A DNA stretch of 64,000 bases, taken from positions 36,409,001 to 36,473,000 of the forward strand of contig NC_091671.1 of the NCBI RefSeq assembly GCF_042453785.1, written 5' to 3'. Shown one piece after another: positions 1 through 64,000 of the stretch. The notes beneath the pieces are model-generated. The model saw only the letters and a list, made by a program, of their open reading frames with translations, did no database searches and was not told the DNA's origin. The translations under genes were made by a program, and so were the position numbers. Within the stretch, counting starts at the first letter, position 1. Each line of letters starts with the position of its first letter. Source of the stretch: Malus domestica (Eukaryota; Streptophyta; Magnoliopsida; Rosales; Rosaceae).

Positions 1-1081
1 AAGTTGAAAAATCTTTGAAGAAATTGAAAATAATTGTGATTTCTGGAAATGGGTTGAGCTTAGCTGAGCTCAGCTGAGTCAGGCTGCTGAATTCTTTAAT
101 TTTCTTGAAAAAATTGATTAACATGTTATTGGGGTTTATGAATTGTTGTTATTTTAGTTTCAAGAATTAGTTTTTGATATAGTTTGGATTTCGCAAGATT
201 CATATGCTTTTTTGTATTGACAAATAATGCTGAAGAAGATGATTAGTTGCATTTTGGTAAGATAGAGTTAAGAAGATAATGAGGCAATGGCATTGGGTTT
301 AGCCGAGGAATCGACCGTCTGAAACTTGCGGCTCTAGAGATGGATTTAGGCCTTTAAATGTGTTTTTGACCATCAATCTGCACATTGACAAGCCGGAGTT
401 AGTTTTTTATGCCGAAGATGGTATAGGAAATTGTTTGATTCGGACAATTTTGTTGGTGTTATTTTGTTTCTGATTTTGACATCCGCGTGTGATTGTCGGT
501 ATTAATTTTCCAGTCTGTATGTAGGACATTTATGTGATCGAAAGTGAAAAGTAGTAGATGGGTTTTTTAGTTATCCAGCATCTTCTCTCTTCCCCTTTAA
601 GTTCATGTCATTCCTGTATGTATCTGTGTTATCTGCAATTGCTATTGCGAATCACAAGCTGGAAGGTCTACAAATGATATGCATGAGATAGGATTTTAGC
701 TTAGTATCCCATCATCATATTGTGAAGAATAGACTGCTGGAAAGAGATCTTAGGTCCTATGGAACTTATGAATGTCAGTTCTTGAAGGCATTGTGCATAA
801 TCTTGAAACATTGCTAATTTCCTTTCAAGCTAGTTATACCACAAGTATTTCTTTTTTAGTTCGCAAAACAATATTAATGGTAAATTAAATAGGGGAAAGG
901 AAACAAGTAGTTTCTTGTATTCCGTGCTTCAGTTGATGGAATATAGTTCTCACAGTTTTCTTTTGATTAGGATATCCTTGATTATAATTTTATTTTCAAT
1001 TTGCGCTGAAGAAATTTGATAATTTGAGTTTTAAAAGCACTGGAAGTTAAGAGGCAATACTTAGAACTTTCTGTTTAACAG
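1..1081 (+). other. Intron of the UBTD-like gene
   Basis: No coding exon is visible here. The stretch is AT-rich and ends in a good acceptor (ttaacag) at 1081, directly before exon 2 of the UBTD-like gene. The first exon would carry the start codon and the short N-terminus, and it must lie left of the window. The one early ATGGGT meets a stop at the next codon. Confidence 0.6.
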
Positions 1082-3174
1082 GAACTTTAAAGAAGATTAG
1101 GAAGCCAAAACCGTGGAAGCATCCTCAGCCGTTAACAAAGTCTCAACTCTTGCAGATGCGTGAAGAGTTTTGGGACACTGCTCCTCACTATGGAGGAAGG
1201 AAAGGTAATATTTCCTCTGGATGTATATATATTGACAAGTACTGAAGATTTTTTGGGGTCCACTGAAGGTTCTTAATTCAAATAGTCGTATCATTTTTTA
1301 CATTTACTTGTTTCTAAGTTCCTATTGGGGCACAATATTTTTATTTAACAAAACAACTCGCGTGCTGTGAAATGATAACAAAACAAAGGGTGGCAACTTA
1401 CAAAGGACTATAGAATGAGTTTATATATGAACACACAGTCGAGGGAAAATTAGGGAACATCTCTGGAATCTGGTGCAGTATAGAGTTAGAGTGAGCTGAT
1501 TGTATAGAAGGGTGATAGAAGCTCCTATCATGTGAATATTAACTAGAAAGCAACAAGATGAAATACTTAATTGCTTTTCTAGTCATGTTAAAAATGTCAA
1601 CATAAGCAGTTGGTCTGAGAATTGTTTCCTTTGAGTCGTTTGAGTTCAATTCAACAAACTTATGTACTCATTCGAGACTGAATGACCATTGAGGTCCATA
1701 AGTGTTAAGAAGAACGTGAGTATGAGATATTAAATTACATATGTTTTGGTAAATTTGCTTTCATCCTGAATAATTCATGATTTCTCTACAAACCCGAATT
1801 TCAGTATCGAGTGAACATTCTTAGTAGTGTAGGGGAATATGATTTTCTTATATTGTTGTATGCTCTCTGGTGCAGCGCACCAAGATGGCTGTTGCATTAT
1901 CTGTCTTTAGTCTTGTGCTAGTTGTGCTTCCCTTTTCGGATTGATGAGTGTGGGGTGGGGTGGTGGTGTTGGTGGAGTTGAAGGGGTTGTTCATTACATT
2001 TCATTGTTGTTATCACCATCTAAAAATTTAGCTTTTACTTCAGTTTGGAGATCCTATTAGAGCTCAATCTGTATTATTTGAAACTACTATGATATATTGA
2101 GTAACCCAGGAACTTGTCTAGAAAGTCTTGTAGCTGACAAATGAGCATTTTTTGTTAAATGAGGGCACACCAGAGGTAAGAATAAGGGAGAACCAAAGCT
2201 AACTAGATAAGAGAATAAAAATTTTCACATCATGTGAATGCAATGACAGCTAATGGCTGACCCAAAAAAAAAAAAAAAAAAAAAAAAAGAGAATGAGGAT
2301 TAGCTTCTTGTCCAAGTCTTTAAGATATGATTTGTAATTTTGTATTTAGTTGAACAAGTCCTTCATTAGTGGTCACCACTAACCTCAGGATTAACAAGAA
2401 CAATTGAAAATTGTTGCAATATTACCAATGTTCACACTTTTTTTTTCCGTATATTTTGATGCGGTTGTTTTTGGTTCTTGGGAGTGATGTTGTAGGTTTA
2501 TGCTTGCGATACAAAATTAAATAAAGATCTTTTCAACATGATATTGGTTCAGAATCGTATAAGCACAGAAAAGTGATTATTGTGGTCATTTTCTTGTTTG
2601 ATTTTGAATTGCTACCGTGGTTTTTGTTTCCCTTTTCTAAATTGCATTCTTCACACATGTTATATCTGAAACAAAAATTTCGCCTGTACTGCACATTAGA
2701 GATTTGGGATGCACTTCGAGCTGCTTCTGAGGCAGATCTAAGCCTTGCACAAGCGATTGTGGACAGTGCTGGGGTCATTGTTCAAAGTGCTGATTTGACA
2801 ATTTGCTATGACGAAAGAGGTAGTTAACCATTTTGCACTTTTCTTCATAACTATTTCCTGCCCCCAATAAACTCAAATGCTATGCAGGTTTTTTTTTCCT
2901 GTCTTTAAGCAGGTTTGTGTGCATGTGTGCGTGTGTTGCATTTTAAAGTCAATACCCAGTCTAAGTATGCGTTTACCAGTTTATGTTGTATGCTCCATTG
3001 TTGGCGTGTGAGCTTGTTCCGTCTCTGTACAAATGGCTGATTGCCCTTCATATTTTATTGCCTTCATTTTCAAATCCTCTTAGCGTGCCCTTACATTGCC
3101 CCCTTGCAGGTGCAAAATATGAACTACCCAAGTATGTTTTGAGCGAGCCAACCAACTTAATTCAAGAGAGTTGA
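1082..3174 (+). CDS. Ubiquitin domain-containing protein (UBTD1/2-like), 3' three exons
   Basis: Three exons can be joined by GT/AG rules: 1082-1204, 2700-2819 and 3110-3174, ending at TGA 3172-3174. The product reads KKIRKPKPWKHPQP, then [21 protein letters not shown], then DERGAKYELPKYVLSEPTNL. This is the conserved UBTD (DC-UbP) N-terminal domain, which in animals binds ubiquitin and E2 enzymes. Plant members are about 115 residues and consist of this domain only; about 101 residues are seen here, so only a short N-terminus is missing, lying left of the window. Introns are 1495 and 290 bp. The frame is kept at every junction and no damage is seen, so I regard it as functional. The exact biochemical role in plants is not known to me. 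Confidence 0.9.
2264..2288. repeat. Poly(A) tract
   Basis: A run of about 25 A residues in the second visible intron of the UBTD-like gene. No target duplication or SINE body is evident beside it. Confidence 0.7.
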
Positions 3175-3357
3175 CTCAAGAGAGGATATGACAAACTTTG
3201 TTCACAAGTTTGAATGTAAATCATGTATATTTTTCTCTCGTCTCTTCCATATCTTAAATAGAGATGGTCACTTTTACGCCTTTCCTTTCACGTTCACTTG
3301 AATTCTTCTTAGTTTGCCGCAAGTTTCTTTGGTCAATTGAACAGTAACGCAAGTGTT

Positions 3358-3363
<6 letters not shown>

Positions 3364-3398
<35 letters not shown>
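3364..3398. repeat. (CT)n microsatellite
   Basis: About 17 uninterrupted CT units between the UBTD-like gene and the hAT-derived gene. The rest of 3175-3596 holds the probable 3' UTR of the first gene and no other feature I can support. Confidence 0.95.
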
Positions 3399-3402
<4 letters not shown>

Positions 3403-3596
3403 ACCCGAATGGTAGCTTTTACTGATCGTTTTCACTCTTTGTTTCGAGCTGATGCCCGAGTAGAATCATATAGTTCTGATAGAAAAGAAAATTGTGTTTC
3501 GACCACAAGATGCTAAAATGTTACCATCAACGACCGTCGATAACATTGCTCAAAATGTTAAAACTTACAAAAACCGCAGAACAACAATGCACTTGA

Positions 3597-5351
3597 CTAA
3601 GTCATCACTGATTCATCTACATTGCTTTGATTCGAATCCTTAAAATACTCCACCATGTCATCGGTCCAGTTCTGAGCTCGAAGTTCAGCGTCTTCCCAAT
3701 CCTTCAAGCAAAAACTGCAGTCCAACATTTTTGGAGACTGCATGCTTCTCCTCTGGTCCAAGACCTGCTTACCTGCATTACTAAAAACAAACTCCGGCGC
3801 TATTGCAACCACCGAAGGTGTTAGTAGGTCGCGTGCCATAACAGCAAGCGCAGGGAACCAACCCTCGCTCGATTTCCACCATTCTAGAACATCAAGATTG
3901 ACATACTCTTGATTGCTCATGGTGCCACGGTGATTCATCCCCAAGTATCTATGAAGTTCAGTTGGCCCATACTTCTGTTCTTCTTTTTTCCTCAGTTTTG
4001 CATGAAACTCAGCCATCAATCTCTTCGTGTAGTCATTGCTGTGAAATTCGGCTTCTTCATCTTCACCTTCTGTTTTTCTCTTTGCAAATTCTGATTCGTA
4101 AACCTTGTAAAGGTTATGCAACAATGTCTCGACAGATTTCGCATCAGCTTTCAGCGGCACGGTTAAGTTCTGGGAAATTTCATTTAACCTCAGCTCTACG
4201 CCGTGTAACTGCATTCGAGGGTCCATTGCAGCAGCTAAACATATACCAGGCAACATTTCCTCACAGTAATTTCTGAGTTTTGATTCCATTATTTCGTAAA
4301 CTGGTTTAAACCCGGAATGATCTCTGTGTTCCGAAAATGTAGAACTAATGAAGCAAAAATGCTTGAGAATGAAACAAGAACTGCGAGAATAAACGTTTGA
4401 ACTCAATGTGGTTGCAGCTTCATAAAAAACCTTCAAAAACTCCATAAAAACAAAGCAAAGCTCCCAATCTTTTTCAATTAAACAACCGGTATCGGGTTTA
4501 TTATTGTAAAAATCATAGATTGCATCCTTGTAATCCACCAAAGATCTTAGCATCAGATAAGTAGTGTTCCAGTGACTCCTGCTATCTGGTTTTAACTTTC
4601 GGCGTTTTAAACCGCGAAGTAAACAGAAAGTATTCCAATCATATTGCCTAGAAGAAGAAGAAACATAAACCACAACTGCCCTAAGTGTTTCCATGCGAAT
4701 TTCCATCAATTTCAACCCTTCTTGTACAATTGAATTAATCACGTGTCCTAAACATTTCATGTCCGAAAAACGAACTCCATTAGGATGATGCAGAGCATTT
4801 CGAAACATATCAACGATAGCATCGTTGTGAATATTATTATCAAAGGTGATAGCAGAAACTTTGTCATCAATTGAATACTCCCTAAATATATCCATCATGC
4901 ATTGAAATATGACACAATCACTATGAGGGTATTCGAGCATACGAAAACCGATAATTCTCTTCTGCAACATCCAAGAAGAATCAATAAAATGCGCAGTCAC
5001 GCAAACAAAACCAAGCCGATCATCGCTGCAACTCCAAAAACTAGAACTCAGAGAAATTGTACCCGTGAAACTAGCAAATTCTGATATCAATTTGTTCTTC
5101 TTTTCACTAAAAAGTTTCAAGCAGTCGCTTTTAATAAGGAATGGGGGAAGAGTAACGTACTTGGGTTGAATACAGCCTTTGATGAACGTCTCGAATCTGA
5201 CATTTTCGGCAGGAGTGGAAAGTTGGCCTGTTGAAGTAATGTATTTGGCCATACCTTCTCTGGTATTGTAGTGAAAGTACTCAAAAGTTGGTATAGAGTT
5301 GCTTCCAGAACTATCACTATCAGCAGCTTCATTGATTTCGACATCATCCAT
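3597..5351 (-). CDS. hAT transposase-derived protein (RICESLEEPER-like, no BED finger)
   Basis: Single-exon ORF of 584 aa. The order is an acidic Ser-rich N-terminus (1-25), an RNase H-fold hAT core (about 60-460), and a C-terminal hAT dimerisation region (about 468-560) with LDVLEWWKSSEGWFPALAVMA and VLDQRRSM. Active hAT proteins usually start with a BED zinc finger; none is present. In the core, the usual first catalytic Asp (family motif TTDxWTS) is replaced: residues 102-107 read SSSFWS. A second Asp (ITFDNN, D171) remains. No terminal inverted repeats were found around the gene, and a TATA box lies 133 bp upstream. I read it as an exapted transposase, probably a nuclear DNA-binding or dimerising protein. 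Three decayed relatives lie in this window at 10762, 22870 and 24390. Confidence 0.8.
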   Translation of the reverse strand: MDDVEINEAADSDSSGSNSIPTFEYFHYNTREGMAKYITSTGQLSTPAENVRFETFIKGCIQPKYVTLPPFLIKSDCLKLFSEKKNKLISEFASFTGTISLSSSFWSCSDDRLGFVCVTAHFIDSSWMLQKRIIGFRMLEYPHSDCVIFQCMMDIFREYSIDDKVSAITFDNNIHNDAIVDMFRNALHHPNGVRFSDMKCLGHVINSIVQEGLKLMEIRMETLRAVVVYVSSSSRQYDWNTFCLLRGLKRRKLKPDSRSHWNTTYLMLRSLVDYKDAIYDFYNNKPDTGCLIEKDWELCFVFMEFLKVFYEAATTLSSNVYSRSSCFILKHFCFISSTFSEHRDHSGFKPVYEIMESKLRNYCEEMLPGICLAAAMDPRMQLHGVELRLNEISQNLTVPLKADAKSVETLLHNLYKVYESEFAKRKTEGEDEEAEFHSNDYTKRLMAEFHAKLRKKEEQKYGPTELHRYLGMNHRGTMSNQEYVNLDVLEWWKSSEGWFPALAVMARDLLTPSVVAIAPEFVFSNAGKQVLDQRRSMQSPKMLDCSFCLKDWEDAELRAQNWTDDMVEYFKDSNQSNVDESVMT

Positions 5352-5483
5352 GTCCAGAAGAAACTTCGAAAAGATGAATTACGCGGAAAAGATGTGAAGA
5401 GATGATTGAATACTTGTAGCCGTTGAGGACTCGGAGGAGTTGCTAGAACTGTGAGAAAAAGAAGGAAGGAGAAAGCTTTAGGG

Positions 5484-5491
5484 TATTTATA
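5484..5491 (-). promoter_or_regulatory. TATA box of the hAT-derived gene
   Basis: The minus strand reads CTATAAATACC, 133 bp upstream of the ATG at 5351. It suits a plant core promoter with a leader of about 100 bases. It is inferred from motif and distance only. Confidence 0.5.
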
Positions 5492-6309
5492 GAGAAATTT
5501 TAGTGCTTAAATGACACTATTATCCCCAGAACTAGCCGTTGTATATGTCTATTTGGGAATGCAAGTGTGTAATTTGACATTATTGATGGGAAATTTGAAA
5601 AACCAAGAAATTGAAAAGCAACGGCTAGTTTAGAATGGTTGCTCCCCTACTAAGCTGAACTCTCTGCGTCTTCCCAAGTTTAGAGCTTTTAGAGCCTCTG
5701 CTTGTAGCCAAGGCTCTAAAGAGAGTTGTTATTTGCACTCGTTCATAGGGGATAAACAAACGAGAGAGAAAATGCAATGACCTTGTTCGAGTGCTAAATA
5801 ATTAGTAGTATAACTTTCACCGAATTACGTATGCTACATGTAGAATTGCATACGAAAATTCAGATCATAGACAGTGCGATCGGTGAAACATAATTTGAGA
5901 AACCTGTGAGGTGAAAATAAGTACAGATCTCATTGGGTGTGTATGCTTAATTTAATCTTTAAGGTCAAATTTGTCAATGGCCATTTGGAAGAAACTTATA
6001 AAATAAAGGCTCATCAACTTTTGGATGAAAACATTTGAAACCTCATAGGGAATCAGTGTAATTTCTAAAACCCCAAGAACTTTTTCGAAAACACGAAAAT
6101 ATAATTCGCTATAATCCCTATCGCCTTGTATACAAAAGAAATGCAAAAAATAGTTTAATGAAGTTGAACTAAACATGTATACAATCCAAAACAAACATCC
6201 GCAAATCGATCCATCTGAAGATTATCAGAAATGCTGGTCTGATTTACAACTTCAAAAGCAAAACCCCAAACATTGGACTTGCAAAATTATAACCATGTAG
6301 AAGCTAAAA
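5492..6309. other. Intergenic, upstream flank of hAT-derived gene
   Basis: No gene is supported. A segment near 5610-5640 (gaaaagcaacggctagttta) recurs at about 11352 and 19605, always on the upstream side of a hAT-like copy or its expected place, so it belongs to the duplicated module. The short minus-strand reading frame at 5952-6194 has no recognisable domain. Confidence 0.5.
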
Positions 6310-8330
6310 ATTGCATCTAGGAGAAGTTCAACCTGACAAGTCTTAGAAACCTTTTCAAGCATTAATTCTTCGTAAAACCCATCAATCGATAAATAATCAT
6401 CTTATCCAAAACTTTACCGTTCTTTGCCAAATACTTTACCACTTTCTTCTCATGTGGGTATCCCTTGAATCCCCTTGTAGTGACAGTCTTGAGGTGTGAT
6501 ATTAGACAGAGAGGCACTGACTCGGGTGTACTCCATCAATGCTCTGAGTATAAGAAAACTAAGTCCTCTTCACGCTCCTCATAATCCTCAACACATTCCT
6601 CGGCCTGAAAAGTACAAATATGAGAATAGTAAAGAGCAACAAGTTGTTATGACTTAGCATGAGTGGAAATACATCATACTTCATATTCGACAACAAGTGA
6701 TTCCAAATTAGGTGATTTCCTGAGCAACTCTGTTAGCAAATTCCAGTGATAGCAATTGTAAAGAACCAGGTTCAAATCCCTCAAATTATCAAATGCAGGC
6801 AGACGATAACTCTTCTTGAAAACATAGGTTAAAGATCAAATATATACTAGTGTATTAAGTAAAAATTTAATAATACATAACATTCAGATTCAAGTAAAAA
6901 ATTGCCAAATCGTTATGCAGGTTTCACTTTACAGACAGATACTACTTTTGGTCGTACCCAGTGCACAAGGCTCCCGCTTTACGAAGGGTCTAGGAGAGGT
7001 GAATGTCGGCTAGCCTTACCCCCATTTATACAGATACTACTTTTGGTACAAAGAAATAATGATAAACAAGCTAAAAATAATGGGAAAAGGCGGCATGCCA
7101 GGGATTTGTCTTTCCCTCGTATTTTAGGATCGTGGAAGGAAATGTGCACAATCTTTTCCTTGTTTCTTTTGTACATAAAAGGAGATTATGATGGAAAAAG
7201 ATAAAAGGAACCGAGTAACTTATTACCTAGATACAGTTCTGTTTCTTTGTCATCTCCTTCCTAACCCAAAACTGAATTACTATTTGATTTCTTTAACCTG
7301 TCCAACTATGAAGGGACCTGATTTTAGCCTGTGCAAATCCCCTTCTCTGTGTCCTAAGTCCTACATAGTGTAAAAGAAATGAGTTGGGGCATATACTTAC
7401 CTCCATAACATGAGCTGAAATAGACAGATATTTAACACTGGAAAATCCCTGCAGAAGCGCAGTTGCTTGGTCAGAAACGGCATCCTGGTATTCAGCCGCT
7501 TAATGGCTATAGAGATAGATACCGCCTTTGACCAGGGATGTTACATTCTCGAATGAATAATTCGACAAATATTCCTGCCTAATGCCAAGGCTGTCAAGTT
7601 TTGGGGCATTTTAGAAATACCGTACTTAATATCTTTTTCAACAACAAACACATTAAGAAAGAAGGACATTCTTAACGTCTTCAGTTCAGGTGAAGAGACT
7701 TCAAAATTTGGAACTGTATCAACTGCAACAGTTGCATTTATAGATAAATTTTCAAGTACAGGGCAGCATGAAAAAAGCTTTTCCATTGAGTTGTCCTCAG
7801 GATGTTCAACTTTGACATCAAGGAACTTGAGTTTTAGGAAACAGCCTGATGTAGGAGAATATAGGTAATACAATCTGACTTAACCTTCAAAGCACCAGTG
7901 TTTTGCACAACTCCAAAGTCGAAAAACTTCATCAATATAAATGCTTTAACATGAAGATCAAGTTCAACTACATTCTGCCTAATGGTGGTGTGGATCCAAC
8001 CATCAATCTGAGAGAAATCCTCAACAAGCGAGCAACAATGAAGTCGGAAGTTTTAATATCCGATGTGTCACGAGAGGGAAGTACCCAATTGACAGAGTTC
8101 AAACAACAAACATGGTCAGAAAGATATTCATTTTTCCACATAACAGACATGCGTTCGAATTCCAAGTCCACAGTGGGAACAAAAGCCCATATGTTATTCC
8201 ATCTAGTAGACAGAATGCTGCTTCTCACAGCAAACTTTGTTGGAATGAAGGAAAGAATGTGACAAAGAATTGCATCTGTTAATCCGCTAATCCTATCTTC
8301 ACTCTTGCTTGATGCTCCAACATCTGCTAA
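6310..8330 (-). pseudogene. F-box/FBD/LRR protein pseudogene
   Basis: Homologous over its full length to the intact F-box gene at 19939-21624. F-box residues (SEDRISGL, then ILCHILSFIPTKFAVRSSILS) lie at about 8170-8300. LRR-like residues follow at about 7541-7873 (FSCCPVLENL). The segment CYHWNLLTELLRKSPNLESLV is at about 6680-6800, and the FBD domain (LISHLKTVTTRGFKGYPHEKK) is at about 6390-6540. Damage includes CGA to TGA (Arg to stop) at 6536-6538 in the motif SEHRW, a five-base insertion after the FBD core that shifts the C-terminus, and frameshifts around 7500-7620. An intron holds a SINE (6953-7029). F-box proteins of this type act in SCF ubiquitin ligases; this copy cannot make a full product. 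Confidence 0.85.
6953..7029 (-). mobile_element. Truncated SINE (Au-like) with 18-bp target duplication
   Basis: The 77-bp body, read on the minus strand, ends in GTGCACTGGGTACG, as I recall for the 3' part of plant Au SINEs. It is flanked by a perfect 18-bp direct repeat, acagatactacttttggt, at 6935-6952 and 7030-7047. Full Au SINEs are about 180 bp, so this copy is 5'-truncated, as expected from LINE-type target-primed insertion. The family name is from memory; the insertion itself is clear. Confidence 0.8.
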
Positions 8331-8340
8331 TCCACTGATC

Positions 8341-8769
8341 CTAACTAAAAAAATTAAATTAAATTAAATTAAAATTAGAAACTAGAAACTCTAAATTTAT
8401 GCTCCATTCAATTAGTTTATAAACTTTACACTGTTCAAATATCTTGACATGTGAAATTCTTCTTTCTAGAGAAAAGCTTTTCGATGAAAACAAAACAGAC
8501 CTAAAAAATTAATCTGGAAGTAGCTGCTAATCATCACAAATAAAGAACGGAAAGGGAAAGACTAGAATTTTCTATCGATCATCTATGAATATTTTCTGGG
8601 TAACCAAACAGATGGTATTTAAGTCCTATGATCATTTTGCAGAATCAAATTTAACTTGTTAACAGAATCCATCTAAAACAAAACACTGGACTTACAGAAT
8701 AAAAATGTCGAAGAAGCTAAAACTTTTCCACTCTCTTACAGAATAAAGTCTGGCCTTACATAATTTAAC
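8341..8769. other. 5' flank of F-box pseudogene
   Basis: AT-rich sequence resembling the upstream flanks of the other F-box copies. For example, the run around 8530-8630 containing ttttctgggtaaccaaacag recurs near 10075 and, diverged, near 21930. No gene is supported. Confidence 0.5.
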
Positions 8770-8960
8770 TTGGCATTTCCTAGAATCCTTTTGCAGCATC
8801 AAATCTCTGAATACCTCATCATGAATAGTAACCTTTCTCAAAATTTTACCACTCTCTAACAGATACTTTGCAACTTTCTGCTCATTCGGATATCAAACAA
8901 GCAGGCACAGACTCCGGTGTACTCCATCACTGATTCCCACCTCCGGTCTATTTTCCAGAC
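8770..8960 (-). pseudogene. Isolated FBD-domain remnant of another F-box gene
   Basis: The minus strand reads EQKVAKYLLESGKILRKVTI followed by HDEVFRDL and CQVKL, which is the C-terminal FBD motif. A partial STPESVPACLIS piece precedes it. The expected HLKTIxxRGFKGYP between these two parts is missing, so an internal deletion is present. No F-box or LRR part is attached. It is the tail of a second F-box copy that has lost its body. Confidence 0.75.
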
Positions 8961-9489
8961 AGAACAAAGGTACTGTGCAGGAATAAAAACTCAAATCAGG
9001 CTGGCAACCAAGATCAAGCATTCCATCCAGAATCCAAACAATAACAGTCTTGTTCAATCGGTCTTTTTGCAATAAGAGTTCATCAAACAGACCTTACTAT
9101 TCTCTCCGGTAAAAAGTAAAAATTTGCAAATAGGTAAAGGAGAATTGAAGAAAGAATGATCACTGACCTGAGGGGAAAGAGCGACATGAAGAAGATTGAC
9201 AACTTAGGATTTAGGAGACGCCTGTGAAGCAGAGATTGTGTCAAATTCGGATGTCTGTCTGGGTATTGCAGAGTGGTTTCTTTCTCTGTCTCTCTTCATT
9301 CACTTGCTGATCACCGTTGGATTAAATTGCATGTCGAGATTAGATTGAGACTATGAAGGGTCGTACGTAGAAACGTGTCGAAAAGAAAACCCACATTTGA
9401 ATGTCTGTCTGGGTTCTTCGTGAAGAAATGCAATTGCAGATAGGTTGGGGTTGGGTTTGGGTTTGGGGTTGGCGTTGGGGTTGGGCTGG
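8961..9489. other. Intergenic, G-rich leader to the telomeric tract
   Basis: No gene is supported. From about 9438 the plus strand becomes rich in GGGTT and GGGTTTGGG runs that grade into the TTTAGGG tract. Confidence 0.5.
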
Positions 9490-9722
9490 TTTAGGGTTTA
9501 GGGTTTAGGGTTTAGGGTTTTAGGGTTTAGGGTTTAAGGGTTTAGGGTTTAGGGTTTTAGGGTTTAGGGTTTAGGGTTTAAGGGTTTAGGGTTTAGGGTT
9601 TTAGGGTTTAGGGTTTAGGGTTTTAGGGTTTAGGGTTTAGGGTTTAGGGTTTAGGGTTTAGGGTTTTAGGGTTTTAGGGTTTAGGGTTTAGGGTTTTAGG
9701 GTTTTAGGGTTTAGGGTTTTAG
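9490..9722 (+). repeat. Interstitial telomeric repeat (TTTAGGG)n
   Basis: About 230 bp of plant telomere units, roughly 30 copies, mixing TTTAGGG with the slip variant TTTTAGGG and a few TTTAAGGG. Ordinary gene-bearing DNA lies on both sides, so this is an internal tract and not a chromosome end. Confidence 0.97.
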
Positions 9723-9850
9723 ATTTCGGGGTTTCGGATTTCGGTTTCGGATTTCGGATTTCGGTTTCGGATTTTGGATTTTGGTTTCGGATTTCGGGTT
9801 TCAAATTTCGGATTTCGGGTTTCTTCGGGCTTCGGATTTCGGGTTTAGGG
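9723..9850 (+). repeat. Degenerate telomere-like TTTCGGA/TTTCGGG units
   Basis: Directly follows the TTTAGGG tract and keeps a 6-8 bp period, but with CGG in place of AGGG (ttcggatttcggtttcggat). It looks like a diverged edge of the same array. Confidence 0.8.
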
Positions 9851-10029
9851 TGAGTATTTTAGGGTGAGTTTATGTTATGGAACGCCGTCCCTTTCCCCAT
9901 TTTCCGTCCACCGTTCCTCTCAGATATGCAAATTCCGGTTACCATCCACCGCGAAATGTACAGCCCAACCCCGATTACCATGCATTTTCTGGAAACACAC
10001 TTAATTCAATAAAAAAAATTCAGAAATAA

Positions 10030-10480
10030 ACGAAAAGGGCAAGACTTGAAGCTTCTGTTCATCATTTTGATCATTTTCTGGGTAACCAAACACATGATAT
10101 GGAATTTATAAGGGTGAAGCAAAGTACCTGAAACGCTGTAATTGGTTACTGGGAAACAGCGGGAAGAACTGAGAAACTATGGACTTGCAAAGCTGTTTGG
10201 TTAGTGTCCCAACTTCTACTTATTGGGAAAGTTGATGCTTTCAAGTTTCAACCATGGATATTGGATGCTTGTGCTCTGCTGCGCCTGTGAAGTCTGAAGC
10301 TTCCAGGCTTCCTACACTCCCTTTTCGCGCCATTCCTTTGGGCTTTTCTACTCTGGGCTTTGCCACTTTGGGCTTCAAAATGGAGTTGTTTCAAACCACA
10401 ATTAAAAAGGGAACTAAAAAAGATAAAAAGACACTGAAAAATTGTGCATATGCCGAATGTATCATTCCCCACTTGGTTTA
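10030..10480. other. Duplicated F-box upstream segment
   Basis: Collinear with 21890-22440, the upstream flank of the intact F-box gene. Shared runs include cctgaaacgctg, attggttactgggaaac and the tail around aaaaagacac. The 21.9-kb copy carries an extra MITE (22182-22379) that is absent here, so the two are paralogous flanks. No F-box coding sequence remains directly beside this copy. Confidence 0.75.
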
Positions 10481-10761
10481 GATACTGAGATATTTCGGCA
10501 AGGGAAAAGAGTATTCCGCTATCAATATATACTACGTAATACATTGTCAATGGGTTGTTCCGATACTACTTCGATGTTTGGTTGATATTTTTGCAACACC
10601 AACAAGTATCGACAATGTACAATGTATGCACTTTGTGAATCACTTTACAACTAGTGGCTAGTTCAATCGATGCTGTAACATCGATTCATCAGTGACATTG
10701 CTCAAACTCTCATAAATTACAAAGACTGCAATATAAAACTTTTGGCTAAGGCCATCATTGA

Positions 10762-11310
10762 TCATTCATCACCATCGCTTTGATCAGAATCTGCAAAGTC
10801 ATCCTTCCATTTTCCAATCTTTACAAGGATATTCGAGCATACAAACAGCGATAAATCTTTTTGCAATTTCCAATCAGAATCAATAAAATGTGCAAGCACA
10901 CAAACAAAACCAATTTGATCATAGCTACTAATCCAAAAAATTACAAGTAAAAGAGAACATACTGGTGAAACGACAAAGTTCAGGTACCAACAAGTTCTTT
11001 TCATCCAAGAGTTTCAATCATCTCTGATGAGGTTTAGGGGAATACTAGAGTACTTAGGACGGACATATGATTTAATAAACCGCTTGAATCGAACGTATTC
11101 AGAAGAAGTGAAAAGTTGGGAAGTTGAGGCAACGTATTTGGCCAGACCTTGTTTCATGTTGGATTGAGAGAGTACATAAAAGCTGGTATATAATTGCTTC
11201 GATTTTGAATACTTTGACCAATACTGGCACTGTCAGCAGCTTCATTGATTCCAACATCCTCCTACTGTCACTGTCAGCACCTTCATTAGAAGCATTTATA
11301 CAGAGGTTTT
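10762..11310 (-). pseudogene. hAT-derived gene remnant with large internal deletion
   Basis: Minus-strand fragments match the start of the 584-aa hAT-derived protein (INEAADSD, then YDQIGFVCVLAHFIDSDWKLQK). The sequence then jumps, within a codon or two, to the very C-terminus (CKDWK, then DSDQSDGDE and stop). About 400 codons, equivalent to residues 142-552 of the intact copy, are missing. Frameshifts also separate the N-terminal pieces. The position of the first catalytic Asp reads VIFWIS, so the Asp is absent here as well. Confidence 0.8.
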
Positions 11311-11400
11311 GGTGGTTGAATGTAGAGCTATTGGGAAAGGAATTTTTTTTTAAAAGCAACGGCTAGTTCAAAATGTATGCAATTGAAAACAATCATCTCC

Positions 11401-11420
11401 AAATTGATCCATTAAGACTA
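11401..11420. repeat. Left target-site duplication of the LINE nest
   Basis: aaattgatccattaagacta, repeated exactly at 19264-19283. A related uninterrupted paralogue at about 19657-19677 shows the empty site. Confidence 0.85.
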
Positions 11421-12037
11421 CAACAACAACAACAACAACAACAAAGCCTTTTCCCACTGAGTGGGATCGGCTATATGAATCCTAGAACGTCCTTGCGCTC
11501 GGTTTTGTGTCATGTCCTCCGTTAGATCCAAGTACTCAAGTCTTTTCTTAGGGTCTCTTCCAAAGTTTTCCTAGGTCTTCCTCTACCCCTTCGACCCTGA
11601 ACCTCTGTCCCGTAGTCACATTTTCGAACCGGAGCGTCAGTAGGCCTTCTTTGCACATGTCCAAACCACCGGGACCGATTTTCTCTCATATTTCCTTCAA
11701 TTTTGGCTACTCCTACTTTACCTCGGATATCCTCATTCCCAATCTTATCCTTTCTCGTGTGCCCATACATCCCACGAAGCATCCTCATCTCCGCTACACC
11801 CATTTTGTGTACGTGTTGATGCTTCACCGCCCAACATTCTGTGCCATACAACATCGATGGCCTTATTGCCGTCCTATAAAATTTTCCCTTGAGCTTCAGT
11901 GGCCTACGACGATCACACAACACACCGGATGCACTCTTACACTTCATCCATCCAGCTTGTATTCTATGGTTGAGATCTCCATCTAATTCTCCGTTCTCTT
12001 GCAAGATAGATCCTAGGTAGCGAAAGCGGTCACTTTT
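11421..12037 (-). mobile_element. RTE-type LINE, 3' segment
   Basis: It begins with a (CAA)n tract, which is the minus-strand (TTG)n tail, and then cactgagtgggatcggctat, the typical 3' end of plant RTE LINEs. The minus strand encodes the C-terminal part of the LINE protein (RFRYLGSILQENGELDGDLN, then RRGRGRPRKTLEETL). It ends abruptly at about 12037, where another element begins. The homologous segment is present a second time at 15993-16575, at an estimated 94% identity. Confidence 0.85.
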
Positions 12038-13648
12038 TGTGATCTTCGCTAGATTGCTCCGGTCATTAGTGTGAATAAGTATATAAATGGATAGAGATAG
12101 GAAAGCAAACACAAGATGTACGTGGTTCACCCATATTGGCTACGTCCACGGAATAGAAGAGTTCTCATTAATTGTGAAGGGTTTACACAAGTACATAGGT
12201 TCAAGCTCTCCTTTAGTGAGTACAAGTGAATGATTTAGTACAAATGACATTAGGAAATATTGTGGGAGAATGATCTCGTAACCATGAAACTTCTAAGTAC
12301 CGGAGTGTGGTATCGTCTTGACTTGCCTTATCTGTCTCATAGGTAGATGTGTCATCTTCTCTGGAAGTACTTTTCCTCCATCCAGGGGTAGTATCTGTAA
12401 CTGGTGGAGATGCACAAGGTAATGTATCAATTTCACTCGAAGCTTACTTGTAGTTTCAGGCTCGGTCAAGCGCGATACAAACCATGTAGTAGGAGTCCCC
12501 CAAGTCGCCGAGCTAGGGGATCTGCTGAAAGAGGTGACAGACAAGGTAAGCAATCAGAGCTCCGGCTGATTGTTCACATTCTCCCTATCTTGCAGGCAGC
12601 ATGAAGGATAAAGAGAAGAAAAATGAGAAGAGATGATATGAGATACTTTTGCTTTTGAAGAAGTAACTTTCCACAGGCTTATTCTTGAACTGGGCTGGAG
12701 GGTTTTCTGGTTTCCTCCAGAGTATAAGGCCGACTGAAGAATTTGAGGGTCAAAACAAGTCCATCAAATCTAGAGTACGTTCGACCCTGCTGATATGGGA
12801 TACTTTTGCTTTTGACAGAGTAGTGGATGTATCGGCACGTGTGTGCTGTTACGCTTGTCTCCACATGCTTCCTTGTATCCTTCTCACTTGCCCTATCTGT
12901 TCCTCAGGCAGATGCGGTATCTTCCCTGGAAGCATAAGATGTTGAAGATGCGTACTCGAGAGCAATGCCAGGTAAGTAATCAGGTAAGGGGTTCCAGGCA
13001 GTCAGTTCCTGGCTGGAAGCTTGATTCCAAGTGCTGACTGATTGCTCTCTTTCTCCTTGTCTTGCAGGTAAGAACAAGGCCAAAGGAAAAGACAAGGAAA
13101 AAACATGATATGGGATACTCTTGCTTTTAACCCTTATGATATGAGATATTCTTGCTCTAGTATAGCTTGTTTACAGAGGTATTATCGGGGGGGGAAAGAA
13201 AGCTGAATATTTCGAAAGGCTTCGTTTGGAGTGCCCTCTCAGATAAGAGGAAGGGTTGAGCATTTTTGCAGGTCTGCCTGTCCGTTGGGGATGGAGGTCG
13301 ACATATATAGGAGTCTCCCTAACATCAAGTAATAATGCTATTCCTTTACCCTGCTTGGTCATAGCACGGTAGTGGGAGCTGCCAGCTTCACATGTTTTAA
13401 CTCTGTCAGAGCACTTTGAAAAAGTGGTCTGTGGTATCTGGAAAGCTGATGTTGCGTGTGAAGATTACAGACAAGCTTTATCCAAGGAGATCCAGCTCTT
13501 GAAGTTGGGAAAGTGGTGCCTCTTCGGTTTTCGAACAAGCAATCCTGTCGGGGATCTGGCTCTCGAGATTCGGAGAACGATGCCTCTTCGATTTTTGAGA
13601 AAGCAATCCTGCTGGGGGTCTGACTCTCGAGATTCGGAGAGCGGTGTC

Positions 13649-14302
13649 TCTTCGATTTTTGAGAAAGTAATCATGTTGGGAGTATGGCTCTCGAGATTCG
13701 GAGGGCGGTGCCTCTTCGATTTTGGAGCAAGCAATCTTGTTGGGAGTGTTTTCTCGACTGTGAGTAAAGGTTGGGCATGTTTGCTAGTCTACCTTGCCAC
13801 GAAGCACAGAGGTTGACACACAGGGACTTTCCAATTATCCAGCAGTGGTACTGTTCCTTTACCCTCTCTTCGATTTTTGAGAAAGTAATCATGTTGGGAG
13901 TCTGGCTCTCGAGATTCGGAAGGCGGTGCCTCTTCGATTTTGGAGCAAGCAATCTTGTTGGGAGTGTTTTCTCGAATGTGAATAAAGGTTGGGCATGTTT
14001 GCTAGCCTACCTTGCCACGAAACACAGAGGTTGACACATAGGGACTTTCCAATTATCCAGCAATGGTACTGTTCCTTTACCCTTTCTTCGATTTTTGAGA
14101 AAGTAATCATGTTGGGAGTCTGGCTCTTGAGATTCGGAGGGCGGTGCCTCTTCGATTTTGGAGCAAGCAATCTTGTTGGGAGTGTTTTCTCGAATGTGAG
14201 TAAAGGTTGGGCATGTTTGCTAGTCTACCTTGCCACGAAGCACAGAGGTTGACACACCGGGACTTTCCAATTATCCAGCAGTGGTACTGTTCCTTTACCC
14301 TT
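13649..14302. repeat. 218-bp tandem repeat, three copies
   Basis: Units start at about 13649, 13867 and 14085, with exact 218-bp spacing and only scattered substitutions. Each contains tcttcgatttttgagaaagt and ends near tactgttcctttaccct. Upstream, 13520-13650 repeats the first 65 bp of the unit in diverged form. The short plus-strand reading frames here repeat with the same period and are not genes. Confidence 0.9.
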
Positions 14303-14619
14303 GTGGGTAATAATATGGTAGCTAGACCTTCAAAATTTATGTGTCTAAACTTTGTTAGTGTTGTTTCTTTGCTATTCTTTTACCCTTTTTGGTCAGAGCG
14401 ATGTAGTGGGAGCTGCAAGCTTCACGTGTCTCAACTTTGTCAGAGAACTTTGGCAAAGTTATCTGTGGTACCCATGAGCTACTGTTGCGTGTGGGAAGTG
14501 GGTGATTGAACAGTACGATTCATGTGCTTTCTACTTCGCCAGAAATCTTCGACAGAATGCCCATAATTTCCGCAAAGCTGAGTGTGCGTGTGACAGGTGC
14601 TGACAAGGCTGGAAAAGTA

Positions 14620-14930
14620 GGTGCCTCTTTGATTTCTGAGATCGGCCCTCGTGGTCTCTGAGCAGCCCAGCTTTTGAGAAAGCAAGCATCTTCGATTTCT
14701 GAGATCGGCCTTCGTGGTCTCTGAGCAGCCCAGCTTTTGAGAAAGCAAGTCTCTTCGATTTCTGAGATCGGCCTTCGTGGTCTTTGAGCAGCCCAGCCTT
14801 TGAGAAAGAAAACGCCTCTTCGATTTCTGAGATCGACCCTCATGGTCTCTGAGCAGCCTAGCTTTTGAGAAAGCAAACACCTCTTCAATTTCTGAGCAGG
14901 CGCCTCTTCGATTTCTGAAGTTTCGTCGAG
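14620..14930. repeat. 63-66 bp tandem array, four to five copies
   Basis: Units built on tcttcgatttctgagatcgg plus gagcagcccagcttttgaga recur at about 14625, 14691, 14753 and 14818, with a broken fifth at 14881. The core is related to the 65-bp start of the 218-bp repeat. The array lies directly upstream of the 224-aa ORF and may be its promoter or leader region. Confidence 0.85.
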
Positions 14931-15057
14931 TGCAGATTTTTATAGGGGCTGACATTAAGTTCCAAAGCACACTTGAATATCCACCAGTAGAAGCTCCATT
15001 CTTGCACTTCTAAGATCTTGATTTATCCGACCTCTTCTCTCTTCAACACCTTTGAAA

Positions 15058-15732
15058 ATGTCTGGCCCCTCCGACCGTCGTTTTGACTTGAACCTTGTTG
15101 AAGAGGCAGCCCCGCCTTCTCCAGACAACATATGGCGCCCATCCTTCGTCTCCCCTACTGGTCCTCTTACCGTTGGGGATTCCGTGATGAAGAATGATAT
15201 GACCGCTGCGGTAGTGGCCAGGAACCTTCTCACTCCCAAAGATAACAGACTACTTTCCAAACGGTCTGATGAGTTGGCTGTTAAGGATTCTCTAGCTCTC
15301 AGTGTTCAGTGTGCAGGTTCTGTGTCTAATATGACCCAACGCCTATTTGCTCGAACCCGCCAAGTTGAATCATTGGCGGCTGAAGTGATGAGTCTCAAAC
15401 AAGAGATTAGAGGGCTTAAGCATGAGAATAAACAGTTGCACCGGCTCGCACATGACTATGCTACAAACATGAAGAGGAAGCTTGACCAGATGAAGGAATC
15501 TGATGGTCAGGTTTTACTTGATCATCAGAGATTTGTGGGTTTGTTCCAAAGGCATTTATTGCCTTCGTCTTCTGGGGCTGTACCGCGTAATGAAGCTCCA
15601 AATGATCAACCTCTGATGCCTCCTCCTTCTAGGGTTCTGTCCAGTACTGAGGCTTCGAATGATCCCCCTCCAGTGCCTTTTCTTTCTGGGGCTCTACCGA
15701 CTGCTGAGACTTCTCCTAAGCAACCTTTGTGA
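15058..15732 (+). CDS. Element-encoded coiled-coil protein, unknown function
   Basis: Intact 224-aa ORF from ATG 15058. The N-terminus MSGPSDRRFDLNLVEE contains DLNL, which fits the EAR repressor pattern (L/D-LN-L) but could be chance. Residues about 90-165 are charged and heptad-like (VESLAAEVMSLKQEIRGLKH), predicting a coiled coil. The tail repeats a Pro-rich unit three times (LPSSSGAVPRNEAPNDQPLM, LSSTEASNDPP, LSGALPTAETSPKQ). No Gag zinc knuckle, protease or DDE residues are seen. I recall near-identical uncharacterised proteins from apple and pear; the function is unknown. It is intact inside a decayed neighbourhood, so either recent or selected. Confidence 0.6.
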   Translation: MSGPSDRRFDLNLVEEAAPPSPDNIWRPSFVSPTGPLTVGDSVMKNDMTAAVVARNLLTPKDNRLLSKRSDELAVKDSLALSVQCAGSVSNMTQRLFARTRQVESLAAEVMSLKQEIRGLKHENKQLHRLAHDYATNMKRKLDQMKESDGQVLLDHQRFVGLFQRHLLPSSSGAVPRNEAPNDQPLMPPPSRVLSSTEASNDPPPVPFLSGALPTAETSPKQPL

Positions 15733-15992
15733 AGGCTCCCTCTTGTTTGTTTATTTTGACTCAAGTATATGTACATATTTGTAACTTATCGGGGATATCA
15801 ATAAATAAGCTTTCCTTCATTTCAACGTATTGTGTTAAATACACCAAAGCCTTATTCGCTAGGTTCTTTGAATTTACTTTTGTTGAAGCTTGTATGTTGA
15901 AGCTTTGTGAGTGGAGCATGTAGGTTGAGGTAGTGTTCCCTTAATTTCCCGAGTGAGGAAAACTTCTCGGTTAGAGACTTGGAAAATCCAAG

Positions 15993-18900
15993 TCACTGAG
16001 TGGGATCGGCTATATGAATCTTAGAACGCCATTGTGTTCTGTCCTGTGTCATGTCCTCCGTTAGATCCAAGTACTCTAAGTCTTTTCTTAGGGTCTCTTC
16101 CAAAGTTTTCCTAGGTCTTCCTCTACCCCTTCGACCCTGAACCTCTGTCTCATAGTCGCATCTTCTAATCGGAGCGTCAGTAGGCCTTGTTTGCACATGT
16201 CCAAACCACCGTAACCGATTTTCTCTCATCTTTCCTTCAATTTCGGCTACTCCTACTTTACCCCAGATATCCTCATTCCTAATCTTATCCTTTCTCGTGT
16301 GCCCACACATCCAACGAAGCATCCTCATCTCCGCTACACCCATTTTGTGTACGTGTTGATGCTTCACCGCCCAACATTCTGTGCCATACAGCATCGCCGG
16401 CCTTATTGCCGTCCTATAAAATTTTCCCTTGAGCTTCAGTGGCATACGGCGGTCACACAACACGCCAGATGCACTCTTCCACTTCATCCATCCAGCTTGT
16501 ATTCTATGGTTGAGATCTCCATCTAATTCTCCGTTCTTTTGCAAGATAGATCCTAGGTAACGAAAACGGTCGCTCTTTGGTATTTCTTGATCTCCGATCC
16601 TCACCCCTAACTCGTTTTGGCCTCCATTTGCACTGTACTTGCACTCCATATATTCTGTCTTTGATCGGCTTAGGCAAAGACCTTTAGATTCCAACACTTC
16701 TCTCCAAAGGTTAAGCTTTGCATTTACCCCTTCCTGAGTTTCATCTATCAACACTATATCGTCTGCGAAAAGCATACACCAAGGAATATCATCTTGAATA
16801 TGTCCTGTTAACTCATCCATTACCAACGCAAAAAGGTAAGGACTTAAGGATGAGCCTTGCTGTAATCCTACAGTTATGGGAAAGCTTTCGGTTTGTCCTT
16901 CATGAGTTCTTATGGCAGTCTTTGCTCCTTCATACATATCCTGTATAGCTTGGATATATGCTACTCGTACTCATTTCTTCTCTAAAATCCTCCAAAGAAT
17001 GTCTCTTGGGACCCTATCATACGCTTTTTCCAAATCTATAAAGACCATGTGTAAATCATTTTTCCCATCTCTATATCTTTCCATCAATCTTCGTAAGAGA
17101 TAGATTGCCTCCATGGTTGAGCGCCCTGGCATGAACCCGAATTGGTTGTCCGAAACCCGTGTCTCTTGCCTCAATCTATGCTCAATGACTCTCTCCCAGA
17201 GCTTCATTGTATGACTCATTAGCTTAATACCCCTATAGTTCATGCAATTTTGTACATCGCCCTTATTCTTGTAGATAGGCACCAAAGTGCTCGTTCGCCA
17301 CTCATTTGGCATCTTCTTCGTTTTCAAAATCCTATTGAAAAGGTCAGTGAGCCATGTTATACCTGTCTCTCCCAAAACTTTCCACACTTCGATTGGTATA
17401 TCGTCTGGGCCTACTGCTTTTCTATGCTTCATCTTCTTCAAAGCTACAACCACTTCTTCCTTCCGGATTCTACGATAAAAAGAGTAGTTTCTACACTCTT
17501 CTGAGTTACTCAACTCCCCTAAAGAAGCACTCCTTTCATGTCCTTCATTGAAAAGATTATGAAAATAACCTTTCCATCTGTCTTTAACCGCGTTCTCTGT
17601 AGCAAGAACCTTTCCATCCTCATCCTTGATGCACCTCACTTGGTTTAGGTCCCTTGTCTTCTTTTCCCTTGCTCTAGCTAGTTTATAGATATCCAACTCT
17701 CATTCTTTGGTATCTAGTCGCTTATACATATCGTCATAAGCCGCTAACTTAGCTTCTCTCACAGCTTTCTTCGCCTCTTGCTTCGCTTTTCTATACCTTT
17801 CACCATTTTCATCGGTCCTATTCTTGTATAAGGCTTTACAACATTCCTTCTTAGTCTTCACCTTTGTTTGTACCTCCTCATTCCACCACCAAGATTCCTT
17901 TTGGTGTGGGGCAAAGCCCTTGGACTCTCCTAATACCTCTTTTGCTACTTTTCGGATACAACTAGCCATGGAATCCCACATTTGGTTAGCTTCCCCCTCT
18001 CTATCCCACACACACTGCGTGATTACTTTCTCTTTGAAAATGACTTGTTTTTCTTCTTTTAGATTCCACCATCTAGTCCTTGGGCACTTCCAAGTCTTGT
18101 TCTTTTTTCTCACTCTTTTGATATGTACATCCATCACCAACAAGCGATGTTGATTAGCCACGCTCTCTCCTGGTATAACTTTGCAATCCTTACAAGTTAT
18201 ACGATCCCCTTTCCTCATTAGAAGAAAATCTATTTGTGTTTTTGACGACCCACTCTTGTAGGTGATCACATGTTCTTCTCTCTTCTTAAAGAAGGTGTTG
18301 GCTAAGAAGAGATCATATGCCATTGCAAAATCCAAGATAGCTTCCCCATCCTCGTTTCTCTCCCCAAAACCATGGCCACCATGAAAACCTCCATAGTTGC
18401 CTGTCTCCCTGCCCACGTGTCCATTTAAATCTCCTCCTATAAATAACTTCTCCGTCTGAGCAATTCCTTGCACCAAGTCTCCAAGGTCTTCCCAAAATTT
18501 CTCCTTCGAACTCGTATCCAACCCTACTTGAGGTGCGTACGCACTAATCACATTGATAAGTTCTTGTCATATTACAATCTTGATTGCCATGAGTCTATCT
18601 CCTACCCTCTTGACATCTACAACATCTTGTGTCAAGGTCTTGTCCACGATGATGCCAACACCGTTTCTCGTTCTATTTGTGCCCGAATACCATAGTTTAA
18701 ACCCTGAGTTTTCTAGATCCTTTGCCTTACGACCAACCCACTTAGTTTCTTGTAAGCACATAATATTTATCATTCTCCTCACCATAACTTCTACTACTTC
18801 CATAGATTTTCCCGTCAAGGTTCCTATATTCCACGTTCCTAAAGGCATTTTGCTCCCTTGAACTCTACCCTTCTGTCCTAGCTTCTTCACCCTTCCCCGT

Positions 18901-19151
18901 CTAATCGGATCAAAGTACTTCTTTTGTGTGTCCCGTGTAAAGTTGATAGGAGCATATGCTCCCAAACAACTTTGAGTGGAGTCGTTCGAAAAAAAGTTTC
19001 TATAGCCCCCTTGCTCATTTAACACTGCATCCGGGTGCCGATGGAGATACAACGACCCTTGCTCACTTATCACTGTGCTCGGGCCACACAGCGCACCACT
19101 TACGGGTGACGCCCTAGCTTTAGCGCGATTTCGTTCTGGATTCATTTTCAT
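15993..19151 (-). pseudogene. LINE endonuclease/reverse transcriptase, three in-frame TGA
   Basis: One reading frame of 1053 codons runs from ATG 19151 to TGA 15993 with no frameshift. It is interrupted only by TGA codons at 18567, 17700 and 16971. Order: an AP-type endonuclease (LGTWNIGTLTGKSMEVVEVM, LQETKW, FIGGDLNGHVG), then reverse transcriptase ([39 protein letters not shown], and catalytic FADD at about 16758-16769), then the RTE C-terminus (RPRKTLEETL). It would copy LINE RNA at nicked target DNA, but three stops should prevent a full protein. Confidence 0.85.
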
Positions 19152-19263
19152 AAGGATTCGACGTAATCATGGAGTGCCGGCTGTCGACTACCTGACGCCC
19201 TCCCCCTCCTCCTTTATCCGGGCTTGGGACCGGCAATGTAAGATAAACTTACACGGCGGAGTT
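15993..19263 (-). mobile_element. RTE-type LINE, nearly complete body
   Basis: Minus-strand element with its 5' end at 19263, abutting the right target duplication (19264-19283). The 3' end is cut at the TGA (15993-15995) within cactgagtggg, where the LARD-like insertion starts, so the normal (TTG)n tail is missing on this segment and appears only at 11421. With 11421-12037 it forms the outer element of a nested 7.84-kb insertion. Confidence 0.85.
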
Positions 19264-19283
19264 AAATTGATCCATTAAGACTA
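19264..19283. repeat. Right target-site duplication of the LINE nest
   Basis: Exact 20-bp copy of 11401-11420. Beyond it the sequence continues as the upstream flank of the hAT remnant interrupted at 11400. Confidence 0.85.
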
Positions 19284-19938
19284 AGAGAATAAATTGCAAA
19301 TTGATGTGTCAACTAAAAACCAGTGTACGAGTACGATAAGCACATAGCTTCATATATGTTTATGCCATAATCAGTTAAACAATAGGAAATAAAAGTATTC
19401 AACTCGAAACAAACATCTGCAAATTTATCCATCTCAAGATTAACAAAGGTGTTGGACTCATCAAGAACTCAGACAGAAGCCATTCAAAACACAATATTGG
19501 ACTTAACAGAATAAAAACCTTGTAAAAGCTTAGCATTTTAGACAAGTTCAACTGGTCGTCATGTAGAGCTATTGTAGAGCTATTGGGGAGGAATTTTTTT
19601 TTTTTTGAAAAGCAACGGCTAGCTTAAAATGAATGCAATCCAAAACAAAGATCTGCAAATTGATCCATTAAGACTAACAGAATCCATTGGAAATTAAAGT
19701 GTCAACAGGCTAAACATGGTACGAGTACGCTAACCACATATCTTCAAATATGTTCATGCCACCATTAGTTAAAGTATTGGAAGGAAACATATTCAAGTCG
19801 AAACAAACATCTGCAAATTGATCAGTCTCAAGATTAACAAAGGTGCTGGTCACATCAAGAACTCAGGTAACAGAATCCATCCAAAACACAATACTGGACT
19901 TACAAAATAAAAAATTTGTAAGAATTAAAACTTACATT
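19284..19938. other. Two tandem copies of the hAT/F-box spacer
   Basis: 19264-19540 and 19590-19920 are diverged copies of one another. Both contain aaattgatccattaagacta, then a tacgagtacg run, then caaacatctgcaaat. No gene is supported. The second copy has no LINE and serves as the empty-site reference for the insertion. Confidence 0.7.
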
Positions 19939-21624
19939 TTAGACCAATTCAACTTGGCAAGTCGTAGAACCCCTTTTCTGTGTTAACTCTTTGTATAACC
20001 CATTGTGAATAGTCATCTTATTCAAAACTTTACCATTCTCTAACAGATACTTTGCCACTTTCTTCTCATGCGGGTATCCCTTGAATCCCCTTATAGTGAT
20101 AGTCTTGAGGTGTGATATTAAACAAATAGGCACAGACTCTGGTGTACTCCATCGATGCTCTGAGTATAAGACATGTTTTAAGTACTCATGCTCATCATAA
20201 TCGTCAGCACATTCCTTATCCTGAAAAAATGTGAATGAAATGAGTATAGTAAAGAGCTGCACGTTGGAATGACTTAGCATGTGCGAAAATACTGAAATAC
20301 ATCTTACTTCTTCATATTCTACGACAAGATATTCCAAAATAGGTGATCTCTTGAGCAACTCTGTTAGCAAATCCCAATGATAGCAATCGTGAAGAACCAG
20401 CTTCAGTTCTCTTAAATTATCAAATGCCGGTAGACAATGACCCTTCATGAAAGATAATATATCGATAAAACAAAAACTCATGCATAAATTAAATATTTAC
20501 TTATGCAGAACATACTGTTTCCTTCTACCTTCCTATACCAAACACCAAAACAACAACACACAAGCCTTATCCCCGTAAGTGGGGTCGACTGTATGAATCC
20601 TCTCTACCAAACATAGTATAAAAGAAATAGGTTAAAGAATATTTACCTTCAAAAAATGATGAGCTGATAGAGAAAGACACTGAACATTAGAAATTCCTGC
20701 CAGACAGGTAATTGCACGGTTATCGAAATTGGGTTGTAGATTCTCCGCATTATGGAAAAAGAGAGTAAAACTGGCTTTAACAAGGGATTTGACGTTCACA
20801 AATATATAACTCGACAAAATATCCTGCCTGATAACAAGGTTTTCAAGCTTCGGACAACTAATAAAAATACTGTGGTTCTGATCATGATCTCCAACATCTA
20901 CAGGTAAGTTCAACCTTAATGTGTTTAATTCAGGCGCAGAGATCTTGTAATTCAAAACCTCATATTGACCAAGAAGTCCCATTATAGTTAAATCTTCAAG
21001 TACAGGGCAGCAAGAAAAAATCTTTTCCACCGAGTCACTATCGGGATATTCAGCTCCGACATAGAGGGTCTTGAGATTTAGGAAGCACCCTGATGTAGGA
21101 GGACTGTAGCTAATACAATTTGAATACACCTTCAAAGCCACAAGTGTTTTACAACTGAAAATGCATTGAGGAAACTCAAATATAAAATCATCACTAGAAT
21201 CCGTTTCAACTAGAAGGTCAAGTTCAACGACATTATGCTGGACGGCAGTTTGAATCCAACCATCAATACGAGAGAAATCGTCACTAGAGCAGACCCAATG
21301 AAGACGAAACTTTTTAATGTCTATTGATGAATCACGAAGGGAAAGCACACGATCAACAAAGGTCGAAAAACCAACAGTGTCGCACTTATATTTCTTTTCC
21401 GCGATACAACGGTTTGATCTATCTTCAAAGTCCAGATTAGGAACAGAAGCCCATATGTTCTTCCATCTGTTGGACAGAATGCTGCTCCTCACAGCATACT
21501 TTGTTGGAATTAAGGAAAGTATGTGACAAAGAACAGCATCTGGCAATCGACTAATCCTATCTTCACCTCCTGCTCGAGGCTTTGAATTCTCTTTTAGTCT
21601 TCGAGTCTCCGAATTCGAACCCAT
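19939..21624 (-). CDS. F-box/FBD/LRR-repeat protein
   Basis: Three exons on the minus strand: 21624-20647, 20442-20308 and 20220-19939, both introns in phase 0 with GT/AG ends. The predicted protein has 464 aa. F-box at about 22-62 ([33 protein letters not shown]); LRR-like repeats at about 130-330 (FSCCPVLEDL, CPKLENLVI); FBD domain in the last exon, about 372-464 (LISHLKTITIRGFKGYPHEK). The family links substrates to SKP1-cullin ubiquitin ligases; substrates of FBD members are mostly unknown. The ATG at 21624 is used; the in-frame codon at 21630 is GTG. No stop or frameshift is seen. Intron 1 contains a LINE tail (20545-20604). It is the only intact F-box copy in the window. Confidence 0.85.
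20545..20604 (-). mobile_element. RTE LINE 3' tail fragment in F-box intron
   Basis: Reads caaaacaacaacacacaagc and then ccccgtaagtggggtcgact, the 3' end of a plant RTE LINE with its (TTG)-type tail on the minus strand. It is flanked by taccaaaca at 20536-20544 and 20605-20613, a possible 9-bp target duplication. It is about 60 bp and strongly 5'-truncated. Confidence 0.75.
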
Positions 21625-22172
21625 TTTCACATCTGTTTAGAATTTTGATAACAAAATGTAAATATTGAAACTAAAAACTCTTAATTTACGCTTCCTTCCA
21701 ATTACTTTTACAAACTTTAATCTGTTCATATATAATATTGACATATGAAATTCTACTTCTCTAGAGAAATTAAAACAAAAAACCCAATTAATGGAACATT
21801 TTTTGCGGAAACGAATTCAATTCAATCTAGAAATTAGCAGCTGAAAAGAAAGATTAAGTAATCTTAACAATTCACAAATAAACAACGCAAAAGGGCAAGG
21901 GTTGAATTTTATACTATTAATTTGGAAGTTTTCTTGGTAACCAAACAGAAGGTAAGGAAGTAGATGAAGCAAAATACCTGAAACGCTGTGATTGGTTACT
22001 GGGAAACGGCGGGAACAACTGAGGAACTACCTTTTGACCATGGCTGTCTGTATTGCTGCAACTGCGAGAGTGAAGCTTCTATCCAGGCTTCCCACACTCC
22101 CGTTTAGCACCCCTTTATTTGGGCTTTACTTTGGGCTTTGCCACATTTTTATTGTTGGATTGGGCTTTTTCA
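21625..22172. other. Upstream flank of the intact F-box gene
   Basis: AT-rich 5' flank, collinear with 10030-10400. No gene is supported. Confidence 0.5.
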
Positions 22173-22181
22173 CATGGGGAC

Positions 22182-22379
22182 GGAAGGGGATCATCTCCGG
22201 ATCCCTTCCATCAAATCCATCTAATCACTTAATCCAAGCTCTTAAAATTTGATCAAACGGCTAAAATTATTATAACTTTTAAAGGGACCCCAGTTTGTAG
22301 CCAGTAGATCAAATTTCAAGAGTCTGGATTGATTGATTGAGTGAATTCGGTAAAAGGGATCTGGAGAAGATCCCTTTCC
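22182..22379. mobile_element. Mutator-like MITE, 9-bp target duplication
   Basis: 198 bp with imperfect terminal inverted repeats of about 25 bp (left ggaaggggatcatctccgga; right end, reversed, ggaaagggatcttctccaga). It is flanked by catggggac at 22173-22181 and 22380-22388. A 9-bp duplication is the mark of MULEs. The paralogous flank at about 10370-10410 lacks it. No coding capacity. Confidence 0.85.
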
Positions 22380-22388
22380 CATGGGGAC

Positions 22389-22869
22389 GAGAAAAATGTA
22401 CAAAGACACCAGAAAATTGCGCAAGTGCCCTATAAAAACGTGACAACTTCTGTCATTTTTGTTAGAAAATTTGTCTGACAGATCAGGTGGAATTTTTCCG
22501 AAGGTAACTTCAAGATTTCTTGAAGTTTAGAAGACATTGGGAGTAAGAATTACATTGACGACAACTTAGGAAGCTAGAGCTTCAAAGAATACAAAATGTG
22601 TGCAGGCAACAGCAGCGCCGGCTCTACAAAGTCTGAATCGAATTTTTCTGTTTTCCAATTCATTTGTGAATAAGAAGAAAAGGAATGTATTTTTTTACGA
22701 TGTTTAGTCAACGTAGTTCCCTCAACAACAATTTTCCACTCACCTAGACGTTTGGTCCCACCCCCTCTAACAAAGAACTCACTCTGGGTGCTTGCTGCAC
22801 AGCAGAATCGTTTGAAGAGACTCGCACATTTTGACAAGATTTCTAACAAAAAGTTGACAAAGGGGGTTT
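22389..22869. other. Intergenic between F-box flank and hAT remnant
   Basis: The first 60 bp continue the F-box flank homology (compare 10410-10470). A 91-codon minus-strand frame at 22574-22849 shows no recognisable domain and I do not call it a gene. Confidence 0.4.
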
Positions 22870-23160
22870 GTTCCCAAATATTTATGCAGTTCAGTTGGCC
22901 CGTATCGCTTGACGTCTTCTTGCCTCACATGTTCTATCTAGCTAGCCTCAACAAAATTTGACTTATAAACCGTATAAAAGTTATGCAACAACATAGTGTC
23001 AAGTTCTTTTGCATCCAATTTCAATGGCGCGCTTAAACATTCGGGAATGTCATTCACTATGTGTTCTATGCCGCATTGTTTTGGCCAAGCAGAAACTAGG
23101 CAACATGAAATCGCAATAGCTTGTGAATTCTGATTCCATAATATCAGTAATGTTTTAAAA
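22870..23160 (-). pseudogene. hAT-derived gene fragment
   Basis: Matches about residues 345-470 of the intact hAT-derived protein: ITDIMESEFTSYCDFMLPSF, then, after a frameshift, IEHIVNDIPECLSAPLKLDA, LLHNFYTVYKSNF, and finally YGPTELHKYLG. A stop follows FVEAS. Neither the N-terminal half nor the dimerisation part is attached. Confidence 0.8.
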
Positions 23161-23739
23161 AGTGAAGATGTAGGAGAGGCGTTTTATGGAAAACATAACA
23201 TTGTAAGAAAAAAAATAAAAAAATAAAAAAGCTTATATTTTCTTGCTGGCCAATCATGTTTTTATTAAAGAATAATACAAGGTTATAATACAAGTTTAGG
23301 GAGCAAACAAACATCTAGATACCAATACTCTTATTTTCGTTTAAGGGAAAATTTATTCTACAAAAAAAAACTTTTTTTAAAAAAATTACTAGAAGTTTGC
23401 TTTCTAAATATCGCTTCTCCAAAAAGTATGAAAAATACTTTTATAATTCAAAAGCACTTCGAATTTTATTTGACAAATGATGTAAAAATCGCTTTAAGTT
23501 GCCAGCGTTTACGTTATCCACATACAAATTAAAATCGTGTTTATCTATTCCAAAAGCAGTCTCAAACACTCGTATATTTTCAATGTTTATGCCGTTACTA
23601 TATTGATAATCTTTTATAACCTATTTTGCAATACTGAAAAATATTGACCAATTGCCCACAATGTATATGTACATACATCAGTAAGGCGTACCAACTAATC
23701 ACATCCTTGGGAATAAAACACATTGCCACTTTACTTTCT
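23161..23739. other. AT-rich intergenic stretch
   Basis: No gene, tandem array or inverted repeat that I can support. Poly(A)-rich patches occur at 23208-23230 and 23363-23385. Confidence 0.4.
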
Positions 23740-24305
23740 TCTCATGCTATCCTGCAATCCCCTTAGAGACAACCTTGAAGTGTGACAGCAATGTTCCGAT
23801 GCATTTACTGTCCACTCGAGCTACAAGCCCCTTGCAATCAAGGGCTTCTGCTACTCGTCTTATTCTGACAAGGAACGATGATCATCAAGACTTATATCAA
23901 CACGAAGATCAAGTTCAACAACATTACGCTTGATGGCAGTTCGAATCCAACCATCAATAAGAGACCACTCTTACTACAGCATGAACAATGAAGACGAAAC
24001 TTTTTAACATCATCAGAAGGGAGAGTACGCGATGAACAAACTTTAAAAAAAACAAGAGAGTCGCACTTATATTTCTTTTCCGCAATAAAAGACTTTGATT
24101 TATGTTCGAAGTCCAGATTAGGAACAGAAACCCATTTGTCCTTCCATCTTGTAGACAGAATGCTGGTCCTCGCGGCATACTTCGTTGGAACGAAAGAAAG
24201 AATGTGACAAAGAACTGCATCTGGCAATTCACTGATCCTATCTTCAACTCCTTCTTGAGGCCTTGAGTTCCTTTTTAGTTTCGAGTCTCCCAATTCGAAT
24301 CCATT
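23740..24305 (-). pseudogene. F-box/FBD pseudogene, internally deleted
   Basis: The 5' part keeps an F-box ([40 protein letters not shown]) and the following EKKYKCDS and VKKFRLHCS segments. The original ATG (about 24303) is out of frame with the F-box because of a small deletion. After the VELDL region the sequence passes straight to a decayed FBD tail (23740-23880). The LRR body is therefore deleted. Confidence 0.8.
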
Positions 24306-24389
24306 TTTACTTGTGTGTACATTTTGATGAAAAATGTAAACATTGAAACTAAAAACTCTTTAACTTACGCTCCCCTCTAAAAACTCTTT

Positions 24390-25230
24390 AACCTCGGCAA
24401 ATTTGGATTCATAATCCTGGTTATGCAACAGTGTCAAGTGCTTTTACATCAAATTTCAATGGCCCGCTTAAAAATTCGGAAATGTCATTCACCATGTGTT
24501 CTACACTGCATAGTTTCATCGTGGGGACCCTTGCTTTAGCTAAACAGAAACTAGGCAACATGAACTCGTAATAGCTTCTGAATTTCGATTCCATAATGTC
24601 ATAAATCGCTTTGAACCCCGAATGAGATTTGCGTTCGGAAAATGTAAAGCTAATGCATAACAAATGATAGAGTGCCATACAAGAATTGGGAGAATAAACC
24701 TTTGAACCCAATGAGATTGCAACTTCAGAAAAAAACACTCAAAAACTCCATGAACACAAAACTAAGCTCCAAATCCGCTTCGCATAAAAGATCAGCATCA
24801 TGCTTACCGTTATAATAAACGGTGATTGCAGCATTGTAATTCACACACGATTGTAACATGAGCAAAATAGAACTCCAATGAGTCTTCATATCAGGCTTGA
24901 ACTTATTACATTTCAGACCGCGAGATTCGCATAAAGCAGGAAACTCTTCTTGCCTAGCAGCAGTACGATAAGCGTTATGATCATACTCGAGCATACAAAA
25001 GCGAGAATTCTCTTCTGCAACTTCCAAGCAGAATCAATAAAATGTGCAGTCACACAAACAAAATAAATTTGATCATCGCTACTAGTACAAGAACTACAAG
25101 CACAAGAGAACATACCGGCGAAACCACAAAGTTTGGATATCAACAAGTTCTTTTCGTTGTAAAGTTTCAAACAATCGCCTCTGACGAGGTTTAGGGGAAG
25201 ACTGCAGCACTCAGGCCACACATATGCTTT
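24390..25230 (-). pseudogene. hAT-derived gene pseudogene
   Basis: Pieces follow the order of the intact protein: GDCLKLYNEKNLLISKLCGF, SSDDQIYFVCVTAHFIDSAW, then a deletion, then ESRGLKCNKFKPDMKTHWSS, LELSFVFMEFLSVF, a frameshift at about 24730, FKAIYDIMESKFRSYYEFML, and VEHMVNDISEFLSGPLKFD. It stops before the dimerisation domain. The first catalytic Asp position reads CSSCTS, so the Asp is missing, as in the intact copy. Confidence 0.85.
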
Positions 25231-25857
25231 TGTAAATATTACTCTCTGATAAAAAAAAGTGAATTTTTTTTAACCATGTAACGTAATTAGTCTCGAGGAA
25301 GACAGGGTTGGGATCTTTAAACCGGAAATCTTGCGGCCAAGAAACTTTATAGTGTGCAAGATCAGATTTTACTGCAACAGACATTTTCGAAATCTTTCAG
25401 ATGGTGGTCGTATTCGACCAAAATGGTAGACTTGAATGGCTAGTGACCACAACGTAGAATTCGTCCGGTCCCTAAATACGTGATGCAAAGGTAGGATATG
25501 AAGACATGCACATTCGAATTCAGAGTAGTTTAATCAGGTTATCCGATCAAAATGGCCCAGCGTCTGCACTCCGCTACTACAAAAATAAATTGCAACAGTA
25601 CATTTAATATGCTGAATCAAGTGTAAGTCTGAGAGAAGATAATATACACATCCGAGCCTAAAATTAGCAGCAGTGAAGGAAAACAAGCACCCTCCCTTCC
25701 GTCGGCTTTAAAAATGCAATGCACCCCCACCCCAATCCCGTTAGCTCCCCCAGACCGCAAAGAAAGGTGAGATCTAGCCAACTCAAAAACCTATATTACC
25801 CAAAGGGGCCACATAATCAAACACTCCTGCAGGGTACTTGAGCTTTTAAAAAGGCCT
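25231..25857. other. Intergenic and probable POLD3 3' UTR
   Basis: The right third (from about 25640) is likely 3' UTR of the minus-strand POLD3 gene. Nothing else is recognised. Confidence 0.45.
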
Positions 25858-28800
25858 CTAGGCCTTCTTGAAGAATGAAAGAATATTTCCTTGCTTAGGA
25901 TCCTTGTTTACTCCTTTTTTGTTTCCTGCTTTCCCAGTTGCATTTGTCGGAGTTCCCACTGACTTCTTAGCTGCAGGAAGCCTGGATTCACACATCCAAA
26001 ATTAGAGTTCAGTCATCAGGCACAAGCTAAAACATCAGCAAGAAAGATCGATAAAAAAATTGGCACAAAATACCGTATTCCTGCCCAAGCTAGGCAATCA
26101 AATAAACCACATAAATGATTCAAATGCTTGTACAAGTATACGGGAACAAAAGTGAAGCACTGAAATTAGAAACTAAGATATACAGCATCTGATCTACAGG
26201 TTTTTCTGGTATTTTTATGGTCTACCTGATATTTGACATCCGGAACAGAATTATTCAATATTCTAGCAGTTTAAGCCTGCTACCTGGTTGCAAACTTGCA
26301 ACTTCAAACACAATCACCTGTTTCTAACACGAGCCATTGATATTTGTAACATTTGTTTCAACCCACAAACTACAAAAAGAGTTGGAATTGGCAGAATTTA
26401 CTGAGGTGTGAACAATACAGCATGTTCGTAATCCAACTGATCAAGAATTTGCATGATGTGAAAAAGAATAAAGCCTTAAATCAAACAAGATGAACTGTTT
26501 TTCTTGTGTTACAAGCATCCTTTATCAAGTAGGTTATAATACCCAATTAGATATCCTCTCAGATAGAAACCACCAAAGCAAATAAAAAAAGAAATTAATT
26601 TACCTGTTAACAGCACTGGGAGCTTTATTATCAGATTTCTTGATTATATCACTGTCGTCTTTCTTGATTATATCACTGCCGGCTTTCTTGATTACACCAC
26701 TGTCGGCTTTCTTTGCTTCTGTCTCCTCACCCTCCCAGATTACTTCAGTCACTACAAAAATTTGATTAAAAGAACAAATTAATATACATAGTCAAAGATA
26801 AAATTACTAACAAGTCCAACTTAATTATATTTGGTTGAATAAGGGGAAGGTGTTAAATTTTAAAGCAGAAGCAGAAACAGGAGCGGCCCTGCCAACTTGC
26901 CAAGCAACATCTTGCTAATGGGACGATTTAGAAACTAAAACACGGCGTACCTTCTCTTCCTCGTTCATCAATCACCGTCTTCATAACTTTTCTTCTTTTA
27001 GGTGAACTTGAAGCAGCGTTGGTGGGTTTATCCATTTTGTTCACATTTTGTTCGGGAATAGGCTTCTCTCTAAGGATAATCCCAGCATCTATCACTTTTC
27101 TGACAACTGAAGAATCTTCTCTGGAAGGTTCATCAGATTCCCCATCAACAGATATTTCTTCCTTAACCTTGGGGTTATCTTCTACTTGCTCGTCAAAATT
27201 CAAATTGGTTCTCTCTGGAACCATAACTTTTCTGCTTTCTTGCAGATCTAGACATGATTGCCCTTTTGGATTCTCCAGTGATGCTAAATTAACTGCATCT
27301 TCCTCATCATCTGAGAAATCAAAGACAACCCTCCTTTTCCTAGTGCCTTCGCCATTGGATGATCTCTTAAAATTGACTTGTTGACCATCATCGTCACTGC
27401 TGACACCCGCTACTGCTTCTTGAGCACAAGTTTGAGGCTCTGCACTAGCTCCTGAAACGGGAAAAAGGATATATACAGATATGTGAGCCGGATACATTCT
27501 TGAGCACAAAAACAAAGAACCTATTTGCATTTAAAATGCTTCTCAGAGAATAAATTCCCAACTTATCCATCACTTCAAGAAGGTAGAATTAAATTTTTAT
27601 AAGCTGCTTAAGATAACGATAAATGGAAACCAACCAGTATGATCAGGAATGCAAGTATTATTTTTCTCTGGAGCATCCGACTTCGACTTCACAGATGCCC
27701 GGCCCCAGAAATTTGCCAATGAACCTCCAGAAGCAGAAGAGCTTTTCTCATTCTGGAGTTTCGTTTTGTTCATAGGCACAGGAGGAACTTTTTCTTTGGC
27801 TGCAGGAGGTTTGTTAGCCTGATCAAAAACTCTTGTTCCATTACTTTCAGTTTTGACATCTTTTACCACATTGGTAGCCTGTAAACCAACTTTTGGGCTA
27901 GATTGCTGTCCTTTATTCTGGACATCTCTGACCACATTGGTAGCCTGTAAATTAATTTCTGATTGCCCTATTACTGCTTTAGATTTAAGTTGCGGAGATT
28001 CAGTGCTTAATGGCACTCCATCCACATTACGCTTAACAAAGGAATTGGAAATCCCACCAAACCTGAAGAAGACAACAAAGAAGAGCATTGAAAATCAAGC
28101 GAACGAAGCTAAAATATCACATAAGCAGGTGTATAAGTAGAAATGCTTTTATATAACTAAAAAGTAATAGATCATACGTATGAACGGAACAATGACCACT
28201 GGGACGAATATATTTGACCATGCATGAGCGCGAAAGCAGAAACTCCAAAACATTAAGTAATTAACTCTTGGTATTTGTAAAGTATAAAAGCCAAATACCA
28301 TCTTATAAAATTTTCTGAATTTTGAAATATCTAATGAGCTAAGAATGCAAATTTCATAATCACCCACCAGAAAAAGAAAAAAGAAAAAATCAATTGATTA
28401 AGTGCTTTCTGTTACATAACTTAAATTAGAATTAAAATACACACTTCACAAGTCAATGTTTAACTACCAATGTACTCCTACGATAATTAACAGGAGAAAT
28501 TCTTCATAAACCAAAAATCAACCAAATAAATTTAAGTGGTTACAGTGACAAATCACTTTCATTTACTTTTTTTTTTTTTTTTGTGCTGTATGGAAAAGAT
28601 TCCAATGAATACAAGGCCAACTATTATGTAATCCTTACGGAGCAGAAATCAGCATCTGTTAGATTTACCAGACTTGCAAAGTTGCAATACAGTAGACACA
28701 CTAAACTTCATAAACTCTTGATATTTAGGGACCAATTCTATCTATTTCAAATCTCAAGGACCAAAGTGAGGAGTTATGTAAATCTCAGGGACCATTTTGG

Positions 28801-30269
28801 CTAAAAAGCCTACCTTTTATTTATAGGAGTAGGATAGAAATAAATATACCTGTTATCTCTCAAGCAATTCGCAACCGTAGGAGCCTGCTTAAAGAGCTCC
28901 TCTGCTTGCAAAAATTCAGCATTCCACAGTGCAGCTGGATCCTTTGGGATGCAAGCTTGCACACTATAAACCTCAACTGAGCAGTTGCCATCAAATTCTT
29001 CTTTTGCTTCTGCATATAATTTGACAGACATGAGTTCCATAATATTTCCACTTACCAGATGTATAATGATGAGACTAAATCTGAATGTTTGACAAAAAGA
29101 TGATGAGACGGAGCAAGAAAAAGCATGAACAATTATCTTAGATTTCAACTAGCACACAAAATTTTTTAAAGTAAGATACAGAAACCATTGTTAAATAGCT
29201 CATGAAAGGATGATTAAACTCAAAAGAAATAATAGCATCTATTACATTCCAAATTGTGTCAACCATCACTCAAGTCCATGTATGTACAACATGTCTAATT
29301 CTATGTATGTATGCATGTCCTATTGGGAATCTAACCCTCCAAACTACTGCTCTCACTCTTTTAACATGTTCTATTGCATCTAATATAACCAGGAAGAATG
29401 CCATTGATTTAAAATCATAGTGTTCTTTTTAAAAGGAATATAATTGGATGCTCCCCTACTAGATTTTACTTGAAAATATATCAGCACAAGTAAACATACA
29501 TACTAGTCTACAATTATATGTCACCTGTAAGCTTAGGCCCAGAAACAAGCCTTATATGGTAGCTTGAAGGATCGCTCTTCAACCAGCCAGCCAAAACATA
29601 CACCACTTCGAACCCATTTTCATGCTTTTCAACAAACTCCTGGAGTAACCTATAAAAAACAACTTTTAATCACTTGTAAACAAGAAATGCAACCCACAAG
29701 CTTTGAGACAGTTCCTATACCTCTTTGCAGCGTTTGAAGACACCAAATAATTTCGACTCAGCCACTTGTAGGAAACCTATAACATAATTCAGCACCGAAA
29801 GTAACTAAATTTAGACCATCTTATACGAAGTTAAACGCATCTTAACTCAAATTCCAATCAAGAACTTTCTTTGTCACGAAACACACAAGTAACAGTTCGA
29901 TATCCACGCTAAATTGAAAGTGGTTCCCAAGCTTATTGCATTTTTGAACCTAACCCATTAACAAATCCCTAAAAATTAATTTGTTGAAACAATTAGAAAT
30001 TCACCAAAACCCTAGTAACAGCTAGCTCCAAAATCACAGAACAATACGCAGCAAAAACACTAAATCGAACAAAAATAACAAAAATTAAACTGAAAATTTG
30101 ATGGGTCTTGCCAAAATTACAGAAATAATATAGTAACTGTAAAATTCGAAAAAATAAAACGAAAATCGAGAGATTGAGAGAGAGAGAGAGGGATTGGTAC
30201 CACTTGAAGTTGATCGGAGACAAGGGTTTCGATGTCTTGGATGATTCCTAGGGTTTCGGTTTGGGCCAT
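25858..30269 (-). CDS. POLD3: DNA polymerase delta subunit 3
   Basis: Eight exons on the minus strand: 30269-30201, 29776-29721, 29649-29525, 29009-28850, 28062-27635, 27451-26951, 26751-26604 and 25981-25858; the frame is kept at each junction. The 536-aa product begins MAQTETLGIIQDIETLV. An N-terminal winged-helix-like part (YKWLSRNYLVSSNAAKRLLQ, VVYVLAGWL) binds the B subunit in the family. A long acidic, low-complexity middle follows. There is an NLS (PKRRKV, about 430-435), three KK-ended repeats (SGVIKKAG, SDIIKKDD, SDIIKKSD), and a C-terminal PCNA-binding PIP box QGNILSFF (526-533). It tethers Pol delta to PCNA for lagging-strand synthesis and repair in the nucleus. The donor of exon 5 (gttggt) is the weakest junction. 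Confidence 0.93.
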
Positions 30270-31673
30270 TTTTTGTAAAAGGGTAAATTTTGGGTCGCCG
30301 ATTTTTTCTTAGAATAACAGTAAAAGGCGTGAAAGTGAAAGATTAGATCTTTCAATGAGTTTCCCTCCCAAGCCTCGCTTCTTTTCCCGCCATATTCTCT
30401 GCGTTTTGCCCTTTATTCATTGGTTACAAGTGAAATATATGTAGGGATTCACATCAGCACGTGCCCTGCAAATAGTCACGTGATCATTTGGGAAGAAGGC
30501 TTTTTGTGGTGGTTTGTGATACCATAAGCATTTATCTCATCTACACTTCTTTTGTGTCATCAAAGTTTTCCATACACCCCCTTTCCTTTTTTTATTTTTT
30601 TATTTTTTAAAAAAATTACATCAAATTCATAAAAACAAAGGGATGGACTTGAACTTAGGGTGCAAGAGAGCATGGTCGGCCTCTATTAGTCTACGCTTTA
30701 TTACAGGTAGTCATTCTTTCAGTTTTTTTAGTTTTTTCAATGTTACTTGAATCTTAAGTTATGGTCATGTCTCGCTTTCCAGTATAGTGATCGGTTTCGT
30801 GTTTCCTGTCGGATTACATAAGTTCCAGGCTTAAGTTATCTTCATACCAAACTTAAGCACCTATAACTACTATGGTTTATAGTCAATAGTTCATAACCAA
30901 CTTTTCTCGCCGAGTTTTATAAAGATTTAAGAGGGAATAGGGAGTAAGGGGGACCTTCGGTTCATTAGAAAATTAACCCTCTTCCTTCTCCTGCGAAACC
31001 CTAAGAAAATAACTGGCGTAAAGCACACTACCCTAACAACTTAAGTAAGCTCAAGTCCACCTCATTCTTGTCTTTAATTTTAGAAATATGAAGGGAAGAT
31101 GGTCCGAACGCAAGACTTCTAGCACGCATGTAAATGTCAGTTAAGCACCTAAGCCTCTTGCTCAATTCATGCAAATAAGTAGTCAAAGATATTATTATTT
31201 TTCTGTAGCAATTACACCTTTAATATAATGATGACTAATTTATTTTCTTGATATCGGAAGAGGTCTTAATTTCAAATCATCCTTTCTCATTGTAAGAGTA
31301 TAGAGTTACTATGATAAATGGGGTCAAGGAACAACTCCGAACAACTCATGTTATTGCTGTGTAAGAATGCTCTAATGGTAAATCGTTGAGTTCACATTTA
31401 TGGGCAAGAATCCCTTGTCCCCCAAAAAGGTTTAGAGAATGCATATTATATCTTGAATTATAATATTCTCCTTAAAACAAACTTAAAAAAAAAAAAAACC
31501 ACTAGAATATAAGTTCAAGTAACACTTCTTTTGTTTTTGTCACAAGGAATCGAATAATGAAATTCTAATTCATTACCCCCCCCCCCTTTACAAAGACGGA
31601 TATGGGTCAGCTGACTTCTCAAACTCAGAAATTTCTACGGAAGAACTGGATGCTATTCTTTGAAAATCTAAGA
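30270..31673. other. POLD3 promoter side and intergenic DNA
   Basis: 30270-30480 should hold the POLD3 promoter; no clear TATA box is seen. The remainder is AT-rich with no supported gene. Confidence 0.4.
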
Positions 31674-32127
31674 GCATCTCCAAAGGAGATGCCAAAATGT
31701 ACACATCAGCTATAACAGTAAAAAAAGACCACATTAATATTCTCCAACCGAAGTGCCAAATCCAATGTGGCGATGACATGGATTGGCAACAAAAGAGGTT
31801 GTTGTCAAATTTGACATCAACTTCAAATATTTTTTTTATTAATTATTAAATGTATTTTATTAATTTTAATCAGTTTAATCATTTATTATAATTAATGTTG
31901 AGTTGACTTATGCAATTATCTTACTTTTTTCTTCTTTTTAATCAAGGAAGGTAAACAGATTACTGATTACACTTTAAATGTCCTTTATTAAATTTTAATT
32001 AGTCTAATAATTTATTTTATAAAATAAAAAAAATATTTAATTTGACGTATCGGTTGGAGAAGAAAATTTTAAAAGATGTCAAAATACCACATAAGTTGTC
32101 AAAATTTGACATCTCCTTTGGAGATGG
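31674..32127. mobile_element. hAT-like MITE
   Basis: 454 bp with terminal inverted repeats gcatctccaaaggagatg (left) and ccatctccaaaggagatg (right, reversed). Homology continues inward (gccaaaatgt against gtcaaattttg). It is flanked by tctaaga at 31667-31673 and 32128-32134, a 7-bp duplication close to the 8 bp usual for hAT. It has no transposase and is very AT-rich inside. Confidence 0.8.
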
Positions 32128-32134
32128 TCTAAGA

Positions 32135-33950
32135 TGCCCTTGAAAGTTGTCCTCACTGTTCAACATATTACCTCAAAGGATACTGGGCAAGGTAGCTGCT
32201 AGTCTCATGCCTTTGTATGCTTGCTATAGGCATCTTTCGATCGACATGCTTTATCAAAAGCTGTTGACATCAGTCGACATACTCGTTTGAAAGCTGTTGG
32301 CATATGCCGACAGACATGCAATATAACTTGACAAATGACCTCAAGCTTACCAAGACTTGATGAAATGTCAATTTTCATATTATACGATCCAAAAAATTTT
32401 GTGCGCTACAAACACTATTCTTATTGAAGCCTCCAATAATATTTCTTAGATCCGCCACTATTCTCTCACTACATGGGCTAACAAGGCGGTAGTTTCAGGT
32501 ATTCCCTTGCCTTGCAAAGAAAATGTTTCAGTTAAAAACTTAGTATGGCAATGGATCTATATATTAGGGTAGAACAACCTAGAGCTATCTTGCTCAGTCA
32601 CACAACCATGCCTCGAACGACATAATGAAACTAGTCATAGCTAGTAAACTCACAACTGCATATCAGAGATGAACCTAATTCATGTGAAAGGAGCTGCAAA
32701 TCTAATGTTATGTAATATAATCCGATTCTGAAAAACCCTCGGAAACTTTTGAGCTTCTTTCCATATCTCGGCATTCCAATGTCTAGCTCTAGTACAGAGT
32801 ACCATGTTATCCAAAACCTCACCGTGCTTCAGAAAGTAGTCTTGCCACTTTACAGTTGTGATCCTTTCTTTGTAAGTAAAATGTCTTTAAGTTCAAATCT
32901 TTTAGATGATAAGTTAAATACTAATTTAGAGGTCTTAAGTTCGATTATGGATACAGGCGAATTTGAACCACATTATTACTAGCTCATTGTCACCACCACC
33001 TCTCACACCATTACCATTACATGCCCCACCATCAATGCTGCTACTAACACACTCAAAACCACCGTTATTCCTGCCACCAATGTCCCACTAATACCCTCAT
33101 AATCTCCGGCTTTGTCACCACCGCGGTCACCTCAATAGCCTACACCACCATTGTCATTACCAGCCCCACCACCAATGCTGCCACCAACTCCCTCAAAACC
33201 ACTGCAATTGACGCCATCTCCACCCCACCACTGGTCCACTACCACCACCATTGCCCTCTATGTAACCCGCCATCACACCCAACCACTCCCGCCGCCACCA
33301 TATCACCTTAACAATGAGCCCCGTCACCATCTTCACCACTAGCGTTGCCATTACAACTGCCATGCATACCATTGTCACTGCCACCACTTCCTACCATCAT
33401 TGTGCCCTCCACCATCATAAATGCTAGTCAATACTTTTTTTCACTAAAGTGCTTTATCACTCACATTACTTTATATCAAATACAATAACACTGCTTTATC
33501 ACTCACATTACTTTATATCCCTATTCAAAGTGATACAAAAGACTAGTACGGTGAGTTTGTTTTACGCTCGTCCTCCTGCTCCTCGTCTGGTAAATTTTGA
33601 ATCCGACTGTCTATTTCTTCGATTTTGTTTTGCGAATAGTGAAATTATCACTTGCTTTTGATCGATTTCGTTGTTTTGGGTTCAACGGTTCAAAATCTCT
33701 GAAAATTTTGAATTTTTCGCACAAAGATTGTAATTTTTTGTGGATAATTTTAGTTTTCTTGAATTTTATGGTTTTGTGTTCATATCCTCTCTCGATTTTG
33801 GATGGCTAACTTAGCATTAAAGTTCTATTTGGATGGGTAAGATTGTATGAAAAAGATTAGCTGGTTTGGGTTGAACATAATCTGTGTCTTTGCCTGAAGC
33901 TTACTTCTTTTGATCCAGTTCTACAGTGCAACACCGAAATATATTCCACC
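32135..33950. other. Intergenic with CCACCA-rich low complexity
   Basis: 33000-33420 is a C/A-rich stretch of irregular ccacca, caccat and tcacca words. Short proline- or histidine-rich frames in it are composition effects. 33430-33530 repeats ctttatcactcacattactt twice. No gene is supported. Confidence 0.5.
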
Positions 33951-34298
33951 ATGGGTTCTTCATCAAGCTCCACCCCGACACGTCCAATCAACGATCTGCT
34001 CTCAAATATACACAATCTTATGCCTATGAAGTTGAAGGAAGATTCCAACTTTGATGTCTGGGAATATCAGATGACCGCCATACTCGGAGCTTACGATCTC
34101 ATGGGTTACGTCAATGGCTCGCTCTTACAGTCCGACATGTTTTAGATTGCAGACGAGGCAATATGGCTCAGGGAGGATCAAGCAGTGATGGCGGCGATCA
34201 ATTCTACACTCTCGCCTTGGGCACTCGAGCAGGTCTGCTACTGCACTACATCCCGGCTACTATGGATTGAACTGCATGGTTTGAGTTTTTCAAACTAA
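33951..34298 (+). pseudogene. Ty1/copia Gag-like N-terminal relic
   Basis: From ATG 33951 the frame reads MGSSSSSTPTRPINDLLSNI, then LKEDSNFDVWEYQMTAILGA, then a TAG at 34143, and continues in the same frame with AIWLREDQAVMAAINSTLSP and VCYCTTSRLLW to TAA 34296. This is the N-terminal arrangement of copia Gag polyproteins (xLLxLKLxxxNFxxWxxQ, later TTSRxLW). No CCHC knuckle, protease or integrase follows. It is a truncated Gag relic with one in-frame stop. Confidence 0.65.
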
Positions 34299-34580
34299 TT
34301 ATAGTTGGAAGGAAAATCTTCATGGTTGTTTCAAGTGCATTTGCTTCGTTTTTCCTTTTCCTTTTCTTTTGATGCAAGCGATATTCTAGTTGCTACTTCT
34401 TATGTACACCGGACTGCGGAGTAGTGATTATTTCATAAATAATCTGATGGCACGAATATCACAAATAGGTTTTAGACTCCTTGGAGTGCTAATGTCCTGT
34501 AATTACAACGTTTACACTTCTCTTAGTCTTTAAATATTTCCATTTCCATTGTCCATTACAAGTTCGATTACACGTTTGAC
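34299..34580. other. Spacer, probable GGH 3' UTR
   Basis: Convergent spacer between the Gag relic and the end of the gamma-glutamyl hydrolase gene. No other feature is supported. Confidence 0.4.
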
Positions 34581-37500
34581 TTACAAATGAGCGAGTGAAG
34601 GTTGCGTAAAGATGTAAACTTCATCGTATCCCTTCCTGCGGTCACAAAGCAAAGCATAGGCAACCAAGTTAATAAATTCATGCACAGATCCAAAATACAG
34701 GTGCAGTTTGAAGAGCACTTTTTGGCTTACCCAGCCTTCCCACAGAAAGTCGGACTGTAATTGTAGATGAGATTGTCAAGGACTTGCCCAACAGGTGGTC
34801 TGTTTAATGACTTCCTTGCCTCGCTGCATCACAAATTCACGATTGGCATAAGTTTAGGGTCCGATACCATTCCAGTTGAATAAACTTGGGGGAGTTTTAA
34901 AGTTCTAGATGCATAATAAACAAATAATGTGGTTATCCGAAGATTCTGAACCTTAAATTTTCCATTTTTTTTTCTACTCATGCCCTCCCGAATAGAGTGC
35001 CACTTGACATTCCAGACAACGTTCCGAAATGCAACGGTTCACTTAGAACTAAAAGACAGATACAGAAGGATAAAAGCATAAACCCTAACCTGACCAAGAA
35101 GTTTGCGACGTGCTGGGTCACTTGAATAGCATCCTCTGAGTGCGGAATCATTGGTAATCCCCATTCAAAAGCATTTTTCTGCAACTCAATTAGTTAGTCT
35201 TCTAAAACTTGAAACAGATCCGTTGGAATAATCTATTAAGTCCAGATATCCTCAAAAGTATTTAATATTTTAGATGCAAACTTTAGTCTTTTGATTTTCA
35301 TAAACAGCAATAATTATTGAAAATCTTCTTTTATGCATTGTTGATCACACCAATCAATCAATTTCTGCTTTGGTCTCAAAGACTACAAATATAGCAATAT
35401 TGCAAATGTCTCAAGTGGAAATAGTTAATGTTTTTGTGCAATCTTTCATGCAAAGATGGTAAGAAAAGCAAAATTTGATAATTCTACAATAATAGCTTCT
35501 CCATCTCAAGGTTGTGAATGCATCTTAGTAGAGATCCTTGCAGACACCTATTCAAATAAAAGGCGCCTCGAGATGATTCCATATTTAAACGCTGTTATTG
35601 TGCTGTTGCTTATATTGCTAAATTTAGAGTAGTAATAAAGATGACGAAAAAAATATTATGGTAATACCTCTGGATGCCATTGGAAGGCGGTCACAGGATA
35701 GTTGTATGCGTGTGCTGTGGACACATAGACCTGGTAATAGTGTTACTGCAACAGTTAGAATCTTAAGGGGAATAAAATAAATCCAGAGAGATTGCGAGAG
35801 AGTGAAATGTACATAACCAAACAAGATAATTACATTCGGTACCTTATTATCTTCATCAGTACAAGTTGTCAAGATCTTAAAAAAACTTGACAGATTCTCG
35901 TTCTCGATAAGCCTCTCTGGTGAAATACCATACTGTTGCATTGAATCATTAAAAACTTGGTTAGGAAACCAATACCATGCTTGGTAAGCATAAGAATAAC
36001 CATATGGATAAGAGTAGCAGAAAAACCAAAATGCATTAGTACAAGAAGCATAAATCAAACAGTAAACAGAAAGAATGAAACTCATAATACAAGATATATT
36101 CTCAAAACCGACATTTGTCTCACCAATCTTGTTAATGATTGGACAAACTCAGAATCGTAATGAAACACTATTGAAACTTTCTCAACCAAAGCTCATGATA
36201 TATGTTTCGAAGTGGGTTGCCTTGGGAAAGTAAACAGACCGAGCAAGTATAAGATTTGACCAAGTAAATGGTTTTGGATTTGATTATTCAGGATCATTAC
36301 ATGCGTGATTATAAGCATAAATGCTATCTTTGATAACTACGTCTAACTTCAATGGATGAGCCTTTAGATTAGAACTCACTTTATGGTTTTGCATTACAAG
36401 ACAATCTGTACTCAACTTCCTAAGCAAGTCTGGAGGAAATCTGCAAAAAAAATTAAATTAGTGGCTGAAGAAATTAAATCACCCTGGATTTACAGTAACG
36501 TGAAAAAACTTTCATACTAACTCATAGAACATCAACCATCCTCCGCTTAATTATTAGAACAGTGGTAAAAAAAGATCAGACAAAGATGACGGATACAAAT
36601 ACATGTCTAGCATGCTCTATTGACCTCTACTCTGCTTAATCCTATTGATTAGGGTGAAGTACATAAATTTCTCGCGTTTCAATCCCATTTAAGGCAAAAA
36701 TCTTTGATAAGCATGCTTTTGCAGGGAAGCTACCTCAAATGATGGTTGAACTTTTCATATAAGAATCAAACAAAAAATTAAAGAAGACAGATTAGAAGGC
36801 CCACCATAAGTTTAAGGTAACTTCTAGAGGTGAACAAACAATTAACACACTTCTGTTATAGCCATATATCAATAGGGTTCCATGAATTCACATACTCAGT
36901 GTCCTCACAGTTTATTTTGACAAAGGATCTAAGATCAGTCATAAATGCAAAACATGTTTGAGGAAAAAATATTCAAAATAAAATTCTTTGGCATAACAAT
37001 AGGACAATGACATCTAAACTGAGTCAGGAAAACCTCATTCCAAGATTTATACCTTTGAAATACGGTTCCTTCAATAATGGTGTTCTCGGTAAATTGTAAA
37101 GTTGACGCCACATCTACTGCACTGAATGACTCAAGAATTTTCTTGTTCTAGAAGAAAGAAAGAGAGTTGTGTAAATCTTAAAATCGAGACAAATATATTA
37201 AGAGGAGTTGATGAAGCATCAATAAGGATAAAAAATTCAAGTTAAAAGCAGAGGATCACTAACTGACATTACTAAGGTGATTCAGATTGAAAGGACTACT
37301 GTGACAATTCTAATAAAAGAAACTGAACTATTATTCCATAATTTCAATATTGAATGTGTTGTAAAGTTATCCGCAAGCTCATTAAATGGTATTTTTCTAG
37401 TAGTCTCAAGTTGAATGCCAACTAAAGAAACCAAGAAAGGCCATTCGCAAAAGAAGGACCATGACACATGGCCAAATAGTTTAGAATTGCATAACCAGAC

Positions 37501-39428
37501 ATCCTGGTTTTATCTCTTTTAGCAATTGATAATTTAAAGCACCACTGGAACTTACAAAATTGACTGCTTTGATGATTTAAAGTGGCTAATTACACATTTA
37601 TGCATTAAAAAAGGTGAAAGACGTGCAGTTTGAATGACAAGACTGAATTCTTAAGGAAAAACAGTGAATTTTGAGAAGGATAGTTTACCTTGCTGATGAT
37701 CATTGTTAGAAGTTCAAAACCTAAGCAGATGGCGTATAATGGGAAATGATCTCCAGCGTCATTCTTCTCTATAATTTTCTGTAGAAAACAGATACGAGCA
37801 TAGCTAATAAGTAATAAACATGGAATGTAATATTGAAGAATTTTGTCAGAAAAGCACTGAAACTATCCTAAGAGATTACAATTTATGTGAATTCTTTATG
37901 ACGCAGGAGAGCCTTGAAGCATTTGATGTTAGCCAGCCATGACACAGTGACATGGTTGCAATGCAGAAACTCGAACTCTGACCTCTAAAAACCCTATGTA
38001 GCTGTTATGTCGACCACTCTAGTTAACCAGTATCTATCAAAATTTTCTTTTGCCTAGTGCTTGCTGGAGTACGGAGGATGATCCTTCATGCTAATGATCA
38101 TGGGGAATGAGATGATATTGGACTTGGTATGATTTCAATTTCAACCTCTAAAATCCTATTAAGAATTATGATACTTATGCTGCCAAGCCTCGCCCATACA
38201 AAACCGATCTAGCTACAATTTAGATCAAATCCATTTTGCAGTCGGAATAATTTTCATGATACCTATACAATCTTCTGTTTGTTTAGCAGAAAACTGGCCC
38301 CAGAATATATGGAAGAATAGATATAATTGTTCTGCCTGGTAAGCCAGGACTATAATGCTAGTGTACATCATGCACTGGTTATAATATCAAGCACTAAATT
38401 ACCTGAAATATTCTCTCAACAACATCATAGTACAACCCACGTTTAGCCCATCCTCCGGTGAAAAGCACGCCATTAACGAGATCGAGCTTCTGCAATGCAG
38501 CATTTATAGTGAGCAACATAACAGAATCACTGGGAGAGGACAGTATAGTTTACCTCATAGCGCTTACGCCTCATGGTAAACAAACGGTTGCAATACTAAT
38601 GTACGTACACACGCACATATCGAACAAAATTTTTATAAATGCGCAGCCTTTTACTGGGAAAGAGGGGAAAAACAATGAATAATCACAGACCAACTTCAAC
38701 TTTTGATTGTTTGCCCAAAAGACAAACGAAAGCAGAAAGCTTTCGATTAGAAAGGCGAATACAAATACTGGGTCGTTTCTATAACTGGTTTCTCCAGCTA
38801 ACAAAAGAACCTATACAAAAGCACTTCTCGAAAAAGCAGTTTTAACTGAACGCATAACGTGCATCTTTGAAAAGCAGTATTAACGTAAGAACACAGAAGC
38901 AACTTCTCCATAAAGCTCAATTTCTTCTCGACCAATAACATAACAGATAAAATCAAATTTTCAAATTTAAACTTCTATCGTGGTCACCTGGAAAAGAATA
39001 TCACGCGGCTCGTTATAGATGAGAGGAATAACACGAGCCCCAGCCGATTCGACGAACTTGACATATGAAGCTGCGATATACGACGCCGTGGAGGCGTTGC
39101 TGAGCCGGCCGGAGGCGCCGTCTCCGGGGTGGCTCAGGATGCCGATCACGGGCCGGTAATTGAGCTTGGGGTCGGGCGCCGCACATTTGGTCGAGGACGA
39201 GTCGGATGTTCCGAGTTGACTTGGTAAGACAATCGTAGACTGGGCTTTGGCCAAGCTCAGCTCCTTGGACAGGGAAATTAGGAAAGGAATCCAGAGGTAG
39301 CTCCACATCTCTGCGGGTGTCGTCTTTGGGGACGCTGCGGCGGACTGAGCGTCGGAGGATGAGGAGGCGGAATCGGAGGGGTCGGGTGTTGGGGTGGACG
39401 TGGAATTAGTAAGGAAGTTGGAGGGCAT
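34581..39428 (-). CDS. GGH: Gamma-glutamyl hydrolase (folylpolyglutamate hydrolase)
   Basis: Ten exons on the minus strand: 39428-38988, 38489-38403, 37778-37689, 37147-37053, 36440-36380, 35932-35843, 35730-35668, 35178-35090, 34823-34731 and 34635-34581, in frame throughout. The full frame is 387 aa; an internal ATG at 39308 (Met41) gives 347 aa, the usual plant length, and starts a signal-peptide-like MWSYLWIPFLIS. I prefer Met41. The enzyme removes glutamates from folylpolyglutamates in the vacuole. Key parts: NYRPVIGILSHPGDG, nucleophile Cys in LYAICLGFELL (C194 of the long frame), NGVLFTGGWA, and catalytic His in FQWHPEKNAFEWG (H307). It ends in YDEVYIF plus a short tail. No damage is seen. 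Confidence 0.95.
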
Positions 39429-40243
39429 GTTGGGAAAGAGGAAATGGGGACCGACGAGTTGGATTTGGCATGGAGGAAGAGGAGGAGGGGAGGAATGGTG
39501 TGCCTAGGACGCGTTTGTTGAAATGCGTGTGTTGTTTGTTCCGTGCAGCTGAGCTCACGGTGTTTTCGTACGGCGGGCAATTTGGAAAAGAGGAAGAGGA
39601 GGACGGTGGTGATATGACTATTGAGTGTTGAGAGGTGATGGTCACGTGGAAAGAAGCCAACAAAAACGTTGAGTCAGAAAATAGTCAGATTTATTAATTA
39701 TGTGTCAGATAGGAGACAGATTCCACAAATTTGCAATGTGATTGAAAACATGGTTTATTAATTGGAGGCAGATCGCCTGAGGTCTTGGATGTCATTTTCA
39801 TCATTTTTTATTTGTACGATTACGGTTAAATCACGTTAATATTTTATATTTTTATTATTTTTTATTTTATTATCTTTATAAAAAAATTAATATAAAATGT
39901 TGACTTGGCTTAACCGTGACTGCATAAAATAAGAGAGGATAGGAAGGGCAACCAAACAAATGACAGACAATCCGCCTCCTTATTAATTATGTGATTGGAT
40001 GACGATATTTTTTGAGAATTTTTTTTACTTGTTTTAAACTTGTTACATCTTTTAGTTGTTAATTTCGTTCAATTTATTTAATTTGATGATCACAAATAAA
40101 AAATATGTGAGAAATAAAAAAGAATGTGTACAAATCACTTCTTTATTTTATTTTAAAGTTAAAATTAATATAAATTATATAGAGAATATCAACTCGAGTA
40201 CATAAGAATAATGCCTTCATTTTAGTTAATATATATGGTTAAA
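39429..40243. other. GGH upstream region
   Basis: Contains the GGH promoter side; no clear TATA box. It is AT-rich from 39800, with nothing else supported. Confidence 0.4.
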
Positions 40244-40440
40244 CAGGCACCTTTAACAAGAGGGATTCCATTTTTGTAAAAAAATGGGGACACCTTCTTA
40301 ACCGTTGGATTGACTTTAATGAAATTGTGTGATTGAGATTAAATCACATGTCACACAATTTAATTAAAGTCAAATTCAACGTTCAAGAGGGTGTCCCTAA
40401 TTTTTTAGAAAAATAAGGATCCCTCTTGTTAAAGGATTTC
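40244..40440. mobile_element. MULE-type MITE
   Basis: 197 bp. The left end caggcacctttaacaagagg pairs with the reversed right end gaaatcctttaacaagaggg, and the pairing extends about 50 bp inward (gggacacc on both sides). It is flanked by tatggttaaa at 40234-40243 and 40441-40450. A 9-10 bp duplication points to a Mutator-like origin. Non-coding. Confidence 0.8.
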
Positions 40441-40450
40441 TATGGTTAAA

Positions 40451-41760
40451 ATAAACTCACGTTTGCAGTGAACGCGGCATACTTAATCTTTCTCTAAAAA
40501 CATATCACTTTTTATCAAAATATGAGCGTGCACTAGATCATTCCCTAATCATTATTTTTGTTTAGGAGTGTGAACAATTCAGTTCGATTTGTTTCCTCCT
40601 AACTTGAAAACTACATGTTACATATGCTCAGTCCGGTTTCGGTTTTGTTCAAAGTTTCCGCGTAAGCAAATTAAGATAAAAGTATTTACAACAATAAATC
40701 CATCAAGCACATACCTCTATTTGAACTTTAAACTTGGAAACAAAGGAAGTCGTTATGTGCGACATTTTCCCATAAGCCCATAATAAGCTCAATGAGAGGC
40801 CAACTTCAATAGAACCCCCTAATTCCATTACGCATCTTACACACTAATTCGTTAGAAGCTCTAGTGCTCGTGAGAGATTGATTGGAGAAATCTGGCAGGT
40901 GCTACATGTGCATGAGGCTCAAGTAAGTTTTGTCAATAGTAGAAAAAAATAAATTTGTTTAATAATTTAATCTCCACCCGTACCAAACCGTTCAACATTA
41001 CTTTAGATTTTTATTTTATTTTTAATAAGTTTTGTCAAAATCAAACCAATATGAATCCCAATTGCATTCTAATTGGTTTTATTATAATTTTGAGGTGAAA
41101 CCGTTCCAATCTGAATCGCGCCAACCCCTAATAAGATTGCTAGTTTAATATAATGAACTTAAACGTGGAAAATAATATAACTATACGCAATTATAAATTC
41201 AAAGAATATAACATAAATATTGTAAAACTAACTATTGCGAGGGAGAATAGAGTAAAATACTATTTACAACAATTAGGCAATTATAAATTCATTATTTTCT
41301 TTATTGATGAGAACACCTAATGTAGTATGTCTTTTGGCAACCGGCCAAAAATAAACAACAAATATCCTTGCATATTAAAAAAACAGGAATCGCATCATTT
41401 TAATCACAGCACGAGGTATAATTTATGTAAAGTGTAACGTCACTGCATCAGTGTATTAAATATATTCAAGATTTTCCATACTGCAATTTTATAAGTTCAC
41501 TCCGACAAAAAAAAAATGCAAAATTTCAGAGTATTACAAGCTTTTTAGAGGGTATAGTCAAGGCGTGTCGTTTTTGTCAAAATATGTACACAAAATAACT
41601 AGTTCGCAAAGTGTAAGATATATCTGTTTCGTAGCTGCCGATTATAAAATATAAACCACGTGAAAAGCAGTTTATTAATAAAATTGCCCAAATAACTTTT
41701 ATGTTTAGGGTTTATGAACTGCCTAAGTTTGACCAGCTAACACACACTCAATATTTAGCT
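40451..41760. other. AT-rich intergenic stretch
   Basis: No gene is supported. A plus-strand frame at 40589-40783 has no recognisable domain. Confidence 0.4.
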
Positions 41761-41767
41761 TATAAAT
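41761..41767 (+). promoter_or_regulatory. TATA box of small gene A
   Basis: tataaat, 116 bp upstream of the ATG at 41877. The paralogue at 44722 has tataaa in a comparable place. Confidence 0.5.
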
Positions 41768-41876
41768 TGAACCACGGACTCTAATTACTCACAACTCATA
41801 AGTGGCTATTAAGCTTTGGTTTATTGAGCAGATTAAGCTGTTAAACATACACAAATTTCTTCTTTTTGGTCATATC

Positions 41877-42305
41877 ATGGCTCTAGTTAATAGCTTCATG
41901 CCAAAAACCATGCTCCAAATGCCCCTCGATTCCAAGCCCTACAGCCTGCTGATTAATAAGAGTGTGATAATGTGAGCTAAACTTCCTCTCCTATATATAC
42001 TCATTCTCATTTTTCAATCTTTAATTATGTACATATTAATGTTGCATTAAGTTAATTTTAATTGTTTATTAACAGTATTAATTCTTTGGTTGATCAGAAG
42101 ATGTGCTGCAGCGTCTAGACGACAGATCAGTAGAGGGAAACCTCCGCAAATCAACCGGGTAAGCAGAAGAAGTAACAGGAGCTTGAGAAGTGATCAGGTC
42201 AGCCTCAGCAACAGTGTGAGTGGAGAAGATGGGAAAACAAATGGAGGAAATGTTGTTGCTGATGAAGTTAACAATACAACCAACACTGCTGATGCCACTG
42301 ATTAA
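41877..42305 (+). CDS. Small basic protein, unknown, paralogue A
   Basis: Two exons, 41877-41971 and 42098-42305 (GT/AG), encode about 100 aa. It begins MALVNSFMPKTMLQMPLDSK; exon 2 is Arg/Ser-rich (RCAAASRRQISRGKPPQINR) and ends acidic and Asn/Thr-rich. Gene B at 44722 shares the first residues MAL, the FxxMP spacing, an exon 1 of identical length (95 bp), the same intron phase, and an exon 2 opening RCxxxSR or CGGKSR, with PPxI and SDQ further on. The family is not known to me. The N-terminus could be an organelle-targeting sequence, which is a guess. An alternative acceptor at about 42075 is possible. Confidence 0.6.
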
Positions 42306-44644
42306 TTAATAATGCAGGACCATTAGTTTGTTAATTAATCCAGCTACGTCGATTAATCCCTGTAGTTGTCATATGGTGGCTCGTTGTCTAGCAAACCATG
42401 GCTGAATGTGATTCGTTAGCAGCTTAATTATATATGGACTTGATCATAATTTCTTCTTGAACAAATAATTATCATTTTAATTCGTTAACCGAAAAAACTT
42501 TGCTTCTTCTTATAACATATATGATAGAATATGATTTAATTACACGATCTTATACCATGTCAAACCATGTTAACTGACGAGGCCAAAGTATGTATGGTTA
42601 GGGAATATTTGAGGGGACTAGAGAAGGAGATAATGGAAAAATAAGGAAAAAGACATTTGCACGTTTGGTTTCGAAATAACAAATTAAATTGTTTTAGTAA
42701 AAGAAAAATAATTAGATTTTAACAAATTACGTTTTTATAAAATTAATTTTAACATTATGTTTTAATTCTCTCTCCTACACATATATCAATTAAAAAACAA
42801 AATTTAAGGCTCCTGACAGTCACACTAACACATGGCACCCTTGTTCATAAACGTTTCTAACTGAGGCAGACAAAATTCAAATAAAATATCTTGAGTGCGT
42901 AGAAGATAAATGCTCATAAGTTCATAACCATCAATTAATTTAGGGCAAAACAAGATGCTATCCATTCTATACTCTGTAAAGAGCGTCTAACATAATATTA
43001 TTCCATCCTGTTTGCAATGAAAATAAGAAATAAACAACGAGCAACATGCATGTCATAATCAGTATTAATGTATATATATAGTCCCCTTTATGTTTTATTC
43101 TTCCCACTAACTAGTGCTAGCTTGAATTCCTTTTGGCTTATTAATTAGTTTATACTGCTGCAGAAATCTTAACCATCCAACTTGAATCATGAGAAACGCT
43201 TACATGTTCTTTACTTCTGGAAAGGAGGAAGATATATGAATTTCATAACATCCCACGTGAACCATGCATTCCTTTGGATGTTAAATATCCACAAAACAAA
43301 GAAAAACAAACCAACCGAAAGGGAGAGTACTAATATGTTTATAACTTTTTCAATAAAGAGCCTTAGATGAGATTTCAGAAATTGAAAACAAATAATAAGC
43401 GAGAAAACCACCTCTAGATTTTGATAGAAAATTTAATATTTATTATTGTGATATTATATTTGCAATTGAATTGAAATTAAAAGAGTGTTTCTCGGCGAAG
43501 ATACGTGTCTGTCCAAGCATAAATTCAAGAAACTTTTGACTTTTCAAAGTAATCACATTCATTTCAAAGAGCATCTCAACTTTTATAGATAGTCATTTTG
43601 AACAATTGTTAAAAGAAGAAGGTTCTATCTTTCCCAAAGTTGATATGTGAGTTTTTACATTAATCAAGTTTATAGTTTAAGTGAGTTCAACACAATCTTA
43701 GTTCAATAAAATATTATGATTTGGCATGCTACTGTCAGATAGTGCGGTCATTTGTACTAGGAGACAACAACCAATTTAGTGGGGCGTAAATTTGGCTAAA
43801 TACCACGTTTTTGTCTCCACCAATCTTTAGATGTTTCTATCCTAATTTTCATATTCATTTGTATCGTGCTTCATGATTATTTTCAAATTGTGCATGATTT
43901 AATACAGCAATTAAATCCTTTAATTTCCCCATGTATTTTAGAGCAATCATGTAGGGACAATAATTCAGTTAGAAAAAACCCTGAAATATCGTGGAGGCCC
44001 TGATCCTAACTGTTGCTAATTTGTTAAGAGAAGGGGCGGAAATTTTTTGTGTGTAATAAGTTAGGGAGTAATGCTACACCTACCACATTTTTTGTATGTG
44101 TTATTTGAAGAAGTGAAAATGTTTTTTTTTTTAACAAATATATTATCTACACTAAGGGGGGTGCACGTAGCCTCACATTGTGCTATCAATAATGTAGCTC
44201 AAATTCACCTTTGGCAACAATCAAATTTAAGACCTTACACTTATAAGTGAAGAAGAATACCACTAGATCATAATACTAAGTGGCAAGAAATGAAAAAGTT
44301 TAAATACAAAGATTGCTAGCACTTCAAAATGTAAACTATGCACGAACCCTAGAAAAAGGTCGGGAAAGGCATAGACTAAGTCATCCCACCCGTATATTGA
44401 ACGGGTTGATCGAATAACTGTGTGACCATATATTCTCTACTCAAATAAAGAATGCCTATACAAGCCTTTGATTGAGGACCCAACTCAATTATGGACAAAG
44501 ACTATATAAGCCTTTATCTTTACCTCCATGACCTATAGCCTGTATAGGGATAAGAGGGAGAAAAAGGGGCAAAAATAAAGCAGAATCAAAGTTGTAATAA
44601 TAGTACAAGTTGCATTATATATTGTGACATGCATGCTCAATCTT
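42306..44644. other. Intergenic between the small paralogues
   Basis: Mostly AT-rich with no supported gene. 44130-44290 (including agaccttacacttataagtg) looks like an old repeat fragment, not assigned. Confidence 0.4.
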
Positions 44645-44650
44645 TATAAA
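44645..44650 (+). promoter_or_regulatory. TATA box of small gene B
   Basis: tataaa, 77 bp upstream of the ATG at 44722. Confidence 0.5.
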
Positions 44651-44721
44651 CTTCAGACTTTTGGTCTCACTCAGAAACCCGCACACAGTTAGTAAACTAA
44701 TCTCTCTAAATTACTAAGACC

Positions 44722-45545
44722 ATGGCTCTAACTGTGCGTGGTTTCATCGTCATGCCAAATACCAACATCGTCCAAATTCCCAGTTGCGAGTCCTACCGAC
44801 ATCGACCTGTGAATACGTAAGTGACAATAAAATTTAATTTCTTTTGTAAGCACATAATTTGTTTGTTTAATTATCAATATATATTTGCAAGAAATAGAAA
44901 ACATCATTTATTTGTGAATTATGTTACCAATTATATGTATGATTGTATTGGATTATATATGTGCAGGCTGCAGATCACGCATCACGACCATATGTACGCC
45001 CGCAGGAATATTAGTCACTCCATAAAGTATGGTGGTTTCATTATAATTTGCATGTATAAGATTAGTAATTACATTTTTGTATTCGACATAAGTGATTTCC
45101 AATCATCCGTTTTCTTTATTTAAACATTCATGGTTATTTCTAGTCTTTTGATGAAACAAATCAAAGGATTGCTAAGAGGCGGAAATAATCAAGAGTGTGC
45201 ACAAAAATGAAACCTTGTGCGGCAGTCAATTCCCTCGTGAGAATTTTTTTTTCTTTGTTTGGTGTACGTTTATATAATTATGAAGTACTATTCGTTAAAA
45301 AATCTATTATAATATTATGTAGAAATTAACGTTTTACTATTTATTTGTTATTGATCTTAAGATGTGGAGGTAAAAGCAGGCCACCGATCAGCAAAGGGGG
45401 CGGTGGGAAAATTAATGGGACGACGAAGTTGAGGGAGCGGAATGTTTCTGATCAAATCAGCAGCTCAAAGACTGATCAGAACGATGGCAAGCAAACTAAC
45501 GGAGATGCCAAAGCTACAACAAGAAAGACTGGGTCTACTGGTTGA
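44722..45545 (+). CDS. Small basic protein, unknown, paralogue B
   Basis: Exons 44722-44816 and 45362-45545 give about 92 aa. It begins MALTVRGFIVMPNTNIVQIP and continues CGGKSRPPISKGGGGKINGT; the tail is Lys/Asp/Thr-rich and ends KTGSTG. Exon 1 is 95 bp, as in gene A, with the same intron phase; the 545-bp intron is longer and may hold an optional exon near 44967-45030. The two genes lie 2.4 kb apart on the same strand and are most simply a tandem duplication, now well diverged. No domain is recognised. Confidence 0.6.
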
Positions 45546-45612
45546 GTACTATACATATCAGTTACTCTTTTTAGTTAAGTGATAAGCTGTGTGGAGTCTG
45601 TGATGGATTTAA

Positions 45613-45986
45613 GCCCTAGTTTGGGGTTGAGGTGATTTTAAAAAAAGCTCCTATGAAAAAAAGCTGGGAGTGTTTTTGGTGTTTGGTAAACTTAAAAAAA
45701 AGGGCTTATTTTGGAAGCTGCTTTGAGAATAAGCTGAAATCAAAGGAAAAAGCTGAAGCTGCAATTTGTAGCTTTGGAAAACTGGTTTTTTTTCAAAGCA
45801 CATAGAACTACAGTGCTCCTTTAATGAAAAGATCCACTATCAGACTGCTTTTTTTTCCAAAAGCACTTTTACAAAAAAGTTTACCAAACACTCTGCTGAT
45901 TTATTTCACAGCCGCTTATTTTCACAGCACATCCGCTTATTCTCACAGCAGCTTTTTTTCAAAGCACAGCAATACCAAACCAGCCC
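45613..45986. mobile_element. PIF/Harbinger-like MITE
   Basis: 374 bp. The left end gccctagtttggggttg pairs with the reversed right end gggctggtttggtattg; the target duplication is TAA at 45610-45612 and 45987-45989. The inside is strongly palindromic with many agctt and aagct words and is non-coding. Confidence 0.75.
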
Positions 45987-46050
45987 TAAGTCTTATGTCC
46001 CTCATAGCTTAGATGTTTGTGTGTTGTGTGTTCTGTTTGTGTTTGTGTTT

Positions 46051-46450
46051 GTAAGTGTAATTTGGTTAGTGTAAGTGTTTTAGCTTGCAGACACGTTTTA
46101 TAAATAATGATCAAGCATGTTAAGTGTTTTATGTAGTGGTGGAACTAGAAGTATTTCATTCGTATACACAAATATGATTTTTTTTTTCAGTTTAATATTA
46201 TAACAAATTATTATATATTGATTGATGATACTCAAACTAATATGAGGGCGTACGCCACAAGCTACATGATCTAGTTTACCCTTAGCAAGACCAACCGTAT
46301 TCACATCCATGGATACGAAGGAAGATGCTAAAGCAATAGAAGAAACTTTACACAACTCAATCAAGATTTAAGAGAGATTTAATTTGTTTATCCAAAACAT
46401 CTCGGAAATGACCAGGAGAGAAAAATCTAGCTTGACTGAGTTTAATGGAA
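46051..46450. repeat. Segmental duplication, copy 1
   Basis: Diverged but collinear with 52641-53515. Shared blocks are gtaagtgtaatttggttagt, taaataatgatcaagca, attgattgatgatac, and tggatacgaaggaaga followed by actttacacaactcaatc. Copy 2 contains about 460 bp more in the middle. Minus-strand translations agree in part (VNTVGLAK), so a small gene may underlie both, but no complete reading frame is convincing. Confidence 0.7.
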
Positions 46451-47049
46451 ACAACCTATTAGCTAGTTAGTTTCAAAGTCGTAGACATTCTTGGTGTAAT
46501 TAAACCTCAGTCAATGCAAAACAAATTAAAAGGGGATAAGTATGTCCAAATCTTAACCTTTGAGAAATTATTTAGTAAACAAATTTAACGGCTGGAATTT
46601 TATTGTATTGCAGTTCGGAATAGCTATCAATTATCATCTCTAGCTAAAGAAAATGCCAAAAGCTGGAACGTACAGCTTAATTGTGATATTTTTTTTTTCG
46701 AGTGTGAACATGTGGCTTGACTGAATCATGCATTCATACAACCTGTGGGAGACTAGTTTTTTTTATTACTAGTGGGCTCAAGAGGGTTAGAGCGGTTCCA
46801 CTCCTAAAAAAATGCGTCAGCATCCAGTCTATTTAATCAATTCAGTGAACAATGATAAACCTCAATGAACAGTAATAGGCCAAATGCATCTCCACCTCTA
46901 AAAAAATGCGCTGGCACATAGTCTAAAAAATACGTTGGCACAAACGATCTACACCGCTACAAAATGCGCTGACACCTAGCCCATTTAAAATATTTTAAAT
47001 TTTTTATAAAAGAATAAATATAAATAAAATTGTTTTAATTTCAGATAGA

Positions 47050-47375
47050 ATTTTTAATCAATCTCGTCACACCACGTGTCATTATCTGAACGTACTATTT
47101 TGTGAATAGATTTCGGCTAAGATTTTCAACCAATCCCGACGCGCCAAGTGTCACTATCTATTTACAATAATTTAGCCAAGATTACAATAAGATTTTCAAC
47201 CAATCTTGTCACGCCACATGTCATTATCCAAACGTATTATTTTGTGGATAAATTTTCGATAAGATTTTCAACCAATCCGATGCGCCACGTGTCACTTCTT
47301 GTTTACAATAATTTAGCCAAGATTTCGATAAGATTTTCAACCAATCACGTAGTGCCACGTGGCATTGTCCAGAAC
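47050..47375. repeat. Subterminal alternating repeat (A-B-A-B-A)
   Basis: Five units of about 68-72 bp start with a gattttcaaccaatc-like core followed by gccacgtgtca-like sequence. Even and odd units differ: one type continues cattatc..acgta, the other cactatct..tttacaataatttagcc, so the true period is about 137 bp. Several units contain a CACGTG palindrome. It is probably a transposase-binding or promoter region. Confidence 0.8.
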
Positions 47376-47499
47376 CTCATCATTTCTTTTTTTTTGTCCA
47401 TATAAACCCTACATCCCTACATCCATCCTCACACCAAACTCAATCCTTCTTTTTAGCTCAAAATCCTTCTTCATCGTTTTCAAATCTTGAGTTCTTACA

Positions 47500-48640
47500 A
47501 TGTCTTCATCAAGAAGAGTGTATAAACAATTTGAGGAGCAACATAAAAGATTGTTGGCACAACATGAAGAATTAGTCAATCTCGACGAAGGTGGAGGTGG
47601 AGATGAGGCTTTCGCAATAGAGGAGGACCATAGAAGGTAGATGGCCTCACATTCTCACATTGTCATGGAAGCTGTGGGTTAGAAATGCCACAAATTTCGA
47701 TAGAAAAAGGGAAAGATGAGGTAAAGATCTCTTGGAAGATTATTTTATTCCCAACAACGTATTCCCTGATCATATTTTTAGACGTCGTTTTAGAATGCAA
47801 CAAAGTTTATTCGACAAAATCATGAGTGCTATTTGCAACCATGATCCATACTTTGTGCAAAAAGAGGATACTTTTCATGTTCTAGGTCTTCTTCCTAAAT
47901 AAAAAATTACGGCTGACTTGAGAATGCTTGCATATAGAGCATTTGCAGATCAAGTGGATGAGATCGCGGGGATGGGAAAAACAACTGTTCTGGAGTCCCT
48001 GATGCAGTTTTGCTCTGCAATTGAAGCCCTCTACACCAATGAGTACCCCCGGAAACCCACGCCAAGGGACATGTGAAGGCTTCTGAGGAAGGGTGAGATG
48101 CGAGGCTTCCCTGACATGATTGGAAGCATCGATTGCATGCACTGGACTTGGAAAAACTGTCTAAGTGCGTGGCAAGGAGCTTATGGCGACAGAAAATGAG
48201 CCAAAAGTATAATTTTGGAAGAGGTGGCTTCATTTGATACATGAATTTGGCATGCTTTTTTTGGTGTTCCATGAGCTCAAAATGACCCAAATGTCCTTGT
48301 CCAATCTCTAGTGTTCGGCGAACTGCTGAAAGAAAAATCGCCGAGATGCACATATTGGGTTAATGGTCATAAATACGATGAACCATACTACATTGCAGAT
48401 GACATTTACCCGATGAACAACTCAAGAACACATATCTATTGTGCTCATGACCGGACCAAAGATCCCGTGCAACACGAGTCGTTGGAATGGGATGGACGTT
48501 ACAATGAATTGATTGTTGAGCGGTACACTTCAGTGTAAGAACCATACTGGCACATAATCTGCCAGAATGACTTGATGGAACACCAGTGGGGATTGCAAAA
48601 AGGTGAAGATAATTAAAATGAGCTTGTGGTTGAAGAATAA
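47500..48640 (+). pseudogene. PIF/Harbinger transposase (ALP1-like) pseudogene
   Basis: It begins MSSSRRVYKQFEEQHKRLLA and then, broken by several stops and frameshifts, reads FRMQQSLFDKIMSAI, LRMLAYRAFADQVDEIAGMG, MIGSIDCMHWTWKNCLSAWQ, ILEEVASFDT, IWHAFFGVP and YWVNGHKYDEPYYIADDIYP. These are the DDE nuclease motifs of Harbinger transposases. After DDIYP the last third is deleted and a C-terminal tail (EWDGRYNELIVERYTSV) follows at once. Not functional. Confidence 0.85.
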
Positions 48641-48925
48641 AGTGTTTTTTTTTTTTAAGTTTATGTAATTTTATTTAGTGTGTTTTTTTCTAAAGTTTAT
48701 TTGGTGAGGTTATGTAAATTTAATTGGTGTTTTTTATTTTTAAGTTTATTTGGTGAGTTTATGTAATCTTATTTAGTGTGTTTTTTTTAAGTTTATTTAG
48801 TGAGGTTATGTAATTTTATTTGTTGTTTTTTTTTAAAGTTTATTTGGTGAGGTTATGTAATTTTATTTGGTGTTTTTTTTTTAAGTTTATTTGGTGAGTT
48901 TATGTAATCTTATTTGATGTGTTTA
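48641..48925. repeat. Tandem repeat, about 50-58 bp units
   Basis: Five to six units of aagtttatttggtgaggtta plus tgtaattttatttggtg and a poly(T) run of variable length. It lies just after the transposase remnant. Confidence 0.85.
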
Positions 48926-49651
48926 AATAAAGTACAAAAAATAAATTTGAAATTGCATAAAGTTCTAAAAATAAATAAGAAATTAATTAAAATACTAATA
49001 ATAAATAAGAAATTACACAAAGTACTAATAATAAATAAGAAATTACATCTATTAATAATTTTTAATTAATTTTAACAATTTTTAACAATTTTTTCTGTAT
49101 TTTTTAACAATTTTTAATTAATTTTTTTTATCAATTTTAATTTAGGTAATTTATATGGACAGTTGGATTTGAAAAATATTCAAATCCAACAACCTATACC
49201 TTGACACGTGGCCAACGGTCATAATTCTGACCGTTGTGCCTTTTTTTTTTTTAAATTTATGGCGGAAAAATGTGGGTCGTTGATCTCTGGATCGAATAGT
49301 CCAGATCAATTTCAAATTCAAAATTTTTTTACCATTGGAAATCCAACGGTCTAGAAAACTAGCCATTGGAAATCCAACGACTTAGAAACGAACATGTGGC
49401 CTCCCATCAGATCATTTTAGTGAACCTGCGCTGGCGGGCCACCCCCACTTTTTGCTGTTGGGATGCGCGTTCGCGCGCACATGCACACGCGCTTGGTGCA
49501 AAAAAAAAAATCAAACGCCCTCTGACGCCATGCTGGCGTCAGATGGGCCGGTCCATTCCTCTATCAATTCTGGGCTAGCATGGAGACCAGCTTAGGCTGG
49601 AGTGGGTTGGCTGGGTGCGGGCCTAATGGTTCCCCGGTAGAACTGCTCTAA

Positions 49652-50671
49652 GGGTTAGGTTGGAAATGAAGCTGTTAAGTTCGCTTATATAACTGAAAGT
49701 CCAAGAGTTTTCACGCACGTGCTCCTGCACGTGCAAGGCTCAACGCCTCAAGCTGTTCCAGTAGGTCACGGGTTCAAGTCTAGCACGCAGCACTTTGGGT
49801 TTTTTTTTTCAGCGCTTTCTTTGATACTCTCGTGTCCCAGGTTCGAACCCAGGCGTGTCCACCTTCATTCCTTTTATTTTATTTTTCATTTTATAGTTTG
49901 TTCTGCTTTGTCTTTTGTTTTATTTTCTAGTTTTATTTTTCGTCTTTCTATTTCTAGTCATTTAAGGTGGTTGTTTATTTTTATTTTTTTGTTTTAGTTT
50001 ATTTTTATTTTTTTGTTTTAGTTTATTTTTTATTTTTCACACATTGAGGACAATGTGTGATTTAAGTTTGGGGGTGGGAAATAAGAAATTTTAGGTTTTT
50101 AGCTTTTGTGTCAGTTAAAAAATTTCATTATTTTAAGTTAATATCAATGAATTATTTTAAACGTTAGAACAGATAGACATGGTGAAGGTTGATCCCATAA
50201 TCAAGTCTTTTATATTTATCGTTGCTTAGACACTAATTCATGAGTTATACTTTGAAAATTGCACATTCACACCAACCTGGTTTGTGGGGAGTAAGATTGA
50301 AACACTTACTTTTAGTCTAAGTGTATTTTAATTTTTGTTCTTAGTAAAGTACAGTTTAGTATGTGTTACAAATAAAGTAATAATTGTTCCACCTGGGACT
50401 TTGCTTAGTAACTGGGTCAGTCCTGCCTAATCAACATTGATTCTCGCGTCAAACGATAGAGTCTTGGCATGGGGCAGGGTGGTTAGTTGGTTTTGTAGCC
50501 TTTTCAGCTCAAGTTAATAAGTCCTTAGAGGTGTTCTGCACCTAGTGCCCTAAAGCCTTTGTGGTTTGAGAGTCATTGACCTAAGGCTCAAATAGAAAGC
50601 TTAAGGGAACTAACATTGCACGACCACCACTGTTATTAGAAAAAAAAAATAAAAAAAAAAAGAGAAAAGAG

Positions 50672-50709
<38 letters not shown>

Positions 50710-51027
50710 TAGTATGTGTGGAATAAAGAGAACGAAATGTAGGGATTTTAGTCGAGTCTCCTTAACCGTGTTGGTTCACTTTTACACCAAGGGAAGTTCA
50801 TGAATTCTTTTCTAATTGATTCTAAATGGCTTAGACTCTGTGGTGGGATTGGTTGGAACTTTTGGAAAGATGTTCTAAACTTTAACGTTTTCTATGAATT
50901 GCAACTTGAAGATGAAAATTTTGTCTTAGTTGAGTTTTAATATAGTTTCTAGTTTGTTAGTTTTTAATTTGTTTTTTTTACTATTGTTTTGCTTGAGGAC
51001 AAGCAAAAAGCTAAGTTTGGGAGTATT
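49652..51027 (+). mobile_element. Internal 3' part of an LTR retrotransposon
   Basis: Contains cacattgaggacaatgtgtg and, near 51000, gcttgaggacaagcaaaaag with ctaagtttgggagtattt just before the LTR. As I recall, this is the 3' non-coding end and polypurine region of plant Ty3/gypsy (Tat/Athila-type) elements. There is no protein-coding part and no 5' LTR. Two tRNA-like B-box words (gggttcaagtc at about 49768, ggttcgaaccc at about 49838) are not enough to call a SINE. An (AT)n run lies at 50675-50705. Confidence 0.6.
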
Positions 51028-52640
51028 TGATGAGTTGATTTTATACTATATATTATTCCCTATTCTTGGTATTTTTTGGTGAGATTTGATGTTTTGCTAT
51101 GTGTTTTTAATGTAGGATATGCGAACTTGTTTTGAGCAAAAAGAAATCAAACGGTGAAATTTTTGAGTGATTCCAATTGGAGTGGGTTCATGAATCTGTC
51201 AAGAAGATTGTATCAAAATTTCATAATTTTATCCCGAAGAATCTGATCGTGGAAGATTAATTTATGCCCAGCGTGCAGTGCTGGCAGATTGGGCTGCAGA
51301 GCTTATTTGTGACTTTTGGGCTGGAAGATGATGGATTTTGGACTTGGGGTCTTCTCGGAACTTGAAGAGGAGGTTCTAATCTTTAATTCAAGTCATTGTG
51401 GGCCTATTTTGGAGCCCTGAAGGTCCATAAAGGTGAGTATTTCTGTGCTAGGCAGATTTCCTAGTTATCCTTTTATTATTTTATTTCCTAGTTTTTAGAA
51501 GAGTAAATTGTACAAATGGTCCCTCAACTTTAATCAAATTGGAGCAATGGTCCCTCAACTAAAAATCCATTACCTTTGGTCCCTCAACTTATCAAAACGT
51601 GCAGCTATGGTCCCTCAACTAAAAATCCATTACCATTGGTCCCTGAACTTTAATTCAAGTGGAGAAATGGTCCTTTAACTTTAACCCAATTGTAACAATG
51701 GTCCTTCCAATATAACTCGTTTTGACAAATTTTTTGACATAGTTGACGAAAAGAACCATAATTATACACTTTGATGAGTTAAGGGACCCTAATTATATAA
51801 ATGGTCATTCCAACATAGCTTATTTTGACAAAATTTTGACAAAATTGATGAAAATGACTATAGCTACACATTTTGATAAGTTGAGGGACCAATGGTAATG
51901 GATTTTTAGTTGAGGGACCATTGCTCCAATTTGATTAAAGTTGAGGGACCATTTGTACAATTTACTCTTTTTAGAAAACCCTTTCTATGAGGGTTTTAAG
52001 TTGGAGTAGTATAAATAAGGCTTTTTAACCATTAGGGTTTGGGGACACAACATTAGGAGGAGAAGCATTATTTTGGAGAACTTCAGACTTTTTACCTACA
52101 AGGTGTTTTCAATCCTTTTTCTAGTTAATATATTTTTTTAAGTTTTTATTATGATTGTTCGTAACTAGTCCTTTTGCTAGGCGAAGCTACGAGCCTTAGC
52201 ATGAATATGTAATTTTATTAATTTGCTTATAAATGGATGCATGCTTGCTTTGAATTATTAATCACCGCGATTAAACTATCTAATTGTCTTAATGATTCAC
52301 GACCATTAGGGTTTTTAGACAAGGCAATTTCTGTTGGAACATCACCCTGAAATTGAAGAGGGCTTTTTGTGATTAGTAATTATAAGTTCACTTAAGGCAA
52401 ACATCAAGCTCGGTTGCATGGTTTTTCAAAATATTTTTTATTATTTTAAATTCCAAAATCAACCTTTTTGAAACTTTGTTATAAATAATTAGCTAAGAAT
52501 TAGTTTAAATACAAATTATTCATTCAATCCCTGTGGAAAACTACCCAGGTTAAGGTGCTATACTACGATAACTTTATACTCTTGCGAATATTTTTAAGTG
52601 TTTTTATTCCTACTTTTGCACGTGGTAAAAATCTCTATCA
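51028..52640 (+). mobile_element. LTR of the gypsy-like element
   Basis: Starts TGATGAGTTGATTTTATACT and ends AAAATCTCTATCA (TG...CA), directly preceded by a purine-rich tract. The right edge coincides exactly with the start of the duplicated block at 52641, which supports the boundary. It is 1613 bp, or 1137 bp without the nested MITE (51501-51967) and its duplication. Confidence 0.7.
51501..51967. mobile_element. MULE-type MITE with about 74-bp perfect TIRs
   Basis: 467 bp. The left end gagtaaattgtacaaatggt onward is an exact reverse complement of the right end for about 74 bp. It is flanked by tttttagaa at 51492-51500 and 51968-51976 (9 bp). The inside repeats ggtccctcaact several times on both strands. 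It lies inside the LTR, so it inserted later. Confidence 0.9.
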
Positions 52641-53580
52641 GTAAGTGTAATTTGGTTAGTGCAAGTGTTTTAACTTGCAGACATGTTTTTATAAATAATG
52701 ATCAAGCATTTTAAGTGTTTTATGCAGCAGTACTAGAAGTATTTTATTTGTATGCACAAATATAAGGGTTTTTTATTTTTATTTTTTTCATTCAATATTA
52801 TAGCAAAATCTTATATACTGATTGATGATACGATGCAAACTTATAAGTGGGCTTGGAGCTTGTGTGCCTTGTATATATTGAAACCCCAGATTAATATACC
52901 CAGAGTAATGAATAAGAAAGAGAATAATAACATGACTGATAACTTACTTCTTGACACAACAAATTAACAAAGAATGAGTAACTTACCTAAAAATTAAAAC
53001 AAAGCAATTAATATATGTCAGCAACTGCATTTCATTCTCGAAATATATGAGAGCAATGAAAACTATATGCTAGAACAGGGAAATGCAATTTTTCCAATAA
53101 GTATGAAACAACAAAGGAAGAGAAAAAGAGCCATAATTAAAACAAGAGATCATATTAGAAGAGTTATCCTCAAGCCATATATTTTGCTCACCCTGCCCGT
53201 GAGCCAAACCATAATAAAGATAAATACATGAACCGCCGCATAAAATAAGTATGGTGCGCAAAGCTATGGAAGAAAGTGCTGAGAAAATAACCCCCACAAT
53301 CTTGAAAAACCCCGCCACAAGCTGGAAGACCTGTGTTACGCTTAGCAAGCCCAACTGTATTCACACCTATGGATACGAAGGAAGAGGTGAAAGAACTAGA
53401 GCAATAGAGAAAACTTTACACAACTCAATCGAGATCTAAGAGAGACTAAAATTTGTTTATACAAAACATCGCGGGCATGCCCAAGAGAGAAAAATCTAGC
53501 TTGACTGATCCAAGCCAAACTAGGACAACTAAGGCGTGGAAAAGGAGGCATATTCTCAAATTTCACTTTATTATCCATTT
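52641..53580. repeat. Segmental duplication, copy 2
   Basis: Partner of 46051-46450 with about 460 bp of additional sequence. Two short minus-strand frames occur (53354-53070, hydrophobic, and 53578-53396). They may be exons of an unknown small gene whose copy-1 equivalents are broken, but I cannot support a full gene model. Confidence 0.6.
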
Positions 53581-53793
53581 TTAGGTAACTGTGAATAAGA
53601 AAAATTCAACAGCCGTCTAAACATTGTGAAGTTGTGGAGAAAACAACTTCGCTTGACACAAAAGCAAGTCAGAAATTTGATATGTAGAATTTAGCAGTGT
53701 GTAGTTTGTAGTTCCTACAATGGTTTTATCTTGCAAGTCAAATTTTGGGTTGTATAAGGAGTCAAACTTATCTAAGATGCAATTTTTAGCTTT

Positions 53794-54254
53794 GAGTAAA
53801 TTGTAGCTATAGTCCCTTTACTTTTACTCAATTGGAGCAATGATACCTCAACTAAAAATCCATTACCATTGATCCCTCAACTCATCAAAACGTGCGGCTA
53901 TGGTCCCTCAACTAAAAATTCATTATCATTGGTCCCTTAACTTTAATTCAATTAGAGAAATGGTCCCTTAACTTTAACTCAATTGTAGCAATGGTCCTTT
54001 CAACATAACTCGTTTTGACAAATTTTTTAACGTAGTTGACAAAAATGACCATAATTATACACTTTAATGAGTTGATGGACCCTAATTATATAAATGGTTA
54101 TTCTAACATAACTTATTTTGACCAAATTTTGACCAAATTGATGAAAATGACTATAGCTACACATTTCAATAAGTTGAGGGACCAATAGTAATGAATTTTT
54201 AGTTGAGAGATCATTGCTCCATTTTGATTAAAGTTGAGGGACCATTGCTATTAG
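53794..54254. mobile_element. Second, diverged copy of the 51.5-kb MITE
   Basis: Starts gagtaaattgtagctatagt and follows the 51501-51967 copy throughout (cctcaactaaaaatccatta, aaaacgtgcggctatggtcc). The right end decays at accattgctattaggtttac, and no clean target duplication is left. It is clearly older than the 51.5-kb copy. Confidence 0.8.
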
Positions 54255-54277
54255 GTTTACATGTTTGCGACGACAAA

Positions 54278-54390
54278 GTTAACAAGTCAAGTACGGATTG
54301 AGCATAATCTCACACGATTGTCGTGTAACATGACGTTAACAAGTCAAGTACGGATTGAGCATAATCTCACACGATTGTCGTGTAACATGA
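54278..54390. repeat. 57-bp tandem duplication
   Basis: Two essentially identical units starting at 54278 and 54335. Each contains gttaacaagtcaagtacgga and ends with cacacgattgtcgtgtaaca, in which cacgattgtcgtg is a short palindrome. Confidence 0.9.
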
Positions 54391-54609
54391 TATATATATG
54401 ATCATCTAACAAGTTGTAAAACACAAACTATGTTTTGTATTCACATGTTAGTCCTCCCTTAATGTTTTTTTTCATGTTAATTTGATGCTTGAGGACCTTG
54501 AACATCCTAACTTTTAATCTTTCAAGATTTTCTTGTTTGTGCCTCTTTATTGATTCATTTGTTCTATGTGGTCAAAAGGGTGTTTATCTAAAGAGTGATT
54601 AGTTCTCCT

Positions 54610-54890
54610 CCTTTTATTTTGGCTAGACCTTCATTTACCTCCTAAACTAGCACACTGTTGTTAACTCACCAATCAAACTATTTGTTCTATCAATTTTTTC
54701 TCGAACTAGCATGATTTAGCCAATATAACACTAACGTTTTTTTTTTTTTTTGAGAGAAACGATAGAATTTCATTAACGTTAGATGACCTGAGAGTCATGC
54801 GACTCACTTTTGAGGTATGAAGTCTACACTAAAACGGTGCCCCTTAGGTTTTGCCTCTCCAACTCTTTACAGTGGTCTAAAAGAATGCTT
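54610..54890. repeat. Dispersed duplicate of 59835-60080
   Basis: Shares ccttttattttggctagac, ctaaactagcacact and gcctct..caactcttcacaatggtc with the later block, in the same orientation. This copy carries an extra poly(T) stretch at 54736-54751. No gene is supported. Confidence 0.75.
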
Positions 54891-55117
54891 GTTTTCAAGC
54901 TTTGGGGCGTTAACAAAAATATTGTAGTTAGGACCATCACCAACAAAGTCATCATCACAAATCAAGTTCATACTTAACTTCTTAAGTTTAGGCTTTCACT
55001 TTTAAGGTTGTTGCGCCTAAACTTAAGAAGTTAAGAATGAACTTGATTTGTGATGATGACTTTGTTGGTGATGGTCCTAACTACAATATTTTTGTTAACG
55101 GCCCAAAGCTTGAAAAC
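54891..55117. repeat. Near-perfect 103-bp inverted repeat (F-box foldback)
   Basis: The left arm 54891-54993 and right arm 55015-55117 are reverse complements with only two mismatches and no gaps, separated by a 21-base loop. The right arm is the sense strand of an F-box LRR segment (RMNLICDDDFVGDGPNYNIF). A transcript would fold into a long hairpin of the kind that Dicer-like enzymes process. Confidence 0.95.
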
Positions 55118-55910
55118 CTTGACATCAAGCATGACTATTTGCCAAACTATTCGTTTGAAAATGTACAATCGCTGGTCAAAGACAGTCTTGATATTTGTCG
55201 TCATTTTGGGGAAGACGAGGATTACGTTTTTAACCGAGCACCTGCACTTCTGGAGCCATTTTCCAACGTTAAATATCTGTCTATTTCAGTTCATTCTCTG
55301 AAGGTAAGAATCTGCCCTAACTTGTTTGTTTTACTATTTGTTCTCTTCATTTGTAAAGTGTTTGCTTGTTTCCCCCATTAAATTTTAAACTGCACTAGGG
55401 AAATAATTAAAGCATTTCTTCCATTTTGCCAATTTATGATATGAAATAGCATATAATGCATCATGAGTTTATGTTTGATCGATATTTTATCATTCAAGGA
55501 GGGTTGTCTGCCTGCATTTGATAAACTGCACGAATTGAAGTCCCTTGTCATAGAACATGAAGAAGTAAGATGTATTTCCACTCATGCTATCTCATTTCGG
55601 CATGCAGCTCTTTACTATTCTAATCGCATTCATAAATTTCAGGACCAAGATTGTGTTGATGAATACAAGACGCATCAAAGTTAGAAGATTTCTTATACTC
55701 CTAGGAGCGATGGAGTACACCAGATGTTGTGCCTATATGTCTGATATCACACCTCCAGACTATCGCTTTTAGGGGATTCACGGGGTACCCGCACGAGAGG
55801 AAAGTTGCAGCATATTTGTTAGAGAACAATGAAGCTTTGAAGAAGAGACTATTCAAAATAAGTTTTACACAGAGATGAAGCAGAAAAAGGGTTCCGAGGA
55901 CTGCTGAGTT
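54995..55910 (+). pseudogene. F-box/FBD pseudogene, 3' part
   Basis: The exon 1 end codes LKKLRMNL, GPKLENLDIKHDYLPNYSFE and PFSNVKYLSISVHSLK, with a good donor at about 55302. An exon 2-like piece codes LPAFDKLHELK joined directly to SLVIEHEE, so about 25 residues of the family sequence are deleted. The exon 3-like piece has a stop after EYKTHQS, and the FBD core (LISHLQTIAFRGFTGYPHER) survives in another frame. The F-box itself is absent. Confidence 0.8.
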
Positions 55911-56392
55911 GAATTGATCTAAAACGAAATGTTTAACTTTTACAAAGTTGGTATTTTGTAAGTCAAATATCAGGTTTTAATATGGATTCTGTTAACAAAG
56001 TTTAGATGGATTCTGTTCATTTTGATGGATTGCACATTTCTTAACCTCTATGATTCTCTATAGTGTGTATTTGTTTCTATAAATGCGCTGCTGTTGGATG
56101 TCTAAAGGGAGCGATCAACTGGTATGCCTTGCAAACTATAGGCATTATACATTGGTGATATCTGGTCGATATTTTGTCGAAGTGTTAAGAAATGTTGAAG
56201 AAATATCAGTTTTGACAGTATCAACTTCCCAAACATTCAAGGGGTGTTTTATTTTGCGAAAATTGGAGATTATTGTCTACGTGCAAATACCATCTAAGGA
56301 ATTTCATTCCGCTATTTATCCCTCATACTCCTCTTTTAGTGTGAATAAATCATCTTCGTCAATTTCAATTAGAAACAAACCTTGGCAAGCGT

Positions 56393-56432
<40 letters not shown>

Positions 56433-56499
56433 TTTAAATTTATTTTTATTTTTATAATATATATCCCTTTTATTTGCAAATACTTTCTCAAAATTCTGA
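55911..56499. other. Intergenic with (TA)n microsatellite
   Basis: A (TA)n run at 56396-56424 is followed by a poly(T). A 124-codon plus-strand frame at 56083-56457 runs through this low-complexity DNA and shows no domain. Confidence 0.45.
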
Positions 56500-56719
56500 A
56501 AAGCTAACAACAGAGCAGTACAACAAAGCTTTGTTCTTGTTCTTTTTCCTAATGGAACTTGCCTTTCTTCAAACACTTTGTGAAGGTGCGATGATGGTGC
56601 TGAAATGCTGCACAAATATACAATAAAGAAGTAGCTAGTCCATAGAAACTTCTTCCGTCAAAGATGGACTTCAGAATTGGCGAATTTCGGATGGCCTTGA
56701 TCTTCTCATCATCCATCTA
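56500..56719 (-). pseudogene. Gypsy reverse-transcriptase fragment, C-terminal piece
   Basis: The minus strand reads MDDEKIKAIRNSPILKSIFD, GRSFYGLATS and FTKCLKKGKFH, which is the RT-to-RNase H connection of Ty3/gypsy polyproteins, with a stop after GKFH. It is separated from the rest of the domain (59506-59820) by a 2.8-kb LTR insertion. Confidence 0.8.
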
Positions 56720-59505
56720 TGACACACCTCGACCCAGGATGTCTACTAGAAATCCGAATCGAGTTGTGCTGGTCGACACCTGGAAGGTGACGAAACCATA
56801 AATTGTGATGATGTGGAAAATGTGAAAAAATTTAAACCTAAGAGTGCCTAAAAACTAGAGTGCGCTGGTGAGCGGGAATGAACCCACTTCACACGTGACG
56901 TTAGAGCATAAGTAAGTACAGTAGAGTGAATTGAGAATCATACCATCGAAAAAAATCCCCAATACTAAGATTTGCCATGAATCCTTGTCGATAAGAAAGC
57001 TCAGCTAATAAAATCTGGAGGGTGAAAACAAAACAATACTAGCACATAAGTCGGAGTCACCTATTGTGACCTGTACGACTTATCCATATCTCACCAATCA
57101 ATGCTAGCACATAAGTCGGCGTCACCTATAGTGACATGTACGACTTATCCATATCTCATCAATCAATGCTAGCACATAAGTCAGAGTCACTTATATAGCT
57201 CATCTAGCAATTCTTGCACACGAGTCGGAACCACCTAAAGTGAACTGTACGACAGGCTGGGTGTAAATAAATACGCTCAAGTGCTATAATCACGTGAAGG
57301 CTGTGTGAAGTATTGCAAGTCACCTACGAGTCGGAACCACCTAAAGTGTGGTCTGTACGACAGGCTGGCACCTACCTTGGATCCAAGGTGAGTGTGTGGT
57401 GCGGGAGGTGAACGATCACGTGAAGGCTAGGCCTTGTCTTCAGGCGGAGCACTAACACCGAAGTGCAGGATAATGAGCTATAATTACATCTCGACATAAC
57501 CATACCCACTGTAATTACTATCATCAACATGTACTCATCTGAAACTTACCTGGGCGTCCGCAACGTCATTTGACATAACCACTTGAACGTCCCCAAATTC
57601 TGAATCGGAACTAAACTCGGTAATAGGCCAAAATAATTAAAATCACGGTTAATCTCTATGCGATTAACCATCATAACTTCTTTCCTTAAAGAAATCAAGT
57701 ACCATGTTAAATTCGGGTTATTTTATGGCTGCATCTAACTGTCTTGTTAGACTACCTACGTACCCTCAAACGGGATCAAGCCATTCGTAGTTCAACTTAG
57801 TACGTCAAAGCATTCACAGTCATTATATGTAGGTAATATGCATATAGATATGCCATAATGCAATCTAACACTCAACCATATCATAATATCTTAGACTATA
57901 TAAATATATGTGTGACATGGTATACATATGCATAAATCAAATTAAAAGCGTTTGCAGCATTATCAATCATATATATATACGATAAAAGGAAAAGACCCAC
58001 TCACCTGAGGTCCGTGCTACAACTCCCTAGTACGAATATAAAGACATCACGAACCATCGTCACCTAGAACAATGATCAAATCACATCTAAGAGTTTATAA
58101 CAATAGAACACATAATTTACGTAAAACACATCCCTACGTAATTCGATCCGGAAGGTCCGCATCACAGATTTCTGATCCATTACTTCCAAAAATGCACATT
58201 ATAATTCTAGAACAATATCCTAAAGTTTCGGGACGATCCAACAGTCGAATCTTCACCAATTGCCAAAACCAAGTGGCGTTTAACGTTTTATTTTACGAAC
58301 TTACAAATTAAATTCGGAAAGATCCGTGCGTCGGATTCCCGATCCATAAGTTCCTATAATCCTCAAATATTACGAACAATAACCTATTAAAGTTTGATGA
58401 CGATTCAACGGTTGGATCGTCGATTCATATAATGACCTAATCACGTATTGTAGAGAATTTAGGTTCTAACGATCAACCTGCGTCATACTATTGTCATAAA
58501 TGAATTCAAGGCATCTAATTTAGCCTAAGAATAGCATCGATGGCCCCCTGGCCACGTGCCGCCGTGGGTGGTGGTCGACCGCCCTGACTCATCGGAAAAT
58601 TCAACTATTTTTAAAAATTCTCAAAAATTTCAAAAATGAAGATATCAAAGAGTAGAGCAAAGTTTATACCTACAGTCAAGTCTAATTTGGCCTAGAAAGG
58701 CTCCAATTTCACTCGAACCCGTCGGAAACCCTAGAAATGAGTGTGTTTCAATTCGACCTCCATGCGAGCCCGATGCCTCCACCACGATTTGGGCTTTGTT
58801 CCTGGGGTTGAGGGGAACCTATTGGTGGTGGTAATTAGTTGAGTTACCTTCACAATTGATGAATCGCCGCCACGAACCCTGTCTCACCCACCGTGCGGGT
58901 TTCACAATTTCAAGGCCAAATTCCATCAATTTTGGAGTGGAATGGGTAGAGGGAAGGTCATGAAGTGATTCCCAAGTGGTGGCTCGACTTAATTTGCCGG
59001 AATTTGGCCGGAGGAACCCACGGTTCCATTACTTCCGACCGGGTCGGATCGCACAAGCTAAGTAGGGATCCTTGATCCCGTGCTGCTTTCCCTCTCTCCC
59101 GTCCCCTCCTTCCCCACTCTGATTCGTTCAACCTCCCTCCTCTATTCCGTTCCCTCTTATTTTCCTTTCCCTCGCTGCCATCAGGCAGCCTCTCCTCCAT
59201 CTTTTTTCATCTTCTTATTTTCTTATTGGTTATATTCCCACAAGATGGGAGTTCAATTTAATTAAAACTAAACTTAAAATAACCAATTTCAAAAGTTCAT
59301 AACTGTACCGATATAATCTGGACTCGCAAACGGCTTTCGCCTATGTGTTCGTACCAACGAGTACTACTTAAATACGCTAAAAGAATAAGTCATACGTTTC
59401 TCTAACGATGGTCAACGGAAGTCCAAGCCCTTGCCTCTAGGGCATTTTCGTCAATTCCCTTGGTTAAAGTAAATAAAAACGTAAAGTTAGGGATGGGTTG
59501 TCACA
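56720..59505. mobile_element. Solo LTR inserted in gypsy RT
   Basis: 2786 bp, starting TGACACACCTCGACC and ending GGATGGGTTGTCACA (TG...CA). It is flanked by atcta (56715-56719) and atctg (59506-59510), a 5-bp target duplication with one change. Removing the insert and one flank rejoins the RT frame (..ACTCAG / ATG GAT GAT GAG). Inside are repeated gctagcacataagtcgg and gtgacctgtacgacttatcc units (57045-57200) and cggaaccacctaaagtg units (57220-57370). No ORF for a retroelement protein is present. Confidence 0.75.
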
Positions 59506-59820
59506 ATCTGAGTGGCATTCTTACCAACCACAAATTCCAGAAATAGCAATTTATTTGTACAAATATGCATTTCTTAAGATTCGTATACAATTGATTTTCT
59601 TTCAACACGCTCAAAACTTGTCTCAAATGCATCACGTGTTCTTCTTTGGTCTTCGTATGGATTAAAATGTCATCAAAATAAACCACAACAAAGAGACCGA
59701 TAAGGGGATGAAGAACCTGATTCATAAGCCTCGTGAAAGTACTCAACGCATTAGACAGTCTAAACAGTAACATTAGCCACTCAAACAATCCATCCTTACT
59801 CTTGACCGCCGTTTTCCACT
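59506..59820 (-). pseudogene. Gypsy reverse-transcriptase fragment, N-terminal piece
   Basis: The minus strand reads [36 protein letters not shown], then YFDD (the catalytic YxDD box), [20 protein letters not shown] and YTNLKKCIF, up to the LTR junction. Together with 56500-56719 it represents about 140 residues of one RT domain. No protease or integrase remains. Confidence 0.88.
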
Positions 59821-59834
59821 AAACTTTCATTCAC

Positions 59835-60080
59835 CACCTCCTTTTATTTTGGCTAGACTTTCATTTACCCCTAAACTAGCACACTATTGTTAATTCACCA
59901 ATCGAAATGTCTCCTGTCAATTATTTTCCCGAACTAGCACGAGATTTAGCCAATTTACCATTAACGTCAAATCATGTGAGTGTCATGCCACTTGATTTTG
60001 AGAGCATGACATCTACACTAAAGCGGTGCTCCCTATTTTTTGCCTCTTCAACTCTTCACAATGGTCTAAAACATATTTTT
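59835..60080. repeat. Dispersed duplicate of 54610-54890
   Basis: Same orientation as the earlier block. It has small indels, and both copies lie next to TE or F-box fragments. Confidence 0.75.
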
Positions 60081-60311
60081 TTTCTTCAATGTTTCATTGT
60101 GAAGAGGTTGAAATACGAATTCACCCCTCAAAAGTAATTACATACTTTCACATGCATGATCTAAAGGGCGGAAATTAGCTAATTAATGCTAAGTTCATCG
60201 AGTAAATCGGCAGAAAAAAATCTTTCATGGATTAAATTGATCATATCATGCCTTTTTAATTTTTTTTTAACATTGTCAACATCTCCAAGAAAACTCAATT
60301 CTACAGCTTAA

Positions 60312-60739
60312 GGAGGGTGTATTCAATTGAGAATTTGAGAGATTTTAATGGATTTATAAATCCATGGATTTTAATGGAGTTTAATTGATTTGTGGAGATT
60401 CCATGTAAAATTTTGATTCAATTCCCTCGAAATCTCTTGGGGGAGGTGAGATTTGTGGATGCTCAAAATACACTACGAAATCTCTCCAATTCTCTCTAAT
60501 TCCTCAACTTTCTCAAATTCTTTAAAATCAAATTCTAATTGCATACACCTGGAATGTTATAAACTTCTTTAAAATTCTAATTGAATACACCTGGATTTCT
60601 AAGGATTTTCATAAACTATCTTAAAATTCTGATTGAATATACATTGAATTTCAGAGAATCACTTAAATTCCTGATTGAATACCCCTAGATTCATTAAAAG
60701 AATTAAAATCCCTCAAAATCATAATTGAATACACCCCCC
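60312..60739. mobile_element. PIF/Harbinger (Tourist-like) MITE
   Basis: 428 bp. The left end ggagggtgtattcaattgag pairs with the reversed right end ggggggtgtattcaattatg over about 36 bp. The target duplication is TAA at 60309-60311 and 60740-60742. The words attgaatacac and aaattct recur many times inside. Non-coding. Confidence 0.85.
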
Positions 60740-60862
60740 TAACAGTCTAAAAACCAATCCATTTTTCAGAAATGGAATCATAATCCCTTTTCGAAACCCA
60801 AAAAAGAAGAAAATCTAGCCGATTACAAAATGATTCAACACATTGTGGTGACCAAAATTTCC

Positions 60863-61637
60863 TTATTCCCAGCCGGTAGGAGCGGGAACTCCACCTTCAA
60901 CAATGGGGGCAGTAGCCAGAGCCTGTGGTGGTGGAACCGCCGAATCCCATCCATTTGCTACTATTGGTGCTGCTTCTACGGTCCAGCCAGGAGCTGCAGG
61001 GATGGGTGCAGATGCATCCGTTGGCCACTAAGCATCAGATATTTGGGCAGACCAATCACCGCCAATAGGTGCAGAGAAATCGTTGCCGTACTCGATTGCT
61101 GCAGTTTCTTCTTCCTTTTCCTTGGCCTCCTCAGGCTCTCTATAGAAGAATAGATCAACCATAACATCCCACTTGTGACTGGGAAGGAGTGAACCACGCA
61201 TTTCCAAGACCATCCTTGTTGGAGCCAGAAAAGACATCCTATGCTGTGCTTGCCCTTGTTAATTGTTATTGGCTGGGATGCCAATATCAACATAACGCAT
61301 AGAAGAATCGGTGTCACAGAAAGCAATGGTGGGAATGTTTCCGAGAGCAGCTTCCTTAATGGGCTGGCTGTCAGTTCGTGGATCGGTCAAAATGAGAAGA
61401 CGGGGTTCATTGAATGATGTCTGGAGCTGATTGGTAAAAGTACCAGGAGTGTGCCTGCCAGCAATTGCATTGGCACTAGTGTGCTTAGCAAATTTCAGTA
61501 CAGCCCTCTGACTGTATGGCCTTGCGGATTGCTCAATGATATCCTTTGGGTTTTCAATCGCAACAATCACTCTGGCTGCCAGCTGCAGCTTGTCCCAAGT
61601 TTTCCCAAGATTAATGATATAGATTCCATCGTTGCGT
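60863..61637 (-). pseudogene. 40S ribosomal protein SA (RPSA/uS2) pseudogene
   Basis: The minus strand reads [60 protein letters not shown] and [12 protein letters not shown] short insertion (about 7 nt) then shifts the frame and creates a stop, and a second small indel restores it before [24 protein letters not shown] interrupts SDA/WPTD before the end PAPTGWE and TAA 60863. No introns interrupt about 250 codons, which fits a retrocopy, although no poly(A) is visible. The N-terminal part is cut off by the LTR element at 61638. Confidence 0.88.
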
Positions 61638-61798
61638 TGTTAGGATGCCAGGTGGCATCATCTTGTGGTGACAATTAGAGTTGAGCATGAGTATAAATAG
61701 TACATTGTAAGAGAAGGAAGGGAGTTAATGAAATGATATTGTTGTTCTGTTAGTATTTCTCTGTGCAATTGTAGAAGATGTGGAGCTAGGTTCTAACA
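61638..61798 (+). repeat. 5' LTR, 161 bp
   Basis: Begins TGTTAGGATGCC and ends GGTTCTAACA (TG...CA with a short inverted TGTTAG/CTAACA end). It contains TATAAATA at 61692-61699, a likely promoter. Confidence 0.92.
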
Positions 61799-61799
61799 T

Positions 61800-61811
61800 T
61801 GGTATCAGCCA
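61800..61811 (+). promoter_or_regulatory. tRNA-Met primer-binding site
   Basis: TGGTATCAGCCA, one base after the 5' LTR, matches the usual TGGTATCAGAGC start for initiator tRNA-Met over the first nine bases and then differs. Confidence 0.75.
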
Positions 61812-61871
61812 GCGTTGATCCTCTCAATCCTTCTCCGTTGTATAACGCCGCAAACATTTTGCAAAAAAACC

Positions 61872-63422
61872 ATGGAATCGAGGGTTTCCAATCTGGCAGC
61901 CCAGTTCGACGAATTCAAGAAGTCTCACGACTTGATTCTTCTTCAATTGCGGTCCCTCATGGCTAAGGGTCACGATTCAATATCGAATTCGAGGCAACCA
62001 TTCTTCAAAATGGCGTCTCATATCTCTGTTGTGAAATCGGATGAAATTGTTCTCAAGCTTCAATCCTTCCACAACGAAAAGATTCAAGCCCGTGAGAAAA
62101 GAGATGAATTCTGGTCTCAATTTCGTCCAAGATACAAGCCCAAGACTCGTTCTGGTCTACGACCCATATTGAAGAAATTCAAGAAGGTGCATGACTACGG
62201 CAAATACCACAAAGATGATTCTACAAAGTTTCGTTCCAGTTCCAAATTTCAAGAAATTTTTGGGTTTTTTCGAAGTGAATTGGCTGGAAAGAATGCAAAG
62301 GTTTTCGATTTACTCGACAAGAAAGTTGAAGACCCTGTGAAAAGTCCTCCATTTCTTGATTCTGATTGCATGAAATCCAAGATTCAAGCTTGCGTTCTGG
62401 GTTCTTCATCTCCTAACGAATTGGTTGCTGCGTTTAGCGATAAATTCAATCAATTCAGGACGTCGACTTCGTCTAATCGGGAATTTCACTGCACGAACGA
62501 CTTGGCCCAAGAATTCATTTTCATAATTTCCGTATCTGATGATGGGTTCGTGAAAATTGATTCACTTGCACTCCAAGTGTTTAATGAAAGGTCACACTCA
62601 GCAGATTGTGATTTTCAGTTGGGCTATCACATGCCGATTTCTGACACCGGAGGTACACTTTGTAGGTTCTTTACTTCGAATGTTCAAATTAAAGATGCTC
62701 ATAGTTCTAAATTTCTTGTTTGTCATGGTGAAGTCATGAAAAATGCTACTATTGTGCATTTGAAGCTTGGTTTCCATGAGTTAATTCGTGACAAGGGTGG
62801 GACAATTAGCCAGAGGCTCTTTAATTCAAAGTCCAAGAATACAGATTGTGCTCGGGGTTTTGATTGTTCCACGGTGGTCAAACGTGAGGTAAGTTTTGAT
62901 TCTTCCATGATCATTGATGGGGAGTATGCTGGTATTTTAGGATTGCATCATTTAGAAGCTTGTATGGACAAGAATAGAAAACATGAAAGCAAGTTCACTC
63001 TCTCCAGATTTGGAAATGGTTGCTGTATTGTTTGCTGTGTTGTTTGCCGTGTTGTTCTCAATCGTGACTATTGCAAGGGCATTCGGGATAAGGGTGGTGG
63101 CTCAAAATTCTGGTACAATGTCGCAATAAAGTGTGCAACTATCACTCCAGATGAAACTCGTGTTAAGGAGTTCCACTTGAAACAGATGTGGAGGAGTCCA
63201 AATGGGACCATACGGAACCATTTAAATGGTACTGTTTTTGGAGAACCTTTTATCTGCAGAAATGTTATCCTTCTTGTTCCAGATTGGACAATGCCAACAT
63301 GTATTGGGAGACATGTTTTTGGTGCTCAGTACCGAGCAACTGATGCAATCATAGAAGGACCTGGAAAACTTAAATTGGTTTTTGAAGCATCTTGCTATCG
63401 AATCAGGGAAGAAATATGTTAG
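61872..63422 (+). CDS. Element-encoded chimeric protein with captured NADP-isocitrate dehydrogenase segment
   Basis: Intact 516-aa frame from ATG 61872, the first ATG after the primer site. The N-terminus [20 protein letters not shown] looks like the start of retroelement Gag-type proteins, which is a weak resemblance. The middle (about 120-420) is not recognised; it repeats the phrase IRDKGGxxS / [14 protein letters not shown] two or three times. The C-terminal 85-90 residues (63118-63380) read [40 protein letters not shown] and [20 protein letters not shown], clearly cytosolic-type NADP-isocitrate dehydrogenase, including the substrate-binding SPNGTIRN and GRHxxGxQYRATD regions. The Asp usual in GDQYR is Ala. 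No intron lies in the captured piece. Enzyme activity is not expected, since the dinucleotide and metal sites are absent. Confidence 0.75.
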
Positions 63423-63829
63423 GGAGGATTATCCGGTTCATATGTTTTATAGGCAGAAGAAACTAACATTTGAAAGTAATGTTCATGGATCTTTTGGTTT
63501 GCAGTCATATCCATCACAAGCAATACGCTTATGTTGATCAAATGATTTGGTCAATACCATTGCTCAACTTTTTTGGAGGGTGTAATGTGGAGTCAAGGCA
63601 GTGAGCTACTCTGCTACGCTAGAGAAGCAATGCTGATTGCTAGTGAAGTGAGTCCAATGGCAGAACCATTTCAGGAATGATGCTATTGGAGAGCTATACC
63701 ATGGACTGAAGCTTAAGTTCCAGAAATTGTGAACCTTTAATACATTCTTGTGATGTTGTTGTTATAGTTTTATTGCTGGTTTTCAATTGTACTTACTTCG
63801 AAATTGTAAATCTTACTTGTAAGATTGGT

Positions 63830-63844
63830 TTTAAGGGGGGGGTA
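63830..63844 (+). promoter_or_regulatory. Polypurine tract
   Basis: taaggggggggta directly before the 3' LTR start (TGTTAGG at 63846); primes plus-strand synthesis. Confidence 0.8.
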
Positions 63845-63845
63845 T

Positions 63846-64000
63846 TGTTAGGATGCCAGGTGGCATCATCTTGTGGTGACAATTAGAGTTGAGCATGAGT
63901 ATAAATAGTACATTGTAAGAGAAGGAAGGGAGTTAATGAAATGATATTGTTGTTCTGTTAGTATTTCTCTGTGCAATTGTAGAAGATGTGGAGCTAGGTT
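63846..64000 (+). repeat. 3' LTR, cut by window end
   Basis: Identical to 61638-61792 over 155 bases. The last six bases (expected to end in ACA) lie outside the window. Confidence 0.92.

Follow-up and report, generated by a model that had tools for sequence, protein, structure and literature searches.

Retroviral oncogene transduction proceeds by read-through and splicing, in which a viral donor is joined to a host acceptor, and is followed by a template switch in reverse transcription. The carriers in that system are animal retroviruses, whereas the element described here is from a plant, is non-autonomous and has several genes joined at one base. Among the closest plant systems is Bs1 of maize, likewise a non-autonomous LTR element with several host pieces, exons only, in one hybrid frame; we compare it by description, and the available parts of its accounts contain no fixed splice-donor join (PMC13317346, PMC4717578). 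The soybean TRIM GmaRetroS15 carries casein-kinase exons 5-9 in a small LTR element with introns absent. It differs in being of the TRIM class, in having one captured gene and in a join that the available part of the source does not link to an element splice donor (PMC4717578). Ogre, EVADE and BARE1 are intron-bearing plant LTR elements with alternatively spliced RNA; in the text available, this splicing yields subgenomic RNAs and no host-exon capture is described (PMC12786077). A 2026 review, in its available portion, explains plant LTR capture via read-through and abnormal template switching (PMC13317346). The available text of PMC13317346, PMC12786077, PMC3726574 and PMC4717578 describes no element in which a fixed splice donor serves capture repeatedly, and the subscription literature lies largely outside this set. 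Capture as in Bs1 was found here both in the window element (ICDH) and in its family, with six genes at one join and two more on a related backbone. Splice-donor capture is best read as a variant of Bs1-type capture, and may be a new one.

The window element and its ICDH segment

The window is the whole stretch of DNA analysed, 64,000 nucleotides long (C11:36409001-36473000), and searches were run over the 651-Mb genome (19 contigs). The feature at its right end is confirmed as a non-autonomous LTR element with a 516-codon frame that ends in an intron-free NADP-ICDH segment (Table 1). The initial annotation had described a recently moved element of this kind, Bs1-like, with an intron-free ICDH in an open frame, and this description holds. 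A 156-nt direct repeat within the window is 100% identical. With the missing bases fetched, the LTR pair is identical at 161/161 positions, starts with TG and ends with CA, and is flanked by TGCGT on both sides; the LTR identity reported earlier was thus correct, and the length of 155 bp given with it reflects the window cut. The primer-binding site and polypurine tract named in the same annotation are both present beside the LTRs (at 61800 and before the 3' LTR). In 300 first-order Markov sequences of matching make-up, frames reached at most 264 codons, against 516 observed. Pfam gave Iso_dh alone in the window ORF and no gag-pol domains. TRIMs are very short elements, about 1 kb or less, without a long coding frame; at its length and with its 516-codon frame the window element falls outside this class.

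Table 1. Features of the element, in window positions
Feature	Position	Strand	Details
Target-site duplication, 5' copy	61633..61637	.	TGCGT; 3' copy just outside the window
Whole element	61638..64006		~2.37 kb; ends six bases past the window end at 64000
5' LTR	61638..61798	+	161 bp, TG...CA; direct repeat
Primer-binding site	61800..61808	+	TGGTATCAG; presumably of the tRNA-iMet type
Chimeric ORF	61872..63422	+	516 codons + TAG
Donor-side segment	63080..63112	+	31 pre-join bases 63080-63110 and join bases TG 63111-63112; at 28 loci
Captured NADP-ICDH	63113..63384	+	272 nt; exons 38+78+54+102 nt, introns gone
Stretch at the 3' join	63385..63403	+	19 nt without assignment
Element sequence resumed	63404..63503	+	inside the 'intron' region of the element itself; L057 and L059 match
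Polypurine tract	63833..63842	+	AAGGGGGGGG
3' LTR	63846..64000	+	cut by the window; six more bases to C11:36473006

Recent movement of the window copy is indicated by its LTRs (0/161 mismatches) and by a copy at C2:4975003-4977376 with one nonsynonymous difference over 516 codons. The C2 copy has the same structure, 0/161 LTR mismatches and the target-site duplication TGGAT. A third copy, C10:30637649-30640149, is 2.5 kb long, open for 556 codons from ATG, and has one LTR mismatch and the duplication CTATC. It is a mosaic: residues 1-76 are identical to the window copy, after which it diverges into a different middle, and the ICDH segment is at 0.989 identity. The ends and ICDH of this copy are near-identical to those of the window copy, and its middle is of another lineage. 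An older copy, L021 (C11:11.68 Mb), is interrupted by stops and is missing part of the first exons, and its ICDH run is longer. The window copy splits a copy of ribosomal protein SA, intron-less by eye, on the minus strand (window ~60850-61637). The left flank matches Pfam Ribosomal_S2, and the joined flanks are continuous across the insertion point, the split copy resuming past the window end after the target duplication.

Residues of about 414-506 of the ORF match NADP-ICDH (PDB 5h3f, E=3.4e-35). Pfam Iso_dh scored 6.2e-5 on the whole ORF (under the curated cut-off) and 1.9e-6 on the piece alone (just over it). Alignment to host ICDH genes, a check proposed earlier, showed that the piece spans four host exons and their junctions, with three host introns removed. 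It is bordered on the 5' side by a host acceptor (TAG) and on the 3' side by the end of a host exon, and covers about residues 66-160 of 410-425. Identity to the two closest host genes is 0.937 over 268 sites (L034, C10) and 0.922 over 270 sites (L035, C5), and the hosts are 0.963 identical to each other. The L034 gene (C10:33.70 Mb) has a 2-nt deletion in the third exon of the captured piece and what looks by eye like a change at a conserved residue; because of the deletion, this parent may be decaying. The dN/dS ratio is 0.9 for window-L034, 0.46 for window-L035 and 0.12 between the hosts. As these values come from 4 to 8 synonymous changes, they say that strong constraint is not seen and nothing more. 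The window ICDH does not appear to be a functional NADP-ICDH under purifying selection, and the suggestion that it was kept for its protein finds no backing in these few sites.

Copies sharing the ICDH piece were found, as the initial annotation had asked: those on C2, on C10 and at C11:11.68 Mb carry it at the same join. L021 and the window copy have the states CCAGATTGG and ACATGTTTTTGG, which both hosts lack, and for this reason the ICDH of all four copies is taken as one capture that was probably altered later. The capture had been thought very young; a join common to four copies and a divergence of 6-8% from the nearest hosts lead us to reject this. The check on copies without ICDH, named beforehand as a finding against the capture, has a mixed outcome: such copies do exist, but in these the same base joins other host genes or the element's own sequence.

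The middle of the window protein was tested as a known gene and rejected, with no domain and no host parent among the genome matches. Pfam found no domain outside ICDH, and a PDB search gave one weak match (E=0.32). The genome search returned 61 matches in 34 merged loci, many with stops, which were taken as family copies. The earlier proposal of further captured genes is right for the family and is not supported for the middle of this copy. The repeated IRDKGG phrase noticed in the window copy does recur in the family, several times per ORF and with differing continuations. The proposed dN/dS comparison between copies gave 0.91 for the upstream frame against L021 and 0.49 and 0.74 against two segments of the C10 copy, so the DNA is without sign of strong selection on the upstream protein. 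Whole-ORF values for the C10 and other divergent pairs mix in non-homologous stretches.

A common join base in the family

The ICDH segment begins at a host exon start and is fused to ...AAATTC(A/T)G. We scanned the whole genome with the 31 pre-join bases (up to 3 mismatches), using the reversed pattern as a control. The scan returned at least 28 loci and the control 0; repeat counts from such a pattern are lower bounds. Eleven of the 28 loci were already among the sequences compared and 17 were retrieved as short stretches. A sequence change at the identical base fits all 28. Aligned copies read ...GGTGGTGGCTCAAAATTC(A/T)G or nearly so before the join, with the exception of L058. After the join, six loci (L057, L059, L073, L074, L075 and L082) continue into the element's own splice-donor-like GTATATGG or GTATAC, one (L053) runs straight into the downstream exon of the element, with the intron removed, and 21 continue into a host-gene segment. 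The host segments are ICDH (4), ARID-HMG (2), HAD (2), MurA/EPSPS-type (2), kinase (1), the L085 gene (1), the L076 gene (2) and IST1 (7), and six of the eight captures are present in more than one copy. The join bases are AG (15), TG (4), AA (5), CA (2), TA (1) and CG (1); the non-AG pairs are read as probable later decay of an original AG. None of the seven IST1 copies has AG at the join (AA, CA, CG). TTCTG replaces TTCAG in L072 (HAD lineage) and at window 63111-63112 (ICDH lineage). Three further loci are outside the 28. L020 and L048 have too many pattern differences and still agree with the join reading; L058 disagrees, its PPR sequence starting 11 nt before the join with the site unused. 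In L048 a PPR segment lies upstream of an intact donor. The family captures by another route too (L058, L048).

The uncaptured form reads in frame ...TTCAG/GTATATGG...CATCTTAG/TAA (slashes mark joins). Measured from GTATATGG to CATCTTAG, this removable in-frame intron has a length of 393 nt in L057 and of 327 nt in L059; it has the form GT...AG, is a multiple of 3 and is free of in-frame stops. L020 and L053 are without this donor-to-acceptor stretch, with one extra A in L053, which indicates that the donor has its own acceptor and that spliced-looking genomic copies exist. Judged from these copies, the intron loss in L020 and L053 may be a single event. Taken alone it could be a chance deletion, because the intron is open coding sequence. 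In L075 (C9:26.35 Mb) the element's own intron turns after ~65 nt into a sequence that looks by eye like UDP-glycosyltransferase; this short stretch had no Pfam match.

Host parents of the ARID, kinase, MurA, HAD, L076, IST1, L085 and ICDH segments were located by genome search and their preceding bases fetched. Gene names were assigned by Pfam (kinase, ARID, EPSP synthase, IST1) or PDB (4uav for HAD, E=6.9e-8); the labels MurA, CBBY and HMG are presumptive. Paired host genes were seen on C5/C10, C9/C17 and C3/C11. YAG precedes the host segment in 8/8 genes (11 parent sequences). For six of the eight joins a host exon start is likely, as judged from sequence and not from annotation: ICDH (TAG/GTACAATG), ARID (TAG/GATTCC), MurA (CAG/GGATGG), HAD (CAG/GAAGAG), IST1 (CAG/CAAAATG) and the L085 gene (CAG/GGAACC). 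In five of these six genes, at least one parent copy has an in-phase stop just 5' of the join (for ICDH this is L034, not L035). The L085 gene has no in-phase stop in 48 nt, and its 43-nt match is flanked by CAG/ and /GTAAAT. The preceding exon of host ICDH we take, from a motif, to lie ~340 bases upstream of the join. Host sequence is open in phase across the other two joins, and the kinase and L076 genes would therefore need a cryptic acceptor. Introns are absent inside seven captures (ICDH, ARID, MurA, HAD, L076 gene, IST1 and L085 gene).

The host frame could be checked by domain or PDB match for ICDH, ARID, kinase, EPSPS-type, IST1 and HAD, and all six fusions are in frame. At one third each, this result has a chance probability of about 0.0014 if the events are independent; the loci were selected by upstream sequence and not by frame. 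Among the MurA copies, L041 has an in-frame stop soon past the join, and the 49 codons examined in L086 are free of stops.

At 17 of the 28 loci, the window element's upstream protein has a match close by. At the other 11 (seven IST1 loci, L076, L084, L082 and L086) the short segment alone matches, with L086 linked also by its MurA capture. We retrieved ~1.4 kb upstream of one IST1 locus (L093, C10:8.47 Mb) and one L076-gene locus (L094, C10:7.25 Mb). The window-family match before the join is limited to the last 34-60 bases in L093 and 47-117 bases in L094, depending on the copy compared, and both carry another upstream frame, alike by eye. Nine of the 28 loci (seven IST1, two L076 gene) are thus probably on a different backbone, as checked at these two loci and extended to the other six IST1 loci and to L084. 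Because L093 and L094 match the donor-side bases alone, we count six captured genes in the window family and two on the related backbone.

Routes of capture

The DNA itself shows that joins fall on one donor-side base, that segments begin at apparent exon starts of the host, that introns are gone, that fusions are in frame and that most captures have several copies. Joining of an element donor to a likely host exon start, as in splice-mediated transduction, was found at six of eight joins, with YAG at all eight. We consider it likely (probability about 0.8), from the genomic sequence, that the family captures exons of the host by way of a single resident 5' splice site, by splicing and then reverse transcription. 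In the RNA of the element, the donor would be joined by splicing to a 3' splice site of a host gene to give a chimeric RNA, either by neighbouring-gene read-through or by trans-splicing. A borrowed reverse transcriptase would copy the chimeric RNA, a template switch to normal element RNA would regain the 3' end, polypurine tract and LTR, and daughter copies would multiply after capture. We infer the RNA step, its cis or trans form, the 3' template switch and the helper. Since one donor-side base joins eight genes, each after its own YAG, the splicing step is directly testable by chimeric reads. A Ty3/gypsy element probably serves as the helper, and L049 and L050 are candidates for this role. 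In L049, domains of an aspartic protease, of RNase H and of a Tf2-1-like SH3 type were recognised, and it matches at 73% over query bases 38-257 (LTR and leader). The L050 frame 3116-3577 had no Pfam match. No element remnant was found within 6 kb around the closest ICDH parents (L034, L035). This counts against the splicing reading, as do the two joins in open host sequence, the nine loci probably on another backbone, the AG missing from the IST1 joins, the PPR captures of L058 and L048, and the join and 3' ends, described below, that suit template switching. L036 and L037 have a short repeat in common with L057, and L039 has a 25-nt match.

Template switching is surely active in the family. 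The ARID-to-kinase join of L056 lies within 7 shared nt, as is typical of template switching; the C10 mosaic has an identical first part and a different middle, and the PPR segment of L058 ignores the site. Of the four 3' ends examined, two coincide with the end of a host exon (ICDH of the window copy, MurA of L041) and two are inside exons (L021 ICDH, L056 ARID). Template switching fits the latter two and does not explain the former, and in the window copy the exact exon end is followed by 19 nt and then by the element's intron region. That it alone made the fixed join, by ordinary switches between element RNA and host mRNA packaged with it, at a hot spot of the element and with splicing uninvolved, is unlikely. 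A spliced mRNA is unmarked at its exon borders, yet the exon starts and the YAG recur on one element base, and few letters are common to element and parent before most joins. Splicing is favoured over template switching alone because of the donor regularity, the exon starts, the removed introns and the common phase. Somewhat less likely still is a shuffling of segments by recombination after few founding captures, so that the eight joins would not be eight independent events. The family is indeed mosaic, two element backgrounds or more contain the kinase piece, and the donor segment sits on a second backbone. But cassette swaps cannot create new exact exon starts, and each of the eight segments, from different host genes, starts at its own host YAG; shuffling might cut the number of independent events, mainly for the kinase. 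The window by itself shows one captured gene and could be taken for a processed ICDH pseudogene hit by two LTRs, or for a one-off Bs1-like capture without wider meaning. We regard this as very improbable, given matched target-site duplications at three loci (TGCGT, TGGAT, CTATC) with 0, 0 and 1 LTR mismatches, an ICDH join common to four copies at unlinked loci, and other genes on the same base.

Beyond exon capture by splicing, we tentatively propose that the family acts as a permanent trap for exons. Its mobile 5' half, which has an open frame and a donor in phase 2, would be fused again and again, in frame, to exons of the host, and such fusions would be favoured as proteins or by escaping RNA decay. 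The donor segment would itself have spread to a second backbone, and the youngest lineage, to which the window copy belongs, may still be moving and producing new in-frame fusions with host genes. This wider proposal is possible and distinctly more doubtful than the capture itself. The upstream dN/dS values given above and the stops in many family matches argue against a favoured protein. The in-frame domain fusions form a natural series that can serve studies of exon shuffling and of how new genes arise, and the short donor-side marker sequence helps to find more captures.

Other sequences in the family and the window

L057 has a BTB domain (Pfam E=1.2e-5). L020 and L053 carry, by eye, a TH2-like HAD phosphatase; a PDB search with this piece gave weak matches only. 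L054 has a SINE-like insert between short repeats at ~2211-2380, also seen by eye. Elsewhere in the window, a 593-codon open stretch at 3597-5378 (minus strand) looks by eye like a hAT transposase. Adjoining LINE-like frames (endonuclease, reverse transcriptase) were seen by eye at 15993-19166 (minus strand), and a second, partial LINE-like stretch at 11522-12139. The stretch at 19939-21636 (minus strand) looks by eye like an F-box/LRR gene.
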